From a virus: a DNA stretch of 57,497 bases. The DNA lies in the IMG/VR virus record IMGVR_UViG_3300020582_000009, positions 1 through 57,497 of that record; one strand, given 5' to 3'. This document shows, piece by piece, positions 1 to 57,497 of this stretch (within the stretch, counting starts at the first letter, position 1; each line of letters opens with the position of its first letter). The notes beneath the pieces are model-generated. The model worked only from the letters and a program-made list of their open reading frames with translations. It had not been told where the DNA came from and searched no databases. A program made the position numbers and the translations under genes.

Positions 1-3
1 TCT

Positions 4-148
4 AAATACGCTTCCGCAACGCATCGCTGTGGCGGGTGGTCGGTTCGGACAATTACGAAAGCCTGCTTGGTTCGACGCCGGCCGGAATCGTGTATTCGGA
101 ATGGGCGCTTGCGGACCCCAATGCGCGGGCTTTCCTGCGGCCGATTCT
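4..148. repeat. Terminal overlap with 57353-57497
   Basis: These 145 bases match the last 145 bases of the window, apart from one mismatch at position 22 (C here, G at 57371). The first three bases do not match and create a TAA in the terminase frame. This is the usual signature of a circular or circularly permuted phage genome assembled with an end overlap. The right-hand copy is in frame and looks correct; the left end carries likely assembly errors. The unique length is about 57,349 bases. Confidence 0.95.
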
Positions 149-1064
149 CGCGGAAAACAAGGGTTGGGAACTATTCATCACGACGCCTCGCGGCGCCAAT
201 CACGCGCAAAAGACCTATCAAGGTTTTCGCGATGATGCCGATGCTTTTGCGCAAATCCTGACTGCCGATGATACGGGCATTTTTACCGCCGACCAACTCG
301 CTTATGAGCTCAAGGAATATCAGCGCGACTATGGGGAAGACGAAGGCCGCGCCCTTTTTGAACAGGAATATTATTGTTCCTTTGAGTCGGCGCTCGTTGG
401 CTCCTACTACGGGTCTTATCTCAATCGCGCGCAAAAGGACGGTCGTATCCAACAATTGCCGATTGATCGCGCCATTCCCGTTCACACGGCGTGGGACCTA
501 GGCATTTCGGATTCGACGGCGATTTGGTTTGTGCAATGTGTCGGTCAGCAGCGCCGCTGGATCGATTATCACGAGGCCTCTGGCGTCGGGCTTGACGAAT
601 ACGCGAAAGTGCTTGCTGAAAAACAGAAAGAATTCGGTTGGGTCTACGGCAACCACTATTTTCCGCACGATATCGAGCATCGCGAACTCGGCAACAAAGG
701 ACTTTCGCGGGTCGATACGCTTCGCGGTCTCGGCATCAAGGCGACCGTCGTGCCGCTGCACAATGTCAATGATGGGGTCAATGCGCTTCGTCGGATGCTC
801 GATGCCTCATGGATCGATGATAAGCGTTGCGAACGCGGACTTAATGCCCTTCGGAATTATCGCCGCGCCTGGGATGAAAAGTTGAAAATGTTTCGTGATG
901 GTCCGGTGCATGATTGGGCTTCCCATGGCGCGGACGCGGCAAGGACTTTCGCGGCGGGTTATCGGGAAGCCAAGGCTAAAGTGAATTTTCCGAACGCATC
1001 GGGACCGAACTATGGAACATTGCCGGTGGATCGCGGCACGGGCTGGATGGGTGGACGCGCGTGA
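6..1064 (+). CDS. terL: Terminase large subunit, C-terminal part (continues from 56941)
   Basis: This is the larger part of the DNA-packaging motor ATPase/nuclease that begins at 56941. Joined across the window ends it is about 490 residues, a normal TerL length. This part carries the end of the ATPase domain and the RNase H-like nuclease. WDLGISD (first catalytic Asp) lies near base 495, HDIEHRE near 668, and HDWASHGADAAR near 910. These motifs fit the terminase nuclease family. The in-frame TAA at 3-5 is a window-edge artefact because the overlapping copy reads through. The protein ends in a basic Gly-rich tail, RGTGWMGGRA. The next gene starts inside its last codons (GTGA overlap). Confidence 0.95.
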   Translation: MRFRNASLWRVVGSDNYESLLGSTPAGIVYSEWALADPNARAFLRPILAENKGWELFITTPRGANHAQKTYQGFRDDADAFAQILTADDTGIFTADQLAYELKEYQRDYGEDEGRALFEQEYYCSFESALVGSYYGSYLNRAQKDGRIQQLPIDRAIPVHTAWDLGISDSTAIWFVQCVGQQRRWIDYHEASGVGLDEYAKVLAEKQKEFGWVYGNHYFPHDIEHRELGNKGLSRVDTLRGLGIKATVVPLHNVNDGVNALRRMLDASWIDDKRCERGLNALRNYRRAWDEKLKMFRDGPVHDWASHGADAARTFAAGYREAKAKVNFPNASGPNYGTLPVDRGTGWMGGRA

Positions 1065-1225
1065 TTGAACAACAGAAGCCTATTGAACCGCCGCAGGATC
1101 AACCGGCGCCCCGCTGGCAGGCTGAGTCGCTCTCCAATGCACTCAAGGTCCGCCGCGGCATTCCCTTGCAGCCCAAGCCTGACAATTCGCCCAATCGCGG
1201 TTCCGGCTGGATGGCTGGCAAATGA
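1061..1225 (+). CDS. Small protein between terminase and portal, 54 residues
   Basis: A GTG start overlaps the terL stop and the stop overlaps the portal ATG, so translation is probably coupled on both sides. The product is proline- and glutamine-rich with no predicted membrane segment. Its C-terminus, RGSGWMAGK, closely resembles the terminase tail RGTGWMGGRA. That suggests a shared peptide docking to the same partner, or a duplicated tail. I recognise no family. Its place in the head operon suggests a packaging or portal-assembly role, which is inference. Confidence 0.7.
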   Translation: MIEQQKPIEPPQDQPAPRWQAESLSNALKVRRGIPLQPKPDNSPNRGSGWMAGK

Positions 1226-3399
1226 CGGCCGTCATCGCGGCACAGGACGAAAAGAGCGCTACTGGCGACGACGCCGTGGTGCTGGAAGCGTTCGAACGCT
1301 GGAAAGCCTGCAATGACTGGCAGGGCGTCCAGGACGAGCGAATCCGCGAAGACATCAAATTCGCCAACGGCGATGCGCGCAATTCGTGGCAGTGGCCGAC
1401 CAAGATTTTCGAGGAAAGAAACGCGGCCGGTAATGAACTGCCTTGTCTGACCATCAATAACACGCGCGTTCACAACGATCTGATCATCAATCAGATTTCA
1501 AAGAACAATTACGGCGTCAAGATCAGGCCGACCGGAGGGAAAGCGACCTATCAATCGGCCCAGGTGATGCAGAGCATCATCCGCCGCATCGAGGATATTT
1601 CGAAGTTTTCCGCGGCACGGCGCAAGATCACCGAACAGCAGGTCGATGGCGGTATCGGTTATTGTTTGATTGAAACCGCCTATGTGTCGAATCGATCGCG
1701 CAACCAGGATATCTATCTCAAAGCGTCGCGCGATCCGACCGCGGTCTATCTCGATCCATGGATCAGGGAAGCGGATGGTTCCGACGCCAATTTCGGGTTT
1801 GTATTCGAGCGGCTTCCGCGCAAGGAATTCGATCGCAAATATCCGAAGTGGAAAAACAAGGTCGGGACCGCCCCGATCGATGCCACGTTCGCCAACTGGA
1901 TTTCCGACAAGGAAATCATGCTGGCGAAATACTTCCGCAAGAAACAGAAGCCCGACACTTATGTCTGGTACAAGAATGCCACGGGTGAGGAAATCGAAAA
2001 GCTTGCCTCCGAAATCAAGGAAGAAAGCGGCGACGACATCTATAAAGCCTTGATGAAGGATATCAAGGATGGCGTGATCGATGGCGGTACGCGCTCGGTA
2101 TTCGACGACCAAGTGGAATGGTTCCTGATTGCGGGCGACACCGTCATCGACAAAGGCGATTGGGCTGGCAAATACATTCCGATCTGCCGCTGTGTGGGCC
2201 GCGAACTGATCATCGATGCCACGCTCGATATCAAGGGCCACACGCGGCCTCTCATCGACGCGCAGCGCATGCTCAATTTCTCCGCCTCAACCGATGTGCA
2301 GATGAATGCTTTGCAGCCGAAATCGCCGTTTGTCGGCTCGGCGGAGGCGACGGAAGGGCAGGAGGGCTGGAAATCGGCGAATATCAACGCGTTCGCCGTG
2401 CTGCTCTACAATCAGTTCGACGATGAGGGTAATAAGCTCGACCCTCCTGTACGGCAGCCGGCAGCACAGCCAAACGCCGCCTATCAGACCGCCATGCAGA
2501 ATGCCGAACGGCAGATGATGCTGATTTCGGGGCAATGGCAACAGGATCAGGGCCAGCCTCAGAATCAATATGCCGAGTCCGGCAAAGCCATCAACGCAAG
2601 GCAGCAGCAAGGCGATACGGCGACGTATCATTTTCCCGAACACCAGAGCGACATGCTGCGCTTCGTCGGTGTTCAATTGCTCGATCTGATCCCGAAGATT
2701 TACGATACCGAGCGCACGCTTCATATTATCGACGAAAAGAACGAGAAACGGTGGATTCGCATTGATCCCAATCAGGATAGCGCTCTGCAAGAATTACAGG
2801 CAGAGGAAAAGGACGAAGAAGCCGTGCGCTTCGCCTTCAATCCTTGTGTCGGCGAATACGAATGCGTCTCCGATCCTGGACCAGACTACGCGACACAACG
2901 TCAGGAAGCCGCCGACTCCATCGGCCAGTTGATGGCGGCGAACAAGGAATTGGCGGGCGTTGCCGCAGACCTCTACTTCAAGTATCTCGATTTCAAGGGC
3001 GCCGACGAGATCATGGAGCGTCTGCAAACCGAGTTGAAGGCGCAAAAGCCCTATCTGTTCAATAAGGACGTGAGTCCGCAGTTGCAGCAGGCGCAACAAC
3101 AGATGCAGCGCCTCGTGGCGCTCAATTCGGAATTGATGACCAAGCTTGCCGACCTCAATCTCAAACTCCGCGGGCGAGACGAAAAGCGCGACATCGAAGC
3201 CCATCGCGCCGATACCGAGCGCGATAAGATGATCCTGGAATTCCTGAAAAACACGATGTTGACCGAGACACAGAAAGCCGATCTCGATCACCAGATCATG
3301 CTGGCCGGCCATCAGCACATCTACGATACAATTCAACAGGTCAATGAAGCTGCGCTGAATCCGAGCGTGACCAATGGCAGCGGAAACGGGAGCCAATGA
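1222..3399 (+). CDS. P22-type portal protein
   Basis: This 725-residue protein resembles the P22 portal family (gp1) and has the same length as P22 gp1. The dodecameric portal sits at one capsid vertex and is the channel for DNA entry and exit. The N-terminal half has typical features: a charged helical start, NGDARNSWQWP, INNTRVHNDLIINQ, and YLDPWIREADGSDANF followed by an FxxRLPRKEF stretch. The C-terminal 150 residues are Gln-rich and coiled-coil-like, matching the barrel of P22-like portals. It overlaps its neighbours by four bases on each side. Confidence 0.92.
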   Translation: MTAVIAAQDEKSATGDDAVVLEAFERWKACNDWQGVQDERIREDIKFANGDARNSWQWPTKIFEERNAAGNELPCLTINNTRVHNDLIINQISKNNYGVKIRPTGGKATYQSAQVMQSIIRRIEDISKFSAARRKITEQQVDGGIGYCLIETAYVSNRSRNQDIYLKASRDPTAVYLDPWIREADGSDANFGFVFERLPRKEFDRKYPKWKNKVGTAPIDATFANWISDKEIMLAKYFRKKQKPDTYVWYKNATGEEIEKLASEIKEESGDDIYKALMKDIKDGVIDGGTRSVFDDQVEWFLIAGDTVIDKGDWAGKYIPICRCVGRELIIDATLDIKGHTRPLIDAQRMLNFSASTDVQMNALQPKSPFVGSAEATEGQEGWKSANINAFAVLLYNQFDDEGNKLDPPVRQPAAQPNAAYQTAMQNAERQMMLISGQWQQDQGQPQNQYAESGKAINARQQQGDTATYHFPEHQSDMLRFVGVQLLDLIPKIYDTERTLHIIDEKNEKRWIRIDPNQDSALQELQAEEKDEEAVRFAFNPCVGEYECVSDPGPDYATQRQEAADSIGQLMAANKELAGVAADLYFKYLDFKGADEIMERLQTELKAQKPYLFNKDVSPQLQQAQQQMQRLVALNSELMTKLADLNLKLRGRDEKRDIEAHRADTERDKMILEFLKNTMLTETQKADLDHQIMLAGHQHIYDTIQQVNEAALNPSVTNGSGNGSQ

Positions 3400-3539
3400 T
3401 GCCGCTCAAGCGCGGAACGTCGAATAAGACGCGCGAATCCAATATCAAACGCGAGATTCGCGCCGGCAAACCCATCAAACAGGCGGTCGCCATCGGCTAT
3501 TCCGAACAGCGCCAGTCGCGGAAGAAAAAACGCCGATGA
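3396..3539 (+). CDS. DUF6496-like small basic protein, 47 residues
   Basis: A very basic mini-protein, MPLKRGTS followed by NIKREIRAGKP and KQAVAIGYSEQ, ending in a run of Lys/Arg. This layout matches the DUF6496 family, common in phage head operons and of unknown function. The start ATG overlaps the portal stop, and its TGA overlaps the next ATG. Either ATG of the ATGATG at 3396 could be used. The charge suggests nucleic-acid binding, which is inference. Confidence 0.8.
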   Translation: MMPLKRGTSNKTRESNIKREIRAGKPIKQAVAIGYSEQRQSRKKKRR

Positions 3540-3874
3540 ACGTCGAATCGCCATTCGTGACGGTATCGAAAATCCTCAATGAGCCGGTCAACACGTTCGA
3601 TGATTTGCGAATAATCGCCAAGGATTGCAAAGGGTTGTCCGATGCCGACAAAGAGATCATCGCTTCCGCTGCCGATGAACTGGAAGCGAGCCTTCGCGGT
3701 CATTTGGAAACCTGCACCAAACTCGTCAAAACCCAAGCCCGTCTTATCGCTGTGAATGACAGGCTTCTGGATGTAACGGCGGACTTGATCGAAGCCAGAA
3801 AACTCCGCAATATGCCGTTTCCGAATGTGACGCCTTCGCTTTATCCGCAAGGAAACTGGCCATGGCCGAAATGA
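3536..3874 (+). CDS. Hypothetical head-operon protein, 112 residues
   Basis: A mostly helical soluble protein. Residues 20-90 form amphipathic helices, including DADKEIIASAADELEASLRGHLETC and a heptad-like stretch up to LIEARKL. The tail is Pro/Trp-rich. I recognise no family. ATGA overlap with the gene before it puts it in the portal-scaffold operon, where small chaperone or scaffold-associated proteins are common. Confidence 0.75.
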   Translation: MNVESPFVTVSKILNEPVNTFDDLRIIAKDCKGLSDADKEIIASAADELEASLRGHLETCTKLVKTQARLIAVNDRLLDVTADLIEARKLRNMPFPNVTPSLYPQGNWPWPK

Positions 3875-4020
3875 ATTCACCACCGCCCAAGCCGATGCCC
3901 CTCACGGGTATGCCCGATACGCTCGAAGGTCTCAACCCGCCGACCGACATGGACATGCGCAAGGGCGTGAAGTTCGGCAAGATGGACGTGAATCCGGGAC
4001 GGAAAGAGTCTGGCAAATGA
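3862..4020 (+). CDS. Small Pro/Met-rich protein, 52 residues
   Basis: This short frame runs between the preceding gene and the next. It begins at ATG 3862, seven bases after an AGGAA Shine-Dalgarno sequence; an alternative ATG at 3871 overlaps the preceding stop. The product is rich in Pro, Met and Lys, with no domain I recognise. It ends ATGA into the next frame, as do most genes here. Confidence 0.6.
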   Translation: MAEMNSPPPKPMPLTGMPDTLEGLNPPTDMDMRKGVKFGKMDVNPGRKESGK

Positions 4021-4187
4021 ATCTCATTGAGACTTTTGCCAAGATATGGCATTGCCGAATAGGTCATGTTCGGCTGAAACACGCATCCTATCTCAATTGC
4101 GCGTATTTTTATGCGCCTTATTATTGTGAGGATATTTGGAGTGATTGGATTCGCAGAAATGCGGGCGCTTTGGAGAGATTTTCTTGA
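4017..4187 (+). CDS. Small Cys/Tyr/Trp-rich protein, 56 residues
   Basis: It starts at the ATG overlapping the previous stop and ends overlapping a TTG start. The product has many aromatic residues and three cysteines (HCRIGH, LNCAYFYAPYYCEDIW) and could bind metal. No family is recognised. Base composition here is more AT-rich than the flanking head genes, hinting at a later insertion. Confidence 0.55.
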   Translation: MNLIETFAKIWHCRIGHVRLKHASYLNCAYFYAPYYCEDIWSDWIRRNAGALERFS

Positions 4188-4621
4188 TCGAGATCAACGG
4201 CGAGCAAATCTCGACCAAACAGGCGCGCGATCTCATTCGCATGCTCTACAATGACGCCAAACAGATCGCGGGCGAATTCCACAATATGGAGCGCAGCGAA
4301 AAGTTCCGCCTCAATTGGCCGAACGAATACGAATTCGCCTCGTCCGAATGGCGCAATTTCGTTGCGGCAACGCGGCAGATGTACACGGCACGGTTGGCCG
4401 ATCCGCATACGCCTGGGGATGTCAAACGCCGGATATTTCTGGCGCTCGTGCTGGAAACCAAGATCGCCGAAGGCCGGGAATCCGACAATCGCTTGCAGAT
4501 TTACCCGAACACGCAGCAATTCGTCGGTGATAAAATCGAGAATCGCAATATCCTGCAGAACTTCGGGAAAAAGCCGAACCTTCGCGCCTATCTCCGCCGT
4601 TCCACCGCGACCAAACATTGA
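4184..4621 (+). CDS. Hypothetical head-operon protein, 145 residues
   Basis: I prefer the TTG at 4184 over the upstream ATG at 4145. TTG 4184 has a GGAGAG ribosome site about eight bases upstream and overlaps the previous stop (TTGA). The product is soluble and helical, with IEINGEQISTKQARDLIRMLY at the N-terminus and a basic C-terminus (KKPNLRAYLRR). Function is unknown. Its position directly before the scaffold gene suggests a head-assembly accessory. Confidence 0.7.
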   Translation: MIEINGEQISTKQARDLIRMLYNDAKQIAGEFHNMERSEKFRLNWPNEYEFASSEWRNFVAATRQMYTARLADPHTPGDVKRRIFLALVLETKIAEGRESDNRLQIYPNTQQFVGDKIENRNILQNFGKKPNLRAYLRRSTATKH

Positions 4622-4630
4622 AGGTGATCA

Positions 4631-5419
4631 ATGCCGCCTGATGCCCCGATCGAGCCTGTAGCCGAGCCGGTTGTTCCGCCGATCGTGGACGCGGTTGTCG
4701 AACCACCGATTCCTCCGGTCGAGCCTCCGGCGCCCGAGCTTCCGGCGCGGCGCGTCAACGATCCACTGATTTCGACGATTACGGGATTACGTGCGAAAAA
4801 TCGTGAATTGGAAACTCGCGCAGAAATCGCAGAACGCGAAGCGTCAGAAGCCAAAGCTCTGGCGGATCGTTTAGCTCGCAGCGGTCAAAATCCTGTTGCG
4901 CCCGTTGTTACGGCGCCGCCGCGCATATCGGATGACGAGGAAGTTGATCGCCGGGCCAACTACAAGTTATTTGTTCGCGACGTAAATCAGGTGCAAAGTC
5001 GCGGTATGGAGAAATACGGCACACAATTTGTGGAAACGATCAAAGCCCTTGAAGCCGTCGGCGCGAATAGCGACGTTTTTGTCTCCGAAGTGATGGCTGT
5101 TGATCGTGCCAATGCTCATGTGCTTCTCAATACGCTGGCGCAAGACTTGGAACGCACGGTTTCTCTCGTCAACATGGATCCGACCAGCCGCATTGCGGCG
5201 CTCACGAGGATGGCTATGGCTCCCGCCGCCGATGCAGACGCAAATTCGAAACAGCCGACAACTCCGCCCGCGCCGAGAGTCAGTCGCGCGCCCGCACCGC
5301 CGCCCCCGGTTGAACCGTCTTCGACCAAGATCAAGGACTGGCGTTCTGATGAAGCGAGCGACGAGGAATTCGACGCCGGTTTCACTGAAATGATGAAGCG
5401 GAAGTCGGCACGGCGCTAA
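4631..5419 (+). CDS. Scaffolding protein (probable)
   Basis: A 262-residue protein with the usual layout of phage scaffolds. Residues 1-45 are a disordered Pro/Val/Glu segment. A coiled coil follows at about 50-85 (RAKNRELETRAEIAEREASEA). The middle is helical, then comes a Pro/Ala-rich linker (200-235) and a charged C-terminal helix ending FTEMMKRKSARR, like the basic coat-binding helix of P22 scaffold. It lies between portal and coat, the P22 gene order. The assignment rests on composition and synteny. The P22-like scaffold is inferred to leave the head during packaging. Confidence 0.75.
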   Translation: MPPDAPIEPVAEPVVPPIVDAVVEPPIPPVEPPAPELPARRVNDPLISTITGLRAKNRELETRAEIAEREASEAKALADRLARSGQNPVAPVVTAPPRISDDEEVDRRANYKLFVRDVNQVQSRGMEKYGTQFVETIKALEAVGANSDVFVSEVMAVDRANAHVLLNTLAQDLERTVSLVNMDPTSRIAALTRMAMAPAADADANSKQPTTPPAPRVSRAPAPPPPVEPSSTKIKDWRSDEASDEEFDAGFTEMMKRKSARR

Positions 5420-6165
5420 GGCTTCTGCTCCCGACGCCTCTGCCAAACAATTCGCATTTTTTCTGCTTGTCGCGCCTTCGCTTCGGGATCAGCCCATCTC
5501 GTTTGTTTACGATTTCGCAGACCGCCATTGGGATCAGCCCATTGCATTTTTGTAGCTTCCGAATGGCGCCTGATCGTCTCTGGATCACGTTTCGTGGCCT
5601 TCACTCTTTCGGAGTGCTGTTCTCGAACCCCGATTTTATTCCAATGCAACGCGAGTTTTGTGCTTACTTGCGCGCGATGTTTAGGGTCAGTCCATAATTC
5701 TTTGCTAAGAACGGATTGCAGCGCACGACGTTCTGGAGAACGGGCAAATTCGGCAAGACTTTTTCCTCTTTCTCTTAACCATTCCAGATATACTTGATCA
5801 TCCGATTGTTTCTTCGTAATGCCGAAATTGATCTTAGCGCGCGTAGCCTCGCTGTTGATAAAATTGGTCCGCCCGAGATTCGAAAGCCGCGAATTGAAAC
5901 ATTCATGTGTGGAAATAGCTTCCAATTCGGCTTTCGCTCTTTCTTGATAATCGTTATTCTCTAGATTCGAAAGTATCGAAAATGCAAAAGCCGCTGCGCC
6001 GTATTTATTCCAAGCGCGCTGCAAATACGAACAGTGATGCCGCTGGCATTTGAGGTCGCTTCGATGTTCAATCCACCTACGTTTCGGATGGAGACAACTT
6101 CCGATATAACATCGGCCGGACGCAAGATGGGTTATGGCGTAAATGAAACAAGGTCGCGTATCCAT
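5416..6165 (-). CDS. GIY-YIG homing endonuclease
   Basis: A 249-residue free-standing homing endonuclease encoded against the late operon. The nuclease domain is at the N-terminus: FIYAITHLASGRCYIGS (GIY-YIG core), RRWIEHR (catalytic Arg helix) and AELEAISTHECFN (catalytic Glu region). The C-terminal half has repeated NUMOD3-type DNA-binding modules (for example HSEATKMQWADPNGG). It probably makes a strand break in related phages that lack it, spreading by repair. Its end overlaps the scaffold stop, so it is squeezed between scaffold and coat. It likely has its own promoter (TATAGT-like -10 on the minus strand near 6195). Confidence 0.92.
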   Translation of the reverse strand: MDTRPCFIYAITHLASGRCYIGSCLHPKRRWIEHRSDLKCQRHHCSYLQRAWNKYGAAAFAFSILSNLENNDYQERAKAELEAISTHECFNSRLSNLGRTNFINSEATRAKINFGITKKQSDDQVYLEWLRERGKSLAEFARSPERRALQSVLSKELWTDPKHRAQVSTKLALHWNKIGVREQHSERVKATKRDPETIRRHSEATKMQWADPNGGLRNRKQTRWADPEAKARQAEKMRIVWQRRREQKP

Positions 6166-6482
6166 CGGACTAACTCGCAGTGGTCATACTTAGACTATAT
6201 ATGATCATCGGCGAGAAAACAAAGCTTTTACCGGCTGAAAAGTCGGGTTTGGCCGTAATATCGCATTCGGCACGCGACGCTTAAACTTGAGCGTTATCAA
6301 GGTTCTCCCGCTCTTTCGGACTCGGGACCCGTCCTGAGCTCGGATATCTCCGAAGCTCCGTTCAAAGTAATCGACTGCTTTGAGCATCATACAATACGCG
6401 CCACGCAAAGGAATGGCGCCACACATGCTGGAAAAGCCAAGCACTGGCTGAGTATAGCGGAGCTTTATCAAGGAGATAGGCT
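6166..6482. other. Intergenic gap before the coat gene
   Basis: 317 bases without a convincing gene. The 5-prime side carries the upstream region of the minus-strand endonuclease, including AT-rich hexamers near 6190-6200. The 3-prime end holds the coat ribosome site (AAGGAGA near 6472). A TACAAT hexamer near 6389 could be a -10 box for the coat gene, but no good -35 box is paired with it. A possible 88-residue minus frame (6205-6471) has no gene-like features. The gap may be insertion scar left by the homing gene. Confidence 0.5.
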
Positions 6483-7739
6483 ATGAACAACCTGCTGACT
6501 CCCAGCATGATCACGCGCTATTCGATCCGCATGTTTCTGAATACCAACTATTTTATTCAGAACGTGTCGCGCCAGTTCGAAAATCAGTTCGGCATCGAAG
6601 GCGCCCGCATCGGCGCGCAATTGCGCATCCGTTATGCCAACCAGTACACCGTCACGGACGGTCCGGGCATTTCGATCCAGGATACCACCGAACAACAATT
6701 CCTGCTCACGGTCGCCACGCAGCGCCATGTGGACGTGGCCTTCACGTCGGCGGAAACCACACTCGATGTGGACGATTACATGGAACGCATCGTTCTGCCG
6801 CGCGTCAATGCGCTCGCCGCCAACGTCGCCCTGCAAGTCATGGTGAACACGGCGACTGCGGTGCGCAACGCCGTCGCCAATGTGGACGCCAACAACAATA
6901 TTTTGCCGATCACCGATGGCCCGGTCGCATTGGCCCGCGCCATCCTCGAAGAAAACTCGGCGCCGAACTTCGGCGAAATGGGCATGCGCAAGGTCGTGCT
7001 TGCGCCGCGTTCCGACACGCGCATCCAGCAGGCGCTCCGCGGACTCTACAACCCGGTCGAATCGATCTCCCGGCAATACAATACCGGCATGATGTATGAG
7101 GCTTTGCAGTTCCGGTTCTTCGAGGATCAGTCGGTCGTCTCGCACACCACGGGATCGCTCACGACCGCGACTGTCAATGGCGCCAATCAGACCGGCCAGA
7201 GCCTCACGGTCAACGCCCTCGGCGGCACGATCAATGCCGGCGACGTGTTCACGATCGCGGGCGTCAATGCCGTGAACCGTGCCAACTTTTCCAGCCTGGG
7301 CACGCTGGCGCAGTTCGTTGCGACCGCCAATGCGGCGGCGAACGCGACAACGATCTCATTCTATCCGCCCATCATTCCGCCGGCCAATGCGAATCCCTAT
7401 GCGGGCCTGCCCTATACGGCGCAGCAGTATCAGACCGTCACGGCGTCGCCGGCCAACAACGCGACTATCACGCCATTTGCCAATGCCAGCGTGACCTATC
7501 GCGAGAATCTGGCCTATGCGCCGGACGCGATCACGCTTGTGGTGGCGCCGCTGTGGATACCGCCGAACGAAAAGGGCGTCATCGCGGCGGCGCGGCATGA
7601 GTATGATCGATTGTCGATGCGCTCGCTTGTGGTCTACGAGCCCACGACCGACCAGCCGGTGGATCGCCTCGATATTCTGTTCGGGAGCGGGGTGCCGAGA
7701 CCGGAATGGATCGTGCAGGCCATGGATTCGACGCCTTAA
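6483..7739 (+). CDS. Major capsid (coat) protein, P22 gp5-like
   Basis: A 418-residue protein of the P22 coat family (430 in P22). Supporting stretches are the N-terminal region, VDVAFTSAETTLDVDDYMERIV then LPRVNALAANVALQVM, the VVLAPRSDTRIQQALRGLYNP segment, an inserted beta domain with INAGDVFTIAGVNAVN, and a C-terminus ITLVVAPLWIPPNEKG. It builds the icosahedral shell. A strong AAGGAGA ribosome site lies upstream, as expected for the most abundant virion protein. Confidence 0.92.
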   Translation: MNNLLTPSMITRYSIRMFLNTNYFIQNVSRQFENQFGIEGARIGAQLRIRYANQYTVTDGPGISIQDTTEQQFLLTVATQRHVDVAFTSAETTLDVDDYMERIVLPRVNALAANVALQVMVNTATAVRNAVANVDANNNILPITDGPVALARAILEENSAPNFGEMGMRKVVLAPRSDTRIQQALRGLYNPVESISRQYNTGMMYEALQFRFFEDQSVVSHTTGSLTTATVNGANQTGQSLTVNALGGTINAGDVFTIAGVNAVNRANFSSLGTLAQFVATANAAANATTISFYPPIIPPANANPYAGLPYTAQQYQTVTASPANNATITPFANASVTYRENLAYAPDAITLVVAPLWIPPNEKGVIAAARHEYDRLSMRSLVVYEPTTDQPVDRLDILFGSGVPRPEWIVQAMDSTP

Positions 7740-7813
7740 CCGAAAGCCGCCTTCCCGCTGCTAAGAGAACCGGCACTCAGCGCAAACACGATTCCGATCC
7801 GTTCGGCTTTCGG
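7740..7813 (+). repeat. 10-bp inverted repeat after the coat gene
   Basis: CCGAAAGCCG at 7740-7749 is repeated as CGGCTTTCGG at 7804-7813, a perfect 10-base inverted repeat with a 54-base loop. It starts immediately after the coat stop codon. There is no T-tract, so it is not a classic terminator. It may stabilise or process the abundant coat mRNA. Confidence 0.55.
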
Positions 7814-7875
7814 GCCATGGTGGACATTGCGGAAATCGGAATAAGCCGGTTACACTTTCATCTAGGAGAATCACG

Positions 7876-8220
7876 ATGGCATTCGATCCAGAACAGCACG
7901 AAATCGATCCGAGGACCGGCTTGATGGTAGACAAGGACACCAAGCATTTCGTGGGCTTGGTCCCGCCGCCGGCTGCGGAAGTCAAGGATGTGGAATTTCC
8001 GAAGTGGATTACGCCGCACGAATCCCATATCCACCGGCAGGAATCGCCCGGTGCACCCGATCATATCTCGACCGATCAATGGGAGACTCACGTTGACCGT
8101 GCCGGCAACGTGACAGTTCTCGTGCACGATGCCGAGGCGGAAGCCTTGGCACAGGGCGCCAAGCAAGACTCGTCTCCCGCGGCCGACGCGGATGCACCAA
8201 AAAACGAACCTCTGGAATAG
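7876..8220 (+). CDS. Hypothetical virion-operon protein, 114 residues
   Basis: It has a good ribosome site (TAGGAG) eight bases before the ATG. The product is acidic and Pro/His-rich, with no membrane segment and a disordered Ala/Asp/Glu tail from about residue 90. The gene directly follows the coat gene, so it may be a decoration or head-associated protein; nothing in the sequence proves this. Confidence 0.7.
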   Translation: MAFDPEQHEIDPRTGLMVDKDTKHFVGLVPPPAAEVKDVEFPKWITPHESHIHRQESPGAPDHISTDQWETHVDRAGNVTVLVHDAEAEALAQGAKQDSSPAADADAPKNEPLE

Positions 8221-8222
8221 CC

Positions 8223-8486
8223 GTGGCACAGAAAAAACCAGCGGCATTCCAGCACGTCGATGGCGGCCTGCGGGAGCAATTGCAGGGCAACGTCGTCGAT
8301 ACGGAACGGCCATTCATGGAACGGCTGATTTCCGGGATTGCGCTTGTGGCGGCGCGCGGATTGTTGGATGAAGCCAATAAAAACGGCTTAATGCTGCCGG
8401 GGAGTAGCGAACCGCCAGCACAGGTGCCCAATTCATTGCCGGCGCCCGATCAGATCGCGTCAACTCAAACCGAAAAAAAGGATTAG
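8223..8486 (+). CDS. Hypothetical virion-operon protein, 87 residues
   Basis: GTG start two bases after the previous stop. The middle is one amphipathic helix (RPFMERLISGIALVAARGLLDEANKNG), flanked by Pro/Gln-rich tails. No family is recognised. It lies in the same transcription unit as the head genes. Confidence 0.6.
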   Translation: MAQKKPAAFQHVDGGLREQLQGNVVDTERPFMERLISGIALVAARGLLDEANKNGLMLPGSSEPPAQVPNSLPAPDQIASTQTEKKD

Positions 8487-8488
8487 CC

Positions 8489-9292
8489 ATGGCTTTCGAA
8501 CTGCCGCCGCGAAGTCAGGTCGGTTATCTGTCGCCGGACATCGCCGGTGAAGGCGTCAAGGTGATCATGTCGGACGGTGATCAGATCACCTATAATCCGA
8601 CGCCGCCAAAACCCGTCATGCCCGACTGGAGCGGCATCAAGTCGATCCGGCATTATTTCGGGCGGACGGATTTCCGAGTGTGGCCGGCGTGGCTCTACCA
8701 TCCGACGCAGGAACCGCGGCTCGTCAAGAATGAGTATGAGGCGGCGGACTTAGGTGTCTGCTTCCGCGAAGCGACATGGGAGGAAAAGGGCAAGTATGGC
8801 CGCGACCGGGTGTGGGACTGGAAAGACGAATGCCAATGGCGCCCGCAGCCTTATCCCGACACGATCAAGTTCGATCCGACCAAGCTGGAACAGGGCAAGG
8901 AGTACATTCGCACCCCGGTTCCTCAGCATACGCAGAATCGCGACATGCTGCAAATGATCCTGCCCGAAGTCACGGCGGCGGTGGTCAATGCGCTCAAACA
9001 GGGCGGTGCGGTCAATCCGACTGGAATCGATCCCAAGCAATGGGACGAGTTTCTGGCATTCCAGGCATGGAAGAAGACGCAGGAGGCGATCGATGTGGTC
9101 GCACCTCCAGTTGATGAGAATCAGACCATGATGTTCGGCGATCCATCGCAGCAAAGCGCGCTCGGTTCCATGGCGATGACCGAAGAACAGGAGCGCGCGT
9201 TGTGGGAGGTGGAGGCCAATAAGAAAGGCATCCGCATCGACAAGCGTTGGTCGCTCGATACGCTCAAAGAGCGCGTGCGCGCAGTGGACTGA
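8489..9292 (+). CDS. Hypothetical virion protein, 267 residues
   Basis: A soluble protein with a Trp-rich N-terminal half (DFRVWPAWLYHP, WDWKDECQWRPQPYP), then a helical region and a C-terminal motif KKGIRIDKRWSLDTLKERV. The last stretch looks like the small HeH/SAP-like fold that ends many phage head proteins (GIxID.RWSLDTLK). It sits between coat and the gp4-like gene, so it is probably a head or neck component. Exact role unknown. Confidence 0.7.
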   Translation: MAFELPPRSQVGYLSPDIAGEGVKVIMSDGDQITYNPTPPKPVMPDWSGIKSIRHYFGRTDFRVWPAWLYHPTQEPRLVKNEYEAADLGVCFREATWEEKGKYGRDRVWDWKDECQWRPQPYPDTIKFDPTKLEQGKEYIRTPVPQHTQNRDMLQMILPEVTAAVVNALKQGGAVNPTGIDPKQWDEFLAFQAWKKTQEAIDVVAPPVDENQTMMFGDPSQQSALGSMAMTEEQERALWEVEANKKGIRIDKRWSLDTLKERVRAVD

Positions 9293-9297
9293 AATGA

Positions 9298-10071
9298 ATG
9301 GCGCTGCAACCGCCGTCAGAAGCCGGGAATATTCCCGTCGATAATTACGGCGTGTTGCTTGAAAATGCGCTAATCGACGCAGGCATCGTCGGCATCGATC
9401 AATCGATTGAGCCGGCGATTCTCAACCGGGCGTTTCGGCAGGCCAATTGGTTGTTCGCACAATGGGCGCGCAAACGCTGGCTGACCTATCGCATAGCCGA
9501 TTATTCGTTTGTTTCGACGGGCGCTCAAAGCTACAGCGTCGGACTGAATGGCGCAATCAACATCAACCCCCGGCCCGATCGGCTGGAATATGCATTCCTA
9601 CGGTTTTTGAACAATCCTCCGGGCGGCAATCTGGCGGTCGATATTCCGCTCGATATCATCCAGTCGCATGAGGATTATTCGCGAATCACGGTCAAGAACA
9701 TAGGGACACTACCTTGGCGCATATTCTATGATCCGGTCTGGCCGGTCGGCGTGCTGCTGCCTTGGCCTGTGCCGCAGGCGTCGATCTACGAGATTCATTG
9801 CGGCTTTAAGGTCGTGTTGCCGCGTTCGGCAAACCTCCAAGCTCCGATAAACTTTCCGCCGGAGTATGAAACCGCCCTCAATTATTGCCTCGCGCGCCGC
9901 CTGAGGTCGAACTATCAGTTGCCTCCCGATCCGGAAATCAATGCTCTCGCGCGCGACGCTTTGAACGTGATTCGGCTGGCGAATAGCGCCATGGGGGTGC
10001 TTCGAATGCCGACCTTCCTGCGGGGAAGACAACGGGCTTACGACTATCGTGGCGATTCGGATGATTTCTGA
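9298..10071 (+). CDS. P22 gp4-like tail accessory / head-completion protein
   Basis: 257 residues. The N-terminal pattern ILNRAFRQANWLFAQWARKRWLTYRI is typical of gp4-type adaptor proteins, which bind below the portal ring to seal packaged DNA and form the tail platform. Helical segments around residues 175-225 (PPEYETALNYCLARRLRSNY, DALNVIRLANSAM) also fit. It is longer than P22 gp4 (166), with an inserted beta-rich middle. Position after coat and ahead of the gp10-like gene matches P22 order. Confidence 0.75.
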   Translation: MALQPPSEAGNIPVDNYGVLLENALIDAGIVGIDQSIEPAILNRAFRQANWLFAQWARKRWLTYRIADYSFVSTGAQSYSVGLNGAININPRPDRLEYAFLRFLNNPPGGNLAVDIPLDIIQSHEDYSRITVKNIGTLPWRIFYDPVWPVGVLLPWPVPQASIYEIHCGFKVVLPRSANLQAPINFPPEYETALNYCLARRLRSNYQLPPDPEINALARDALNVIRLANSAMGVLRMPTFLRGRQRAYDYRGDSDDF

Positions 10072-10316
10072 TGCTGATCGCGCTGGATTTTGGGAAAACA
10101 TACAGCCGCGATCCTGAGCTTTGGAATAAATTCATCGCCGATGCCAATGCGAGAGGTCATGAGGTCGTTTGCGTCACGCTTCGCGATCTTGAATATGCCG
10201 TTACGATGCCTTGCAAGGTGATCTATACGGCCGGCGAGAAAAAACTGAAATACATGACTAAACTTGGCCGCTCTGTCGATATCTGGATCGACGATTGGCC
10301 GGCGACAATCGTCTGA
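10071..10316 (+). CDS. HAD-like small phosphatase-fold protein, 81 residues
   Basis: It starts ATG overlapping the gp4-like stop. The N-terminus, MLIALDFGKTYSRDPELW, resembles the HAD motif DxDxT, but the second Asp is replaced by Gly. The C-terminus VDIWIDDWP resembles the HAD DD motif. The protein is far shorter than real HAD phosphatases. Similar mini-HAD proteins occur in many phage structural operons with unknown role. Loss of the second motif-I Asp suggests it may lack catalytic activity. Confidence 0.6.
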   Translation: MLIALDFGKTYSRDPELWNKFIADANARGHEVVCVTLRDLEYAVTMPCKVIYTAGEKKLKYMTKLGRSVDIWIDDWPATIV

Positions 10317-10331
10317 CAGGGAGAAATTTCT

Positions 10332-10814
10332 ATGCTGAGAACCGTTCGCGATATTCTGATCGGCGCCTTCATTGCCGCCATGGTCACGTCAGCATTCGCG
10401 GTGTTCGGCCGCGCGCCGTTGCAATATGCCGATGAGGCGCCGATTGACCAGAAATGGCTTTACGGTCTTTCCGGCGGCTACAATTACACATTCCAGAATG
10501 CGATCTCCGCTGCCGGTACGACACAGGCGACCGCGACCGTTTTGCCGAACGAAGTCTATCTGATGGAGGTCGATACGGCGAGCGGCAGCGCAACGGGCGT
10601 GGCGTTGCCGCCATGCGTGCCGAATTCGACCGGAGGCCAGCAGATCGTACTCTACAACAACACATCCACCGGCTTGACCGTCTATCCTGCGGTCGCCAAC
10701 AATCCGGTGACGAATTCGCAGGATACCATCAACAATTCCACGACATTGAGCCTTTCGGGTCATACGCAGACGGCCTTCGCCTGCATCAAATCCGGGGTGT
10801 GGAGTTCGTCTTGA
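10332..10814 (+). CDS. Secreted-type virion or decoration protein, 160 residues
   Basis: Residues 1-24 form a hydrophobic export signal or anchor (ILIGAFIAAMVTSAFAVF). The rest is Thr/Asn/Gly-rich beta sequence, with QQIVLYNNTSTGLTVYPAVANNP. A related stretch (NNGANNLNVFPPDG) occurs in the protein at 14245, suggesting a repeated small beta domain. It lies among tail genes, so a virion or surface role is likely. Strong ribosome site (CAGGGAG) upstream. Confidence 0.65.
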   Translation: MLRTVRDILIGAFIAAMVTSAFAVFGRAPLQYADEAPIDQKWLYGLSGGYNYTFQNAISAAGTTQATATVLPNEVYLMEVDTASGSATGVALPPCVPNSTGGQQIVLYNNTSTGLTVYPAVANNPVTNSQDTINNSTTLSLSGHTQTAFACIKSGVWSSS

Positions 10815-10840
10815 CCGTGAATGAATTCTCTTGGTGAATC

Positions 10841-11950
10841 ATGGGCGCCAGTGATCGCCGCAAGGCACGCCGGGAAGCGAAACGGGCGCGGGAGCAAACC
10901 GCGCCTGTTGTCGTTTCTGAGGCTCCGGTAACGGAACAGAATCATGCGAGTTCGCCCCCTGTACTACGGCTGGTTCGATGGCAGGACGATGGAATTCCGT
11001 CTGAGTCCACTGCCACCGGACGCTCCGGTGCGGCCGTCGATCGCATTTCCGACCACGACCGAGTTGATGGAACTGGTGGAGAAGAAAAAAGCGCGCCTGA
11101 TGTGGTGGCCTCCGCTGGACCAATCGAAGATCACATCCCGATCAACCTCGTAAGGCGTTCGTTCGACGCCTCCGAGATCAATCCGATTCTCAACGGCGAA
11201 TCGATGTTTCGGATGGTGGGAACGCCGCAGTCCGGTTATCTGGATTTGACGCCGGTTTTGGCGGACAAGCGCAATATCTTGTTGATGGCCGACAACGGCG
11301 GCATCCTGTTTGCGTTTCGTGATTCACGTCGCACTGACGGCGAAATCAACTATGACGCCTGTTCCTATATGGTCCACACTATTTTGCAAAAGCCGGAACG
11401 CGGTTCGCATGGTTTGGCTGGCGCGCACAATCAAAATGTCTGCCGCGCCGCTTATCGCTGGATGTTCACGCAGACCGATTGCATGACGCTGCACACGCAG
11501 ATTCCGGCTTTCAACCGCGCGGCGTCCATCTTTGCTCCACTGCTCGGATGGGTGAAGGAATTCGAGCGCAAATCGGTCTGGCCGACCGATGACGGTCTGG
11601 TCGATATGTCCTACTGGACATTGCGTTATGAGGATTGGATCAGGAAGACGCCGGAACTGGAGCGCTCCGGTATCCTGTTTCATCAGAACCTTGAAACCGA
11701 ATTCGAACGCCACGGCCGTCCCGGCGAACAACATGCCGATGAAACCTGTCATGATCGCGCGGTAGGAGCCGCTTTCGAAACCATCTTCGGCGGTCAACCT
11801 GACAAGGCGATTTATCTCTATAATCGCTGGGCGCGGTTGGCCGATTATGCGGAGATCGCGCTTGTTTCACATCGGCCCGTGGTGATCGATATCGGCAACG
11901 CCGTTTTGCAGGTCACGGGTGATAAGTTCAAGGTAGTCTTGGTCCGATGA
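10841..11950 (+). CDS. P22 gp14/DUF2824-like, GNAT-fold virion-operon protein
   Basis: 369 residues in one open frame. The first about 35 residues are basic and helical (DRRKARREAKRAREQ), then about 65 low-complexity residues. From about residue 100 comes a compact domain (INPILNGESMFRMVG, GGILFAFRDSRRTDGEINYDAC, FNRAASIFAPLLGWV) that looks like the DUF2824/GNAT-like proteins of P22-type phages. The linker overlaps another plausible gene in a different frame (10944-11153). The true product may therefore be a shorter protein starting near GTG 11102. Function in the virion is unknown. Confidence 0.6.
   Translation: MGASDRRKARREAKRAREQTAPVVVSEAPVTEQNHASSPPVLRLVRWQDDGIPSESTATGRSGAAVDRISDHDRVDGTGGEEKSAPDVVASAGPIEDHIPINLVRRSFDASEINPILNGESMFRMVGTPQSGYLDLTPVLADKRNILLMADNGGILFAFRDSRRTDGEINYDACSYMVHTILQKPERGSHGLAGAHNQNVCRAAYRWMFTQTDCMTLHTQIPAFNRAASIFAPLLGWVKEFERKSVWPTDDGLVDMSYWTLRYEDWIRKTPELERSGILFHQNLETEFERHGRPGEQHADETCHDRAVGAAFETIFGGQPDKAIYLYNRWARLADYAEIALVSHRPVVIDIGNAVLQVTGDKFKVVLVR
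10944..11153 (+). CDS. Overlapping small protein, 69 residues (alternative frame)
   Basis: It lies wholly inside the preceding frame but in another phase. Its translation looks more like a real protein than the frame around it: MRVRPLYYGWFDGRTMEF, then PPDAPVRPSIAFPTTTELMELVEKKKARLMWWPPL. The upstream ribosome site is weak. Either both frames are translated, or the long frame is an accidental fusion of a short upstream gene and the GNAT-like gene. Confidence 0.45.
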   Translation: MRVRPLYYGWFDGRTMEFRLSPLPPDAPVRPSIAFPTTTELMELVEKKKARLMWWPPLDQSKITSRSTS

Positions 11951-12156
11951 ATGATCCGCTTCCAGCATGGTTGCAAAAGCCTGATCCAACAAAAAGGATT
12001 TTGGCCGGTGCAACTCAGCAGCATTTGATCGATTTTGCGCAGAAGAATAATCTTATAATCGTCGAGTTTTTTAGCACGACGCGGCCTCGGAAGAAATTTC
12101 CGAACGTGCCGTATATCAGTTCTGATGTGACGGCTTGGTACGGCTTGACCAAATAG
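11947..12156 (+). CDS. Hypothetical protein, 69 residues
   Basis: ATGA overlap with the preceding gene. Small soluble protein with KPDPTKRILAGATQQHLIDFAQKNNLIIVEFF and a basic patch RPRKKFP. No family recognised. Part of the tail operon by spacing. Confidence 0.6.
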   Translation: MNDPLPAWLQKPDPTKRILAGATQQHLIDFAQKNNLIIVEFFSTTRPRKKFPNVPYISSDVTAWYGLTK

Positions 12157-12157
12157 C

Positions 12158-12466
12158 ATGGGTCAGATAGTCCCGATCGAACGCAACTTGATGACGCCGT
12201 TCGGCGAAGCCGAGGCGGATTTCATGTGGGTGCCGGATTCGCCTGATTTTCCCAGCGAATATCAATGCTGGATTTTGGAGACCAATGAAGTGTGGTGGTT
12301 TCCGCAGCCTTTGGTGCGCGCGGTCAAGAGCATGTCGTCGCATCGCCGCGGACTTTCGAGCGCAATCGTCATGCCCGATGCCTTGTTGAAGCAATATGCA
12401 CCACATTTGTTGCGTCATAAGGAATCGCCTTTTCATGAACAGGCGAAGAAACTGCTTAAGGCGTGA
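12158..12466 (+). CDS. Hypothetical protein, 102 residues
   Basis: Begins two bases after the previous stop. Trp-rich N-terminal half (FMWVPDSPDFP, CWILETNEVWWFP) and a basic helical C-terminus ending KLLKA. No family recognised; no signal peptide or membrane helix. Immediately upstream of the gp10-like gene, as small accessory genes are in P22-like phages. Confidence 0.65.
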   Translation: MGQIVPIERNLMTPFGEAEADFMWVPDSPDFPSEYQCWILETNEVWWFPQPLVRAVKSMSSHRRGLSSAIVMPDALLKQYAPHLLRHKESPFHEQAKKLLKA

Positions 12467-12469
12467 TGT

Positions 12470-13972
12470 ATGGTCCAGATCGCTCTCACGTCCGGCGCCT
12501 ATAGCAGCGAATCGATCATCGCCAATGCGCAGCGGGCGCTGAATCTCTTTATGGAAAAGAACCCTGCGGAAACGACGCCCGGATTTCCGACCACGCATTA
12601 TGCGCGTCCTGGGTTGAAGTTGCTGGGCTCTGCGGGACCCGTCAATATCGGGCGGTGTCTATATGGTGCCACCAATGGCGATGTCTATGCCGTGGTGGGT
12701 CAGAACGTCTATTACGTCGATCCTAATTTCAAGTTCAATCAGATCGGAGTTTTGCTCGCACAAAAAGGCACGCCAGTCTATATGGCGGACGACGGTCAGA
12801 ATATTGTTATAGTCGATGGTTCGGCGAACGGCTTTAACGTCAACATGACGACGCGCGTCATGACCACGATTACCGATCCGAATTTCCTGGGTTCGGATAG
12901 AGTCGATTTCATTGACTCATTTTTGATCTTCAATAAGCCTGCCACGAATGAATGGTATTGCTCGCTATCCGACGAGATATCGTTCAATGCGCTCTATGTT
13001 GGCGTCAAGACGGCTTGGCCGGACAATATCTATTGCTGCGTGGCGATCGAGCGGGAAGTGTGGATTTTCGGACCGAAGAAAAGCGAACCATGGTATAATG
13101 CCGGCGCGACGCCTTTTCCGTTCCAGATTTTGCCGGGCATCATCATCGAACAAGGCTGCGCCGCGAAATATTCTCCGGCCAAGATGGATACCAACGTCTA
13201 TTGGCTGTCGCAAAGCCCCGAAGGGGCGCGCATGGTGATGCGCGGCAATGCCAAGAACATCGCGCAACGGATTTCGACGCATGCAATCGAGAAAGAATTC
13301 CTGAAATATGCACGCGTGGACGACGCGATCGGTTCGACTTATCAGATCGCAGGTCACTCTTTCTATGAGTTGCACTTTCCGACCGCCGACAAGACCTGGG
13401 CGTTCGACGAGGCGACGCAACAATGGTTCGAGGACAGCTGGATCGACAATAACGGCCTGTTGCATCGAGCGCGCAACACATTCACGGCCTACGCCTATGG
13501 CATGAATCTGGCGCTCGATTGGGCCAATGGCAATCTTTATCAGATGGACTTGAGTACATATACGGATAATGGTCAGCCTATCGTCTGGATCAGAGCGTTT
13601 CCGCATTTCACCCATGAACTGAAATATGTGGGACTGGCTTCAATCATGGCTGACGTGGCGGCCGGAACCCGATCGAATACCGGCGAACAAAATCAGTTCT
13701 TGAGTCCATGGAGCGCGGGATTCAATGCGGGATTTGGACCGTTGGTCCAGGTCGCGACGCCCGTGCTCAATCTTCGAATCTCACGTAATGGAGGCGCCTC
13801 TTATGGCAACTATCGGCCGCAAAACATGATCAGTTCCGGCAACTATCGGCCGCCGACGCGCTGGCGCGGCAACGGCATCGCGCGCGACTGGGTTCTGGAA
13901 TTGTCTTCGACGGTGGAAATGGTCGGGGCGCTCAATGGGGCCTATGTCGATCCGATCGAGGGCGCGGCATGA
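12470..13972 (+). CDS. P22 gp10-like packaged-DNA stabilisation / tail hub protein
   Basis: 500 residues (472 in P22 gp10). The N-terminus has SSESIIANAQRALNLFMEKNP and PGFPTTHYARPGLKLL, the family signature for the early beta-propeller strands. Further typical blades are CLYGATNGDVYAVVGQNVYYVD and ALDWANGNLYQMDL. In P22 this hexamer joins gp4 to the tail needle and tailspikes and prevents DNA leakage. The product is rich in beta strands. It ends ATGA into the next gene. Confidence 0.88.
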   Translation: MVQIALTSGAYSSESIIANAQRALNLFMEKNPAETTPGFPTTHYARPGLKLLGSAGPVNIGRCLYGATNGDVYAVVGQNVYYVDPNFKFNQIGVLLAQKGTPVYMADDGQNIVIVDGSANGFNVNMTTRVMTTITDPNFLGSDRVDFIDSFLIFNKPATNEWYCSLSDEISFNALYVGVKTAWPDNIYCCVAIEREVWIFGPKKSEPWYNAGATPFPFQILPGIIIEQGCAAKYSPAKMDTNVYWLSQSPEGARMVMRGNAKNIAQRISTHAIEKEFLKYARVDDAIGSTYQIAGHSFYELHFPTADKTWAFDEATQQWFEDSWIDNNGLLHRARNTFTAYAYGMNLALDWANGNLYQMDLSTYTDNGQPIVWIRAFPHFTHELKYVGLASIMADVAAGTRSNTGEQNQFLSPWSAGFNAGFGPLVQVATPVLNLRISRNGGASYGNYRPQNMISSGNYRPPTRWRGNGIARDWVLELSSTVEMVGALNGAYVDPIEGAA

Positions 13973-14145
13973 CTGAGATTCCGTCATCTTTCGCAAATTA
14001 TCCGAAATCCGTCATGGAATTGCGTTCGGAAAAATCCGATGCCGCAGCCGATTGGACTCCGCGCGATGTCCTGATCGATGTTCTTCGGTCGATCGACCAA
14101 GGAAAAGTCAAGCCGGAAGCATTGATTGCGGCCAAAGGCATCTGA
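13969..14145 (+). CDS. Small protein, 58 residues
   Basis: It overlaps the gp10-like stop by four bases. The helical product contains MELRSEKSDAAADWTPRDVLIDVLRSIDQGKVKPEALI, a compact pattern seen in phage cytoplasmic mini-proteins. No known family. Likely co-translated with the tail gene. Confidence 0.65.
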   Translation: MTEIPSSFANYPKSVMELRSEKSDAAADWTPRDVLIDVLRSIDQGKVKPEALIAAKGI

Positions 14146-14155
14146 CGAAAAAAGC

Positions 14156-14248
14156 ATGGCGCGCGTGCATTATAGAGTTTCATCGCCGGATTGGCATGTG
14201 TCCCTCGGAATGCTCAATGATGCGATATACAAGATGTTTGAACGATGA
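14156..14248 (+). CDS. Mini-protein, 30 residues
   Basis: Short frame starting ATG 14156, just after an A-rich stretch, and ending ATGA into the next gene. The product MARVHYRVSSPDW... is too short for a domain call. It is kept because both spacing and overlap match the operon pattern. Confidence 0.4.
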   Translation: MARVHYRVSSPDWHVSLGMLNDAIYKMFER

Positions 14249-14724
14249 GCATTAAGCATATCCCGGCGCATTTTATTCCAAGCGCTCCCGTCGTCGAACC
14301 GACAACGGGAACGCCGACTGTTGCTCATGGCCGCGCCTTCATGCAGGCCATGCATCAAAGGACCGGCGGCGGTACGGGAATCGTGCCGCAAGTGACGCCG
14401 CAAACGTCGCTGCTCAAAGCAACGGGGACTGGTATGAACGACGCCCTCGGCCTGACGCAAGACTGGAATCATGTCGGCACAGTTCCGGCTGGAACGGGGG
14501 TCCAGATCGCGCCCGAACTTGCTTTGCAGGCGGGCAACGATATTTGGGTCTTCAATAATGGTGCCAATAATCTCAATGTATTTCCGCCTGATGGGCAGAC
14601 GCAGATAGATGCATTGGCGGTCGGCGATCCTTTTGTCTTGGCGCCCGGCAAGTCGAGATGCTTCCAGTGCCTTGCCACGTCCGGCGGCGGCCAGAATGGC
14701 ATTTTCAGTTCCTACGGCAACTAG
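14245..14724 (+). CDS. Hypothetical virion protein, 159 residues
   Basis: Pro/Thr/Gly-rich N-terminus, then a beta domain with WVFNNGANNLNVFPPDGQTQIDAL and PGKSRCFQCLATSG. The beta domain resembles part of the protein at 10332, but there is no signal peptide here. A small virion decoration or tail-knob protein is plausible; function is not established. Confidence 0.6.
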   Translation: MSIKHIPAHFIPSAPVVEPTTGTPTVAHGRAFMQAMHQRTGGGTGIVPQVTPQTSLLKATGTGMNDALGLTQDWNHVGTVPAGTGVQIAPELALQAGNDIWVFNNGANNLNVFPPDGQTQIDALAVGDPFVLAPGKSRCFQCLATSGGGQNGIFSSYGN

Positions 14725-14736
14725 CGGGATTATTTG

Positions 14737-15480
14737 ATGCCGACTGCGGCTTTAATATCTGGAGGGCTCGGCGCGCTTGGGTCGATCGGCGGCGGCTTGA
14801 TCGGTGCTAATGCTTCACTACGCGCATCGGGACAACAGGTTGCTCTAGGCCAGCAGGCTCTCGCGACTCAAGCCGCCATGTTCGGCGATGTGCAGAATAA
14901 TTTGCAGCCTTATATCTCGACCGGAAATCAGGCTGGCAGCGTTCTTACGTCGCTGTTGACTCCCGGTCCCAATCAAACGGCGGCACTGTCTCAGATTCCG
15001 GGTTTCCAGTTCGCGCAGAATTGGGGACAGAAAGCGGTGCAAAACCTCGGCACCACGACGGGACTTGGCGGCAATACGCTCACGGCCGGCGCAAATTATG
15101 CGACCGGATTGGCACAACAGAATTTCGGGCAACTGGTCAATCCGCTGTTGAGTCTCTATGGCACGGGCGAATCGGCCGGTGCTGCGCTCGGGGGTGTGGC
15201 GTCGAATTTCGGCAGCACCATTGGCAGTACGCTTGGCAATATCGGGAATTCAATGGCTTCCGGCACGCTCGGATCGGCAAATGCGCTCTCGGGAGCCTTG
15301 GGCGGCGTCGGCGGCTCGGTGAGTAGTGCGCTTTTGTTGAGCAAATTACTGGGCGGCGGAAACTTGGGTGGGCCAGGAGCCGGTGGCGGAGCGAATGGGG
15401 TCTACAGTGGAAATAATATTCTTAACGATCCTGCACTTCTGAACTATAACCAAGGTGCCATTATCGGCGGGGGACCGTGA
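14737..15480 (+). CDS. Ejection protein candidate (gp7-like), 247 residues
   Basis: The N-terminus is a hydrophobic Gly-rich membrane-seeking segment (ALISGGLGALGSIGGGLIGANASL). A Gln-rich helix follows (QQVALGQQALATQAA), then NLQPYISTGNQAGSVL, and the C-terminal half is extremely rich in Gly/Ser/Asn. This is the pattern of the first DNA-ejection protein in P22-like phages, which inserts into the host envelope. It precedes two other ejection genes. ATG 14737 is preferred over TTG 14734. Confidence 0.65.
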   Translation: MPTAALISGGLGALGSIGGGLIGANASLRASGQQVALGQQALATQAAMFGDVQNNLQPYISTGNQAGSVLTSLLTPGPNQTAALSQIPGFQFAQNWGQKAVQNLGTTTGLGGNTLTAGANYATGLAQQNFGQLVNPLLSLYGTGESAGAALGGVASNFGSTIGSTLGNIGNSMASGTLGSANALSGALGGVGGSVSSALLLSKLLGGGNLGGPGAGGGANGVYSGNNILNDPALLNYNQGAIIGGGP

Positions 15481-16040
15481 TGGCAAATGAAGCTGCGCTG
15501 CGCAAAGCTATCGAAGGTCCGCCGCGTTCGCGCGGCTCGGCCCTCAATTCGATTGTCCCGGCTCCGCCACCCGAGATCAATAATCAGAAGCCGGCATTGT
15601 CATCGGGAATGATGGCTGCGCCGCAAGGCGCGATGCAGCCACAGCAGCAGATGCCGGCGCCGAATCATGCACAGACGGTTTCGGCATTGCGGCATTTCCA
15701 GGCGATCATCGGTGAGTTGAAGGGCTTATTGGAATCCGACGAGATCGGCAAGACCGACATGAAATCCGCGATCATCGACGGCACCACGCGGCTTGTGGCG
15801 GAGCGGATGCTCTCGCCGGCCGATGCCGTGACGCAACTCGCTTCCGTGCCGACGCGGCCTTTCGAACAAAAGCAATGGGCGCAGAATCTTCTGCAACAGA
15901 CCATGCAGGCGCGTGACGGTGTGGTGATGCATCATGCGATGGCATTTGCGGGTGCGCCTCCGGGCGAAGCGCCGGATCAGGACGACCATTTGCAGAATAT
16001 GCAAGGGTTGATGTCGCAGTATAGTGGAGGACAGCAATGA
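15480..16040 (+). CDS. Ejection or internal virion protein candidate, 186 residues
   Basis: Start ATG 15480, directly at the previous stop (a GTG at 15477 is the alternative). Residues 1-65 are Pro/Gln/Met-rich and probably disordered. Residues 65-150 are helical (AQTVSALRHFQAIIGELKGLLESDEIGKTDM). It lies between two ejection-protein genes, which is the main reason for this call. Confidence 0.55.
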   Translation: MANEAALRKAIEGPPRSRGSALNSIVPAPPPEINNQKPALSSGMMAAPQGAMQPQQQMPAPNHAQTVSALRHFQAIIGELKGLLESDEIGKTDMKSAIIDGTTRLVAERMLSPADAVTQLASVPTRPFEQKQWAQNLLQQTMQARDGVVMHHAMAFAGAPPGEAPDQDDHLQNMQGLMSQYSGGQQ

Positions 16041-16567
16041 TAAATCGGCGAGAAATTATTAAAAAATCAGCCGCCGCTCTCGCGATTGGTTCTATCGGTC
16101 TTCCGGCTCTCGCCGAGAAAGAACCAAATATCATTCCCGAATCGGAAATCCGGGAGCATATTCTCAGATGCCAAAAAGGTTGCAACTATGCCTTTATGTT
16201 GCAGGTATTTCTTGAGCAGTTGCATGGCGTCAAAATAATGCCATTGCACCGGGATATTTCTGAACAGGGCGCTAGAATTCATGCTCTCTCTGATGATGGC
16301 CGCAAATTTCAACAATTGGCGGCGCATGGTGATCCGATGGAATTTGGAAGTGTTCATGTCAGAAAACTTGCGGAAAAAATAGCGGAAAAGGGAAATGTTA
16401 TCCAATTCGCCAAACTGTTAATTCCCAGTCATGGTTGGATTTCGCCAATTTACGGCGACGCTTGGCACAATATTGAAGATGCCGTGAGTTTGCGCGGTCT
16501 CATAGTATGGAATGAGAATCGCCATCACGATATGAGGCTTGATGCGCTTTTTACGGCATGGAGTTGA
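16037..16567 (+). CDS. Exported protein with a Tat-like signal, 176 residues
   Basis: Residues 1-26 look like a twin-arginine signal: MINRREIIKKSAAALAIGSIGLPALA, with RR then hydrophobic core and an AxA cleavage site. The mature part has His/Arg-rich segments (LHRDISEQGARIHALSDDGRKF) and is not a known family to me. The gene is noticeably more AT-rich than its neighbours and, with the next gene, interrupts the ejection-protein cluster. It looks like an acquired moron. Confidence 0.7.
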   Translation: MINRREIIKKSAAALAIGSIGLPALAEKEPNIIPESEIREHILRCQKGCNYAFMLQVFLEQLHGVKIMPLHRDISEQGARIHALSDDGRKFQQLAAHGDPMEFGSVHVRKLAEKIAEKGNVIQFAKLLIPSHGWISPIYGDAWHNIEDAVSLRGLIVWNENRHHDMRLDALFTAWS

Positions 16568-16950
16568 ACGTGGAAAAATTCAGTCCTGAATGGTATTGCA
16601 CAGATGAAGCGGCAGAACATCGCAAAGCGATGTATTTAGTGGAATTTGTCAAAGCGGTCGATCATGTCGATTATGGAGAAAAAGAGCCAAAGCATGATGC
16701 TGCATTTTGGTATTATGACGTGATTTTAGACGCGCCTCGTTGGATAGCTTTGAAACCGACGCATAGATGGTATCGGATTGTTTTTGAAGATTATGGAAAA
16801 GTTTATCCCGAAAGACTCAATGAAGGTGCCCGCGGAATTGCAGACGGTTCAATTAAAGTCTATGAATTGGTCGGGTCCCCGGAAGCTGTCGCTAAATTCA
16901 CGGCGCTTGCGAAAGGCTTCAAAATAATTGAAGGCGACAAGAATGCCTGA
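16558..16950 (+). CDS. Hypothetical moron protein, 130 residues
   Basis: Overlaps the preceding gene by ten bases (ATG 16558; GTG 16570 is an alternative). The product is acidic and aromatic-rich (FWYYDVILDAPRWIALKPTHRWYRIVFEDYGKVYPERL). Like its neighbour it is AT-rich. No family is recognised. The pair probably travelled together. Confidence 0.65.
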   Translation: MELNVEKFSPEWYCTDEAAEHRKAMYLVEFVKAVDHVDYGEKEPKHDAAFWYYDVILDAPRWIALKPTHRWYRIVFEDYGKVYPERLNEGARGIADGSIKVYELVGSPEAVAKFTALAKGFKIIEGDKNA

Positions 16951-18169
16951 CCCGTCTGCGCTTTATCCCGGTCCGCCGCAACAGCAACCGTCTTTGCTGA
17001 ACGATCCGGCACGCCTTATTTCGACGCTGGAAGGGTTGCAACGATTTCAGATATTGCGCCAGCAAGCCCCTGCGCTCGGACAGATTCCGGGACAGCAGTT
17101 GCAAAATCTGCAACTCGCTAATACCGGCCAGCAGATGGAGCAACAGGAAACGGCGGCGCAAACGGCGCGCGCCTATCTGGGAACAACTTTGCTCGGACTC
17201 GATGATCCGACTGCCGATGATGTGCACAACAGTACGGCGAATTTCGCCAAGGCTTATCCGTTGATTGCGGCCCAGTTTCCGGGCGCGATCAATGCCGCCG
17301 CCGATGTGGTGCTCAATCAGCCTGCCGGCAAGAGCATTAAGGATGGTGCAAATATTCTAGCCGCAACGTCGCTCTCTCCGTCGTCGGCTGCGGGATTAGT
17401 GCAAGCTCCGCCGAGCGCGTCAGGCGCGCCACAAGTGCAGCCGATGGCGCGGGCACTCACTGGTGGTGGCCTACAAGGAACGAGCGTGTTTCCAACTGCT
17501 CCGCCTCCGGGCTTTGCCGAACGGCAGGCCGGCGGTGCTGCACTCGATACGAAATTGGCAGGCAATCTTGCCGACGCGGCCGAAGGGTCGCCCGCGCGAA
17601 TCGGCATTCTCGGCAATCTGTCGGATAATATCGACAAGTTTGCCGCCGGTCCCGGTGCTGATTGGACAAAGGTCGCCAAGTCGTTTGTCAATCGCAACGT
17701 GCCGCTGCCCGCCGGATGGCAGTTCGATCCGAAGTCGATCGGCGCGCAAGAGGAATTCAACAAACAGGCGATGCAGCTCGCACAATCGCAATTCCAGACG
17801 ATCGGCGGGACTGGAACGGATTCCAAGTTTGCTTCGGCCTTCGAAACTTCTCCCAATGACGCGCTGTCCGCGCTCGGCAATAAGGGCATCATTCGTCTAC
17901 TCAAGGGCAACGAGGATGCTTTGCAGGCGAAAAACAGTGCTTGGCTGCAAACAGCGAATGCCAATCCCAATGCCTCCTATCGGCAATTCTCCCAACAGTT
18001 CAACAGCAATTTCGATCCGCGCGTGTTTCAATTCAAGTATCTCAATCCGGCGGAACGTCAGGAATATTTTTCGAAACTTGATGTGCAGTCTGGCGAACAG
18101 CAGAAGTTTTTGCGCGATCTTGCCTTTGCGCGCAAGAACGGCTGGATCAATTTCAACGTGAATCAATAA
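16943..18169 (+). CDS. Ejection protein candidate (gp20-like), 408 residues
   Basis: ATG 16943 is chosen because an upstream in-frame TTG lacks a ribosome site. The N-terminal 70 residues are Gln/Pro-rich and helical (ILRQQAPALGQIPGQQLQNLQL). A long Ala-rich helical body follows, and a C-terminal region with FDPRVFQFKYLNPAERQEYFSKL. Length, composition and place fit the second DNA-ejection protein of P22-like phages. No enzymatic motif seen. Confidence 0.65.
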   Translation: MPDPSALYPGPPQQQPSLLNDPARLISTLEGLQRFQILRQQAPALGQIPGQQLQNLQLANTGQQMEQQETAAQTARAYLGTTLLGLDDPTADDVHNSTANFAKAYPLIAAQFPGAINAAADVVLNQPAGKSIKDGANILAATSLSPSSAAGLVQAPPSASGAPQVQPMARALTGGGLQGTSVFPTAPPPGFAERQAGGAALDTKLAGNLADAAEGSPARIGILGNLSDNIDKFAAGPGADWTKVAKSFVNRNVPLPAGWQFDPKSIGAQEEFNKQAMQLAQSQFQTIGGTGTDSKFASAFETSPNDALSALGNKGIIRLLKGNEDALQAKNSAWLQTANANPNASYRQFSQQFNSNFDPRVFQFKYLNPAERQEYFSKLDVQSGEQQKFLRDLAFARKNGWINFNVNQ

Positions 18170-18170
18170 A

Positions 18171-20828
18171 ATGGCAGATAACGCTTTATCCCCACAGGAC
18201 CGCGATATTGTCGCGCGGACCATGCTTTCGGAAGCGGGTCAGGATGGCCCGCAAGGCATGGCAGCCGTGGCGGCCGTCATTAAAAACCGCCTGCAATCGG
18301 GTCAATATGGCGCTTCGCCTTCCGAAGTGGTTCAGCAGCCCAACGCCTTTTCGGCATGGTCGCTGCCGAAAACAGATTCCAACAATCCGTCGAAATGGTC
18401 GCCGAAAAGCCCTCAGTACCAGCAAGCATCGTCGATTGCCGATTCGGTATTTTCCGGTCAGATTCCCGATCCGACGGGCGGCGCTTCGCATTATTTGAAT
18501 CCAGCCATCGTAACCGCGCAAAAAGGCAAGTTGCCGGATTGGGCACAAGGCCAGCCCACGGCGATGATCGGCAAGCACGCATTCTATGCGCCGACATCGT
18601 CACCACAAATGCTGGCATTCAATTCGCCATCGCAATCGGATATCGACGATACAGCCGGTTTGTTCGGTCTGAAACCGAAAGCGGCGATTCCTGCTCCGCA
18701 ACAATCGACGACACCACTGCCGCCTGCGGCCTATTCCGGCATCTCGCCGATGGAAACGGTTGTCTCGCCATCGGACATTGCTGACACGGCCAAAGTTTTA
18801 GGATTGAATCCTGGAGCACCAAAAGCCGCATTGCCCACCCCAATGCAGCCGGCGCCGGAAGCGCAGTCGCGCTTGCCTTCCGACCAAGAAGCCATCGCCC
18901 AAGCGCGTGCCAAGACAATCGGCTTTCCCGACGCGGTCGCGCAAGGTATGCCAGTTGTCGGTCCGGCCCTCAGCGGTGCGGAATCCGCGACTGGCGCTGC
19001 CATTAGTCCGCTTTTGGCCGGCAATCCGAATAATCTTGATTACGCTTCGCGCTTCAATCGCGAATGGAATATCAATCAAGAGGCGCAACGGCTCTATAAT
19101 GAACAGTATCCTTATCTCTCGACCGCCGGAAATCTTCTCGGTGCGGGGCTGGCCACGGGGCCGTTCGCACAAACCACGTTGGGTGCAGCAGCGCTCGGCT
19201 TGCCGAATGCGACGCGGCTTGGTGCTACCGCTGGCGGCCGACTTTATACCGGCGCTTTGGGTGGTGCGACGATCGGCGGAGCAGATTCAGCCTTGCGTGG
19301 CGACAGTCCGATTACCGGCGCAGAAGTTGGCGGCGTGCTTGGTGGCCTTGGACCAATCGCGGCGGAAGGCATTGGCGCGACCATAGGCGCCGGCCTCAAT
19401 GCTTTGCGCGGCGGTCAAGGTGCTTTGACCGATGTAAACCCGATTGCACGCAATTGGCTTTCGACTGCGCTCGCCAACGAAACGCCGGCCTCAATCGCCG
19501 CGGCGCGCGCGCGCATGGGGCCGCAAGGTTTTCTCGGCGATCTCAATCCCGCCATGACCGAACTGGCGGCGGGGATTGCCAATCGCGCCGAACCGCCAGC
19601 AAGTTCGATCGTCGGCGAAGCCTATCGCACGCGGCAAGCGGCGCAGCGCGGCGTTATCGAGGATTCTTTGAATCGCAATATCGGCAATCCGGTTGATATC
19701 GAAGATTTCAAGGGGATGATCACCGAGAATCAAAAAGCCGCCGCGACACCGCTCTATCAGCAGTTCCGCACCATGCAGGTGCATCCGACGCCGGAAATTC
19801 AAGCGCTGATTCCACGATTGGACGCGGCCGGCGCTTTCGATCAGGCATCCAAACTCGCCGGCATCAATGGCGATAGTGTGAACCGGAATTTCTTCGTCGG
19901 AGGTCCGCAGAAAGCATTCCCGACGACGCAAAGCTGGGACTACATCAAACGGTCCTTGGATAGCAAGATCGATCAAGCCTATAACGGCGGCGATAACACG
20001 ACGGCGCGGGCCTTGATCGGTTTGAAAAACGACGTGATCAATGCCGTGGGCAAGACGCCTGCCGGCCAAGTCTGGAATCAGGCGCGGTCCGAATTTGCCG
20101 ATCGTGCCGCATTGCTCGATCAGATAGATGCCGGGACCGATACTTTCCTTGGTGGACGATCAGGAACGACGGCCTCGCAACTGCGGCAGGAATTACAAAG
20201 CTTGAATGGTCCCGAGCTCGCCGCGCGCATTGTCGGACTGCGCAATGCCGCCGACCAGGTCATGGGCGCTACGCAAAATGGTGACACGACGTTGCGTAAC
20301 AAATTTCTGGCGCCGAACAATCAGGAGAAGCTTCGCCTGATGCTCGGCGATCAGCGTGCGCAGGATTTGACCGATACGATGCAACAGCAGGAATATCTGT
20401 CGGGTCAACAGCGTTATGTGAATCCGCGGGCGGGCTCCGCCACGGCGCCGCGCAATGCGGCGATTTCGGCGCTCGATGCGCCGGCATTGCCGCATTGGAA
20501 TCCCAATCTGACCGAGCCGCTGTCTTTCATTCCGCCGTCATGGATCGATGCATTGCGGCCTTCGACGGTGCTTCAAGGTGGCCGTGATGCGAGCTACGCG
20601 GGCGCGCGACAGCAACTTGCACCATTGCTCACACAGCAGGAAGGACCGGGACTTTCGGCTTTGCTGGATGCGATCAGAGCGGAGGCGGTAGGGCGCGGCA
20701 ACGCTCTGGCGCGGGGAAACATGGCGCGGACATTGACGGGAGCGGCAATTGCGGGACCGCTGTCGCAGGCGCTTCGCATGCGGGGCGGCTTTTCGACATT
20801 GCCTGCTCTATCCGGGCCTGCACAATGA
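18171..20828 (+). CDS. Ejection protein with N-terminal SleB/CwlJ lytic domain, 885 residues
   Basis: Residues about 8-140 match the SleB/CwlJ cell-wall hydrolase fold: DRDIVARTMLSEAGQDGPQG (the Glu is the likely catalytic residue), AAVIKNRL, and GASHYLNP near the end. The remaining 740 residues are Ala/Gly-rich and helical, with hydrophobic stretches (GAGLATGPFAQTTLGAAALG) expected of a gp16-like protein that crosses the envelope. It probably opens a local hole in peptidoglycan at infection. The last 155 bases overlap a minus-strand gene. Confidence 0.85.
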   Translation: MADNALSPQDRDIVARTMLSEAGQDGPQGMAAVAAVIKNRLQSGQYGASPSEVVQQPNAFSAWSLPKTDSNNPSKWSPKSPQYQQASSIADSVFSGQIPDPTGGASHYLNPAIVTAQKGKLPDWAQGQPTAMIGKHAFYAPTSSPQMLAFNSPSQSDIDDTAGLFGLKPKAAIPAPQQSTTPLPPAAYSGISPMETVVSPSDIADTAKVLGLNPGAPKAALPTPMQPAPEAQSRLPSDQEAIAQARAKTIGFPDAVAQGMPVVGPALSGAESATGAAISPLLAGNPNNLDYASRFNREWNINQEAQRLYNEQYPYLSTAGNLLGAGLATGPFAQTTLGAAALGLPNATRLGATAGGRLYTGALGGATIGGADSALRGDSPITGAEVGGVLGGLGPIAAEGIGATIGAGLNALRGGQGALTDVNPIARNWLSTALANETPASIAAARARMGPQGFLGDLNPAMTELAAGIANRAEPPASSIVGEAYRTRQAAQRGVIEDSLNRNIGNPVDIEDFKGMITENQKAAATPLYQQFRTMQVHPTPEIQALIPRLDAAGAFDQASKLAGINGDSVNRNFFVGGPQKAFPTTQSWDYIKRSLDSKIDQAYNGGDNTTARALIGLKNDVINAVGKTPAGQVWNQARSEFADRAALLDQIDAGTDTFLGGRSGTTASQLRQELQSLNGPELAARIVGLRNAADQVMGATQNGDTTLRNKFLAPNNQEKLRLMLGDQRAQDLTDTMQQQEYLSGQQRYVNPRAGSATAPRNAAISALDAPALPHWNPNLTEPLSFIPPSWIDALRPSTVLQGGRDASYAGARQQLAPLLTQQEGPGLSALLDAIRAEAVGRGNALARGNMARTLTGAAIAGPLSQALRMRGGFSTLPALSGPAQ

Positions 20829-21078
20829 GCGCCTTCCAGGTTCTCTCGCATGCCGGAAAATCCGCAAGCGGTTCTGGATCGTCCGACCACCACAACGATC
20901 GCCGCTGCGGTCCATCGTCAGTTTGCGTTTGCCAATATTCGGCTTCCAGATCGGCAAGAATTCGCCGTCGCGCGGAATCCAGAATATTCACGCCGTAAGA
21001 ATGCTGAAAGCCGCGCCGAATGCCGGAAATGATCGTGATGCCGGCATAGACGGCAATAAATGGCCAATTCAGTTGCAT
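20674..21078 (-). CDS. Minus-strand cassette protein 4, 134 residues
   Basis: The N-terminus is a short hydrophobic segment (WPFIAVYAGITIISGIRRG), followed by a charged cytoplasmic-type region (ARRRILADLEAEYWQTQTDD, WKALIVQARIEQAM). The last about 45 residues overlap the 3-prime end of the plus-strand ejection gene and look low-complexity. The start overlaps the preceding minus gene by ten bases. Function unknown. Confidence 0.6.
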   Translation of the reverse strand: MQLNWPFIAVYAGITIISGIRRGFQHSYGVNILDSARRRILADLEAEYWQTQTDDGPQRRSLWWSDDPEPLADFPACERTWKALIVQARIEQAMSKSRPACEAPATAVPQLPLPSMSAPCFPAPERCRALPPPL

Positions 21079-21320
21079 GGCTTTGTCCGACTATCGGTCC
21101 AGGCTTTTTCTTTCGCCTTCAATTCTTCGGGCTTAATGCCGGCCATCAAATAAGTGCGCAGCTGTTCTTCGATCCGCTTTGCAAAACCAGTTTGATCCGT
21201 AACGTATTCCTGCGGAATAGAGCAATGCGGCGACGCCAATACATAAAGCGAACTACGCATTTGATCGATCTCGGCAAGCGTGTAGCGATATTCGATGGCA
21301 GGCGGATTATCGAGCGGCAT
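21069..21320 (-). CDS. Minus-strand cassette protein 3, 83 residues
   Basis: Strong AAGGAAAG ribosome site upstream of the ATG. Helical soluble product: YRYTLAEIDQMRSSLYVLAS, TGFAKRIEEQLRTYLMAGIKPEELKAKEKAW. The pattern of a Tyr-rich start and amphipathic helices is common in phage mini-proteins of unknown function. It overlaps both neighbours in the cassette. Confidence 0.7.
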   Translation of the reverse strand: MPLDNPPAIEYRYTLAEIDQMRSSLYVLASPHCSIPQEYVTDQTGFAKRIEEQLRTYLMAGIKPEELKAKEKAWTDSRTKPCN

Positions 21321-21462
21321 GTTTGAATCTTTCCTTGTGCTGTTGTCTTCGCCAAAACTCGAAATAATTTCCCAATAGCGGTTCGCGTTTCGGTGCACTA
21401 TGAGGATAAAGTCGGAAGCGAACCACGACGTAACCCCATGCGATGCGTGCGAAGCTGCGCAT
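21307..21462 (-). CDS. Minus-strand cassette protein 2, 51 residues
   Basis: Very strong TTGGAGG ribosome site six bases before ATG. A basic product (net Arg/Lys/His) with WGYVVVRFRLYPHSAPKRE and NYFEFWRRQQHKERF. It starts four bases after the stop of the previous cassette gene and overlaps the next one by 14 bases, so the four genes form one minus operon. Confidence 0.65.
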   Translation of the reverse strand: MRSFARIAWGYVVVRFRLYPHSAPKREPLLGNYFEFWRRQQHKERFKHAAR

Positions 21463-21465
21463 GTT

Positions 21466-21930
21466 CTACCTCCAAGGCCAAACCGGCCAAATCTTTTCCA
21501 TCGGAGTCGGCATCTTGCCGGGTCCATCGCCGGACCACATGCCGGCTTCATTCGGATAGCACTGATACTCGCCTTCGCAGGTAGGATCGTCGCCCGGCCG
21601 TGCGGGTGCGCCGAAATAATAGCCGCAATACTTGCACAACCAGCGCCGATGCACATCGCCGCCGCCATAGGCGCGGAATGTGTCTCGCGCGGTGCAACGC
21701 GGACAATCGAAGCGATTAGGTGTGAATGTCGAACAAAAGTAATGGACATACGAGTCCCACTGAGTCCATCTGCGGTCGCGCCGCATTTCGATCTTGTAGA
21801 ATTGCGCCAGCGGATGCGAATCGCTCATAGTGGCTTTCGGGGTTGGGTGTGAGTGGTTTTTGTCGGTGTGGCTTGCGCGAGCGGGCGTGAGCGAAACAAG
21901 ACTGCAGAGGAAAAGCCTTCGCGAAAGCAT
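21466..21930 (-). CDS. Minus-strand cassette protein 1, zinc-ribbon protein
   Basis: 154 residues in the long form. The N-terminal MLSRRLFLCSLVSLTPARA looks like a signal peptide with a GAGG ribosome site. A shorter start at 21828 (MSDSHPLAQFYK, 120 residues) is the alternative. The core has a four-Cys zinc ribbon, CPRC then CKYC, with a further Cys pair downstream. Divergent from the tail-fibre gene that begins at 21952, so promoters for both should lie around 21930-21950. Confidence 0.65.
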   Translation of the reverse strand: MLSRRLFLCSLVSLTPARASHTDKNHSHPTPKATMSDSHPLAQFYKIEMRRDRRWTQWDSYVHYFCSTFTPNRFDCPRCTARDTFRAYGGGDVHRRWLCKYCGYYFGAPARPGDDPTCEGEYQCYPNEAGMWSGDGPGKMPTPMEKIWPVWPWR

Positions 21931-21951
21931 CGCTGCCTCAAAGGGGAAGCC

Positions 21952-23850
21952 TTGAAAAGATTCGGCTATCTTAGCGTCGTTATCGCTTTCGCGCTATGGG
22001 CTTTTGGGTTTTCCCAAGCTCTGGCGCAAGGTACGATATTACCTCCCGGCGAAACCTGTTTTTCAGCTTTGGCGCCGACTTCCGGAGGACCAGGCGGTAC
22101 AGGAACCGGCTTTGTCGGCCTCTTGGGCACGATCACGGCCGGGACCGGCGGCACGACCGGGACCTATGGCGGCGTTCTCCTCACTGGCGGCCATGGCACG
22201 GGCGCCACGGCCAATATCACGGTGTCGGGCGGCGGAGTGACCGCCGTCGCGATCCTCAGTCCAGGCGTCTCCTATGTGGCCGGAGACGTGCTTTCAGCGG
22301 CGTCCGGCAATATCGGGAACGTCTCCGGCTTTTCGGTTCCGGTTTCCAGCGTCGCCATCAACCAGTCCTTGGCCGGCGGCACGGTCGCGTTCTATGTGCC
22401 CAATACCAGCACATTCAAGCAGACGTGGTTCAATGCCGATCTCGGATCGAATCACCAGAACACCAATCCGGTCACGCTCGATGCCAACGGCTGCGCCATC
22501 ATCTATGGCTCGGGAATCTATCGGCAGGTCCTGGAAGATTCGCTCGGCAATATCATCTGGGACCAACTGACGGCTTCGACCAATCAGAACAATCCCTATT
22601 GGGCGAATCTGGCCGGCGGAACGCCGAATGCCATTACGGTCACGGATACTGCGTTCGCGGCGATTGACGGCCAGATCATCGGTTTCATTCCGCTCTATAC
22701 CAACACTGGCGCGACGACACTTGATCCGTCAGGCTACGGCGTCTACCCGATCGTCAAAGACACTTCGACCGGAGCGGTGGCGCTCACGGGTGGCGAGATT
22801 GTCGCCAATTCGCCCTCGAATGTGGTCTATGTTTCATTCTCGGCGTCGCAGCAGAATTTTCATATCATCAATCTGGTGCAGACGGCGGGTTCTGTCGCCT
22901 CATCGGTTTCGATCACGCCGCAAGGTTATCTGAATCTCGTCGGCGTCGCCAGCGGTGGTCCGATCCAGGGCGCTTCCGATGTGACCGGAGCGCAGACGGT
23001 CTATTACAGTCCCTATGTGGGCAATCAGGTTCCAGTCTGGAATGGATCTTCGTTCACGATCCTTCCGTTTGCCGAATTGCAGATCGCGCTTTCGTCGGCG
23101 CAATCGGCCAGCACGATCTATGACGTATGCATCTTCAATAACGCCGGGACCGCCGTCGGCGTTTTTGGGCCGGCATGGTCCAGTTCAGTCGCGGGGTCCA
23201 GTACGCGCGGCACCGGGGCCGGCTCCGCTCAAATCCAATATCAGAATGGCGTGCTGGTGAACTCGTTCGCGATCAATGCCAATAACGGATCGAACCCATA
23301 TACGATTCCGGCGCTCGAATGTACCTACGTCGGTTCGATCTATGTGGACGCGACGCAAGGGCAGGTCAGCAACTATCGGACATGGGGACAAAGCCGCAAA
23401 TGGGGAATCTGGAATCCCTATAATTGCGTGCCGATCTATTTGCAGGCCGGAGATTCCACATCGTCATGGAGTTACACGACCAATAAGACGTTGCAGCCGG
23501 CCAACAACAATACTGCTAATAGTCTGACCGTGTTCAGCGGCCTGCCGAGTCAGATTTACGATCTTGAGGAAACCCAGCTTGTGGGAGTTTCGGCGAGCGA
23601 GGCGGATAACTTTCAGATTGGCATCGGCTACAACGTGACCAATGCCGCGTCGGGATTTTCACCGACATTGCTGTCACCGGCCGTTACCGCAAGCGGAGGA
23701 ACTGAAAATGCATTGGCGATCTATCTGGCTCCTCCTTCGCTTGGCATTAATACCGTGACGGCTCTCGAAGCCGCGTCGTTTGGCGGCGGGACGCTTACCT
23801 TTCATGGGACGATCGCCAATATGCTTCTCTCGGCGAAGTGGTGCGGCTGA
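21952..23850 (+). CDS. Tail fibre / spike-like protein with Sec-type signal, 632 residues
   Basis: TTG 21952 is chosen because AAGGGGAA lies about six bases upstream. The translated start KRFGYLSVVIAFALWAFGFSQALA is a clean signal peptide. Gly/Thr-rich beta sequence follows, then a module common in phage fibre heads: VAFYVPNTSTFKQTWFNADLG, TNPVTLDANGCAIIYGSG and YRQVLEDSLGNIIWDQL. The C-terminal half is beta-rich with no enzyme motif. It is the likely host-binding fibre. A signal peptide on a fibre is unusual. Confidence 0.8.
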   Translation: MKRFGYLSVVIAFALWAFGFSQALAQGTILPPGETCFSALAPTSGGPGGTGTGFVGLLGTITAGTGGTTGTYGGVLLTGGHGTGATANITVSGGGVTAVAILSPGVSYVAGDVLSAASGNIGNVSGFSVPVSSVAINQSLAGGTVAFYVPNTSTFKQTWFNADLGSNHQNTNPVTLDANGCAIIYGSGIYRQVLEDSLGNIIWDQLTASTNQNNPYWANLAGGTPNAITVTDTAFAAIDGQIIGFIPLYTNTGATTLDPSGYGVYPIVKDTSTGAVALTGGEIVANSPSNVVYVSFSASQQNFHIINLVQTAGSVASSVSITPQGYLNLVGVASGGPIQGASDVTGAQTVYYSPYVGNQVPVWNGSSFTILPFAELQIALSSAQSASTIYDVCIFNNAGTAVGVFGPAWSSSVAGSSTRGTGAGSAQIQYQNGVLVNSFAINANNGSNPYTIPALECTYVGSIYVDATQGQVSNYRTWGQSRKWGIWNPYNCVPIYLQAGDSTSSWSYTTNKTLQPANNNTANSLTVFSGLPSQIYDLEETQLVGVSASEADNFQIGIGYNVTNAASGFSPTLLSPAVTASGGTENALAIYLAPPSLGINTVTALEAASFGGGTLTFHGTIANMLLSAKWCG

Positions 23851-25898
23851 TGCGCGTCGTCAGGATTGTAGCACTGTTGTTTGGACTTGTATTTGCGTCA
23901 TCGCATGCGCATGCGCAACTTTCGCAGACGGCGCTTCAAACTCTCATTGCCAATAATCTTCCTTCGCAATCCAACGGCGCCATTACCCCCGCTATCATGG
24001 TGGCGACGCTCGATCAGATTGCATTATCCTATAATCAGTCCGGATCAGCATGTGCTACCGGCACGCTTTCCCCGTTCCAGCCGTTTACCAATACCGCCGT
24101 CACTACGGCGACGACCTATGGCATCTACAATCCGACGACATCGACATGCCTGAATTTTCTTACGTTTAATCAGACCACCGGCGGATTCGGTTTCTCGCCA
24201 ACCCCAACTGTCTCAACGTCGGCATTTTCATTCAGCGTCACACTCAACCCTACGACAACGCTGGTTACGCCAGTTCTTTTCATCGAAAACCTGACCGGCT
24301 CGGCGTCGTCAACCGCTTACACGATGCAGGTTGGCAACAACAATGACAATTTGAACGATCCGAACGGCTTGTTCATCGGTTATTTTCAAGATGTTGCCAA
24401 TGGCGCCAGTCTGACCGGCAATCGTACGGTTGTTCAGTCGTTAATGGATTTTAGCCACACATCCTCCAATTCGGGCACGACTTTTTACACCGCCAACGGG
24501 ATGTGGGCATACGCCTCGGCGGCGGATGGCGGCAATCCGAATCTGGCCGGCGGCAATACCGTCTGTTCTTTGCTCGCCGGCGCGACTGGATGGACCGAAT
24601 GCGAGTCCTTTGAGGCCGATGTGAGCATTGGCGCAAGTGCCTCTGCGACCGCCAAAATGGGTATCAATATCGTTCTCCTTGGCACCGGCGCTCCTTCTCC
24701 GCTCGCTCCCGATCGCACACAGGCGACTTATAGTCTTGGTCTTGATCTGGTCGCGGAGGACACCTCGACGCCGGGGTTTAAAACCGGAATCTCGTTCGGC
24801 AATCCTTTTGGTTATTGGCCAATTGCCACGACAGGAACGATGATCGGAACGACCGCTCCTATTACGACTGACGCATATGCGGCGGCTTACGGAGTGGATT
24901 TTAACAACGTCGTTTTCAGCACAGCCTTTCTGCGCGCCAATAATGGTGTTGCCGGCACCGTGGGTTTTCTTGAACAGAACGGCGCAGCGACGCTGTCACC
25001 CAATCTCGGCGCCGCGCCGAACGCAACGGCAGATGCGATCGTTCTATCCGATACAGTTGTCGCTGCTGCGGGCAATCAGCAATTTAGCCCCGCACTCCAT
25101 TTTATCGGACAGGGTTGGAAAACGAACGCCACGGCTGCCTCGCAGCAGGTCGAATATATCAATTATCTTGTTCCAGTTCAGGGCACCGCCAATCCAATGG
25201 CGAACCTTGTTTGGGCCTATCAGAATAATGGCGGTGGTTACAATACGGTTGCCACGCTGACCGCAGACAATTATGCGGCGGGTTTCGGAACTTTCATCCT
25301 TAATGGCACCAACGGATCAGCGTTTTCTCTGGAAGTGGCTGGCACGGAAGAAGGTCGTTTCCTTTCGTCGGTAGGTTCGTTCGGGGTTCAGGTATCGAAC
25401 GGTGGCACGTTAATTTTTAGCACGGCAGCAGGCAATCGGAATTTTGCTCAGTTCGCCGGCAACACAAATTCAGGCGGCGAATTCCAATTTGTCAATGCGC
25501 CGACTATAGCCTCAGCCAGCGGCGCTACGCTCGATGAAATCAACATCGAAGCCGAGACGCAGACGATTTCCGGCTCGACCAATATCACGACCGCGGCCGG
25601 CTTCAACATCATGTCGATCTATCGCTCGACCTATGTGGCATCAAGTGCCATCACCATAACCAATGCGGCGTCGCTCGCCATCGCGAACTGCCCGCTCGCC
25701 GGCACTGATATCACGATCACCAATTGCTATGCGCTATGGGTGCAAGCGGGTGCTTCAATGTTTGCCGGCACAGTCAGTTCGACGGCGGGTTTCATCGCCA
25801 ATGGAAATACAGGCATAACTCAAACCTGTACCGTCAATCAGGCGAAGACCCTTGTTTTCACACTGGGCATCCTCACGAGTGGATCATGCAATTCATAA
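23850..25898 (+). CDS. Second fibre-like protein with Sec signal, 682 residues
   Basis: Start ATG 23850 overlaps the previous stop (TGATG). Residues 1-23 form a signal peptide (VVRIVALLFGLVFASSHAHAQ). The body is Asn/Thr/Ser/Gly-rich with few charges, typical of beta-helix or fibre shafts (YNPTTSTCLNFLTFNQTTGG, TTAAGFNIMSIYRSTYVASSA). The C-terminus ends in a Cys-containing ...CTVNQAKTLVFTLGILTSGSCNS. No catalytic motif recognised. Confidence 0.75.
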   Translation: MRVVRIVALLFGLVFASSHAHAQLSQTALQTLIANNLPSQSNGAITPAIMVATLDQIALSYNQSGSACATGTLSPFQPFTNTAVTTATTYGIYNPTTSTCLNFLTFNQTTGGFGFSPTPTVSTSAFSFSVTLNPTTTLVTPVLFIENLTGSASSTAYTMQVGNNNDNLNDPNGLFIGYFQDVANGASLTGNRTVVQSLMDFSHTSSNSGTTFYTANGMWAYASAADGGNPNLAGGNTVCSLLAGATGWTECESFEADVSIGASASATAKMGINIVLLGTGAPSPLAPDRTQATYSLGLDLVAEDTSTPGFKTGISFGNPFGYWPIATTGTMIGTTAPITTDAYAAAYGVDFNNVVFSTAFLRANNGVAGTVGFLEQNGAATLSPNLGAAPNATADAIVLSDTVVAAAGNQQFSPALHFIGQGWKTNATAASQQVEYINYLVPVQGTANPMANLVWAYQNNGGGYNTVATLTADNYAAGFGTFILNGTNGSAFSLEVAGTEEGRFLSSVGSFGVQVSNGGTLIFSTAAGNRNFAQFAGNTNSGGEFQFVNAPTIASASGATLDEINIEAETQTISGSTNITTAAGFNIMSIYRSTYVASSAITITNAASLAIANCPLAGTDITITNCYALWVQAGASMFAGTVSSTAGFIANGNTGITQTCTVNQAKTLVFTLGILTSGSCNS

Positions 25899-26368
25899 AA
25901 ATAGCTATGCTTTTTCTATCGCTCGCTCATGCTGAGGATGCATCCAAACCGGCAGCCCTTACCTATGAACAGGTCGAGTCTGTGCTGGCTGGCCTTATGG
26001 GTCTTGACAAAGGAACCGATCAAATTGCCAAGGACGGTGCACAAGAACACGTAGTTCACCACGCCTTCAATCTCGGCGAGGGCTTGCGGGTCCAAAACGG
26101 TTTGCTGGAAGCACGGTTGCTGGACGCCGATCGGACTTATACTCAGGCCAAGAACGCGCTGGTGCGCCAATACGCGGACGGCGGCGATAAGGTGCCTGAT
26201 AAGAACAGGATCGAATTCGAGGCGGCAGCGCAGAAGTTGGCACAGACATCATCCGGCCTCGTCCCCCCCCATTTCAAAATGGAGGAACTAAAATTAAAAG
26301 ATAATCCGGATATTACGTCATCAATCATCGCATTGTTGCAGCCTATCATTGATGAGACATCGCAATGA
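25886..26368 (+). CDS. Exported helical protein, 160 residues
   Basis: ATG 25886, inside the end of the previous gene, gives a signal peptide MQFIKIAMLFLSLAHA. The mature part is helical (VESVLAGLMGLDKGTDQIAKDG, GLRVQNGLLEARLLDADRTYTQAKNAL). A run of eight C residues at 26263-26270 lies inside the coding frame and could cause slippage. It sits between two fibre-like genes; function unknown. Confidence 0.65.
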   Translation: MQFIKIAMLFLSLAHAEDASKPAALTYEQVESVLAGLMGLDKGTDQIAKDGAQEHVVHHAFNLGEGLRVQNGLLEARLLDADRTYTQAKNALVRQYADGGDKVPDKNRIEFEAAAQKLAQTSSGLVPPHFKMEELKLKDNPDITSSIIALLQPIIDETSQ

Positions 26369-27867
26369 CCATCCACAAACGCTTGATGTTTCTTGCGACC
26401 TTGGCGTCTTTCGCGCTGGTATTTCTTTGCTTTGGCGCCAATGCAGAAACCATCACTATCACAGGTTCCTCGGGAGGCAGCGGAGGTGCCGTCTCATCCG
26501 TCACCGGCACAACCGGCCAAGTCACCTGCACCCCGACCACAGGCAATGTGATTTGCTCGCTGCCTTCGACGATCACGGAAGCGCTGACATTCGCGCCATC
26601 GGGCGGCCAAGAGTTTTTCTCCGTCTCTGGTGCCACGGGCGGAAACGCCACCACCACGATCTCGCACAGCACGACTTCCACGAGCGACCAGCAATGGACC
26701 GTTGTCAACGATAACGGCACTGACAGCACGATCATCTTCACCAATGGATCGGCGCGAGATAATACCACTATCGTCCGGCAGGCCAGCACGACAGCGATCG
26801 AGGCCACGGGGTCAGGACTATATCTAGGAACATCAACGAGTACCGCGCCGGTCATTTTATTTGCTGGCGGCGTCGTGAATGGGACTAACAATGCCATCAC
26901 GGTTTCTAGCCCGACCGCGATTGCGTTCAATCAGTACACGACACCCGGCGTGATCGTAAATGATTCCAGTGGCAATCTCACGTCGTCTACCGCGCTTGCG
27001 CTGACTAGCGCAGCGATTGCTCAGGGATCAATTACCACAAATCTTAAAGGTCTGAATCTGACTGCCACGTTCAATGCGGCAGGCACGACGTTCGATGCTC
27101 CACTGTTCGAGAACATCACTAATACGGCGAGTGCGGCAGGTAGTCTGATCGCGGACCTACAGGTTGGCGGTGTCAGCACGTTTAACGTTGGCATAGCTCC
27201 GTCATCTAGCGGTCCTCTGGTGTTAATAAATGCTACTGGCGCGGCCCCTACAACATTAGGCGTATTAAATTCTACGGGGCTTCAGATCACCGGCAACAGC
27301 ACGGCTGGCGGAAGTGTCGTGCTGGATGCAATAGGCACCACAGCAAACATAACTATAAATCGGATTAATGGTAGCGCGGCATCGCCGACTGCAATAACCT
27401 CGGCTCAAACGATATCTAATAACGTATCTGGCGGCTACGATAGTTCAGCAATTGGCGTGGGGGTTGAACTACAGGCCAAGTCCATCAACGCGTGGACCAC
27501 TAGCGATCACTCCGCTTACCTCGGCATCTTCACTGTGGCGGGGACCACGACGACGCTTTCCGAAAAAGTCCGTTTCCAAGGTTCGGGCGGCGTGACCGTG
27601 GGCAATGGTGTTATAGCGACTGATCCAGGGGCATCGAATCTCTTGGTCGGAGGCAATATCGCGATTAAAGCCACGGGACAGACGCTTGCGGCTGGCGAAC
27701 TTGGTATGGGCGAAATTACCGCTTCGGGAAGCGCACCCGGCGCCAGCAGCGCCAAGATGGAATGGGTCACCGGGACGAATGCCAATACATGCAAGCTGAT
27801 CGCCTATGCTGGCACGTCATCAACGCCAGTGACCATTGTGGACAACGTCGGGGCAGGCTGCACATGA
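26365..27867 (+). CDS. Third fibre-like protein with Sec signal, 500 residues
   Basis: ATGA overlap with the preceding gene. Residues 1-27 are a signal peptide (LMFLATLASFALVFLCFGANA). The rest is Gly/Thr/Ser/Asn-rich repeats (SSGGSGGAVSSVTGTTGQV, TTTISHSTTSTSDQQWTVVNDNG), as in trimeric fibre shafts. The C-terminus has VTGTNANTCKLIAYAGTSSTPVTIVDNVGAGCT, similar to phage fibre tips. Probably part of the receptor-binding apparatus. Confidence 0.75.
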   Translation: MTIHKRLMFLATLASFALVFLCFGANAETITITGSSGGSGGAVSSVTGTTGQVTCTPTTGNVICSLPSTITEALTFAPSGGQEFFSVSGATGGNATTTISHSTTSTSDQQWTVVNDNGTDSTIIFTNGSARDNTTIVRQASTTAIEATGSGLYLGTSTSTAPVILFAGGVVNGTNNAITVSSPTAIAFNQYTTPGVIVNDSSGNLTSSTALALTSAAIAQGSITTNLKGLNLTATFNAAGTTFDAPLFENITNTASAAGSLIADLQVGGVSTFNVGIAPSSSGPLVLINATGAAPTTLGVLNSTGLQITGNSTAGGSVVLDAIGTTANITINRINGSAASPTAITSAQTISNNVSGGYDSSAIGVGVELQAKSINAWTTSDHSAYLGIFTVAGTTTTLSEKVRFQGSGGVTVGNGVIATDPGASNLLVGGNIAIKATGQTLAAGELGMGEITASGSAPGASSAKMEWVTGTNANTCKLIAYAGTSSTPVTIVDNVGAGCT

Positions 27868-28199
27868 AAAAACTGTTCCTCGCACTTTGTTTGGTCGCTG
27901 CTTTTGCGCCAGCACAGGCATCCGGTCCGGTCCCGGCTGTCAATACCGATATGGGCTGTACGGCGACAGGGCAGGTGGTTCAATACAACGGAAGCTCACT
28001 TTCTTGCAGCGCCCCACAGCGCCCGTTGGCAACAGTAGGCTCCGGCGCAAGCCAATTGCCGACATGCAATTCCGGCACCAAGGGCGCCATGTATATCGTT
28101 ACCGATGCCCTGACCCCGGTTGCCATAGCGACCGTTGTTGGCGGCGGTTCGGTTTCCATCGGCGTGACGTGTAACGGCACGAACTGGATCGTACAATGA
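27864..28199 (+). CDS. Small exported fibre-tip-like protein, 111 residues
   Basis: Signal peptide MKKLFLALCLVAAFAPAQA, then a short Cys-rich beta domain: YNGSSLSCSAPQ, PTCNSGTKGAMYIVTDALTPV, VTCNGTNWIV. The ending NGTNWxV is common at the C-terminus of phage fibre proteins. It may be a separately encoded tip or accessory. ATGA overlap on both sides. Confidence 0.7.
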   Translation: MKKLFLALCLVAAFAPAQASGPVPAVNTDMGCTATGQVVQYNGSSLSCSAPQRPLATVGSGASQLPTCNSGTKGAMYIVTDALTPVAIATVVGGGSVSIGVTCNGTNWIVQ

Positions 28200-28444
28200 T
28201 GCGCCGATTCCTTGCCGTCTTCGCGGTTCTGGCGGGGTTCATTGTGCCGACATTTGCACAAACTGCCGGACAATCCGTACCGCAACAAATATCCGTCTGC
28301 CAGCAGCTTCTTAATGAAGCTAACGCGCGGATTATCTTGCTCGATGCAAATTCGGCTAAGCAGATCGCAGATTTACAAAATAGAGTCGCTGACTTGCAAA
28401 AGCAAGTGGATGCTAAGCAGAAAGATGTGCCGCAAGAGAAATAG
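28196..28444 (+). CDS. Exported coiled-coil protein, 82 residues (spanin-like candidate)
   Basis: Signal or anchor MRRFLAVFAVLAGFIVPTFA, then a coiled coil with the pattern AKQIADLQNRVADLQKQVDAKQKDV. Signal plus coiled coil before a holin-like gene suggests a spanin-like or inner-membrane lysis accessory. There is no lipobox, so it is not an Rz1-type lipoprotein. Confidence 0.6.
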   Translation: MMRRFLAVFAVLAGFIVPTFAQTAGQSVPQQISVCQQLLNEANARIILLDANSAKQIADLQNRVADLQKQVDAKQKDVPQEK

Positions 28445-28450
28445 GGTCAT

Positions 28451-28696
28451 GTGGTGAAAGATAACATCTATTACATAGTCGTTGGAACGCTGGCCGCAGT
28501 CATGCTGGCGGTCATAGCCATTTTGCTGATCGGTCTATTTGATGCGCGGGTGGACAATGATAAAATCTTTGCCGTTCTTGGTCCCGCATTTCAAACGATC
28601 GTCGGTTGCTTCGTGGGAGTGCTCGGAAGCCGTGCGCTCAATCACGATAAGCCGGAAGAACGGGTCGAAGCGGGAAAACCCAAGACCGATTCTTGA
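28451..28696 (+). CDS. Holin-like membrane protein, 81 residues
   Basis: GTG start. Two hydrophobic helices: YYIVVGTLAAVMLAVIAILLIGLF and KIFAVLGPAFQTIVGCFVGVLG, with a short charged turn and a charged C-terminal tail (HDKPEERVEAGKPKTD). Size, two-helix topology and position just before an endolysin candidate fit a phage holin. No specific family can be named. Confidence 0.65.
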   Translation: MVKDNIYYIVVGTLAAVMLAVIAILLIGLFDARVDNDKIFAVLGPAFQTIVGCFVGVLGSRALNHDKPEERVEAGKPKTDS

Positions 28697-28759
28697 CCGC
28701 CTTTCTCGGCGGAGTCAGTGTGCGTTGCGTTAGGCCGAATCAACGCAAGGTTTTATGGC

Positions 28760-28975
28760 ATGACCGTCATGGTTCCCCGTGATTTCTGGGTCGGTTATCA
28801 TCCCGATCATAAGGGCGTCTGCCTCGTGTTTAATGCGGGCGCCACGGACGAATTGATTATCCCGATGGCGGCGCAGGAAGCCTTCGACGCCGGTAAGTCG
28901 CTGAAAAAGCGCGGGGCGCAATTGTTGGCGGCGGCGGTGAATAGGCCGGAAGTTCCTGCGAGACTGGATAGTTGA
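28760..28975 (+). CDS. Hypothetical protein, 71 residues
   Basis: ATG 28760 with an AAGG site nine bases upstream is preferred over GTG 28718. The product has VPRDFWVGYHPDHKGVCLVFNAGATDELIIPMAAQEAFDAGKSLKKRG, compact and soluble. It is located in the lysis cluster but has no lysis signature. Unknown. Confidence 0.6.
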   Translation: MTVMVPRDFWVGYHPDHKGVCLVFNAGATDELIIPMAAQEAFDAGKSLKKRGAQLLAAAVNRPEVPARLDS

Positions 28976-28976
28976 C

Positions 28977-29843
28977 ATGGCGATGCTCAACCAGCCGCCC
29001 AACACCTTCGGCTTCGATGCCTCGGTTCCGCTCAGCCGAGTTGTCGGCGGACTGTCCGCCATCGGCGTGACGGGTGTTGGCCGCTACGTCGCACTCGGCG
29101 AAGTCAATGCCTGGAAGGTGCTCACTCCCACCGAGGCCGTTGAACTCGCCATCGCCGGCATTGCCGTGTTTCCGATCTACGAAACCACGGCGAGTGCTGC
29201 CGATCATCGTTCGGCCGATGGTGCTTATGCTAATGGTTATCTACCGAGTGTCGGTCTTTTCCCGGACACTGGCGTGTGTCTCTACGATACGCAGGACGGT
29301 GACGCGACCGCAGCGAATATGCCTGCAATCATTCCCGCCGTAAAATCGTTCTTTGCGCAGACGCCGGGCTATCGCCGTGGCATCTATGCCGGGGGTTATT
29401 GCGCAACGCAGCTCAAGGAGCAGAACCTCATCGACCTTGTCTGGATCACGCAATCCATGGAATTCACCGGCACGCAGCAAGTTCTTTCCGGCGACGGCTG
29501 GGACATGGTGCAGCGCCTTCCCGCCGATATGACCATCAACAATGCCTTCATCAACGTTGACCCGGACAGCAAGCGGCTTCCGAATGCCGACATCGGCGCC
29601 CGCGTTCCATGGAACGGCGCTGTACCGGAGAACGCGGTCTTGAGCGTGGTTGCAACGCAGATGCTTTTGAACAAGGCGACTAATGCCGGACTGGCGACCG
29701 ACAACGAAAGCGGGCCGAATACCGACGCTGCACTGGCGGCATTTCTGGTTAAGGGCGGCTTTGAAACGCTGACGTGGGGCGGCGCGATCGAGGCATTGTT
29801 GGAGCAGGCGGGAGTGTCGATCTACAAGCCGAGTGTCGCATGA
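28977..29843 (+). CDS. DUF1906/Rv2525c-like glycoside-hydrolase-type endolysin candidate
   Basis: 288 residues. The TIM-barrel-type domain has FGFDASVPLSR at the N-terminus, VGRYVALGEVNAW, TPTEAVELAIAGIAVFPIYET and GIYAGGYCATQLKEQ, a pattern of the DUF1906 glycoside-hydrolase-like family used as endolysin or cell-wall modules. A Glu/Asp-rich mid-part follows. It lies between holin-like genes, so it is the best candidate for the lysis muralytic enzyme. No signal peptide is seen, so release would need a holin. Confidence 0.75.
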   Translation: MAMLNQPPNTFGFDASVPLSRVVGGLSAIGVTGVGRYVALGEVNAWKVLTPTEAVELAIAGIAVFPIYETTASAADHRSADGAYANGYLPSVGLFPDTGVCLYDTQDGDATAANMPAIIPAVKSFFAQTPGYRRGIYAGGYCATQLKEQNLIDLVWITQSMEFTGTQQVLSGDGWDMVQRLPADMTINNAFINVDPDSKRLPNADIGARVPWNGAVPENAVLSVVATQMLLNKATNAGLATDNESGPNTDAALAAFLVKGGFETLTWGGAIEALLEQAGVSIYKPSVA

Positions 29844-29879
29844 CCCCGCGATTAGGTTTGTCAAATCCATAATTCCGGC

Positions 29880-30167
29880 ATGACCCTCACCGCCGCCCTC
29901 AAAATCCTAGCCGTATTCGTGCCGGAACTGACGGCGCAAATACCCGCTATCATCGCGGCCATCGCCACGCTACAGAAAGCCCAAGTCATCGTGCAGCCGG
30001 CCGTGACGCGGTTCGAGGCTGGCGAAAATGGCACGCTTGAACTGATAGGCGAGGCTGCGCAATTAACGGCAATGGGACCGGACATCGTTGCTGCGTTGAA
30101 GACCATCGAACAGGTGCAAGCCATATTCACAGCCTATGGGGCTAAAATCGAAGGGGCTACCCAATGA
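29880..30167 (+). CDS. Hydrophobic protein, 95 residues (lysis-cluster)
   Basis: Helical and Ala/Ile/Val-rich, but without a long clear transmembrane helix (LKILAVFVPELTAQIPAIIAAIATLQ then ELIGEAAQLTAMGPDIVAALKTIEQVQ). It may be a membrane-associated lysis accessory. It ends ATGA into a holin-like gene. Family not recognised. Confidence 0.55.
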   Translation: MTLTAALKILAVFVPELTAQIPAIIAAIATLQKAQVIVQPAVTRFEAGENGTLELIGEAAQLTAMGPDIVAALKTIEQVQAIFTAYGAKIEGATQ

Positions 30168-30553
30168 ATCTCCCAACTCAAGCGCAGACCAATACCGCGC
30201 TTCGTTACGCTGGCACGACCGTTGGTAGCGCGGCGTCGATCTTAGTTCTGCTGGGTATGATTGACGCTAATACGTCAACCCAACTGATCGCAGCATTCCA
30301 CAAGTTTTTTGATGATCTTCAAGCTCTCGTTGGAGACGTTTACGTGATCGTCGGAATTGCTGGACCTATCGTTATCGTGTGGCTTGGCAAGATCGGCTAC
30401 AGTTCAGCCAGCCCAAAGAATCAAACTGCGTCTGCGCTCGCTGCTGAACCTAAAACGGTGATTGCAGCCGTGAATGCGCTTCCGAATGCATCGGTTACTG
30501 TCAGCGACCCGGCGCTGGCCACTCCGGGCGTCAAAGTTGGGCCGGTACAATAA
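30164..30553 (+). CDS. Second holin-like protein, 129 residues
   Basis: Two hydrophobic segments: AGTTVGSAASILVLLGMI and VGDVYVIVGIAGPIVIVWLGKIGY. The C-terminal third is an Ala/Val/Asn-rich exposed tail (AVNALPNASVTVSD). The layout resembles holin-like proteins of marine and rhizobial phages (Pam3 gp28-like). It follows the endolysin candidate. Two holin-like genes may act as holin and antiholin. Confidence 0.6.
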   Translation: MNLPTQAQTNTALRYAGTTVGSAASILVLLGMIDANTSTQLIAAFHKFFDDLQALVGDVYVIVGIAGPIVIVWLGKIGYSSASPKNQTASALAAEPKTVIAAVNALPNASVTVSDPALATPGVKVGPVQ

Positions 30554-30555
30554 AA

Positions 30556-30580
30556 CCGTGACGTGATATTTTTGTCACGG
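30556..30580 (+). terminator. Hairpin between lysis genes and OMP gene
   Basis: CCGTGAC at 30556-30562 pairs with GTCACGG at 30574-30580, with an 11-base loop containing five T residues. It follows the holin-like stop by two bases. It may be a weak terminator or an mRNA stability hairpin. A TATAGA hexamer at 30591-30596 lies just downstream and could start transcription of the OMP gene. Confidence 0.5.
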
Positions 30581-30625
30581 GCAACCGCGCTATAGATGGA
30601 CCGTCCAAATCAACGGAGAGAACCC

Positions 30626-31360
30626 ATGAAATTCTTTCGCAGACTGTCCATCGGCCTTATCGCGCTCGCCTTCGCCAGCGGTGCCCATGCGGCGGATATG
30701 GCGGTCAAGGTGGCGCCAAAGCCTATCGTCTATCCCACGTCCGCTTGCGGCCTGTTCTACGGCTTCAACGTGCAGGGCGGCGCTGGTGCCATCAACAACG
30801 GCCCTCCCGGCGCCGTGCAGATCGGGGGCGACATTGGTGGCGAGGTTGGCTACGCCTGCCCGACCGCCAGCGTTCCGTGGTTTGCTCAAGTCGAGTTGGA
30901 CTTCCAGAATCTCAATGCGGGCACGGCCGGTTTCTCCCTCAGCGGCCCGGCGATGGTCAAGGGCGAGGTTGCGATCCAGACGCCATTGCTGGCGATCTAC
31001 GAGAGCATCTTCAACGCCTCATCCTCGCAAACTCCGACCGTCACGACTTGGTTGCCGCCCGGCTATTCGGTCACCGGCACGCCGACCAACTACATCGGCC
31101 TCGTGACCACGCTCAATGACATTACGGCCCAGTACGGCGCCGGCAGCTACAAGGATTGGACGTGGACGCCGATCGGCGTCCGCACCGGCATCCTGTTCAA
31201 CGTGACCGGGCCGAAGGGCGTGCAGGTTGTCGCCGACGTGTTCGCCGAACTGGATAGCCAGAGCAATCAGATTTGCTTCGGCTCTGGCGTGCCGGTCGGC
31301 GCGTCAAGCTGCTCCAAGCTCGGCGAGTCGTGGACGGCTGGCATTGAGTTCAAGCTGTAA
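30626..31360 (+). CDS. Outer-membrane beta-barrel protein, Omp25/31-like
   Basis: 244 residues with a GGAGAG ribosome site. A Sec signal (KFFRRLSIGLIALAFASGAHA) is followed by the mature start ADMAVKVAPKPIVYP, much like rhizobial surface barrel proteins. The body has alternating beta strands (FYGFNVQGGAGAINNGPPGAVQIGGDIGGEVGYAC, WTWTPIGVRTGILFNVTGP) and a C-terminal strand ending in WTAGIEFKL, an OMP-type last residue pattern. Probably displayed by the infected cell or lysogen. It could alter receptors or exclude other phages, which is inference. Confidence 0.8.
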   Translation: MKFFRRLSIGLIALAFASGAHAADMAVKVAPKPIVYPTSACGLFYGFNVQGGAGAINNGPPGAVQIGGDIGGEVGYACPTASVPWFAQVELDFQNLNAGTAGFSLSGPAMVKGEVAIQTPLLAIYESIFNASSSQTPTVTTWLPPGYSVTGTPTNYIGLVTTLNDITAQYGAGSYKDWTWTPIGVRTGILFNVTGPKGVQVVADVFAELDSQSNQICFGSGVPVGASSCSKLGESWTAGIEFKL

Positions 31361-31370
31361 AGGAAACGAC

Positions 31371-31568
31371 ATGAGCATTGGAGAAGATCGCGTTCGGACC
31401 AAGTTCAATCCGAGTGCTAACAATGTGGTTGAAATGATCAAGCAAAAGTCAGCCGAATTGATCGACGTTTGCGAGGCGTTGAAGGCCAAAGACCCGCGCT
31501 TGGCTTCCCTTGCGCAGACCGCGTATGAGGAAGCCGCCATGTGGGCCGTCAAAGCCGCGACGGCGTAA
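31371..31568 (+). CDS. Acb2/Tad1-like cyclic-nucleotide sponge (predicted anti-CBASS/anti-Thoeris)
   Basis: 65 residues, AAGGA ribosome site. It matches the Acb2/Tad1 hairpin pattern: GEDRVRTKFNPS, a first helix VVEMIKQKSAELIDVCEALK, and the signature second helix SLAQTAYEEAAMWAVKAAT. Acb2 proteins form hexamers that bind cyclic dinucleotides or trinucleotides, blocking CBASS effectors; Tad1 binds gcADPR-type signals of Thoeris. It lies in an accessory segment after lysis. The family call is from recognition of the AxTxxEEAxMWAVK motif; which ligand it binds is not known from sequence. Confidence 0.75.
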   Translation: MSIGEDRVRTKFNPSANNVVEMIKQKSAELIDVCEALKAKDPRLASLAQTAYEEAAMWAVKAATA

Positions 31569-31573
31569 CGACG

Positions 31574-31756
31574 ATGGCGAGCACAGCACGTTTAACCGGC
31601 GCGCTGCTGCTCGCCATCGCTCTTGTCGGCTGCGCCCTTCCCGGTGCGGCGGTTGCCAAATGCGATCACGCCTGCTGGCGGAAGATATGTGCTGACCTGG
31701 CACGGCAGCATGGGACTAGCTTTGTGGCGTGTATGAAGGATCAGGACAGGCCATGA
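31574..31756 (+). CDS. Small lipoprotein-like protein, 60 residues
   Basis: ATG 31574. Signal with a lipobox-like end, LLLAIALVGC, then an alternative AVA cleavage. The mature part has four Cys (CDHACWRKICADL, FVACMKD). It could be a spanin-like outer-membrane lipoprotein or a small secreted disulphide protein. It starts five bases after the Acb2-like gene and overlaps the next gene. Confidence 0.6.
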   Translation: MASTARLTGALLLAIALVGCALPGAAVAKCDHACWRKICADLARQHGTSFVACMKDQDRP

Positions 31757-31935
31757 AACAAAACAATCCGCCGCCAGATGAATGTGAGATATGTGGCGTC
31801 GCTATTCTAGGCCAATCGTATTGGCATCAATATCATCCAATCGAACGATGGCTGTGTGAGGACTGCTTAAAACGAGAATGCGCTGGCACTCCGGGAATGA
31901 CGTTCCGTGCCGAGCATTGTCCGAACAACCCATGA
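31753..31935 (+). CDS. Zinc-ribbon mini-protein, 60 residues
   Basis: ATGA overlap with the previous gene. CEICG and CEDCLKREC give a likely Cys4 zinc ribbon around residues 11-38. Such small ribbons are common in phages as unknown-function proteins or host-factor binders. Confidence 0.65.
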   Translation: MKQNNPPPDECEICGVAILGQSYWHQYHPIERWLCEDCLKRECAGTPGMTFRAEHCPNNP

Positions 31936-32021
31936 TGCCGGCAGGCACTTTGCGGACCAGGACATGAACATTGCTGCATTCAGTGACATCGGAGTTAATA
32001 TCACTGCTGAATGGAGCGGCG

Positions 32022-32327
32022 ATGATCCTCTCTGACCCGAACGATCTGCCGCTCACCTGGGGCCTTATCGCCGTGATGGCCAGCGTGGCCACGGGAACGG
32101 CCTTTCTGACTTGGTTTGTTTCCAAACAATTTAGTAGCGCGCGCCATCTTGTTTATCGCATCGTCTCCAAACATAACCGGGAAGATGATGATCGGTTTGC
32201 CGCCATCCAAAACGATATTTTCCGCATCCTGTTGCGCAACGCCCGCAAGGATGGCGACCAGCCGCCTGAGTTCACCCCGTTCCCGCGCCGAGCTTATCTG
32301 ATTAGTGATGGCGAACTTGCCGAATGA
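32022..32327 (+). CDS. Single-pass membrane protein, 101 residues
   Basis: ATG 32022 with a GGAGCGG site is preferred over TTG 31971. One N-terminal transmembrane helix (LPLTWGLIAVMASVATGTAFLTWFV), then a charged helical tail (HNREDDDRFAAIQNDIFRILLRNARK). Possibly a spanin-type or signalling membrane protein. No family recognised. About 85 bases just before it hold only very short frames. Confidence 0.6.
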   Translation: MILSDPNDLPLTWGLIAVMASVATGTAFLTWFVSKQFSSARHLVYRIVSKHNREDDDRFAAIQNDIFRILLRNARKDGDQPPEFTPFPRRAYLISDGELAE

Positions 32328-32330
32328 GTT

Positions 32331-32606
32331 ATGGATTACCAGCTTGTCATATCCATTGGTGCACTGGCAGTTTCAGTGATCGTTGCTTTCAGCCGAACGC
32401 TCGATAAATCGTTGTCGATTCGCGAACATGAGGAATTTAGCAAGAACGTAAATTCGGCATTGGCCGGATTAAAGCACGATTTCGAGCGCGAGACCGACAA
32501 GATAAACCGTCGTGTCGAGTTGATTGAACAAACGCGGCCAACAACGGGAGAACTTGAAGCGCGGTTGAACAAACCATTATCTCATTCCCCAACAACTCCG
32601 CCATGA
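32331..32606 (+). CDS. Membrane-anchored coiled-coil protein, 91 residues
   Basis: N-terminal helix QLVISIGALAVSVIVAFS, then a heptad-rich segment (SIREHEEFSKNVNSALAGLKHDFERETDKINRRVELIEQ). This is the layout of inner-membrane spanins (Rz-like) and of some phage exclusion proteins. It lies next to another small membrane protein and a lipoprotein-like gene. The spanin role is inference. Confidence 0.6.
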   Translation: MDYQLVISIGALAVSVIVAFSRTLDKSLSIREHEEFSKNVNSALAGLKHDFERETDKINRRVELIEQTRPTTGELEARLNKPLSHSPTTPP

Positions 32607-32806
32607 CCCCCGCCGACTACCAAGCTATCGCCAATGCAATTCATGAAGCTGCTTACGCGCGTATGGGCCGCACAGCTCTGATCGAAACCCTGGCACAGAT
32701 GGCCGAAAAGGTGGCGGACGTGTTTGCCAAGGACAAGAAATTCGACCGCTTGGCGTTTATCCGGTGGTGTGGATTCAACGGGCCTTTGGGCGAGCGCTCT
32801 GATTAG
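32603..32806 (+). CDS. Small helical protein, 67 residues
   Basis: Start overlaps the previous stop. Contains DYQAIANAIHEAAYARM, TLAQMAEKVADVFAKDKKFDRLAFIRWCG; common phage-type small protein of unknown role. It is the last plus-strand gene of the late region, ending 14 bases before the end of the converging minus gene. Confidence 0.65.
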   Translation: MTPADYQAIANAIHEAAYARMGRTALIETLAQMAEKVADVFAKDKKFDRLAFIRWCGFNGPLGERSD

Positions 32807-32820
32807 GCAAAACCGCGAGA

Positions 32821-32988
32821 TTATTTCGGGACAAGCACAGATGACCATGTTGCAATGCAGATGCCTAGAATTAATTGCTCACGGTCCTTGTTCCACAATC
32901 CACCGAGTATTTCGCATAGCCCCCACAAGCCGAGAATAATACCGGCGATGTCTTGGCCTATTTGCATCAGGTCATGAAACATGGGCAT
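32821..32988 (-). CDS. Two-helix membrane mini-protein, 55 residues
   Basis: Two hydrophobic helices: IAGIILGLWGLCEILGG and LILGICIATWSSVLV, with a short charged loop (NKDREQ). It is the last gene of the leftward early operon. The two-helix design is holin-like, but its early-operon place argues for an envelope or host-takeover role. No family recognised. Confidence 0.6.
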   Translation of the reverse strand: MPMFHDLMQIGQDIAGIILGLWGLCEILGGLWNKDREQLILGICIATWSSVLVPK

Positions 32989-33007
32989 TCATCTCTTGAG
33001 AATGAGG

Positions 33008-33454
33008 CTATTCGCAGCCCCGCCCGACTTCCCCACTGTCTCTTTCCGATACGAATACCTGCCACGGCCGCCATCCAGCGGGACAATGAAAACCCCAATT
33101 GCGGATGACAGGTCCGGTAACGAACAGCGACCAGCACGGCTTATCTATCTCGATCCGATGCGCTGTTCTAGCTCGGCGGAACTTAAGATTGCCGGCATGA
33201 TATTTGATCGCAGTGCAAACACCGCCAGCCAGAATGCTGTGCTCAATGTACTCGCCTTCAAGTAGATAGCTCACATTTAGCCAAGGATGGTCATGGAGCG
33301 CTCTATCGTCGTCCGAGTGCAGAAATTTGTGCAGATAAATATTAAAGAATCGATTGCGTGGAATAACCCACCATCGCTGCATGTACGGATTGTCTTTGCC
33401 GCCGATGACAAAATCTGGCGGCCGACTGTCCGCTAAGCGGTGATACCAGCGCAT
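33008..33454 (-). CDS. Cupin-like phage protein, 148 residues
   Basis: ATG 33454 has a GAGAGGA ribosome site. The core FLHSDDDRALHDHPWLNVSYLLEGEYIEH matches small cupin-fold proteins encoded by many phages, with His residues as likely metal ligands. A basic strand HRIEIDKPCWSLFVTG follows. Enzymatic activity unknown. Confidence 0.75.
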   Translation of the reverse strand: MRWYHRLADSRPPDFVIGGKDNPYMQRWWVIPRNRFFNIYLHKFLHSDDDRALHDHPWLNVSYLLEGEYIEHSILAGGVCTAIKYHAGNLKFRRARTAHRIEIDKPCWSLFVTGPVIRNWGFHCPAGWRPWQVFVSERDSGEVGRGCE

Positions 33455-33471
33455 ATTTGTCCTCTCATCAT

Positions 33472-33720
33472 CTACAAACGCGGTCGTTTCAATTCTGCGA
33501 TGGCCCGCCTCCACCACGACATTTGTGCGATGGCATCACAGGCGTCGTTCCAGCCATTCCAGTATGCGCTATAGGCATCGTCCTTCTGGACAGGAGTAGC
33601 TGCTAAATGACGGCGCATCGCGTCCGCAATGTGATAAGCCTTTGACCAATAATCTTCCACTTGGAAGGCCGGTGAATGTGGTCCGTCAGCCATATCTCTG
33701 TCGCTCATTTTCTCACTCAT
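33472..33720 (-). CDS. Hypothetical early protein, 82 residues
   Basis: ATGA overlap with the upstream minus gene selects the 33720 start (an internal ATG at 33708 is possible). Trp-rich, helical: DYWSKAYHIADAMRRHL, YWNGWNDACDAIAQMSWWRRAIAELKR. Family unknown. Confidence 0.65.
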   Translation of the reverse strand: MSEKMSDRDMADGPHSPAFQVEDYWSKAYHIADAMRRHLAATPVQKDDAYSAYWNGWNDACDAIAQMSWWRRAIAELKRPRL

Positions 33721-33887
33721 TGCCCAAGACTGCGGTCATGATCCGCCATCAACTTCGCGATTTCTTCGCCGACCTCTCGCATAGCATTTCCAATTCGTTG
33801 AATCCCTATATCGCTGTGATGACGCCAACGGTCACCTACGCGGTACAACGCGAGTTCAACGATAGTTGCTAATTGCTCCGGTGTCAT
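33717..33887 (-). CDS. Hypothetical early protein, 56 residues
   Basis: Helical protein starting MTPEQLATIVELALYRVGDRW, with RIGNAMREVGEEIAKLMADHDR. Stop overlaps the next start. No family recognised. Weak ribosome site. Confidence 0.6.
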   Translation of the reverse strand: MTPEQLATIVELALYRVGDRWRHHSDIGIQRIGNAMREVGEEIAKLMADHDRSLGQ

Positions 33888-33902
33888 CGCATTGTTCGCT
33901 TA

Positions 33903-34166
33903 TCAAAGCGCCGCGCGCCGAAGCGCCGAAACGAGAAGATCGCGAATATCGCGGTCAATAGTAATGGTGCGCTGCCATTCTTTCGCGGCAGTAAACACAA
34001 TCTGCTCCAATGTGCGAGCAACCTCATTGCGGCTCATGGTTCCATCAATCAGAGTTCGCGGTGGACGCGGCTGCTGACGTGCCCATGTCTGGCCGTCGAT
34101 TGTAATCCTCTCGATATTGCCCTTGATGGCGTCTTTCAGACCTTCAACTATTTTCGATGCGCTCAT
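33903..34166 (-). CDS. Hypothetical early protein, 87 residues
   Basis: GGAG ribosome site before the ATG. N-terminal helix ASKIVEGLKDAIKGNIERI and a basic C-terminal region (ITIDRDIRDLLVSALRRAAL). Could bind DNA. Family unknown. Confidence 0.65.
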   Translation of the reverse strand: MSASKIVEGLKDAIKGNIERITIDGQTWARQQPRPPRTLIDGTMSRNEVARTLEQIVFTAAKEWQRTITIDRDIRDLLVSALRRAAL

Positions 34167-34187
34167 GTATCGCTCCGCATTTTCTGC

Positions 34188-34355
34188 TCAAAAATACCGC
34201 GCTTGTTTACCTTTGCCAACTGGGTGCGGCCCGCGCTTGGCAAATCGCTTGCCTCTGCTTTTGCCACATTGAAACGCCCCACGATGCTTTGGCTTCGATG
34301 TCATCATGAGTCCGTAGGGCGGATGCGCGCGACGTTTCTTGCCTGTAGCCATCAT
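34188..34355 (-). CDS. Highly basic mini-protein, 55 residues
   Basis: Excellent GAGGGG ribosome site. About a third Lys/Arg/His, Gly-rich (GKKRRAHPPYG, GKSRGKRFAKRGPHPVGKGK). Probably binds RNA or DNA non-specifically. The start overlaps the stop of the upstream gene. Confidence 0.6.
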   Translation of the reverse strand: MMATGKKRRAHPPYGLMMTSKPKHRGAFQCGKSRGKRFAKRGPHPVGKGKQARYF

Positions 34356-34579
34356 TCGTTCCCCTCAAGCACCCGCCGCGCCAGTGCCGCATGCGGTCCA
34401 TCCCAAGTCTCGACATTGAACTCCGGCAGTCGGCGCAATGTCACATGCGGCGGTGCTGCGCCGGCTATCTGGTCGGCTACGATGATTGCGTGAAGGCCGG
34501 CGCGGAGGCGGGTGATTTCCCGGCTCTGATCGCCGATGAAATTAACTAGCTCGGGGCGCGTGCCGTGTATGTCAGTCAT
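34352..34579 (-). CDS. Hypothetical early protein, 75 residues
   Basis: Soluble protein with NFIGDQSREITRLRAGLHAIIVADQ and a C-terminal PHAALARRVLEG. This short pattern (helix with DQSxEI) is common in phage early genes. Stop overlaps the next start. Confidence 0.65.
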   Translation of the reverse strand: MTDIHGTRPELVNFIGDQSREITRLRAGLHAIIVADQIAGAAPPHVTLRRLPEFNVETWDGPHAALARRVLEGNE

Positions 34580-34594
34580 CGCATTTCTCAGGTA

Positions 34595-34804
34595 TCAAAG
34601 AAGCCCGTAATAGTGCGCGATGAACATGGCTGCCTGTACCAAGAAGAATGATGCTCCGAAGATGACAATCATTCGCCATGGCCTAAGACGCGGTGCCGCT
34701 GCCAAGATGTCCAACTCAGCTCTGGTTACCAAAAATCCACTAGCGCTGCGCTCTACCTTGCGGCCAAGTCGCTTTTCAATCCATGTGTGTAATCTATCAG
34801 TCAT
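34595..34804 (-). CDS. Small single-pass membrane protein, 69 residues
   Basis: GGAGCGAG ribosome site. Basic N-terminal part (WIEKRLGRKVERSASGFLVTRAEL) then a C-terminal helix MIVIFGASFFLVQAAMFIAHYY. The start is coupled with the preceding mini-gene. Function unknown. Confidence 0.65.
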   Translation of the reverse strand: MTDRLHTWIEKRLGRKVERSASGFLVTRAELDILAAAPRLRPWRMIVIFGASFFLVQAAMFIAHYYGLL

Positions 34805-34914
34805 GTCTCGCTCCGCATTTGCTCACCGTGAACGCGCGGCTTCTGGAACGTCCACACGATCGAGCGGGGTATCCAGAGGATGAAAAACTGGAAGATCAGG
34901 GCGGCGGGGCTCAT
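34801..34914 (-). CDS. Mini membrane protein, 37 residues
   Basis: AGGA ribosome site and ATGA overlap with the next gene support it. Hydrophobic SPAALIFQFFILWIPRSIVW then a polar tail. Too short for a family call. Confidence 0.5.
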   Translation of the reverse strand: MSPAALIFQFFILWIPRSIVWTFQKPRVHGEQMRSET

Positions 34915-34929
34915 GACATTCCTGTGATG

Positions 34930-35193
34930 TTAACGTAAAACTTTTGTCCATTCAGATAAGGCGGCTCGGATCGCCGTTGGTATTTGTTTGCAGGAGCATC
35001 GCGGATAGCTGCACGTCAAATGAACGTCAGCGGCGTCGCATCCTACCCTTACGGCGCGGATGAACTGCACAGTTTCGCCGAGTTGTTCTGCCTCTATCAG
35101 AGGAACACTGTCGCCAACCTTAGCTGTATTTAAGCCGCAGATACATCCTGCTGTGGTCTGACATTGAGGCATGGTGCAAATGACTAGCGACAT
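34930..35193 (-). CDS. Cys-rich early protein, 87 residues
   Basis: Seven Cys, in pairs CTMPQC, CICG and CSYPRCSC, suggesting metal binding. The centre is a beta-like stretch (VGDSVPLIEAEQLGETVQFIRAVRVG). No family recognised. Confidence 0.6.
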   Translation of the reverse strand: MSLVICTMPQCQTTAGCICGLNTAKVGDSVPLIEAEQLGETVQFIRAVRVGCDAADVHLTCSYPRCSCKQIPTAIRAALSEWTKVLR

Positions 35194-35215
35194 GGTTCAT
35201 TCTCTTTTCGACGCG

Positions 35216-35386
35216 TCAGTACGGTGACACTGGCAACGTAATGAACGGGGGCATTTTTTGCTCAGGGTCAAATTCCAACAATACAATGTCATCCCGATTG
35301 GGGCACCGAATGATGATCTTATATCGCTCTTTATCATCAACCCGGAGAAGGCTGCATTGAATCGGCGTTGCCGTATCGATCGGCAT
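35216..35386 (-). CDS. Hypothetical early protein, 56 residues
   Basis: Strong GGAGAAATAA site. Beta-rich product (IQCSLLRVDDKERYKIIIRCPNRDDIVLLEF). The pattern of paired strands suggests a small barrel or Rel-type fold; not identified. Confidence 0.65.
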   Translation of the reverse strand: MPIDTATPIQCSLLRVDDKERYKIIIRCPNRDDIVLLEFDPEQKMPPFITLPVSPY

Positions 35387-35566
35387 TTATTTCTCCATTA
35401 ACCAAATGATGATTTTGGCCAGACCTTGTGCGTCAGGCAGTTTTCCTTGGCGTATGCGCGCGAGAGTTGATTCTCCTATGCCAATTTCCCGAGCCATCGT
35501 CTTAGATTCAATATCGAACTTCTGTTGGTAGGCCGTAAGCATCTTTGCAAGATGGTGCATTTTCAT
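35387..35566 (-). CDS. Small HTH DNA-binding protein, 59 residues
   Basis: Helix-turn-helix of the XRE/Cro type: FDIESKTMAREIGIGESTLARIRQG, with the typical G turn, then a helical end LAKIIIWLMEK. The whole protein is one HTH domain, so it may be an early-gene regulator of the leftward operon. ATG 35566 or 35560 are both possible. Confidence 0.7.
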   Translation of the reverse strand: MKMHHLAKMLTAYQQKFDIESKTMAREIGIGESTLARIRQGKLPDAQGLAKIIIWLMEK

Positions 35567-35585
35567 TCACGACACGTCAGTAATC

Positions 35586-35825
35586 TTATTCCAGATCGTC
35601 GGTAGTTATTTCACGCCATGCTTCGCAGTGCTTGCAGACCATTAAGGGCATACCGTCATCGTCACATTCGGCAAGCCAATGATGATCAACGCCTTCACAG
35701 ACAGTGCAATGCCGCGCGCAGGGTTTTGTCGCTAAGATTGCGCCGGCCGCTGTTCTATACTCGCCTTCCGGGAGGGGCGTTTCGAGCGCGGCTTTAATGC
35801 TATCTGGTAGATCGTGCTTTGTCAT
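35586..35825 (-). CDS. Zinc-finger early protein, 79 residues
   Basis: Start 35825 is coupled (ATGA) with the upstream stop. Cys pairs CARHCTVC and CKHC suggest a Zn-binding ribbon. Acidic overall. Confidence 0.65.
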   Translation of the reverse strand: MTKHDLPDSIKAALETPLPEGEYRTAAGAILATKPCARHCTVCEGVDHHWLAECDDDGMPLMVCKHCEAWREITTDDLE

Positions 35826-36049
35826 GACGTAAGTGCCAATTTCTTTTCTAACCAAAGCTTGAAGTGAGGATTGCGCTGACATCGTTTACAATTGACACCC
35901 TGCCAATCTTTGTAGTGTGCCTCAAATCGTTGACCGATGTCGGTTTCATATTCGGTGTTGAAACCCTTACAGCGATGCCCGTACATACCGCAGGCGGTGG
36001 TCTGGAAACCGTGCCTATCCTGCGAGCCGATGAAGTGGACCTTGTTCAT
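35822..36049 (-). CDS. Hypothetical Cys-containing early protein, 75 residues
   Basis: KVHFIGSQDRHGFQTTACGMYGHRCKGF and VNCKRCQRNPHFKLWLEKK suggest a small metal-binding fold. It is part of the coupled minus operon. The family is not identified. Confidence 0.65.
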   Translation of the reverse strand: MNKVHFIGSQDRHGFQTTACGMYGHRCKGFNTEYETDIGQRFEAHYKDWQGVNCKRCQRNPHFKLWLEKKLALTS

Positions 36050-36071
36050 GGTTCCTCGCGTTCCCTGACGC

Positions 36072-36242
36072 TCAGTGCGGCTTCATCAATCGCATGCCGC
36101 CGCACCATTCTGGACTGGCGCAGTGCGCGAAGCCGCTCTCTCGACACTCCGGGCAATACATCCCTGATGGATTATCCGACAGAGGCGCATCGTCGGATGG
36201 GTCCTTTTCCAGATAGCCCCACGGCTTTTTTTCGTCGATCAT
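36072..36242 (-). CDS. Zn-finger-like early mini-protein, 56 residues
   Basis: GGAG site upstream. CPECRESGFAHCASPEWCGG gives a possible Cys4 site. Acidic N-terminus (KKPWGYLEKDPSDDAPLS). No family recognised. Confidence 0.6.
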   Translation of the reverse strand: MIDEKKPWGYLEKDPSDDAPLSDNPSGMYCPECRESGFAHCASPEWCGGMRLMKPH

Positions 36243-36268
36243 TTGTCACTGTCTCCCCATCCTGCCGC

Positions 36269-36517
36269 TTAGTGCGGTTCTGTGTCGATGTGAACAGGTG
36301 GATGAGCTTGACCGACGACGCAAAGCCGAACGGGGCGCCCGAAGAAAATTGCCAGCCGTTCGCGCCACGTAGCGCGCCAGTAGGAATAGAATTCTGGCAG
36401 GCCAGCATCGACCTGCCTCAGAACGGGAAGGCCAACGCATGGACCGTGAGCATTCGCGTTCCAGCCTTGCGGGGCTCCCAGGACGTGTGTTGTGTGTTCG
36501 GTTTTGATTGGCGTCAT
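36269..36517 (-). CDS. Duplicated early protein A1, 82 residues
   Basis: Paralog of the gene at 37489-37728. Shared blocks are PIKT, LGAP, HGPC, GLPV, SYWR and RLCVVG followed by HPPV, about half of positions overall. A conserved Trp-Arg-Cys pattern in a protein of this size suggests a small fold with a host-directed role. Function unknown. Confidence 0.7.
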   Translation of the reverse strand: MTPIKTEHTTHVLGAPQGWNANAHGPCVGLPVLRQVDAGLPEFYSYWRATWRERLAIFFGRPVRLCVVGQAHPPVHIDTEPH

Positions 36518-36524
36518 TTGTCAC

Positions 36525-36857
36525 TTACTCCCCAAAAACTGCGGAAAAAACTACCTGCCAAAATCGTTTCCGCCTGATGCGTTTAGCGACCGAACCAAAC
36601 GATATGATTGGATAGCCACCGTTTCCCCGAAGTATCCGATAGAGATCGTATTCCGGCATGCCAAACATCGCCGCAGCGTCACTGACGAGCGTGGGGGGTC
36701 GTTGGCCGATACTTTTGAAGTATTGACCTATGGCGCACTCATCCGGGAAATTAATATTAAATGTGCGATCTTCGGACTGGGCCATAACGAATGACACAAA
36801 GCCGGAGAAGTCGGGTTTTGATTTAACTGGCGCTTCCCATTTAGGGTCGTAGAGCAT
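36525..36857 (-). CDS. Early protein with MLYDPKWE N-terminus, 110 residues
   Basis: ATG 36857 has an AGGAGAG site. The first residues MLYDPKWEAPVKSKP match those of the DUF6197-like gene at 42965. The rest differs: helical middle with SDAAAMFGMPEYDLYRILRGN and a basic C-terminus. It may be a variable-body family with a constant N-terminus. Confidence 0.65.
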   Translation of the reverse strand: MLYDPKWEAPVKSKPDFSGFVSFVMAQSEDRTFNINFPDECAIGQYFKSIGQRPPTLVSDAAAMFGMPEYDLYRILRGNGGYPIISFGSVAKRIRRKRFWQVVFSAVFGE

Positions 36858-36899
36858 CACGCTCTCCTATATCTTGCTTTGACGCCGCGTTACTGCGGA

Positions 36900-37181
36900 C
36901 TATGCCGTCGCCACGGCGTGTTCGCGCAAGAGGATTAAAAGCTCGGCGAGGTCCGGTGTTACGTGGCTACCAATTTCCACACAGATTTCCTCATCCTTTC
37001 CCCAGGCCGGCTTCTTGCGATACCGAACATGCGTAAAGTGCGTCGTACCATCCGGATAATCGTGTGGCTCTTTTTCGATTACCCATGGCTCAGGGTACTT
37101 GTCCAACAACTCACGGATTTGCTCGCGCCGCTTGGTGTGATCTGCCATAGATTCGGCCTCTGCTTTAGAAAAAACGATCAT
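36900..37181 (-). CDS. Hypothetical early protein, 93 residues
   Basis: Start 37181 chosen for its GGAG site. Helical N-terminus (AEAESMADHTKRREQIRELLDKYP) then a beta section (THFTHVRYRKKPAWGKDEEICVEIGSH). No family recognised. Confidence 0.65.
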   Translation of the reverse strand: MIVFSKAEAESMADHTKRREQIRELLDKYPEPWVIEKEPHDYPDGTTHFTHVRYRKKPAWGKDEEICVEIGSHVTPDLAELLILLREHAVATA

Positions 37182-37206
37182 TGTTGTTCTCCGCAGTGGC
37201 GGCGCA

Positions 37207-37464
37207 TCAGCGCGTTGCACGCTCGGTGTGAGCGATAGTTTCCGCATTAAAGACATCGATCAGCTTCGCACGGCCAGCATCAGTTATGAAAAATCCGCCG
37301 TGGCTCTCGCCATCAAATCCCCGATAGTCGGCAAGCCCAAGGCGGCACAAGTGTTCGGCGCCGTTGCGTTGGAATTTGTATCGCTCAGGCAATTCGCACT
37401 TAGATCGCATCGTATTGGCGATTGCCTTAAGTGCTTTCAAGCTGCGTTTGGAAAGTTCTGCCAT
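37207..37464 (-). CDS. Winged-helix-like early protein, 85 residues
   Basis: ATG 37464 has a GGAG site. LKALKAIANTMRSKCELPERYK, AEHLCRLGLADYRGF, and GGFFITDAGRAKLI follow the winged-helix layout seen also in the gene at 38173. Likely DNA or RNA binding. Confidence 0.65.
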   Translation of the reverse strand: MAELSKRSLKALKAIANTMRSKCELPERYKFQRNGAEHLCRLGLADYRGFDGESHGGFFITDAGRAKLIDVFNAETIAHTERATR

Positions 37465-37488
37465 GTCAGTCTCCACACTTATTCATCA

Positions 37489-37728
37489 TCAAAGCGGCTT
37501 CGTATCCAGAGAAACCGGCGGGTGTGATGTTCCTACGACGCATAGGCGTACATGCCGCCCGAGCAAAATATCAAACCATTCGGCCCAAGAGACACGCCAG
37601 TAGGAAAACATATACGGGTCTTCCGTTTCGACAACCGGAAGGCCAATGCACGGCCCATGCCGCGTCTGATTCCACTCTGGCGGCGCGCCGAGTATTTTGT
37701 TTGTCGCGGGCGTCTTTATCGGCTGCAT
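37489..37728 (-). CDS. Duplicated early protein A2, 79 residues
   Basis: Paralog of 36269-36517, with the same blocks (PIKT, LGAP, HGPC, SYWR, RLCVVG then HPPV) and slightly shorter middle. The two copies have diverged at about half of positions, so the duplication is old or they came separately. Start overlaps the end of the upstream gene. Confidence 0.7.
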   Translation of the reverse strand: MQPIKTPATNKILGAPPEWNQTRHGPCIGLPVVETEDPYMFSYWRVSWAEWFDILLGRHVRLCVVGTSHPPVSLDTKPL

Positions 37729-37892
37729 GAGATACCGTCGCTGGCTTGTTCGTGAGTTTCCATCATGGCTTCTGTGCCCACATCACCATTGACGATTTCT
37801 CGCATCAAAGAGACGGCTTCGTCTTTGGTTTCGAAGGCGTTGATCTCGACCCAATCTGTTCGCTTCGTTCTGGCAAAAACTTTGTAAAGCAT
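37716..37892 (-). CDS. Hypothetical early protein, 58 residues
   Basis: AAGGGA site. Acidic helical protein: YKVFARTKRTDWVEINAFETKDEAVSLMREIV. Pattern of a beta strand then helix; no family recognised. Its 3-prime end overlaps the paralog gene start. Confidence 0.6.
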   Translation of the reverse strand: MLYKVFARTKRTDWVEINAFETKDEAVSLMREIVNGDVGTEAMMETHEQASDGISCSR

Positions 37893-37904
37893 CGCACTGT
37901 CCCT

Positions 37905-38144
37905 TCATGAACGCGAATGCTGCTGTTTACCGATGCGAGTTCGCGCCGATCTCAACTCGGCTGCAATGACCTTGTGAGCCTTGCTGATGCGCCCGTTTCG
38001 TCGGCCCATATTTTCGACCACGAGAGCGCAACGTTCACGCTCGGTCGCGATAGCCTTAGCAATGGCATCGCGGAGTTGTGTGACCGAACCGGCGAGAGCG
38101 TCGCCCGCTCGTTCGTAGTCGATTGAGTATGTAATCGTTGGCAT
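37905..38144 (-). CDS. Hypothetical early protein, 79 residues
   Basis: GAGAGACTG site before ATG 38144. Helical: DALAGSVTQLRDAIAKAIATERERCALVVENMGRR. The motif ATERERCA...V is widespread in phage mini-proteins of unknown function. Basic C-terminus. Confidence 0.65.
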   Translation of the reverse strand: MPTITYSIDYERAGDALAGSVTQLRDAIAKAIATERERCALVVENMGRRNGRISKAHKVIAAELRSARTRIGKQQHSRS

Positions 38145-38172
38145 CAGTCTCTCACTTATGAGTTCGAAATGC

Positions 38173-38409
38173 CTACTCGACGGCACCGTGTTGTTTCAGC
38201 GCACTCCAACCGGCCTCGGTTAGAGATACCGCTTCAAACATTGGCCCATCACCTTTGGCGATAAACGTATTATTGCGGCCTGTTCCTGGATGGACTTGAG
38301 CAAGGCCGCCAGCGATCAGCGCGTCAAGATGCTTGCCGTGACATTCGCCATACTGACTGAAATCCTCTTTCGAGAGCCATTCGAGCAATGCGAATTCCTC
38401 TTGGGTCAT
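38173..38409 (-). CDS. Winged-helix-like early protein, 78 residues
   Basis: Strong GGGAGAG site. Helical wHTH pattern with EEFALLEWLSKEDFSQYGECHGKHLDALIAGGLAQV and FEAVSLTEAGWSALKQH. Related in layout to the gene at 37207. Probable DNA-binding regulator. Confidence 0.65.
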   Translation of the reverse strand: MTQEEFALLEWLSKEDFSQYGECHGKHLDALIAGGLAQVHPGTGRNNTFIAKGDGPMFEAVSLTEAGWSALKQHGAVE

Positions 38410-38687
38410 CCCACGCTCTCCCTATGCGCCGCCCGCGCCCGCATGACATCGGCAATCTCTTCCGCGTCGCCACTGGGCGCCCATCGCCCGGTCTTGGTGC
38501 TGTATTCCTCAAAGTCCCGGCAGTTCTTGACGTACTGCCGCTGCACATGCTCGGCCGTGGGATCGCTCGCCAGCAGCAAGCAGTTATGCGCCAGATTGCG
38601 CAGCCGAGTCGTGATGCCGGGATCGGTCGCGGCCTTGGCGCCGTCTCGGTATTGCTTGCATTGGGCGAGATAGTCGGCGGCGATCAT
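38406..38687 (-). CDS. Hypothetical early protein, 93 residues
   Basis: Helical (ADYLAQCKQYRDGAKAATDPGITTRLRNLAHNCLLLASDPTAEHVQRQYV). This helix-rich pattern is frequent in rhizobial and phage small proteins. Stop overlaps the next start. Confidence 0.65.
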   Translation of the reverse strand: MIAADYLAQCKQYRDGAKAATDPGITTRLRNLAHNCLLLASDPTAEHVQRQYVKNCRDFEEYSTKTGRWAPSGDAEEIADVMRARAAHRESVG

Positions 38688-38893
38688 GGTCGCCCCTTTC
38701 GCTTCGATTTTTTCTCAGTGGCGATTTCCGCAAGGATTTCTTGCCTCATGTCGTCGCGCTCTCTGGCGCGCGCTCTCATGCGGCATGGACAAAGCGGTTC
38801 GCCGTTTTGTGGACCGATGCAAAAACATGCGTGCGGAGCATCCAGAGCGTCGCGCGTCTTTTCGTGTGTCCAAGTTCTGCGTATGGCGGTCAT
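38684..38893 (-). CDS. Basic Cys-containing early protein, 69 residues
   Basis: CFCIGPQNGEPLCPCRMRARARERDDMRQEIL ending in basic KKSKRKG. Likely metal and nucleic-acid binding. Coupled to both neighbours by four-base overlaps. Confidence 0.6.
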   Translation of the reverse strand: MTAIRRTWTHEKTRDALDAPHACFCIGPQNGEPLCPCRMRARARERDDMRQEILAEIATEKKSKRKGRP

Positions 38894-38967
38894 GGCTTAT
38901 CGTCCCTGCGGCCGAATGAGGATGCCGGATCGGTCCGGTAGGAATCAATCAAATCAGCGACGCGCAT
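38890..38967 (-). CDS. Mini-ORF, 25 residues
   Basis: AGGAAA site nine bases upstream, ATGA overlap downstream. Product MRVADLIDSYRTDPASSFG... Could be a tiny protein or only a translational coupler between the HTH gene and the next. Confidence 0.35.
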   Translation of the reverse strand: MRVADLIDSYRTDPASSFGRRDDKP

Positions 38968-39157
38968 TTTCGATTTCCTGGACTGTCAGGCGACCGAGCG
39001 CCAGATTGCGAAGGTCGTCCGCCACGTCCTCGGGCACCGGCCGCTCACTCAAAGCCCACCGCCGCGCAGTGCGCTCGTTTACCCCGAACAGCTTGGCCGC
39101 CTTGACTTGGGAAAGCTTGACCTTGGCCAAGGCGGCGCGGAATTGGTTGGCGGTCAT
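38954..39157 (-). CDS. Small HTH regulator, 67 residues
   Basis: Start 39157 is coupled with the preceding stop. HTH: FRAALAKVKLSQVKAAKLFGVNERTARRWALSERP, then DVADDLRNLALGRL. Such one-domain HTH proteins fit phage repressors or toxin-system antitoxins. It is two genes from an operator-containing promoter at 39.71-39.75 kb and could control it, which is inference. Confidence 0.75.
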   Translation of the reverse strand: MTANQFRAALAKVKLSQVKAAKLFGVNERTARRWALSERPVPEDVADDLRNLALGRLTVQEIENARR

Positions 39158-39672
39158 GACGCTAACAGTTTCTTGGCGGTCTTGAGGTAGCGGGCGCGAC
39201 CAGACATGCCGCAATAACCCCAAGCCCGCAGAGCAAAGGCAAGCCAAGTCTCTTGACCGCCCTTGTAGGCATCCACAAAGATCGCAGAGAGTTTTGCCTT
39301 AGCGGCATCGTCTGCCATGATAGCGGCCCACTGAGCCTTCACGCGATCGTCGCGCGCAACGGTCTTGGCGCGCTGTGCAGCGCGTACTAACGGGTGGTTC
39401 TTATAGGCGCGGAGTAGGCCAGAGTCGCCCGCCTTATTGATGCAATCGCTGCCTACTTTGAAGATGCGGCCATCGTGCGAACGAAGCTCGATCGCGTACA
39501 TGATGCCGGTGCCACAATAATCGCAGGAACCGCCGGGCTGTACTGGCGCATCGGGACAAGCCTGATATTTGCACTCAAACGCCCCGATGACCGCATAAGG
39601 CGCTTTGCCGAGGCCGGCGCGCTCGAATACGTGAAGGCCAATCTCGGCGGGGTTGTCGGTCTTGGTAAGCAT
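39154..39672 (-). CDS. Zn-binding early protein, paralog B1, 172 residues
   Basis: First gene behind the promoter at 39.7 kb (GGAGAG site). It shares TDNPAEIGLHVFERAGLGKAP, GSCDYCGTGI and GRIFKVGSDC with the gene at 45857. The Cys residues fit a Zn ribbon. The C-terminal half is helical. This family is common in phages of alphaproteobacteria with no known function. Confidence 0.75.
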   Translation of the reverse strand: MLTKTDNPAEIGLHVFERAGLGKAPYAVIGAFECKYQACPDAPVQPGGSCDYCGTGIMYAIELRSHDGRIFKVGSDCINKAGDSGLLRAYKNHPLVRAAQRAKTVARDDRVKAQWAAIMADDAAKAKLSAIFVDAYKGGQETWLAFALRAWGYCGMSGRARYLKTAKKLLAS

Positions 39673-39711
39673 CTGTCTCTCCATCCGGGCCTAAGCGCCC
39701 TTGACCACCCT

Positions 39712-39750
39712 AAGATACACGGCCCTAGGGCCAAGTCAATGCCCTAGGGC
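39712..39750 (-). promoter_or_regulatory. Leftward promoter with palindromic operator pair
   Basis: On the minus strand, -35 TTGACT (39734-39739) and -10 TATCTT (39712-39717) are separated by 16 bases. The spacer contains the perfect 12-base palindrome GGCCCTAGGGCC (39721-39732). A second palindrome GCCCTAGGGC lies just upstream of the -35 (39741-39750), centre to centre 19 bases. This is a typical repressor-controlled promoter. It drives the gene at 39672 and those downstream. The repressor is unknown; the HTH gene at 38954 is a candidate. Confidence 0.7.
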
Positions 39751-39777
39751 CACGCTATTATCACGAATTGTTACAGT

Positions 39778-39811
39778 GCGGGCCTTCCACCCGCTTGGCA
39801 TCGTTGATGCC
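39778..39811. terminator. Two hairpins upstream of the operator promoter
   Basis: GCGGG/CCCGC (39778-39794, 7-base loop) and GGCATC/GATGCC (39797-39811, 3-base loop) lie between the end of the minus gene at 39818 and the promoter at 39750. No T-tract follows, so termination may be weak or the hairpins may stabilise mRNA. Confidence 0.45.
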
Positions 39812-39817
39812 CGTCGA

Positions 39818-40021
39818 TCAATTCGTGTCCTTTAGTTCTAAGCCGATAGACTGGGCGATGCGGTCACGTAATTTTCGAACTTTTCTTGCTCGCTCTGTCG
39901 CTGCTTTGACATTGTTGGCGCCGCGGCCAGATTTGGCATAACGGGCCTCGCTCTCGTATCGCGTCGCGGCGCGAGTTAAGGAGCGCACAACCAAATCAAT
40001 CTCCTCAGCAGTGAGCCTCAT
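39818..40021 (-). CDS. Hypothetical early protein, 67 residues
   Basis: Start 40021 has a GAGGAA site; coupled with the exonuclease stop. Helical basic product RLTAEEIDLVVRSLTRAATRYESEARYAKS then RKVRKLRDRIAQSIG. No family recognised. Confidence 0.65.
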   Translation of the reverse strand: MRLTAEEIDLVVRSLTRAATRYESEARYAKSGRGANNVKAATERARKVRKLRDRIAQSIGLELKDTN

Positions 40022-40503
40022 TTCGATTCCTCGCACTGTGGTCTTTTCAATGCGGAGCAGAATGCCCATGCTTCTCTCGTCCATCTGGCGTCGGCCAACG
40101 CGTGATGCTCAGTCGTTGTCTGTACCGGAAGCGCGGGATTGTTAAGAATATCCGCCAGTTGCTTTACATCGCGGCAAAACATCGGCCAACCCTTCGGTAG
40201 ATCAATCATGCGGCCATATAGCTGACAGAGAGCAACCCAATCATAGTCCGCGTAATAAGCCCAAAATTCTGGTGTTGGTCCGACAAACTCAACAATATCA
40301 CGAGCAATGCGAGCACGGGCATGAATGGGGCCCCTTAAGTGCGGCCTCACGTTCTCTCTGAGCCACACCGTACTGCCGCTAAGAAATTCAGCGCCAAGCG
40401 TCTCTGCGTAATATTCACGGCCATCCTCGGCCACGAGTCCAATCGAGATCAATTCGATGAGCCGCCCATCTTCAAGAAATTCGGTGTCAAACCAAAATTT
40501 CAT
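40018..40503 (-). CDS. DEDD 3-5 exoribonuclease, Rv2179c-like
   Basis: 161 residues. FWFDTEFLEDGRLIELISIGLV contains the first catalytic Asp-Glu pair (DTE). WAYYADYDWVALCQLYGRM gives the second (Asp in YADYDW), and HHALADARWTREAW the third (HxxxxD). This matches the small phage/actinobacterial exoribonuclease family. A role in RNA degradation during takeover is likely. ATGA-overlap with the next gene. Confidence 0.85.
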   Translation of the reverse strand: MKFWFDTEFLEDGRLIELISIGLVAEDGREYYAETLGAEFLSGSTVWLRENVRPHLRGPIHARARIARDIVEFVGPTPEFWAYYADYDWVALCQLYGRMIDLPKGWPMFCRDVKQLADILNNPALPVQTTTEHHALADARWTREAWAFCSALKRPQCEESK

Positions 40504-40528
40504 AACCTAACCCCGCATTGTACAGCCT

Positions 40529-41050
40529 TTAATGCCCATGGTCGAAGTCTAGCTGCAACGCAACCTTGCGGCCGACTGTCACGATCGTATCGTTTTGGTC
40601 GCCATGGTTTACCAGGAGCAATTCTTCAAGCTCCATTCCATTCTTGATGCCGAGCCCCAGACTGTTCCAGCCACATACGATAGCGACGCCGCCGAGCTTG
40701 AGCACCCTAGCGGCCTCCCGCTTTCGCGTGCTGTAGAATCGCCGCGTTGTGTCGCAGGGGCCGAATCCTTGGTAAGCTTCCTTAACTTGGCGCGGAGAAA
40801 ATGGCGGATCAAATAGCACGCCATCGACGCTCGTCGGCGGCAACGCCTTTAGGAAGTCGAGCGCGTCCTGGTTATGGGTACCGGCGAACTTTGGATTGAT
40901 GTCGTTCGTGAAGGTGCAGCGATTCTTGAAAATGCTCTCACGACAAAACGGATCGATCCAAGAGCCGCCATCAAGGTAGCGCTCGATTAGCTCGCGGATT
41001 GGTGCGATGCTGAAAGTCTTTGGCGACGGCATCGCCCAAACACGGGTCAT
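40529..41050 (-). CDS. DNA methyltransferase (adenine-type)
   Basis: 173 residues. VLFDPPFSPRQ is the catalytic motif IV (DPPF). SWIDPFCRES and NDINPKF in the N-terminal half and AARVLKLGGVAIVCGWN look like AdoMet-binding and terminal beta-strand segments. No matching restriction enzyme is nearby, so it is an orphan methylase, likely used to protect phage DNA. ATG 41050 is favoured; ATG 41056 overlaps the upstream stop. Confidence 0.8.
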   Translation of the reverse strand: MTRVWAMPSPKTFSIAPIRELIERYLDGGSWIDPFCRESIFKNRCTFTNDINPKFAGTHNQDALDFLKALPPTSVDGVLFDPPFSPRQVKEAYQGFGPCDTTRRFYSTRKREAARVLKLGGVAIVCGWNSLGLGIKNGMELEELLLVNHGDQNDTIVTVGRKVALQLDFDHGH

Positions 41051-41052
41051 CT

Positions 41053-41424
41053 TCATTTCTTCTCGCATTCTGTGGGAGCAAGTGAAGCCAGCCGAGCGCG
41101 GCCAGCCGCAAACACGGCTTTGGTTGCTAGACTATCCGCAATCATGCGCCGTCGCTCCGGGCGCGAGTGTGCGAGGAACCAGCGGCGACAATCGAAGATT
41201 CTGCAAATAACCGGCGCACGATCGTGGATCGTACAGCCCTCTGGCCCGAGATACACGCAGTCGCCATTCGGCTTATGCTTGAGCACCGGAACGCGGCCCA
41301 TTGGGAGCGTGATGTACTCATGCTCATATGTTTCGACCTTGTCGCCCTCGTCCGGCATGAGCGCAAGCACTTCGCTTTTACAGCAAAGATGACATGAACC
41401 GCACGGTACATTTGCTCGCTGCAT
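41053..41424 (-). CDS. YkgJ-family cysteine-cluster protein, 123 residues
   Basis: VPCGSCHLCCKS at the N-terminus, CVYLGPEGCTIHDRAPVICRIFDC in the middle: the CxxCxxCC...C pattern of YkgJ-type Fe/Zn cluster proteins. Function unknown in phages. In the same coupled unit as the methyltransferase. Confidence 0.8.
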   Translation of the reverse strand: MQRANVPCGSCHLCCKSEVLALMPDEGDKVETYEHEYITLPMGRVPVLKHKPNGDCVYLGPEGCTIHDRAPVICRIFDCRRWFLAHSRPERRRMIADSLATKAVFAAGRARLASLAPTECEKK

Positions 41425-41442
41425 TTTCTCACTCAGCGGTCT

Positions 41443-41559
41443 TCAATGATAAAGCAGCATATAGGTAACAATCATCGCGGTGTCGCAGATCATCGCCACC
41501 AACCACAAGACGGTAGGCGTTCGAATGCGGGTTGCGAGGATGAACATTACGGCCGTCAT
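41443..41559 (-). CDS. Membrane mini-protein, 38 residues
   Basis: Two short hydrophobic helices: VMFILATRIR..VLWLVAMICDT and AMIVTYMLLYH. No strong ribosome site. Coupling with neighbours is weak, so confidence is moderate. Confidence 0.45.
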   Translation of the reverse strand: MTAVMFILATRIRTPTVLWLVAMICDTAMIVTYMLLYH

Positions 41560-41571
41560 GTTTATTCAGTC

Positions 41572-41769
41572 CTAGTAACTGCGCGTTGCGGCCAGCGTAT
41601 TGCGAACACGAATGCCAATTAGTTCGGATGACACACGATCATCGCGCGCCAAGCGGTCTAGCTCGTCGGCCTCATCCAAGATGCTCGCAATAAAGTTCTG
41701 CTCATCTTTCGTGAGGCCCAAGAACTTGCCGCGTCGGATCGCTGTAGCGAGTTGCGTTCGTTTCCGCAT
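41572..41769 (-). CDS. Hypothetical early protein, 65 residues
   Basis: MRKRTQLATAIRRGKFLGLTKDEQNFIASILDEADELDRLARDD: helical, charged. Start 41769 is placed two bases after the preceding stop. No family recognised. Confidence 0.6.
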   Translation of the reverse strand: MRKRTQLATAIRRGKFLGLTKDEQNFIASILDEADELDRLARDDRVSSELIGIRVRNTLAATRSY

Positions 41770-41770
41770 G

Positions 41771-41944
41771 TCACTTGTCCCCAGCAAGTGCGGCGCGCGC
41801 TGCTATTATTTCCGGTTCTTTTTCAAAGAGAGTCTTGGCCGTATGCACACCTTCAACATCGGCGCGTGCGGCCATCCAAGTTGCGAAATGACCGTCAACT
41901 AAATCTTCGACCAGATCACGCCATTGTTTCTCGGTCATTGTCAT
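41771..41944 (-). CDS. Hypothetical early protein, 57 residues
   Basis: Helical protein with KQWRDLVEDLVDGHFATWMAARADVEGVHTAKTLFEKEPEIIAAR. Start overlaps the upstream stop by four bases. Function unknown. Confidence 0.6.
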   Translation of the reverse strand: MTMTEKQWRDLVEDLVDGHFATWMAARADVEGVHTAKTLFEKEPEIIAARAALAGDK

Positions 41945-42081
41945 TCAGCCTTGGTTAGTGCGCGAACGAAAGCAATCAGCGCATCAGTCGCGGCTTTAAG
42001 ATCGCCCGGCGACTTGCCTACTGACGCCAAGCAGACGTTGAAGATATGTAGCCGCAACGCATCCTCGTCCGACTTGCTCAT
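41941..42081 (-). CDS. Hypothetical early protein, 46 residues
   Basis: Helical: SDEDALRLHIFNVCLASVGKSPGDLKAATDALIAFVRAL. Coupled with the next gene. Weak ribosome site (AGGAC too close to ATG). Confidence 0.5.
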   Translation of the reverse strand: MSKSDEDALRLHIFNVCLASVGKSPGDLKAATDALIAFVRALTKAE

Positions 42082-42098
42082 GTCCTGCCACTAATCAA

Positions 42099-42452
42099 TC
42101 AAGACTGCGCCAACTGTACCGGCTTGAACCGTTCCGCAATCCGGGCGGCGCCGTCATCCGGCAAATCCTTCAATCGCGCCGCCGCCTTCAATGCCTGATC
42201 GGCCGCGTCGGTCGTGCGCTTGATTTCGGATATGTAGGTTGTGAGTTCGAACAGACGACCGAGCGCGTGTGTGCATCGCTTTTCGATGACTTGCAGCCGA
42301 TCCTCTTTGTCTTTCAGTTTCGTTTCCAGGACGGCGATCTTCTGCCGGTATTCTTCGGCCTCGTTCAACAGTTGATCGCGCTGGCGACGTGTAGACGCCA
42401 TGTCGTTGAGGACTTTTTCAACCTGCGGATCGCGCTCGTAATCGTCGCTCAT
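42099..42452 (-). CDS. Coiled-coil early protein, 117 residues
   Basis: ATG 42452 with AAGGG site. A long coiled coil around residues 5-60 (KVLNDMASTRRQRDQLLNEAEEYRQKIAVLETKLKDKEDRL), then a helical tail. Function unknown; coupled to the nuclease gene upstream by a four-base overlap. Confidence 0.65.
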   Translation of the reverse strand: MSDDYERDPQVEKVLNDMASTRRQRDQLLNEAEEYRQKIAVLETKLKDKEDRLQVIEKRCTHALGRLFELTTYISEIKRTTDAADQALKAAARLKDLPDDGAARIAERFKPVQLAQS

Positions 42453-42901
42453 GTGATTGCCCTTCCCCGTTCCGAGATCGCCAGCATAATCACGGCGCGC
42501 ATTGCCAACAAGTCCCCGCGCTGTGCATAGAGGCGTTCGCACAGCAGGATCGGATTGAGGCCGACGCGGTCCCAAAACGCTATTTCGCCGATACGATGTT
42601 GCGAGTCTGGATCGTCGGTATGACACGCTTGGCAAACCGGCAAAGCCCATTTATCCGCCGGCTTCTTGCCCATGCCGCTGCGTTTGCCATGGGCGCCCGA
42701 TTGCATGCGGACGTGGGCCGCCACGCAGGCCGGATCAAGGCCGCAACAGACGCACATGCACTGCCGCACGCGCGCCAGATAGACCGGATCGTCATCGCTC
42801 ACGGCGCGAAGCCGGATGCGTGTCGCGACCGCCATCGGGCGCTTAAGCAGTTCGCCGGGCGAGGCGAAGCGTGCGAGGGTTTTGGGGTGATCGGGTTTCA
42901 T
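42449..42901 (-). CDS. HNH/DUF968-like nuclease
   Basis: 150 residues. CMCVCCGLDPACVAAHVR, then GMGKKPADKWALPVCQACH and IGEIAFWDRVGLNP: the paired Cys, the central His and the C-terminal CxxCH of a DUF968/HNH-type recombination nuclease. In lambdoid phages related proteins replace NinG/Rap or RusA to process recombination branches. Near the Sak4-like recombinase, which fits a recombination module. Confidence 0.75.
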   Translation of the reverse strand: MKPDHPKTLARFASPGELLKRPMAVATRIRLRAVSDDDPVYLARVRQCMCVCCGLDPACVAAHVRMQSGAHGKRSGMGKKPADKWALPVCQACHTDDPDSQHRIGEIAFWDRVGLNPILLCERLYAQRGDLLAMRAVIMLAISERGRAIT

Positions 42902-42964
42902 GGCTGCTGTAGATTTTTGGTCACGGATTAGCTGTGATTACGGTTCGGTCATCGTGGCGCCGCG

Positions 42965-43306
42965 TCAGTGCGACGCGACTTCATCAAGCATAGTGGCGAC
43001 TTCGTTGGGGGTACGTCCTGGTCGATCATTCCATTCTGGAATTGACCACATGCTCATGTGTTCAACGATGGCAGATATGGCTTTGTTGTAGACGTCATCT
43101 GGCGCGCCAAATAATGGGGGCAGTGCTGCGCCTGTGGCAGCCGTACTGACGGCTCCGATAACGCACAGGCTACCATCACTAGCTTCATAACGGTTCTGGC
43201 AGTGACCTCGGCGGCGGATCAACTCAGCCGCCGATCGTAGCACCCCCTGCCATGGCTCTAGCGGCTTTGTCTCGATTGGCAATTCCCATTTCGGATCATA
43301 CAGCAT
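42965..43306 (-). CDS. DUF6197-like early protein, 113 residues
   Basis: N-terminus MLYDPKWELPIETKP is shared with the gene at 36525. Then LRSAAELIRRRGHCQNRYEASDGSLCVIGAVS, the DUF6197 hallmark (helix then Cys-containing GA segment). Strong AGGAGAG ribosome site. Function unknown. Confidence 0.75.
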   Translation of the reverse strand: MLYDPKWELPIETKPLEPWQGVLRSAAELIRRRGHCQNRYEASDGSLCVIGAVSTAATGAALPPLFGAPDDVYNKAISAIVEHMSMWSIPEWNDRPGRTPNEVATMLDEVASH

Positions 43307-43410
43307 CGCCCTCTCCTATCTTTCCGCATTTTTCGGCGCACCTAAGCGCCCGTGTGACTTTCCGTGCCGCCTTCGCAACCCGTGATCTGGAATGATCCAA
43401 ATCCTTCCTG

Positions 43411-43459
43411 AAAAATCCCCGCGGCGGCAAACCAAGGGGGCCAGGAACGCCGCCGCGGG
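43411..43459 (-). terminator. Rho-independent terminator after the Sak4-like gene
   Basis: Perfect 11-base stem, CCCGCGGCGGC (43418-43428) pairing with GCCGCCGCGGG (43449-43459), 20-base loop. On the minus strand the stem is followed by GATTTTTC. It lies ten bases after the stop of the recombinase gene, so it ends or attenuates that transcript. Genes to the left would need read-through or the 39.7-kb promoter. Confidence 0.8.
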
Positions 43460-43468
43460 TCGGGGAAC

Positions 43469-44659
43469 TTAAACTTGGTCCCCGTATTCATTGACCGGAA
43501 TTGCCGACACCTTGGCAAAGTCCGGCAGATCGTCGTTGAGTTCGAGCGCGGTCTGTTCCGCCGCCGTGTGCGGCTTCGCGTCGGACTTGATGACATCGTA
43601 GTCGCCGGGGACGATCTGCGGCGCGTTGTAGCGCGAGGGCTTGCCCTCAAGCTCATGGTGCAGCGAGTCATAGCCGGCGCGGAGGTCGAACAGCGGCATG
43701 ATTTCCTCAATCTCGGTCCACGACTTGTTGTCGAAGTGCTTGCGGATCAGTTGGATTTTCCGTTGCTTATCTGCGGCCGACTGGCCGGGAATGTGCAGCA
43801 CCAGGAGCGATTGGATTTCATCGACCGCGATGCGGCGCTGGACAGGCTGCCAGTCTCGTTTCTCGGTGGTGATGATGTGCTGACTATCCGTGTGATCGTC
43901 CACGCCCATATGCCGGCCGCCGAGATTGAGGCGGTTGATATGCGGCAGAAAATCCTTGAAGTCTGGATTGTCGATCTGCTGGCCGTCGAGCGTGGTGGAG
44001 CGGTCCTTCTGGATCGTAGCGCGGTGCGTCACGATATGAGTGCGTGTGTTCTCGACGTGCTCCATGAGCACGAGAAGCGACGGCTCGAAGGCGGTTTCGC
44101 CTTCGGTCTTCATCTTCGTGCCAATCTTCTCCATCTGGCGCTTGCCATTGTCGTCAACGTAGTTCTCGAAAATGTCGCCGGCTCTGCCGCACATGATGAT
44201 GTGAAGTTTCGAATTGACGAACAGCGACGTGAACTGCGCCCATCCGTGATCGCCCTTGAGGTAGCCGTAATCGTCGATCTGCAAGAAGCTGCGCTGTTTC
44301 TTCTTCATGTAGGAGGCGCACAACTCGCGCCACGGATGCGTGATACTGTCGATGATGAGCACCGATGCGTGCTGCTCGGCCTCGCGCATGACCGTGAGCA
44401 GGTCCGCGAACGTCTTGCGCTTGGCGACCACGAATGGAACGCCGGCTTCCTGGAAATCGGGGATGAGCCAATCCGACCCGGTTTCGGTGTCGAACATGGC
44501 AACCGGCTTCGCTGCGTAATCGATGCCGAGCTTGCGCATGTGCAGCACAAGGCCAGCCGCGACCTTGCCGGCGGTCTTGGTCTTGCCGGCGCCGGATAGG
44601 CCGAGGATGCCCATTTTCAGAAAGGCCGAAGTGCTTTCGGCGGGCTGTAGCAGTGACAT
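43469..44659 (-). CDS. Sak4-like P-loop recombination ATPase
   Basis: 396 residues. Walker A GILGLSGAGKT at about residue 17, then Walker B HASVLIIDSITHPW at about 95, and a RecA-like body (KLHIIMCGRAGDIFENYVDDN). This is the RecA/Rad51-related single-strand annealing/exchange group (Sak4) of phages. The C-terminus carries GDYDVIKSDA, also found in the gene at 45396. Strong AAGGGAGAG site. Probably drives phage recombination with the HNH-like nuclease. Confidence 0.75.
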   Translation of the reverse strand: MSLLQPAESTSAFLKMGILGLSGAGKTKTAGKVAAGLVLHMRKLGIDYAAKPVAMFDTETGSDWLIPDFQEAGVPFVVAKRKTFADLLTVMREAEQHASVLIIDSITHPWRELCASYMKKKQRSFLQIDDYGYLKGDHGWAQFTSLFVNSKLHIIMCGRAGDIFENYVDDNGKRQMEKIGTKMKTEGETAFEPSLLVLMEHVENTRTHIVTHRATIQKDRSTTLDGQQIDNPDFKDFLPHINRLNLGGRHMGVDDHTDSQHIITTEKRDWQPVQRRIAVDEIQSLLVLHIPGQSAADKQRKIQLIRKHFDNKSWTEIEEIMPLFDLRAGYDSLHHELEGKPSRYNAPQIVPGDYDVIKSDAKPHTAAEQTALELNDDLPDFAKVSAIPVNEYGDQV

Positions 44660-44681
44660 TTTACTCTCCCTTGGTTGAACG

Positions 44682-44987
44682 TCAGTGAACCTTATTCGCC
44701 AGATACACGGCATCCTTCGTCAGCATCGCCCGTAGTTCGCGCGACACCCGATCGTGATATTTGGCGCCGAGTTGCAACATGGTATTCTCATCGCACAGTC
44801 GCGTGCGCAGCACGGCGATATCGGGCGCATCGTATTCATTCTCCGGCACCGGCAGAACCATGGCTTCGCCGCCAGGATTGCGGCCGGTCTCGGTGGCGAC
44901 CGCAAGCGCGCTCGTGGCGTCCGTCGCTTCGACGACGGTTGCGCCGAGGAGGCCGTTCGCATCGATGAAACTAAGATACCAAAGCAT
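44682..44987 (-). CDS. Hypothetical early protein, 101 residues
   Basis: Start 44987 follows a TGATG overlap. Beta-alpha pattern LWYLSFIDANGLLGATVVEATDATSALAVATETGRNPGGEAM then a helical end RVSRELRAMLTKDAV. It could bind another early protein; no family. Confidence 0.65.
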   Translation of the reverse strand: MLWYLSFIDANGLLGATVVEATDATSALAVATETGRNPGGEAMVLPVPENEYDAPDIAVLRTRLCDENTMLQLGAKYHDRVSRELRAMLTKDAVYLANKVH

Positions 44988-45079
44988 CACTCGGTTTCCT
45001 CGAAATCGCTGCATCCGAAAATGGCGGCGAAGATAACGTAGGTCCCAAGGATGATGACGGGAATCCATAGGAATCTCAT
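44987..45079 (-). CDS. Membrane mini-protein, 30 residues
   Basis: One hydrophobic helix, FLWIPVIILGTYVIFAAIFG, then CSDFEETE. Overlaps both neighbours by a few bases. Too short for a family call. Confidence 0.5.
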   Translation of the reverse strand: MRFLWIPVIILGTYVIFAAIFGCSDFEETE

Positions 45080-45267
45080 CGGCACATATCCCCAATGGGG
45101 AAGCTGTGGGCGATATAAACCCGCGTGCAGCCGCGATTGTCGCCATGCTGCCAAAGCACATAGGCGGCGCAGACCGTGCAGCCGGTGAGAGCAAGGGCCG
45201 CGAACAGGCGCAGGCCAAAGCTGGCGATCTTCATTTCGGTGCGGAAGTGGATTTGATCGGGGCGCAT
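45076..45267 (-). CDS. Small membrane protein, 63 residues
   Basis: N-terminal basic region then FGLRLFAALALTGCTVCAAYVLW, a single helix with two Cys, and a polar tail with two Cys. A possible lipobox-like LTGC. GGTGA ribosome site. Function unknown. Confidence 0.6.
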   Translation of the reverse strand: MRPDQIHFRTEMKIASFGLRLFAALALTGCTVCAAYVLWQHGDNRGCTRVYIAHSFPIGDMCR

Positions 45268-45270
45268 TGT

Positions 45271-45396
45271 TCACCAAAATTTCGTAATGAAGTGGAGGGC
45301 GACGTAACCGATAGTGCCGACGATAGTGCACCATACCAAGATGAAACAGCCGGCGAGGAAAAGCGTAGCTTTGTCGCCCTTATCAAGCTTCGCCAT
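45271..45396 (-). CDS. Membrane mini-protein, 41 residues
   Basis: MAKLDKGDKATLFLAGCFILVWCTIVGTIGYVALHF: one transmembrane helix of about 25 residues. TGATG coupling with the gene upstream. Function unknown. Confidence 0.55.
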   Translation of the reverse strand: MAKLDKGDKATLFLAGCFILVWCTIVGTIGYVALHFITKFW

Positions 45397-45845
45397 CACA
45401 ATCCCCGCTCATCCCTGATCCGCGCGATAACCGCAAGCGCAGTACGTCCATGCCGGACGGCGCGGTCGACGGACTCGTACTCGCCGCGATAGTCCTCGGC
45501 CGCGCGATCAAGCTCGAACGTCGCATTGCCCTCGATCGCCGACACGAACACGTCGGTAAACTGCCGCATGTCCACCGTACCGATGGCGCTTGACCGAACC
45601 TCGGTGCCGACCGACAGCAGCCAGCGATCCGCGATAGCGGCCACACGCTTGATGAAGTCAGCCACGTCCTCGAATTCCTCAGGCTGCGGATTGATATGGA
45701 TGTGCGGCACCGCCAAGCACCGCAACTCGTCGATCATCGCCGCGAACGACCGTCCCATGGACGTATCGGGCTGTTTGTTTGCTGACGCTTGCGCGTCGGA
45801 CTTGATAACGTCGTAGTCGCCGGGGATGTGGGTGGGGTTGGTCAT
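45396..45845 (-). CDS. Hypothetical early protein with GDYDVIKSDA motif, 149 residues
   Basis: ATG 45845 with a GAGGGAGAA site. Starts TNPTHIPGDYDVIKSDA, identical over ten residues to a motif near the end of the Sak4-like protein. The rest is helical, acidic (AEDYRGEYESVDRAVRHGRTALAVIARIRDE). The shared motif may bind one common partner such as SSB or the recombinase. Confidence 0.7.
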   Translation of the reverse strand: MTNPTHIPGDYDVIKSDAQASANKQPDTSMGRSFAAMIDELRCLAVPHIHINPQPEEFEDVADFIKRVAAIADRWLLSVGTEVRSSAIGTVDMRQFTDVFVSAIEGNATFELDRAAEDYRGEYESVDRAVRHGRTALAVIARIRDERGL

Positions 45846-45856
45846 GGCTTTCTCCC

Positions 45857-46381
45857 TCACGCGGCCAAACGGGATTTGAGGTTTTTGAGCATCCGAGCGC
45901 GGCCAACGGCGCCGCACATTTTCCAGACGCGCTCAAGGTCAGCAAACAAAGTAACTTGTTCGCCGGGAACCCACGGGCGTCCCGGAACCATGATCGCCGA
46001 CAGTTTGGCGACATTGACCGCGTCGGCAACGAGCGCGTTCCACTCGGCGACAATCCGCTCGTCTTTCGCAGCGGCCTTAGCGCGGTGCATGGCGCGAATT
46101 TCGGGGCGCGTCTTGTAGGACTTGATAAGACCGTTGTCGTCGGTCTTGGCTACGCAATCTGTGCCGACCTTGAAGGTGCGGCCATCAGCCGAACGGATGG
46201 CGCAAACGTAGCGGATGCCAGTCCCGCAGTACGCGCACGAGCCGCTGGCCTGTGTGGTGCCGTCTGGATGGGTGATAAACTGCTCGGAAACGCCGATGCA
46301 ACGGAAAGGAGCGCGGCCAAGCCCGGCGCGCTCGAATACGTGAAGCCCAACCTCCGCGGGATTGTCGGTGCGAGCTAACAT
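45857..46381 (-). CDS. Zn-binding early protein, paralog B2, 174 residues
   Basis: First gene of the leftward operon; strong AAGGGGA site. Same architecture as the gene at 39154: TDNPAEVGLHVFERAGLGRAP, GSCAYCGTGIRYVC, GRTFKVGTDC. Both copies lead an operon next to a regulated promoter, which suggests an immediate-early role. Function unknown. Confidence 0.75.
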   Translation of the reverse strand: MLARTDNPAEVGLHVFERAGLGRAPFRCIGVSEQFITHPDGTTQASGSCAYCGTGIRYVCAIRSADGRTFKVGTDCVAKTDDNGLIKSYKTRPEIRAMHRAKAAAKDERIVAEWNALVADAVNVAKLSAIMVPGRPWVPGEQVTLFADLERVWKMCGAVGRARMLKNLKSRLAA

Positions 46382-46409
46382 GATAAGTCCCCTTGGTTCG
46401 ACAAAAACG

Positions 46410-46451
46410 ACACTAATTCATCTTTTCTGAATATGCAAGCCCTATTCAGAA
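46410..46451 (-). promoter_or_regulatory. Leftward early promoter with operator
   Basis: Minus-strand -35 TTGCAT (46433-46438) and -10 TAGTGT (46410-46415), spacer 17. The spacer holds AATTCATCTTTTCTGAA (46415-46431). A perfect inverted repeat, TTCTGAATA (46425-46433) and TATTCAGAA (46443-46451), 9-base spacer, covers the -35. It controls the gene at 46381 and the operon to the left. Confidence 0.7.
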
Positions 46452-46483
46452 ATTATTTTATGAACGGTCGCCAACGCACCTCT

Positions 46484-46516
46484 TGCCAATTCACCTTTTC
46501 TAAACTATAGGGAATT
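46484..46516 (+). promoter_or_regulatory. Rightward early promoter with operator copy
   Basis: -35 TTGCCA (46484-46489), -10 TATAGG (46506-46511), spacer 16. The spacer holds AATTCACCTTTTCTAAA (46488-46504), which matches the operator copy in the leftward promoter at 15 of 17 bases, in the same orientation. Start-to-start distance is 73 bases (seven helical turns). The predicted transcript would start next to the ATG at 46519, so the mRNA may be leaderless. Confidence 0.65.
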
Positions 46517-46518
46517 TC

Positions 46519-46740
46519 ATGGCTGAAACCACGCTCGATAGCCTCAGCGCCGTTATTCGCGCCTTGGGCGGTCCTACAGCGGTTGCGCGGCTGACCCGGA
46601 CAAAGCTGTCCGCCGTGAGCAACTGGCAGAAATTCGGGCGATTTCCGGCTAAAACCTATGTGGTCATGACGGCGGCGCTGCAACGGCGTCGTAAATCGGC
46701 GCCTGCGGCCCTTTGGGGTATGACCGAGGCCGCCGAATGA
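46519..46740 (+). CDS. HTH regulator (CI/Cro-like), 73 residues
   Basis: Helical DNA-binding protein: LSAVIRALGGPTAVARLTRTKLSAVSNWQKFG, then PAKTYVVMTAALQRR. The layout of a small XRE/YdaS-type HTH matches switch regulators. The transcript may begin at the ATG (see the promoter). It is divergent from the leftward operon and is the best candidate to bind the shared operator. Confidence 0.75.
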   Translation: MAETTLDSLSAVIRALGGPTAVARLTRTKLSAVSNWQKFGRFPAKTYVVMTAALQRRRKSAPAALWGMTEAAE

Positions 46741-47258
46741 CCGACACCCCCCGCGAACGCCTCGCCGCCTTCCTCCAAGCCAAAGGCATCAAGGCCACAG
46801 CCGAATTCGCCCATAAGGCCGGCATCACCACCAGGCATGCCGCCAATGCCCTGACGGGGCGCCCAGTGGCGACGGTTCCGTATCTGCGTATCTGCGCCGC
46901 CCTCGGCTTCGACCCGCTCCCTGAGCTTTCCTACCGCATACCGGAGCCTGCGGATTTTGACTTTGCGTTCTTCGCCATGGGCTTCAAGATCGCGCGCGGC
47001 CTCAAGGGCGATAAGGACCGAACGGCGGCGGATGCCATCGGCGGCATATCGGCTTCGACCATCTGCCGCATCGAACTGGCGCACATCATGGGCATCGGCG
47101 TGGTACTCCGCGCCTGCCGCTATATCGGGCTGCATCCTTTCGGATATCTGCGGGTGCCACAGGCGGCTGTTTTCGGGCTGAAAACCGATGTTTCACGTGG
47201 AACACCATCAATATCAAAGGCTTATGGTGACCGAACCCTAATCACGGAGGTTCCGTGA
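46737..47258 (+). CDS. Tandem-HTH regulator, 173 residues
   Basis: ATGA overlap with the previous gene. N-terminal HTH-like region (AEFAHKAGITTRHAANALTGRP, residues about 21-43) and a second (ADAIGGISASTICRIELAH, about 98-117), each followed by a short helical extension. Such two-headed small regulators are phage repressor candidates. Together with the upstream gene it forms a two-regulator switch. Confidence 0.65.
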   Translation: MTDTPRERLAAFLQAKGIKATAEFAHKAGITTRHAANALTGRPVATVPYLRICAALGFDPLPELSYRIPEPADFDFAFFAMGFKIARGLKGDKDRTAADAIGGISASTICRIELAHIMGIGVVLRACRYIGLHPFGYLRVPQAAVFGLKTDVSRGTPSISKAYGDRTLITEVP

Positions 47259-47506
47259 CCCATCCTATCCGAATCCAGCCGCTACTTCCCCAGCTTGAAT
47301 CCATGCTCCGCCACGCCCAGCACTTTCTGGACTACGCGCTCAAGGTCCACCTGGAGGAACGCGGTCATAAAGCATTCCGGCAAGCCCAGCTCAAGCGAGC
47401 GCTGGAACGGGTGGCGGAACTGACTCTGGCGATCGAAGCGGTGAGGAATGTGCGCGTGCCAATGCCGATAGGAAGCATTGGGTCACGAGAGGGCGTTGCG
47501 GGCTGA
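47255..47506 (+). CDS. Hypothetical early protein, 83 residues
   Basis: GTG start with four-base overlap. Helical: LLPQLESMLRHAQHFLDYALKVHLEERGHKAFRQAQLKRALERVAELTLAIEAV. Part of the rightward early operon. No family recognised. Confidence 0.65.
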   Translation: MTHPIRIQPLLPQLESMLRHAQHFLDYALKVHLEERGHKAFRQAQLKRALERVAELTLAIEAVRNVRVPMPIGSIGSREGVAG

Positions 47507-47566
47507 TAGGCCGGACTCGGTCAACGGGATGCGGGGATTCTAGGCTGTACAATGCGGAGGATCGTG

Positions 47567-47767
47567 ATGGTGAAGAATATAATATTAGTCGCTGTATCCT
47601 GGATCGTTGGTGCTCCCTTGGCAATTGCCATGTTTCTCGTCCTGGTCGTAATTCTCGGCCTAATGATTGATGGCATCGGACAATACGATGAGCAGCATGA
47701 TCGATGCCTCAAGAATGCGACTAATGGTTATGAAATTAAGGAGTGCCGTCGGATATGGAGCGAGTGA
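47567..47767 (+). CDS. Membrane protein, 66 residues
   Basis: ATG 47567 chosen for a GGAGG site seven bases upstream. One long hydrophobic region NIILVAVSWIVGAPLAIAMFLVLVVILGLMI, then a polar tail with Cys (EQHDRCLKNATNGYEIKECRRIW). Function unknown. Confidence 0.65.
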   Translation: MVKNIILVAVSWIVGAPLAIAMFLVLVVILGLMIDGIGQYDEQHDRCLKNATNGYEIKECRRIWSE

Positions 47768-47771
47768 CAAA

Positions 47772-47924
47772 ATGCTGACGTGGTATCTAATTTGTCTCGC
47801 TCGCCGCCGCTGCCCTGATCGGTTCTATTCTTACATCGGCTTCGGCATTTGGTTGATCCCGACGCCAGATACCTATGATCCGTGGACGGAGAGACTGACG
47901 AATAACAACTGCGAGGAACCATGA
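47772..47924 (+). CDS. Hypothetical mini-protein, 50 residues
   Basis: Starts ATG 47772, five bases after the previous stop. MLTWYLICLARRRCPDRFYSYIGFGIWLIPTPDTYDP: aromatic-rich, membrane-associating N-terminus. Stop overlaps next gene. Confidence 0.5.
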   Translation: MLTWYLICLARRRCPDRFYSYIGFGIWLIPTPDTYDPWTERLTNNNCEEP

Positions 47925-48259
47925 ATTTTTTATATCAGATCGGTGAGATGACAGACGGCAACAATCGGCCTGTTACAGATCGCGCATTTATTGAAATCGT
48001 CGAAGCACACGATCCGCAAATAATACTTGGAGAAATCAACATCGAGATAGCGGACGCGGCCGAGCATGCGCGCCTTATCGCCGCGGCCCCTAGGTTGCTT
48101 GAGGCCCTTAAATTGTTCACATCTCCATCAATGGGTGAGACCAGGACAATGCTTGGGGAATCGTCCATAGGCTGGCAACAGAGCGATGGCCTGACCGCAT
48201 CAGAGCGAGTCGCTATGGCCCGCGCCGCTGTCGCCGAAGCAACCATGGTCAAACTATAG
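47921..48259 (+). CDS. Hypothetical early protein, 112 residues
   Basis: GAGGAACC site. N-terminal beta strands then AEHARLIAAAPRLLEALKLF, a pattern common in phage and plasmid early proteins (AARLIAAAPDLLEAL). Function unknown. Confidence 0.7.
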   Translation: MNFLYQIGEMTDGNNRPVTDRAFIEIVEAHDPQIILGEINIEIADAAEHARLIAAAPRLLEALKLFTSPSMGETRTMLGESSIGWQQSDGLTASERVAMARAAVAEATMVKL

Positions 48260-48268
48260 GAGAACTCC

Positions 48269-48472
48269 GTGACTGACGAACAGATCAAATACACGGTCGA
48301 TCGCTTCCTTGGCTGGAAGCTGCCAAGCAACTTTAGCCCGGACGCCGGAATCAGTTTCAAGCGCCCGAACTATCGTCCGTCTGTTGACACGACGCCTTCT
48401 GGCACAAATCTTTTCGACGCTGCGCAAGCCGAGGTCATGGTTCGGTATATGGTCGATGGAATGCCTCATTGA
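48269..48472 (+). CDS. Hypothetical early protein, 67 residues
   Basis: GTG start with AGGAGAA site. DEQIKYTVDRFLGWKLPSNFSPDAGISFKRPNY then TPSGTNLFDAAQAEVMVRYMVDGMPH: a layout shared by many phage early proteins of alphaproteobacteria. Function unknown. Confidence 0.7.
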   Translation: MTDEQIKYTVDRFLGWKLPSNFSPDAGISFKRPNYRPSVDTTPSGTNLFDAAQAEVMVRYMVDGMPH

Positions 48473-48485
48473 AAAGACCGAACCA

Positions 48486-48923
48486 ATGACCCTCGCCTAT
48501 CTCGGCACGCCCTACACAAAATTCAAACGCGGATTAGAAGCCGCATTCGTCGAAGCATCTAATCTCGCCGGCCGTTTACTAAGCGCTGGCGTTTTCACAT
48601 TTTCCCCGATCGTTCATTCGCATCCCCTCGCGACTCACGCCAACCTCGATCCTTTGGACCTGAATATCTGGTACGGCATCAATCAAATATTTATGGCCCG
48701 CTGCGATGTCCTGATCGTCGCCCACATGGGCGGCTGGCAAGACTCCAAAGGTATCGCTTACGAGATCGAATTTTTCGAAAAGGCAGACAAGCCGATCTTT
48801 GATCTCGATGTAGAATCGCTGGCGATGATTCGCAGAGCGAAGACTGAATTCACCGGCGATCCGCGCATGAAATGGTCGATCAAGGACATGCCGCCGTTCT
48901 GGACGAAAGCGGTGAGCGAATGA
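48486..48923 (+). CDS. DUF1937-type protein
   Basis: 145 residues, ATG 48486. LAYLGTPYTKFKRGLEAAFVEASNLAGRLLSAG, SPIVHSHPLA, and CDVLIVAHMGGWQDSKGIAYEIEFFEKADKPIFDLD fit the DUF1937 family, a Rossmann-like relative of nucleoside 2-deoxyribosyltransferases. It may act on nucleotides or NAD-like substrates, which is inference. Confidence 0.8.
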   Translation: MTLAYLGTPYTKFKRGLEAAFVEASNLAGRLLSAGVFTFSPIVHSHPLATHANLDPLDLNIWYGINQIFMARCDVLIVAHMGGWQDSKGIAYEIEFFEKADKPIFDLDVESLAMIRRAKTEFTGDPRMKWSIKDMPPFWTKAVSE

Positions 48924-49099
48924 CGTTTCCGTGCCGGCCAAACAAAGACAGCGTGTCGGAGCCAACGCCGCAACCCGACGATTTTGAATTACCGCGTTTT
49001 CAAAAACAGCCGCAACTAAAAGAGTTGTTTGGGCCGCATCCTGACTTGGATTATAATAATCTGCTGTTCGCACTTTGGGGCGCGGGGTTCATTCCATGA
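48920..49099 (+). CDS. Hypothetical mini-protein, 59 residues
   Basis: ATGA overlaps on both sides. Pro-rich: NKDSVSEPTPQPDDFELPRFQKQPQLKEL then NNLLFALWGAGFIP. No family recognised. Confidence 0.6.
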   Translation: MTFPCRPNKDSVSEPTPQPDDFELPRFQKQPQLKELFGPHPDLDYNNLLFALWGAGFIP

Positions 49100-50313
49100 C
49101 AGCGATTCTCCGCTACGATGCCGCCCGCAAAGCCGTCGCCGAAGCCAAGACATTCGACGAGGTTCGCGAATGGGAAGACAAGGCTGCGGCTGTGCGCGAA
49201 TATTCACGCCGCGTGCGCGATCGCTCAATGGAATTGGACGCCATAGAAATTCGCGAGCGAGCGCGCCGCCGACGCGGTGAACTACTTCTGGCCTACAAGG
49301 AGGCCGGCCAGCTTGAGCCCGGTGATCCACACGTCACCGACCGAGGACATCGTGTCGTTACCCTTGAATCTCTTGGGGTTTCGCGGAACGAGTCCGGCCG
49401 AGACCAGAAGATCGCGGCCCTTCCCGGGGACAGCTTTGAGCGCCTCATCAAGCGATGCCGCGAACACGCGGAGGCAACCGAAAAGCACGCCTTCAATGTA
49501 TTGAGGCCGCCCGACAAGCCGATCAACGGCGCTCGCTCAGTCATGGGATCAAGGCAAGAACCAGATGATTCGTTAGATTTTTTTCCAACACCGCCATGGG
49601 CCACTCGCGCATTATTCGAAAGCGTATTCCCGATCCTTCAACCTCGCGGAGAATATCTCGGCTCGCGCGTGTGGGAACCGGCCTGCGGCGCCGGCCATAT
49701 GGCCGAAGTGATTCGGGAATATTGGTCCACCGTGATCGCGTCCGACATTTTCGATTATGGCTATGGCTTAAGCGGCGTTGATTTTCTCAATAACGACCAC
49801 TGCGATACGAAAGCCGATTGGATCATCACAAATCCGCCATTCGGCGACAACGGCGAGAAATTCGCGCTCCGCGCGATCGAACTCGCCTCGGTCGGCGTTG
49901 CCATGTTCTTTCGTCTCCAATGGCTCGAATCAGTCGGGCGCTACGAAAAGATTTTCCGCGATCATCCGCCACGGTTGATTGCACAATTCACCGAACGCGT
50001 TCCGCTCCATAAAGGGCGCTGGGAACCGGAAGGGTCCACAGCCACGGCCTACCTGTGGATTGTGTGGATGAAAGGGTATCAAGGCCGCACGGAATTCTTC
50101 TGGATACCGCCGGGGCAGCGCGAAGGGCTATCGAAGGCCGATGATGTTGAGCGCTTCACTGCGCCTGTTATCATCAAGAAAAAACACAAACTCCAAAACA
50201 TCAGCGCCGACTTCGTTCACCCACGGTCGCCGATGTCAGAACCCGCGCTGGCGTCCGCCGCAACTGGTGCCGGCGCGGGTTCGCTCAAATTCTGGATGCT
50301 CGTTGCGGGATGA
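49096..50313 (+). CDS. Fusion DNA methyltransferase, 405 residues
   Basis: Residues 1-140 form a helical DNA-binding-type region (EVREWEDKAAAVREYSRRVRDR, IRERARRRRGELLLAYKEAG, FERLIKRCREHA). From about residue 160 comes a methylase: VWEPACGAGHMAEVI (AdoMet loop), ADWIITNPPFGDN (motif IV NPPF). A similar helical region often lies next to phage methylases as a separate gene, so this is likely a fusion. No restriction partner nearby; probably an anti-restriction orphan. Confidence 0.8.
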   Translation: MTAILRYDAARKAVAEAKTFDEVREWEDKAAAVREYSRRVRDRSMELDAIEIRERARRRRGELLLAYKEAGQLEPGDPHVTDRGHRVVTLESLGVSRNESGRDQKIAALPGDSFERLIKRCREHAEATEKHAFNVLRPPDKPINGARSVMGSRQEPDDSLDFFPTPPWATRALFESVFPILQPRGEYLGSRVWEPACGAGHMAEVIREYWSTVIASDIFDYGYGLSGVDFLNNDHCDTKADWIITNPPFGDNGEKFALRAIELASVGVAMFFRLQWLESVGRYEKIFRDHPPRLIAQFTERVPLHKGRWEPEGSTATAYLWIVWMKGYQGRTEFFWIPPGQREGLSKADDVERFTAPVIIKKKHKLQNISADFVHPRSPMSEPALASAATGAGAGSLKFWMLVAG

Positions 50314-50494
50314 TATCGACAAGGCCCGTCGTTTGCATGATCTGGATGAGCGCATATGGATCGCCGAGCGGAACGGATTGCAGCATAAAGCGCAGCAGTT
50401 GCGCATCTATCAAACGATGATCCAAAGAGAGGCGGCTGACAATGAATGCGATAAAGAAAGAATCTCAGCCGCACAATCTCGAACCCGGCGATGA
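50303..50494 (+). CDS. Hypothetical early protein, 63 residues
   Basis: The coding signal is in this frame (DIDKARRLHDLDERIWIAERNGLQHKAQQLRIYQTMIQREA) rather than the one beginning at ATG 50310. TTG 50303 is the earliest reasonable start. Helical, charged. Overlaps the methylase end by 11 bases. Confidence 0.5.
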   Translation: MRDDIDKARRLHDLDERIWIAERNGLQHKAQQLRIYQTMIQREAADNECDKERISAAQSRTRR

Positions 50495-50624
50495 AGGCTA
50501 TGGTGGTGGTCTGACCTATTCGCGAAGCGAAGCCATCGACATGAACTATAAATTCGCGAATCGCCATGTTCGAGGCGCGCCGCCAAGGCTTGGAGCGATT
50601 CGTCATCGGCATGATCGTCGATAA
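50442..50624 (+). CDS. Hypothetical early protein, 60 residues
   Basis: GAGAGGCGG site. N-terminal KKESQPHNLEPGDEGYGGGLTYSRSEAIDMNYKFANR, then RHVRGAPPRLGAIRHRHDRR, whose second half looks out-of-frame. A frame-jump near 50565 would join it to the next frame (RRQGLERFVIGMIVDN). May be a frameshifted gene. Confidence 0.45.
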   Translation: MNAIKKESQPHNLEPGDEGYGGGLTYSRSEAIDMNYKFANRHVRGAPPRLGAIRHRHDRR

Positions 50625-50727
50625 CACGCCGATTCGTCCACAGGACTATGCCACGCCAGCGCGGTTTTCTTATTACTCATCAAGCGCCGCCATGTGTTTG
50701 GGTGAGATCGACGGGGCTGCGTACTGA
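50566..50727 (+). CDS. Hypothetical mini-protein, 53 residues
   Basis: MFEARRQGLERFVIGMIVDNTPIRPQDYATPARFSYYSSSA: protein-like composition and a good candidate second part of the preceding gene if a frameshift occurs. No strong ribosome site of its own. Confidence 0.5.
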   Translation: MFEARRQGLERFVIGMIVDNTPIRPQDYATPARFSYYSSSAAMCLGEIDGAAY

Positions 50728-50752
50728 TTCGCGGTGCGCAGGGAGAGGTGAT

Positions 50753-51238
50753 ATGGTTAAGAGAGGAATGTCACGTTATGCTATTCGTCGCGCGCGCGAA
50801 CATCAGCGCGCGCTTGCCAAAGAGCGTCCCGATATTGATTGGGACAAAGTTAGAGAAGAATACGAAAAACATTTCGGCCCTCTAAGGTTTCTTCCGAAGA
50901 AGAAAAAATCGCCAAAGACTGCTGTTTATTTAATGAGTGCAACCGATTTTGGACCTACAAAAGTAGGAGTGGCAATTGATGTGGAAAAGCGCCTTTCTCA
51001 AATTCAGACGGGCCATCCCTTTCCTTTACGATTATCTTATGTGATTTGGTTTTCTGAGCCACAAAGTGCATTTGATGCTGAGAAATGGCTTTTACAGGAA
51101 GTAGATCAAGAGTTGCGGCTAAATGGCGAATGGATAAATAGTCCGGCTGCAAAACTCACAGAGATGCTTCGAAATTTCGCGCGGCGACATTTGGCTTCCT
51201 CGATCATTGAAACGATCGGTGGCGAAGATGCCCAATAA
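50753..51238 (+). CDS. T5orf172/MUG113 GIY-YIG-superfamily protein
   Basis: 161 residues with a GGGAGAGG site. Basic N-terminus, then AVYLMSATDFGPTKVGVAIDVEKRLSQIQTGHPFPL, EKWLLQEVDQELRLNGEWIN: the Y...G...KVG..D...RL..IQT pattern of T5orf172/MUG113 domains, which share the GIY-YIG fold. Possible roles are DNA cleavage or host takeover. It ends inside the start of the next gene. Confidence 0.75.
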   Translation: MVKRGMSRYAIRRAREHQRALAKERPDIDWDKVREEYEKHFGPLRFLPKKKKSPKTAVYLMSATDFGPTKVGVAIDVEKRLSQIQTGHPFPLRLSYVIWFSEPQSAFDAEKWLLQEVDQELRLNGEWINSPAAKLTEMLRNFARRHLASSIIETIGGEDAQ

Positions 51239-51962
51239 AGATCGCCCCGCTTATATAGCACTCGCGCGCTCTTTTATTCGCGATCTGCGTTATCGGCGCC
51301 CCTCTGGACGCCCTTTGACCGAATTAGAGGCCACTATCTGGCTGATCGCAGAAGCGGCATGGAAACCACGCGGATCGGCGACGAGATTTGGTTCTATCCA
51401 CAATGAAAGGGCGCAATTATCCATTACACAAAGGGCGCTCGCTAGAGAATGGAAATGGTCGAAATCGAAAGTGCATCGTTTTCTTTTTGAACTGCGCCGA
51501 GATGGCACCATTGCGATAGACTTGGCCTTTCCTGGACCAAAAACCGAGGCGCAAACCGAACCGAGACGGGGATATGGTCGTACCCTTATCACCTTGATTA
51601 ATTACGATAAATTCCAAGGTTTTGGAAAGTCAGCAAAAAGATTGGACCAAGCTTTGGACCAAAAAGTGGACCAATCTCGGCCCGAACTGCCCGGACTTAT
51701 TTATCCAATTGCATCCAAACCAACAGAAACCAATAAATCAATTAAGAGTCTTGCGGGATCGTTCATTAATAAAAAACGTCCACCTCATGGGAAATGCTGG
51801 AACGGGCTTATATGCATACATTACGCGACCGAGGATTGGAGAATTTATTCAGCCGATTATGAGAAAGCGAATGGTTTAATAATTATGCCCTGCACCTATA
51901 TTGACGGTCGGGCGCGATGGTTTAAAGTGAATGGCGGGATCGATGATCGCCGAACAGGCTGA
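51228..51962 (+). CDS. Replication initiation protein candidate, 244 residues
   Basis: ATG 51228 (upstream TTG 51207 less likely). N-terminus PNKDRPAYIALARSFIRDLRYRRPSGRPLTELEATIWLIAEAAW, then a winged-helix (LSITQRALAREWKWSKSKVHRFLFELRRDGTI), typical of phage replisome-organiser or DnaD-like initiators. The C-terminal part is basic (INKKRPPHGKCW). It lies at the end of the rightward early operon, where such genes usually are. Confidence 0.7.
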   Translation: MPNKDRPAYIALARSFIRDLRYRRPSGRPLTELEATIWLIAEAAWKPRGSATRFGSIHNERAQLSITQRALAREWKWSKSKVHRFLFELRRDGTIAIDLAFPGPKTEAQTEPRRGYGRTLITLINYDKFQGFGKSAKRLDQALDQKVDQSRPELPGLIYPIASKPTETNKSIKSLAGSFINKKRPPHGKCWNGLICIHYATEDWRIYSADYEKANGLIIMPCTYIDGRARWFKVNGGIDDRRTG

Positions 51963-51966
51963 AATA

Positions 51967-52158
51967 ATGAAATTCGCATCCGCCCTTCCCTACACCGAAG
52001 CCGAGCGCGAAGCCGACGGCCGAGCGCGGCAGCGCATTAGCGACCGCCGTCTAGCGCGAAGGCTTGCGGTGCATAGTCTGCAATTCTACAATCAGCAGCC
52101 GACAAAAGAATCGGCCGCGCTTGAGCGTCGCAAAGTCGGCGAATCATCCAAAGACTGA
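51967..52158 (+). CDS. Hypothetical early protein, 63 residues
   Basis: MKFASALPYTEAEREADGRARQRISDRRLARRLAVHSLQFYNQQPTKES: basic helical. Begins just after the initiator stop. Function unknown. Confidence 0.6.
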   Translation: MKFASALPYTEAEREADGRARQRISDRRLARRLAVHSLQFYNQQPTKESAALERRKVGESSKD

Positions 52159-52176
52159 CCTTCAAGGAACTGGGGC

Positions 52177-52815
52177 ATGTCACTTCTAATCGGCCATCCG
52201 ACATTAGAAACAATTGCCTCGCATTCTCCTGTGGCCGTCCCTGTCTTTGATCGCAAATGGTATATTGTTCAATGCTTTGGCAAGTCCGATAACCAGGCGC
52301 TCAATATTCTCGAAACCATGGGTCTGACGACCTATTACCCCAAAATCCTGGATCTTCGTAAAGTACCTCGCAATAAGCTTTCCCGCGCCCAACGCTCGAC
52401 CGATGTGGAAATCAAGCGCCCTCACGTTATTCCCCTTTTCCCTCGATACCTGTTTGCATGGTTCGATATCACCCGCGATTCGTGGCGCGATATCTTCAAA
52501 ATTGCTGGTGTCGGGGGATTGGTCTGCAAGAACGATATGCCGGTCTATATGCCGCAAGAGCAAATCGATAAATTCAAGAATCGCGAGAACAACGGCATCA
52601 TTCCAGGCTCGGCAACGGTGCGACTGACTTTCGGTATCGGCGACCATGTGAACGTTACGGCGGGTCCTTTCGCCTCATTTCCGGGGATTGTCGAAAAAGG
52701 CTTGGATATGGCGATCGGCGATCTTGACCCGACGGCACGCATCAAGGTAGCGGTGAATATCTTCGGACGTGCCACTCCCGTCGAATTGGAACTATGGCAA
52801 GTTGCCAAAGCGTAA
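52177..52815 (+). CDS. NusG/RfaH-like transcription antiterminator
   Basis: 212 residues. The NGN domain is recognisable: KWYIVQCFGKSDNQALNILETMGLTTYYPK, LFPRYLFAWFDITRDSWRDIFKIAGVGGLV. The KOW-type C-terminus follows: FGIGDHVNVTAGPFASFPGIVEKG and IKVAVNIFGRATPVELELWQV. NusG paralogs bind RNA polymerase to prevent pausing or termination. It is the last early gene, directly before the repeat element and the terminase genes. A role as the late-gene antiterminator (in place of a Q protein) is therefore attractive, but is inference. Confidence 0.85.
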   Translation: MSLLIGHPTLETIASHSPVAVPVFDRKWYIVQCFGKSDNQALNILETMGLTTYYPKILDLRKVPRNKLSRAQRSTDVEIKRPHVIPLFPRYLFAWFDITRDSWRDIFKIAGVGGLVCKNDMPVYMPQEQIDKFKNRENNGIIPGSATVRLTFGIGDHVNVTAGPFASFPGIVEKGLDMAIGDLDPTARIKVAVNIFGRATPVELELWQVAKA

Positions 52816-52848
52816 GTTTTGCGTTATGGGGTTTCTCAGTCTCGCGTA

Positions 52849-52909
52849 GCCACGCTTTTAGCCACTCTCGCAGCCACGCGAAAGGCCACGCGGAGTGCGA
52901 AAGCGTGGC
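52849..52909 (+). repeat. Four 12-base tandem repeats plus inverted arm
   Basis: GCCACGC begins at 52849, 52873 and 52885, and GCCACTC at 52861, giving four units at an exact 12-base period. GCCACGCTTT (52849-52858) is also the reverse complement of AAAGCGTGGC (52900-52909), so a long stem can form, with CACTC near 52865 pairing with GAGTG near 52894. It lies 33 bases after the NusG-like stop and ends 43 bases before terS. Candidates: antitermination RNA element, terminase recognition site, or terminator. Confidence 0.7.
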
Positions 52910-52951
52910 GGATAAAAGGCAATTCTGAGTCCCTGTGAGTCAAAAAGCGCC

Positions 52952-53587
52952 ATGCAACCTTATGATGGTTCAACGCCGCATTCCGACAGGGATCGTGAGA
53001 CGTTCTGTCAAGAACTAATCGCGGGCGAATCACTTTACGTCGCCTTTCAAAATGCCGGCTTCAAGCGTCCGCGCGGCAATGCGCAGCGGATGCAGCAGGA
53101 ACCGGATGTCCTCAAACGTCTCGAATATCTGGCCGATCGCGTCAACAAGCTCGGCCTCGACGAAATCCTCGTCAGCTATCGCCGCAACGAGCATCGCCGC
53201 GCGCTTGAGCACATCGCCAATGCCGATCGGCTCTCGCTGTGGACCGACAAGACCAAGACCGTCGTGATCGGCAAATCGAAGGACGACAAGCCGATCCGTC
53301 GCAAATTGCGCAGCATCGAGCTCAAGCCGCTTGACAGTCTGACGGCGGAGGAACGCGCGCTGATCGACGGCTTCGAAGTGACGGAAAAGGGCGCCGTCAA
53401 GGTCCTCATGCCCAAGCGCCTCGATGCCCGCGCCATGCTGGCGAAGCTCGATGGACTGGACAAGCCAGTACGCGGTGAACTCACCGGCAAGGATGGCGCG
53501 CCTTTGGTTCCGGAATTCACCGATGAACAACGCGCGGCGGCATTGGCGGCATTTTTGAGCAAGAATGCGGCGGGGAAAGCGGCGTGA
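52952..53587 (+). CDS. terS: Terminase small subunit
   Basis: 211 residues. TPHSDRDRETFCQELIAGESLYVAFQNAGFKRPRGNAQRMQQEPDVLKRLEYLADRV is a terminase-type helix-turn-helix region (first 60 residues). The central helices and a basic, Ala-rich C-terminus follow. TerS recognises the packaging site and hands DNA to TerL. It is separated from terL (56941) by six or more accessory genes, which is unusual. GTG overlap with the next gene. Confidence 0.8.
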   Translation: MQPYDGSTPHSDRDRETFCQELIAGESLYVAFQNAGFKRPRGNAQRMQQEPDVLKRLEYLADRVNKLGLDEILVSYRRNEHRRALEHIANADRLSLWTDKTKTVVIGKSKDDKPIRRKLRSIELKPLDSLTAEERALIDGFEVTEKGAVKVLMPKRLDARAMLAKLDGLDKPVRGELTGKDGAPLVPEFTDEQRAAALAAFLSKNAAGKAA

Positions 53588-53784
53588 GCGAAGACCGGCC
53601 GGCTTGGCGCAAGGCGGGATGGCGCGACGCGAATGGCGATCTCCGTCTCGTCCGTTGGGCCGATACGCGCGCTCTTCTTGATCAATACGCGCAAAATCAC
53701 GGTATCGAGATCGAGGCATACGATATCGAAGGCAGCCGAGTGTATGGATTGATGCCTGCCGGTTTCGAAGACATGCGCCCTTGA
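53584..53784 (+). CDS. Hypothetical protein, 66 residues
   Basis: GTG start overlapping terS stop. DRPAWRKAGWRDANGDLRLVRWADTRALLDQYAQNHGIEIEAYDIEGSRVYG: compact alpha/beta. Family unknown; probably co-expressed with terminase. Confidence 0.6.
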   Translation: MSEDRPAWRKAGWRDANGDLRLVRWADTRALLDQYAQNHGIEIEAYDIEGSRVYGLMPAGFEDMRP

Positions 53785-54041
53785 AAATCTTCTCGCGCCA
53801 CACGCCGATTGAGCAGTTGACCGAAATCGAATGCGGCGGCTGCGCTCCACCGATCATCGTATCCGACGAATCAGCGACCGATTCCACATTCGTCATCGAA
53901 CTCAAGCCGCATGAACTTGTGGCGCTCGGTTTCATGGGGTTCATTGTCGCGTTCGGCCTATGCCGATATCTCGCGATGAACTATATCGACGCGGGCACGC
54001 AGCGCTGGATTTATCGCGCCTTCCTGTCCTGGATATTCTGA
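53781..54041 (+). CDS. Hypothetical protein with C-terminal membrane helix, 86 residues
   Basis: TTG start. Acidic N-terminal half (TPIEQLTEIECGGCAPPIIVSDESATDS) and LVALGFMGFIVAFGLCRYLAMNYI near the end. It may anchor an accessory protein to the envelope. Family unknown. Confidence 0.55.
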   Translation: MKIFSRHTPIEQLTEIECGGCAPPIIVSDESATDSTFVIELKPHELVALGFMGFIVAFGLCRYLAMNYIDAGTQRWIYRAFLSWIF

Positions 54042-54081
54042 TAACGGCGCGACGACTGCCGCTCTAAAGCTCGTCAATCGC

Positions 54082-54095
54082 GCCGGCATGCCGGC
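54082..54095. repeat. 14-base perfect palindrome GCCGGCATGCCGGC
   Basis: Perfect palindrome followed by CTTTCC, between an early-late gene pair and a secreted-type protein. It could be an operator or a stubby transcription attenuator. There is no clear -35/-10 nearby. Confidence 0.45.
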
Positions 54096-54116
54096 TTTCC
54101 TCACGGGAGACTCCTC

Positions 54117-54794
54117 ATGATCGGATACCGCAAAGTCGTGATTGCCGGCGCGGCATTGACTGTTTCAGGCGCTATCGCGTTCGCGGCGGGCAATTGGTCC
54201 ACCCTGCCGCAGGTCGGCGAATCGTCGTTCTGCGCTTCGACCGTCACCGGCATTGTGCTGCCGACGCCGCAAGGACCGTTCGGCGTGGTGCCCGGTTCGA
54301 CGCAAGGAACGGGATCGTCAATTTGCGGACAGACCGTGCCGGCCGGCCCTGCGGCTTTAACGGGCACCGAGATCATTCCGGCGGACACGCAATTGTCCGG
54401 CAGTGCACCGCCGCAAACGGTCACCATCCCGATCGTGTTGTTCGATGCCGGAGCCTACACCTATACGTCGTGGCTCAATACGCTTGGCGCGTCGCCGAGC
54501 ACGTTGACCATTCCGAACAACACTAGCCTGTTCCTGCTCGATCCGACCGGCACTGTCACGTCGCTGACGCTCTATATGCCGTCGGCACCGCTCAATGGCC
54601 AGATGATTCGTATCGCTTCGACGCATACCATCACGAATCTCCTGTTGCAGGCTGCGACCGTCAACGGCGCCTTGAATGCGACCATCGAGAATTCTCCGAC
54701 GATCCTGACGGCTTCGACCACTGGACCGTTCAACTATGATTACATCTATTCGACGACCGCCATCAACGGACCGCTCTGGATTCGCGTCCAGTGA
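54117..54794 (+). CDS. Exported beta-rich virion protein, 225 residues
   Basis: Signal peptide VVIAGAALTVSGAIAFAAG, then Thr/Pro/Ser-rich beta sequence (TIPIVLFDAGAYTYTSWL, TIPNNTSLFLLDPTGTVTSLTLYM). This looks like a surface decoration or fibre-like domain. It sits among terminase and envelope genes rather than with tail fibres. Function unknown. Confidence 0.65.
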   Translation: MIGYRKVVIAGAALTVSGAIAFAAGNWSTLPQVGESSFCASTVTGIVLPTPQGPFGVVPGSTQGTGSSICGQTVPAGPAALTGTEIIPADTQLSGSAPPQTVTIPIVLFDAGAYTYTSWLNTLGASPSTLTIPNNTSLFLLDPTGTVTSLTLYMPSAPLNGQMIRIASTHTITNLLLQAATVNGALNATIENSPTILTASTTGPFNYDYIYSTTAINGPLWIRVQ

Positions 54795-54955
54795 TTGTGG
54801 CTATCGTCATCATGGGGTGTGCGGCCGTGATCCTCATCAGCCGCACACTCCGCCTACCAACCGACTTTGAGAACAGTTGCAAAGCGCGGCATAGGGCGCA
54901 AGCCATCGTGAGAGAGTGGGAAGACAAGCGATGGCGGGAGTCCTCGGCTTTGTGA
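54791..54955 (+). CDS. Single-pass membrane mini-protein, 54 residues
   Basis: GTG start overlapping the previous stop (GTGA). VIVAIVIMGCAAVILISRTL, then a charged tail FENSCKARHRAQAIVREWEDKRWRE. Overlaps the O-antigen-like gene by 25 bases. Type of a small membrane partner; no family. Confidence 0.55.
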   Translation: MIVAIVIMGCAAVILISRTLRLPTDFENSCKARHRAQAIVREWEDKRWRESSAL

Positions 54956-56046
54956 TTGTGACGATGTTCTGGCCTGGGATGGCCGGAGCCGGGGTCGCAT
55001 CCAAATGGGTCGCTTTGCAGGTCTTGCTGCCGCTCACGCTTTGTTTCGTTCAAGTGCGCGTTACGGCAGTGCACTTAGTTATGGCGGCGATCTTCGCTTG
55101 GGCTTTGGTGTCGTTGGCGTGGGTCGAAGTGCTGCCAGACGGAATCGAGGGGCTGTCATTTCTCGGAGTAATCGCTCTTTCGTTTCTGGTCGGTCATGAC
55201 ATCAATATCGACTGTCTGTTGCGCGGTATGGGACTGGGACTATGGATATCGTCGGCTGTTGCTATCCTGCAATGGTTCGGCATTTATCCGGTGACATCCG
55301 CGGGTGATGGCGGTCCTTCGACTGGGCTTTTCGTCAACTCCATCTTTCTCGGCGAAATCAGCGCCGCGGTGCTGCTCGGGCTCATCGCGCAAAGTTCATG
55401 GATTATCGCGCTCGGCGTCATACCGGGCTTGCTTCTCAGTGGGGCGCGTGGGGCGGTTTTAGCGGCCGGAATTGCATTCATCGCGTGGTGCGTGCCACGC
55501 ATTCGGGAAAGGACGCTGATCATCGTTCCGGTTCTCACAATGCTGTTGCTGGCGGTCGAACCCGACAAATGGCTCTATTCGCAGACATGGGCCACGCGGC
55601 TGACGTTCTGGCGCGATACGATTGAGGGGTTGACATGGCGGGGACATGGCATCGGATCGTTCGTCTCGATGTTCCCGGCTTATGGCGACGGCATCGATCT
55701 GGTCTCTATCCAGCCGACCCATGCTCACAATGATTTCCTCGAACTTGCGTTCGAACTCGGATTGCCGGGAGTGATACTTGGCGCGCTTCTGGTCGGCATG
55801 GTACTTTGGCGTGCGCGAGAGCGCGAGAGGCTGGTTCTACTCACGCTGGGAATCACTGCTCTATTCGGGTTTCCGCTTCACATGGCCTGCACTGCCTTTC
55901 TATTCGGTGCTGTGGCGGGTCACGCTGCTGGGGGCTGGGATAGGGTTCGGATCGGCACACTTTTTGGCCGATCGGGCGTTTACGAAGGGCGCCAATTCGC
56001 TGACCTTGGCGGATTTGCAGCGGGCGGCGAGGCTCTACCCCTATGA
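54931..56046 (+). CDS. O-antigen polymerase/ligase-like (Wzy/WaaL) membrane protein
   Basis: 371 residues, about ten hydrophobic segments (for example FAWALVSLAWVEVLP, AAVLLGLIAQSSWIIALGVIPGLLLSG). The extracellular loop motif PTHAHNDFLELAFELGLPGVILGALL is the hallmark of the O-antigen ligase/polymerase family, with conserved His and Glu. A phage gene of this kind can change the host surface polysaccharide (seroconversion). The last about 45 residues overlap the next gene and look out of frame. Confidence 0.8.
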   Translation: MAGVLGFVIVTMFWPGMAGAGVASKWVALQVLLPLTLCFVQVRVTAVHLVMAAIFAWALVSLAWVEVLPDGIEGLSFLGVIALSFLVGHDINIDCLLRGMGLGLWISSAVAILQWFGIYPVTSAGDGGPSTGLFVNSIFLGEISAAVLLGLIAQSSWIIALGVIPGLLLSGARGAVLAAGIAFIAWCVPRIRERTLIIVPVLTMLLLAVEPDKWLYSQTWATRLTFWRDTIEGLTWRGHGIGSFVSMFPAYGDGIDLVSIQPTHAHNDFLELAFELGLPGVILGALLVGMVLWRARERERLVLLTLGITALFGFPLHMACTAFLFGAVAGHAAGGWDRVRIGTLFGRSGVYEGRQFADLGGFAAGGEALPL

Positions 56047-56215
56047 TCATGAATACCGGCTGGGGCCGGCGCGGTTGATCATCCGCGATAATGTCTGGTA
56101 TGATCCGGCATTCGCAATCGAATTACTGGAAAGTGTGAAAAAGAACGATCCAAACTCGCATTACTTGCAGGCTTGGATAGATGCCTTTCAGGAACGCCAG
56201 AAAATACGGCCATAA
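55907..56215 (+). CDS. TPR-like partner of the O-antigen protein, 102 residues
   Basis: GTG 55907 is a possible start; the frame opens earlier. Hydrophobic N-terminus (LLGAGIGFGSAHFLA) then SLTLADLQRAARLYPYDHEYRLGPARLIIRDN and AIELLESVKKNDPNSHYLQAWIDAF, a TPR-like pattern found at the C-terminus of Wzy-type proteins. It overlaps the preceding gene by about 140 bases and could once have been fused to it. Confidence 0.55.
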   Translation: MLWRVTLLGAGIGFGSAHFLADRAFTKGANSLTLADLQRAARLYPYDHEYRLGPARLIIRDNVWYDPAFAIELLESVKKNDPNSHYLQAWIDAFQERQKIRP

Positions 56216-56227
56216 CGGAGAAAAACC

Positions 56228-56392
56228 ATGGCAGACGACATCGGCGACATCAAGGAAATCCGCGGCACGTCCATGGCGCTCAACGGCCAGAAAGGCCAAG
56301 GCGCGCAAAAGCCGTCGGCCATGGGCAAAGACGATCCGGGCGGCACCAAGCCACCGGAAGCGCGCGATGAGCACGTTCCGATGCCGAAGTGA
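56228..56392 (+). CDS. Small Gly/Lys-rich protein, 54 residues
   Basis: GGAGAAA site six bases before ATG. Disordered: ADDIGDIKEIRGTSMALNGQKGQGAQKPSAMGKDDPGG. Small linker-type proteins of this type are common between packaging genes. Function unknown. Confidence 0.65.
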   Translation: MADDIGDIKEIRGTSMALNGQKGQGAQKPSAMGKDDPGGTKPPEARDEHVPMPK

Positions 56393-56409
56393 TTCGGTTT
56401 TTCTGAATC

Positions 56410-56940
56410 ATGCGCCGACAAAGCCGCACCATGCACAAGGCAATCCTTCGATTGGCGTGCGCGCTTTTCGGCGCATGGGTCTTATCGGCTCAGGCGCAGC
56501 AGCCGACTATCTCCTGCGCCTGGAACACGGGGCACACGAATTACGCCTGTGAGGAATCGCCGGCCGGCGTATCAAGTGCGGCCGAAAGCGGCCACGTCAT
56601 GCGCGCCAAGGCCGGCGTCATGGTCGGCTTTCAGGTCAACAACTGGGACACGTCCGCCGGCAAAACGGTGATGGCGCTCGATGCCAATGCTATTCCAGCC
56701 AATGGAACATTGGCTGTATGTTCCTATACCAATGGTACGCCGAACACCAATCCCTGCATCATGAAATGGTACGGCGTGCCGACCGCGCCATCGTCGTCGC
56801 AGCCGGCGACATTGGGAGCGAACTGGGCGCCGGGTCCCAATCTGCATTTCTATAACGGACTTGTCTTTGTATGCAGTTCGACGGGGCCGACGTCGCTGAC
56901 TCTGAGTTCGCAATGCACGTTTTCGGCGGAGTTGCAGTGA
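56410..56940 (+). CDS. Exported Cys-containing virion-type protein, 176 residues
   Basis: A hydrophobic signal region (LRLACALFGAWVLSAQA) with possible start at 56410 or 56431. Mature part Asn/Thr/Ser-rich with six Cys (ISCAWNTGHTNYACEESP, VCSYTNGTPNTNPC, FVCSSTG..SSQCTF). It resembles fibre or decoration proteins. It directly precedes terL. Confidence 0.65.
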   Translation: MRRQSRTMHKAILRLACALFGAWVLSAQAQQPTISCAWNTGHTNYACEESPAGVSSAAESGHVMRAKAGVMVGFQVNNWDTSAGKTVMALDANAIPANGTLAVCSYTNGTPNTNPCIMKWYGVPTAPSSSQPATLGANWAPGPNLHFYNGLVFVCSSTGPTSLTLSSQCTFSAELQ

Positions 56941-57497
56941 GTGACCGATCTGACTGCCGCGCTGGCCCATATCAAGGCCATGGCGCCCGAGGAAAAGGCC
57001 GCTTTTGATCTTCTATTTGCCTCGGAACTCAGCAATATCGCGCTTGCGGCGCGATTTCCGATCGAATGGAAGCCGCGATCCTATCAACAAAAGGTTTGGG
57101 ACTATCTCGAATCCGGTGGCAAGCGAGCCTGTCTGATATGGCATCGCCGATCCGGCAAAGACGACATCGCATTGAACTGGGCCGCCAAGGCGGCGCATCT
57201 GCGGGTCGGCGAATACTGGCATATGCTTCCTGAAGCCTCCCAAGCCCGGAAGGCGATTTGGGACGCCGTCTCTCCGCATACGGGCAAACGTCGCATCAAT
57301 CAGGCTTTTCCGGCTGAGTATATCGACGGAAAAGTTCACGAACAGGATATGAAAATACGCTTCCGCAACGGATCGCTGTGGCGGGTGGTCGGTTCGGACA
57401 ATTACGAAAGCCTGCTTGGTTCGACGCCGGCCGGAATCGTGTATTCGGAATGGGCGCTTGCGGACCCCAATGCGCGGGCTTTCCTGCGGCCGATTCT
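56941..57497 (+). CDS. terL: Terminase large subunit, N-terminal part (continues at 6)
   Basis: GTG start immediately after the previous stop, with a GGCGGAG site upstream. N-terminal 186 residues in this window: WKPRSYQQKVWDYLESGGKR, Walker A-type WHRRSGKDD at residues 67-75, then the conserved KVHEQDMKIRFRNGSLWRVVGSDNYESLLG and GIVYSEWALADP (Walker B region with Glu). It continues at 6-1064 to a full protein of about 490 residues. Confidence 0.92.
   Translation, partial: MTDLTAALAHIKAMAPEEKAAFDLLFASELSNIALAARFPIEWKPRSYQQKVWDYLESGGKRACLIWHRRSGKDDIALNWAAKAAHLRVGEYWHMLPEASQARKAIWDAVSPHTGKRRINQAFPAEYIDGKVHEQDMKIRFRNGSLWRVVGSDNYESLLGSTPAGIVYSEWALADPNARAFLRPI

Follow-up and report, generated by a model that had tools for sequence, protein, structure and literature searches.

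What does a short stretch between a NusG-like gene and the terminase small-subunit gene (terS) do, when it is occupied by periodic repeats that fold into one hairpin? The window in which this locus lies comprised the 57,497 nucleotides of the IMG/VR virus record IMGVR_UViG_3300020582_000009 and, judged by its sequence, is a P22/Sf6-like podovirus genome. In particular, the best matches of its portal were the Sf6 and P22 portals, and coat, head-closure and gp10-like stabilisation proteins were also identified. The last 145 bases (57353-57497) duplicate positions 4-148, apart from a single mismatch; this overlap of the ends falls within terL and makes the record a near-complete permuted genome, though it is classed as linear. 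Headful packaging would be expected of this phage, as both the P22/Sf6-like portal and the overlapping ends fit it.

The last gene before terS (52177-52815, + strand) encodes a NusG-family protein of 212 aa, with an N-terminal NGN domain and a C-terminal KOW-type barrel. Membership of the family was found both with Pfam (NusG, 3.3e-14, 53.6 bits vs. a cut-off of 22.2) and by structure match, and the protein also matched PHROG 6386, transcription antiterminator (1.6e-19). The NGN and barrel domains were present in the AlphaFold2 model (mean pLDDT 71.7, pTM 0.49), whose predicted fold matched NusG and RfaH structures in a structure comparison. The scores were below the cut-offs of the housekeeping equivalog model of NCBIfam (NusG, TIGR00922; 84.7 vs. 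135.7 bits), the RfaH model (61.7 vs. 144.5 bits), the LoaP model (23.9 vs. 125 bits) and the UpxY model. Moreover, the gene adjoins terS, whereas host copies sit in the secE-nusG-rplK cluster. The protein is a specialised phage paralog. Downstream of the gene, terS (52952-53587, + strand) encodes a protein of 211 aa that matched PHROG 51 (9.1e-7). Further downstream, between terS and terL, an O-antigen ligase gene (Wzy_C, Pfam 3.4e-9) was found at 54916-56046 and a small gene at 54117; both also appeared near terL in three relatives (L064, L065 and L072), and the pair is possibly surface-changing or exclusion cargo.

Repeat units and hairpin in the gap before terS

The gap between the NusG-like gene and terS is 136 bases long (52816-52951), and the repeats lie within it, where the earlier note had placed them. 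Its description of four GCCAC(G/T)C units at an exact spacing of 12 bases, plus an inverted arm, was confirmed by direct reading of the sequence. All four iterons are on the + strand: GCCACGC at 52849-52855, within the unit GCCACGCTTTTA (52849-52860); GCCACTC at 52861-52867, within GCCACTCTCGCA (52861-52872); GCCACGC at 52873-52879, within GCCACGCGAAAG (52873-52884); and GCCACGC at 52885-52891, within GCCACGCGGAGT (52885-52896). The fourth unit is followed by GCGAAA and then by a fifth copy of the motif, inverted (52903-52909, - strand), which reads GCGTGGC on the + strand.

The repeat element at 52849-52909 is non-random. Nowhere else in the 57 kb did a word of five or more bases recur at least four times with a constant spacing (7-40), and in 200 dinucleotide-preserving shuffles of the genome, used as the null, the mean number of such runs was 0.005, any run being present in one shuffle only. 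Pairwise identity reached 39/42 in the 7-base core, whereas the spacers, of 5 bases each, had only 4/30 (Fisher p = 3e-12, with core edges picked post hoc), and on this contrast a decayed tandem duplication lost support. The motif GCCACKC alone showed no enrichment in the genome (25 seen vs. 23.5 expected).

The 61-mer at 52849-52909 folded into a single imperfect hairpin, in which 23 pairs enclose a loop of 8 nt (-33.7 kcal/mol on the + strand and -34.3 on the - strand), so that the stem claimed in the earlier note is real and longer than described there. Its perfect part is GCCACGCTTT/AAAGCGTGGC (52849-52858 and 52900-52909, with 41 nt between them), the 5' arm being iteron 1 together with TTT and the 3' arm carrying the inverted copy. 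Around 119 bases of the gap (52823-52941) form one extended rod in a 121-nt fold (52820-52940), computed separately from that of the 61-mer, with -50.7 kcal/mol and z = -3.2. Furthermore, the two 90-nt folding windows over the hairpin, starting at 52831 and 52839, ranked third and seventh of 639 by z-score on the + strand. In the fold, the partner of unit 1 is the inverted arm and that of unit 2 consists of bases in the segment of unit 4, while unit 3 belongs to the apical part, and the repeats are therefore not equivalent within it; weaker alternative hairpins join the 3' arm with unit 3 or unit 4 (-16.3 and -12.5 kcal/mol). As both strands fold about equally, folding alone cannot tell RNA from DNA.

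Neither strand has a T-tract after the stem (GGATAAAAGG comes next on the + strand, and there is no T-run on the - strand), and the stem at 52849-52909 therefore does not qualify as a canonical intrinsic terminator. The site scan listed neither promoter-like nor terminator-like sites in the gap, and no Rfam family matched the window at gathering score. A seven-codon ATG frame (MGFLSLA) was found at 52826-52849, with a stop codon that overlaps the start of the hairpin by one base; it could be a leader peptide or chance. Elsewhere in the genome, the top + strand folding z-score (-5.3) belonged to a long inverted repeat at 48429-48495, which spans the end of a small gene and the start of a DUF1937 gene.

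The interval upstream of terS in relatives

Searches with TerL (25, 80 and 50 loci) reached relatives at 50-84% TerL identity, while no close relatives were found in viral contigs with the NusG-like protein, TerS or the NusG profile. A NusG/RfaH-like gene was present upstream of terS/terL in six of these distant relatives (L072, L076, L210, L096, L073 and L215, the phage of L071), either directly before terS or within a few kb of it, with the TerS of L076 and L215 being assigned by reading of the sequences. Such recurrence of NusG/RfaH-like genes directly before terS may be worth more than the repeats.

Two of them had intrinsic terminators in the corresponding interval. In L072, it contains GGCCGCAGGCTTGCAATGTCTGCGGCCTTTTTTT, an intrinsic terminator that is part of a larger hairpin of ~60 nt; this hairpin extends from -101 to -45 relative to the terS start, compared with -103 to -43 for the stem of the window. 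In L096, two hairpins followed by T-tracts lie between the NusG-like gene and terS; they were missed by the terminator scan, which was limited to loops of 3-8. By that scan, the interval of L210 had only weak terminator-like sites, and those of L073, L076 and L215 had none.

The GCCAC iterons at 12-base spacing were found in none of the relatives reached, which is formally the outcome that the earlier note had named as refuting its proposal. However, these relatives are too distant for the outcome to weigh heavily: even the nearest were 29% or less identical to the window in the NusG-like protein and 41% in TerS (L072), and in a rapidly changing site the absence of the repeats is weak evidence. 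Four-fold iterons upstream of terL appeared in only a few of 83 relatives, and those of L080, L167 and L172 sit in the initiator gene and not before terS. A host-borne repeat found no support: when 297 genomes from the order to which G001 belongs (a Beijerinckiaceae metagenome-assembled genome with a related TerL) were searched with the gap, only three short weak matches came back, and a search of phages gave one match (E 0.2). Two further sets of NusG matches were set aside: most of those examined in the annotated phage collection were host rpl-cluster contigs, and when the NusG-like protein was searched against 397 genomes, all the top loci checked were host nusG. As a separate observation, the terL match in L081, L083 and L084 was broken in two, with residues 1-71 matching ~1.1 kb away from residues 71-185, as would be expected if an intron or insertion split the gene.

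Transcriptional control, packaging and other possible explanations

The site at 52849-52909 is probably a control or packaging site, and it lies where one for the late operon or for packaging could be expected. The order of NusG paralog, structured interval and terS, together with the terminators in two relatives, suggests early-to-late control, and the gap is, as a tentative first choice, read as a hairpin that acts in cis to gate the passage from early to late transcription, with a Q-like NusG paralog encoded next to it. RNA polymerase coming from the early block would transcribe the 23-pair stem, which would serve as a pause, attenuation or loading hairpin, and at this stem the phage NusG paralog would modify the polymerase, so that the late operon is read from terS onward. 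Three points in this are inferred: the stem would act as RNA, it would affect polymerase, and the NusG-like protein would use it. In favour of such control, the stem is among the strongest of the 639 folding windows and fills the gap. Against it count the missing T-tract, the lack of a promoter-like site and of an ops match in the gap, the equal folding of both strands, and the three relatives (L073, L076 and L215) with no terminator-like site by the scan; moreover, since the repeats were seen in no relative, there is no covariation to look at. Such control would not require the iterons as such, which differ from one another in how they pair in the hairpin. The earlier note had considered this the place for an antitermination-loading site, a terminase recognition site or a late terminator; the setting of NusG-family gene, structured repeats and terS held, and each of the three functions is possible, though a late intrinsic terminator is disfavoured for want of a T-tract; a NusG-RNA switch at the repeats is possible. 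A broader proposal is quite unlikely, namely that in the present group of alphaproteobacterial P22-like phages phage-encoded NusG/RfaH paralogs, each beside a hairpin or terminator before terS, fill the role of lambda Q, that of this phage loading on an RNA stem built of repeats and thereby switching on the late operon. If the NusG paralog did control the late operon through the adjacent stem, this would be a route of late antitermination involving neither Q nor nut, and a phage setting for NusG paralogs in which loading site, regulator and target are found within 1 kb.

Known systems share parts of this arrangement. As with lambda Q and P22 gp23, the regulator gene closes the early block and is followed at once by the late genes, and we take its position to be the place of Q in lambda-type phages; however, the family here is NusG and not Q, and no late promoter, pause or terminator was identified in the gap. 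Among NusG paralogs, RfaH loads at a DNA hairpin, ops (PMC6370827), and LoaP at an RNA hairpin in the operon leader (PMC12691694). The LoaP/dfn leader of Bacillus velezensis likewise combines a NusG paralog, a leader RNA hairpin and control before a long operon (PMC12691694), but its hairpin is small, of the UNCG type and followed by an intrinsic terminator, whereas the window has a 61-nt stem with neither a UNCG loop nor a terminator in the gap. The likeness to RfaH/ops lies in a NusG paralog that loads at a leader element able to form a hairpin ahead of a long operon, which in the window would be the stem; one difference is that the C-terminal domain of the window protein is predicted, in a model of modest confidence, to be a beta barrel. 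No match to ops was found in 52816-52951 at up to two mismatches.

Ranked almost as likely as transcriptional control, though still doubtful, is that the iterons form the packaging (pac) site of TerS, in which case the ring subunits would touch successive GCCACKC units and packaging would start nearby. The phage is P22/Sf6-like by its portal, coat and gp10-like stabilisation protein, the 145-bp end overlap inside terL fits a permuted headful genome, and a strongly conserved core with random spacers resembles protein-binding iterons. A precedent is found in the pac region of SPP1, with direct repeats at the start of terS, and the SPP1/SF6 region resembles the window in having such repeats just upstream of and at the terS start of a headful phage (PMC4737164), although its TerS and repeat sequences are unrelated to those of the window, where TerS binding is putative. 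Counted against a pac site are the pac of P22, which is asymmetric, 22 bp long and located within terS itself (PMC9611059), and the TerS of SF6, which shows little specificity for pac repeats (PMC4737164). Furthermore, a 12-bp spacing drifts by ~50 degrees round the helix per unit, L072 has no iterons upstream of terS despite a TerS 41% identical, and the long hairpin is left unexplained. It should be noted that TerS-pac binding has been difficult to demonstrate in vitro. Should the site be pac, it would give a P22-like phage a periodic target for TerS that lies outside terS, which is rare.

An mRNA processing or stability element (an RNase III-type site or a 3'-end protector) separating the nusG-like and terS messages would suit a 23-pair rod between co-directional genes, as well as the fold statistics of gap and hairpin, and the intercistronic RNase III sites of the T7 early mRNA are of similar size and shape to this imperfect rod; yet the same stem was seen in no relative, the direct repeats would go unexplained and a literature search for support yielded nothing useful, which leaves this explanation improbable. 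The GCCACKC units might also be a DNA operator with five sites, one of them inverted, for a repressor or late activator, and the contrast between core and spacers, the inverted fifth copy and the overall dyad agree with this. Nevertheless, the gap has no promoter-like site, no candidate regulator could be tied to the motif and the rest of the genome shows no enrichment of it. An operator is improbable too. Finally, the periodic repeats and the stem may be a product of chance or a functionless relic, without selected function: the element was unconserved in every relative reached, one of the 200 shuffled genomes had such a run, and the first reading had scanned the whole genome for anything odd. 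This is nonetheless rather unlikely, given that two independent oddities, unique periodic repeats and a top-1% stem, fall in one intergenic gap, and that neutral decay of a tandem array should have eroded the core as much as the spacers, contrary to the identities observed.

Similar repeats elsewhere

When IMG/VR was scanned for three GCCACKC units spaced by 12 bases, 60 stretches matched, the majority being coding arrays of Ala-Thr-x-x. In the frame of these arrays the units of the window read VATL LATL AATR KATR, in frame with nusG past its stop, and this frame closes at 52936. Tetrapeptide arrays such as that of L060 share with the window the GCCAC at 12-nt spacing, but they are long open arrays within genes, whereas the window has four units and no such gene. 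A remnant of a coding array lost support, as 67% of random spacers scored as high on array codon use and the N-terminal domain of the array gene is absent from the window. With regard to the arrays themselves, the one of L060 is part of a phage gene (13701-14170) with 12-nt units, and Ala-Thr-x-x arrays were seen in many IMG/VR contigs, often after a shared N-terminal motif (GGFAAA..W); a literature search on such phage arrays found no paper.

A replication origin is likewise unlikely for the GCCAC set, which lies ~890 bp outside an initiator-like gene that has iterons of its own. This helicase-loader/initiator-like gene (51207-51962) contains three TGGACCAA iterons at an exact 12-base spacing and then an AT-rich stretch (51643-51790), and the iterons with their AT-rich flank are a candidate origin of the lambda-O type. 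In two of the relatives, L080 and L167, iterons of 11 bases were found inside the initiator gene at the same place.
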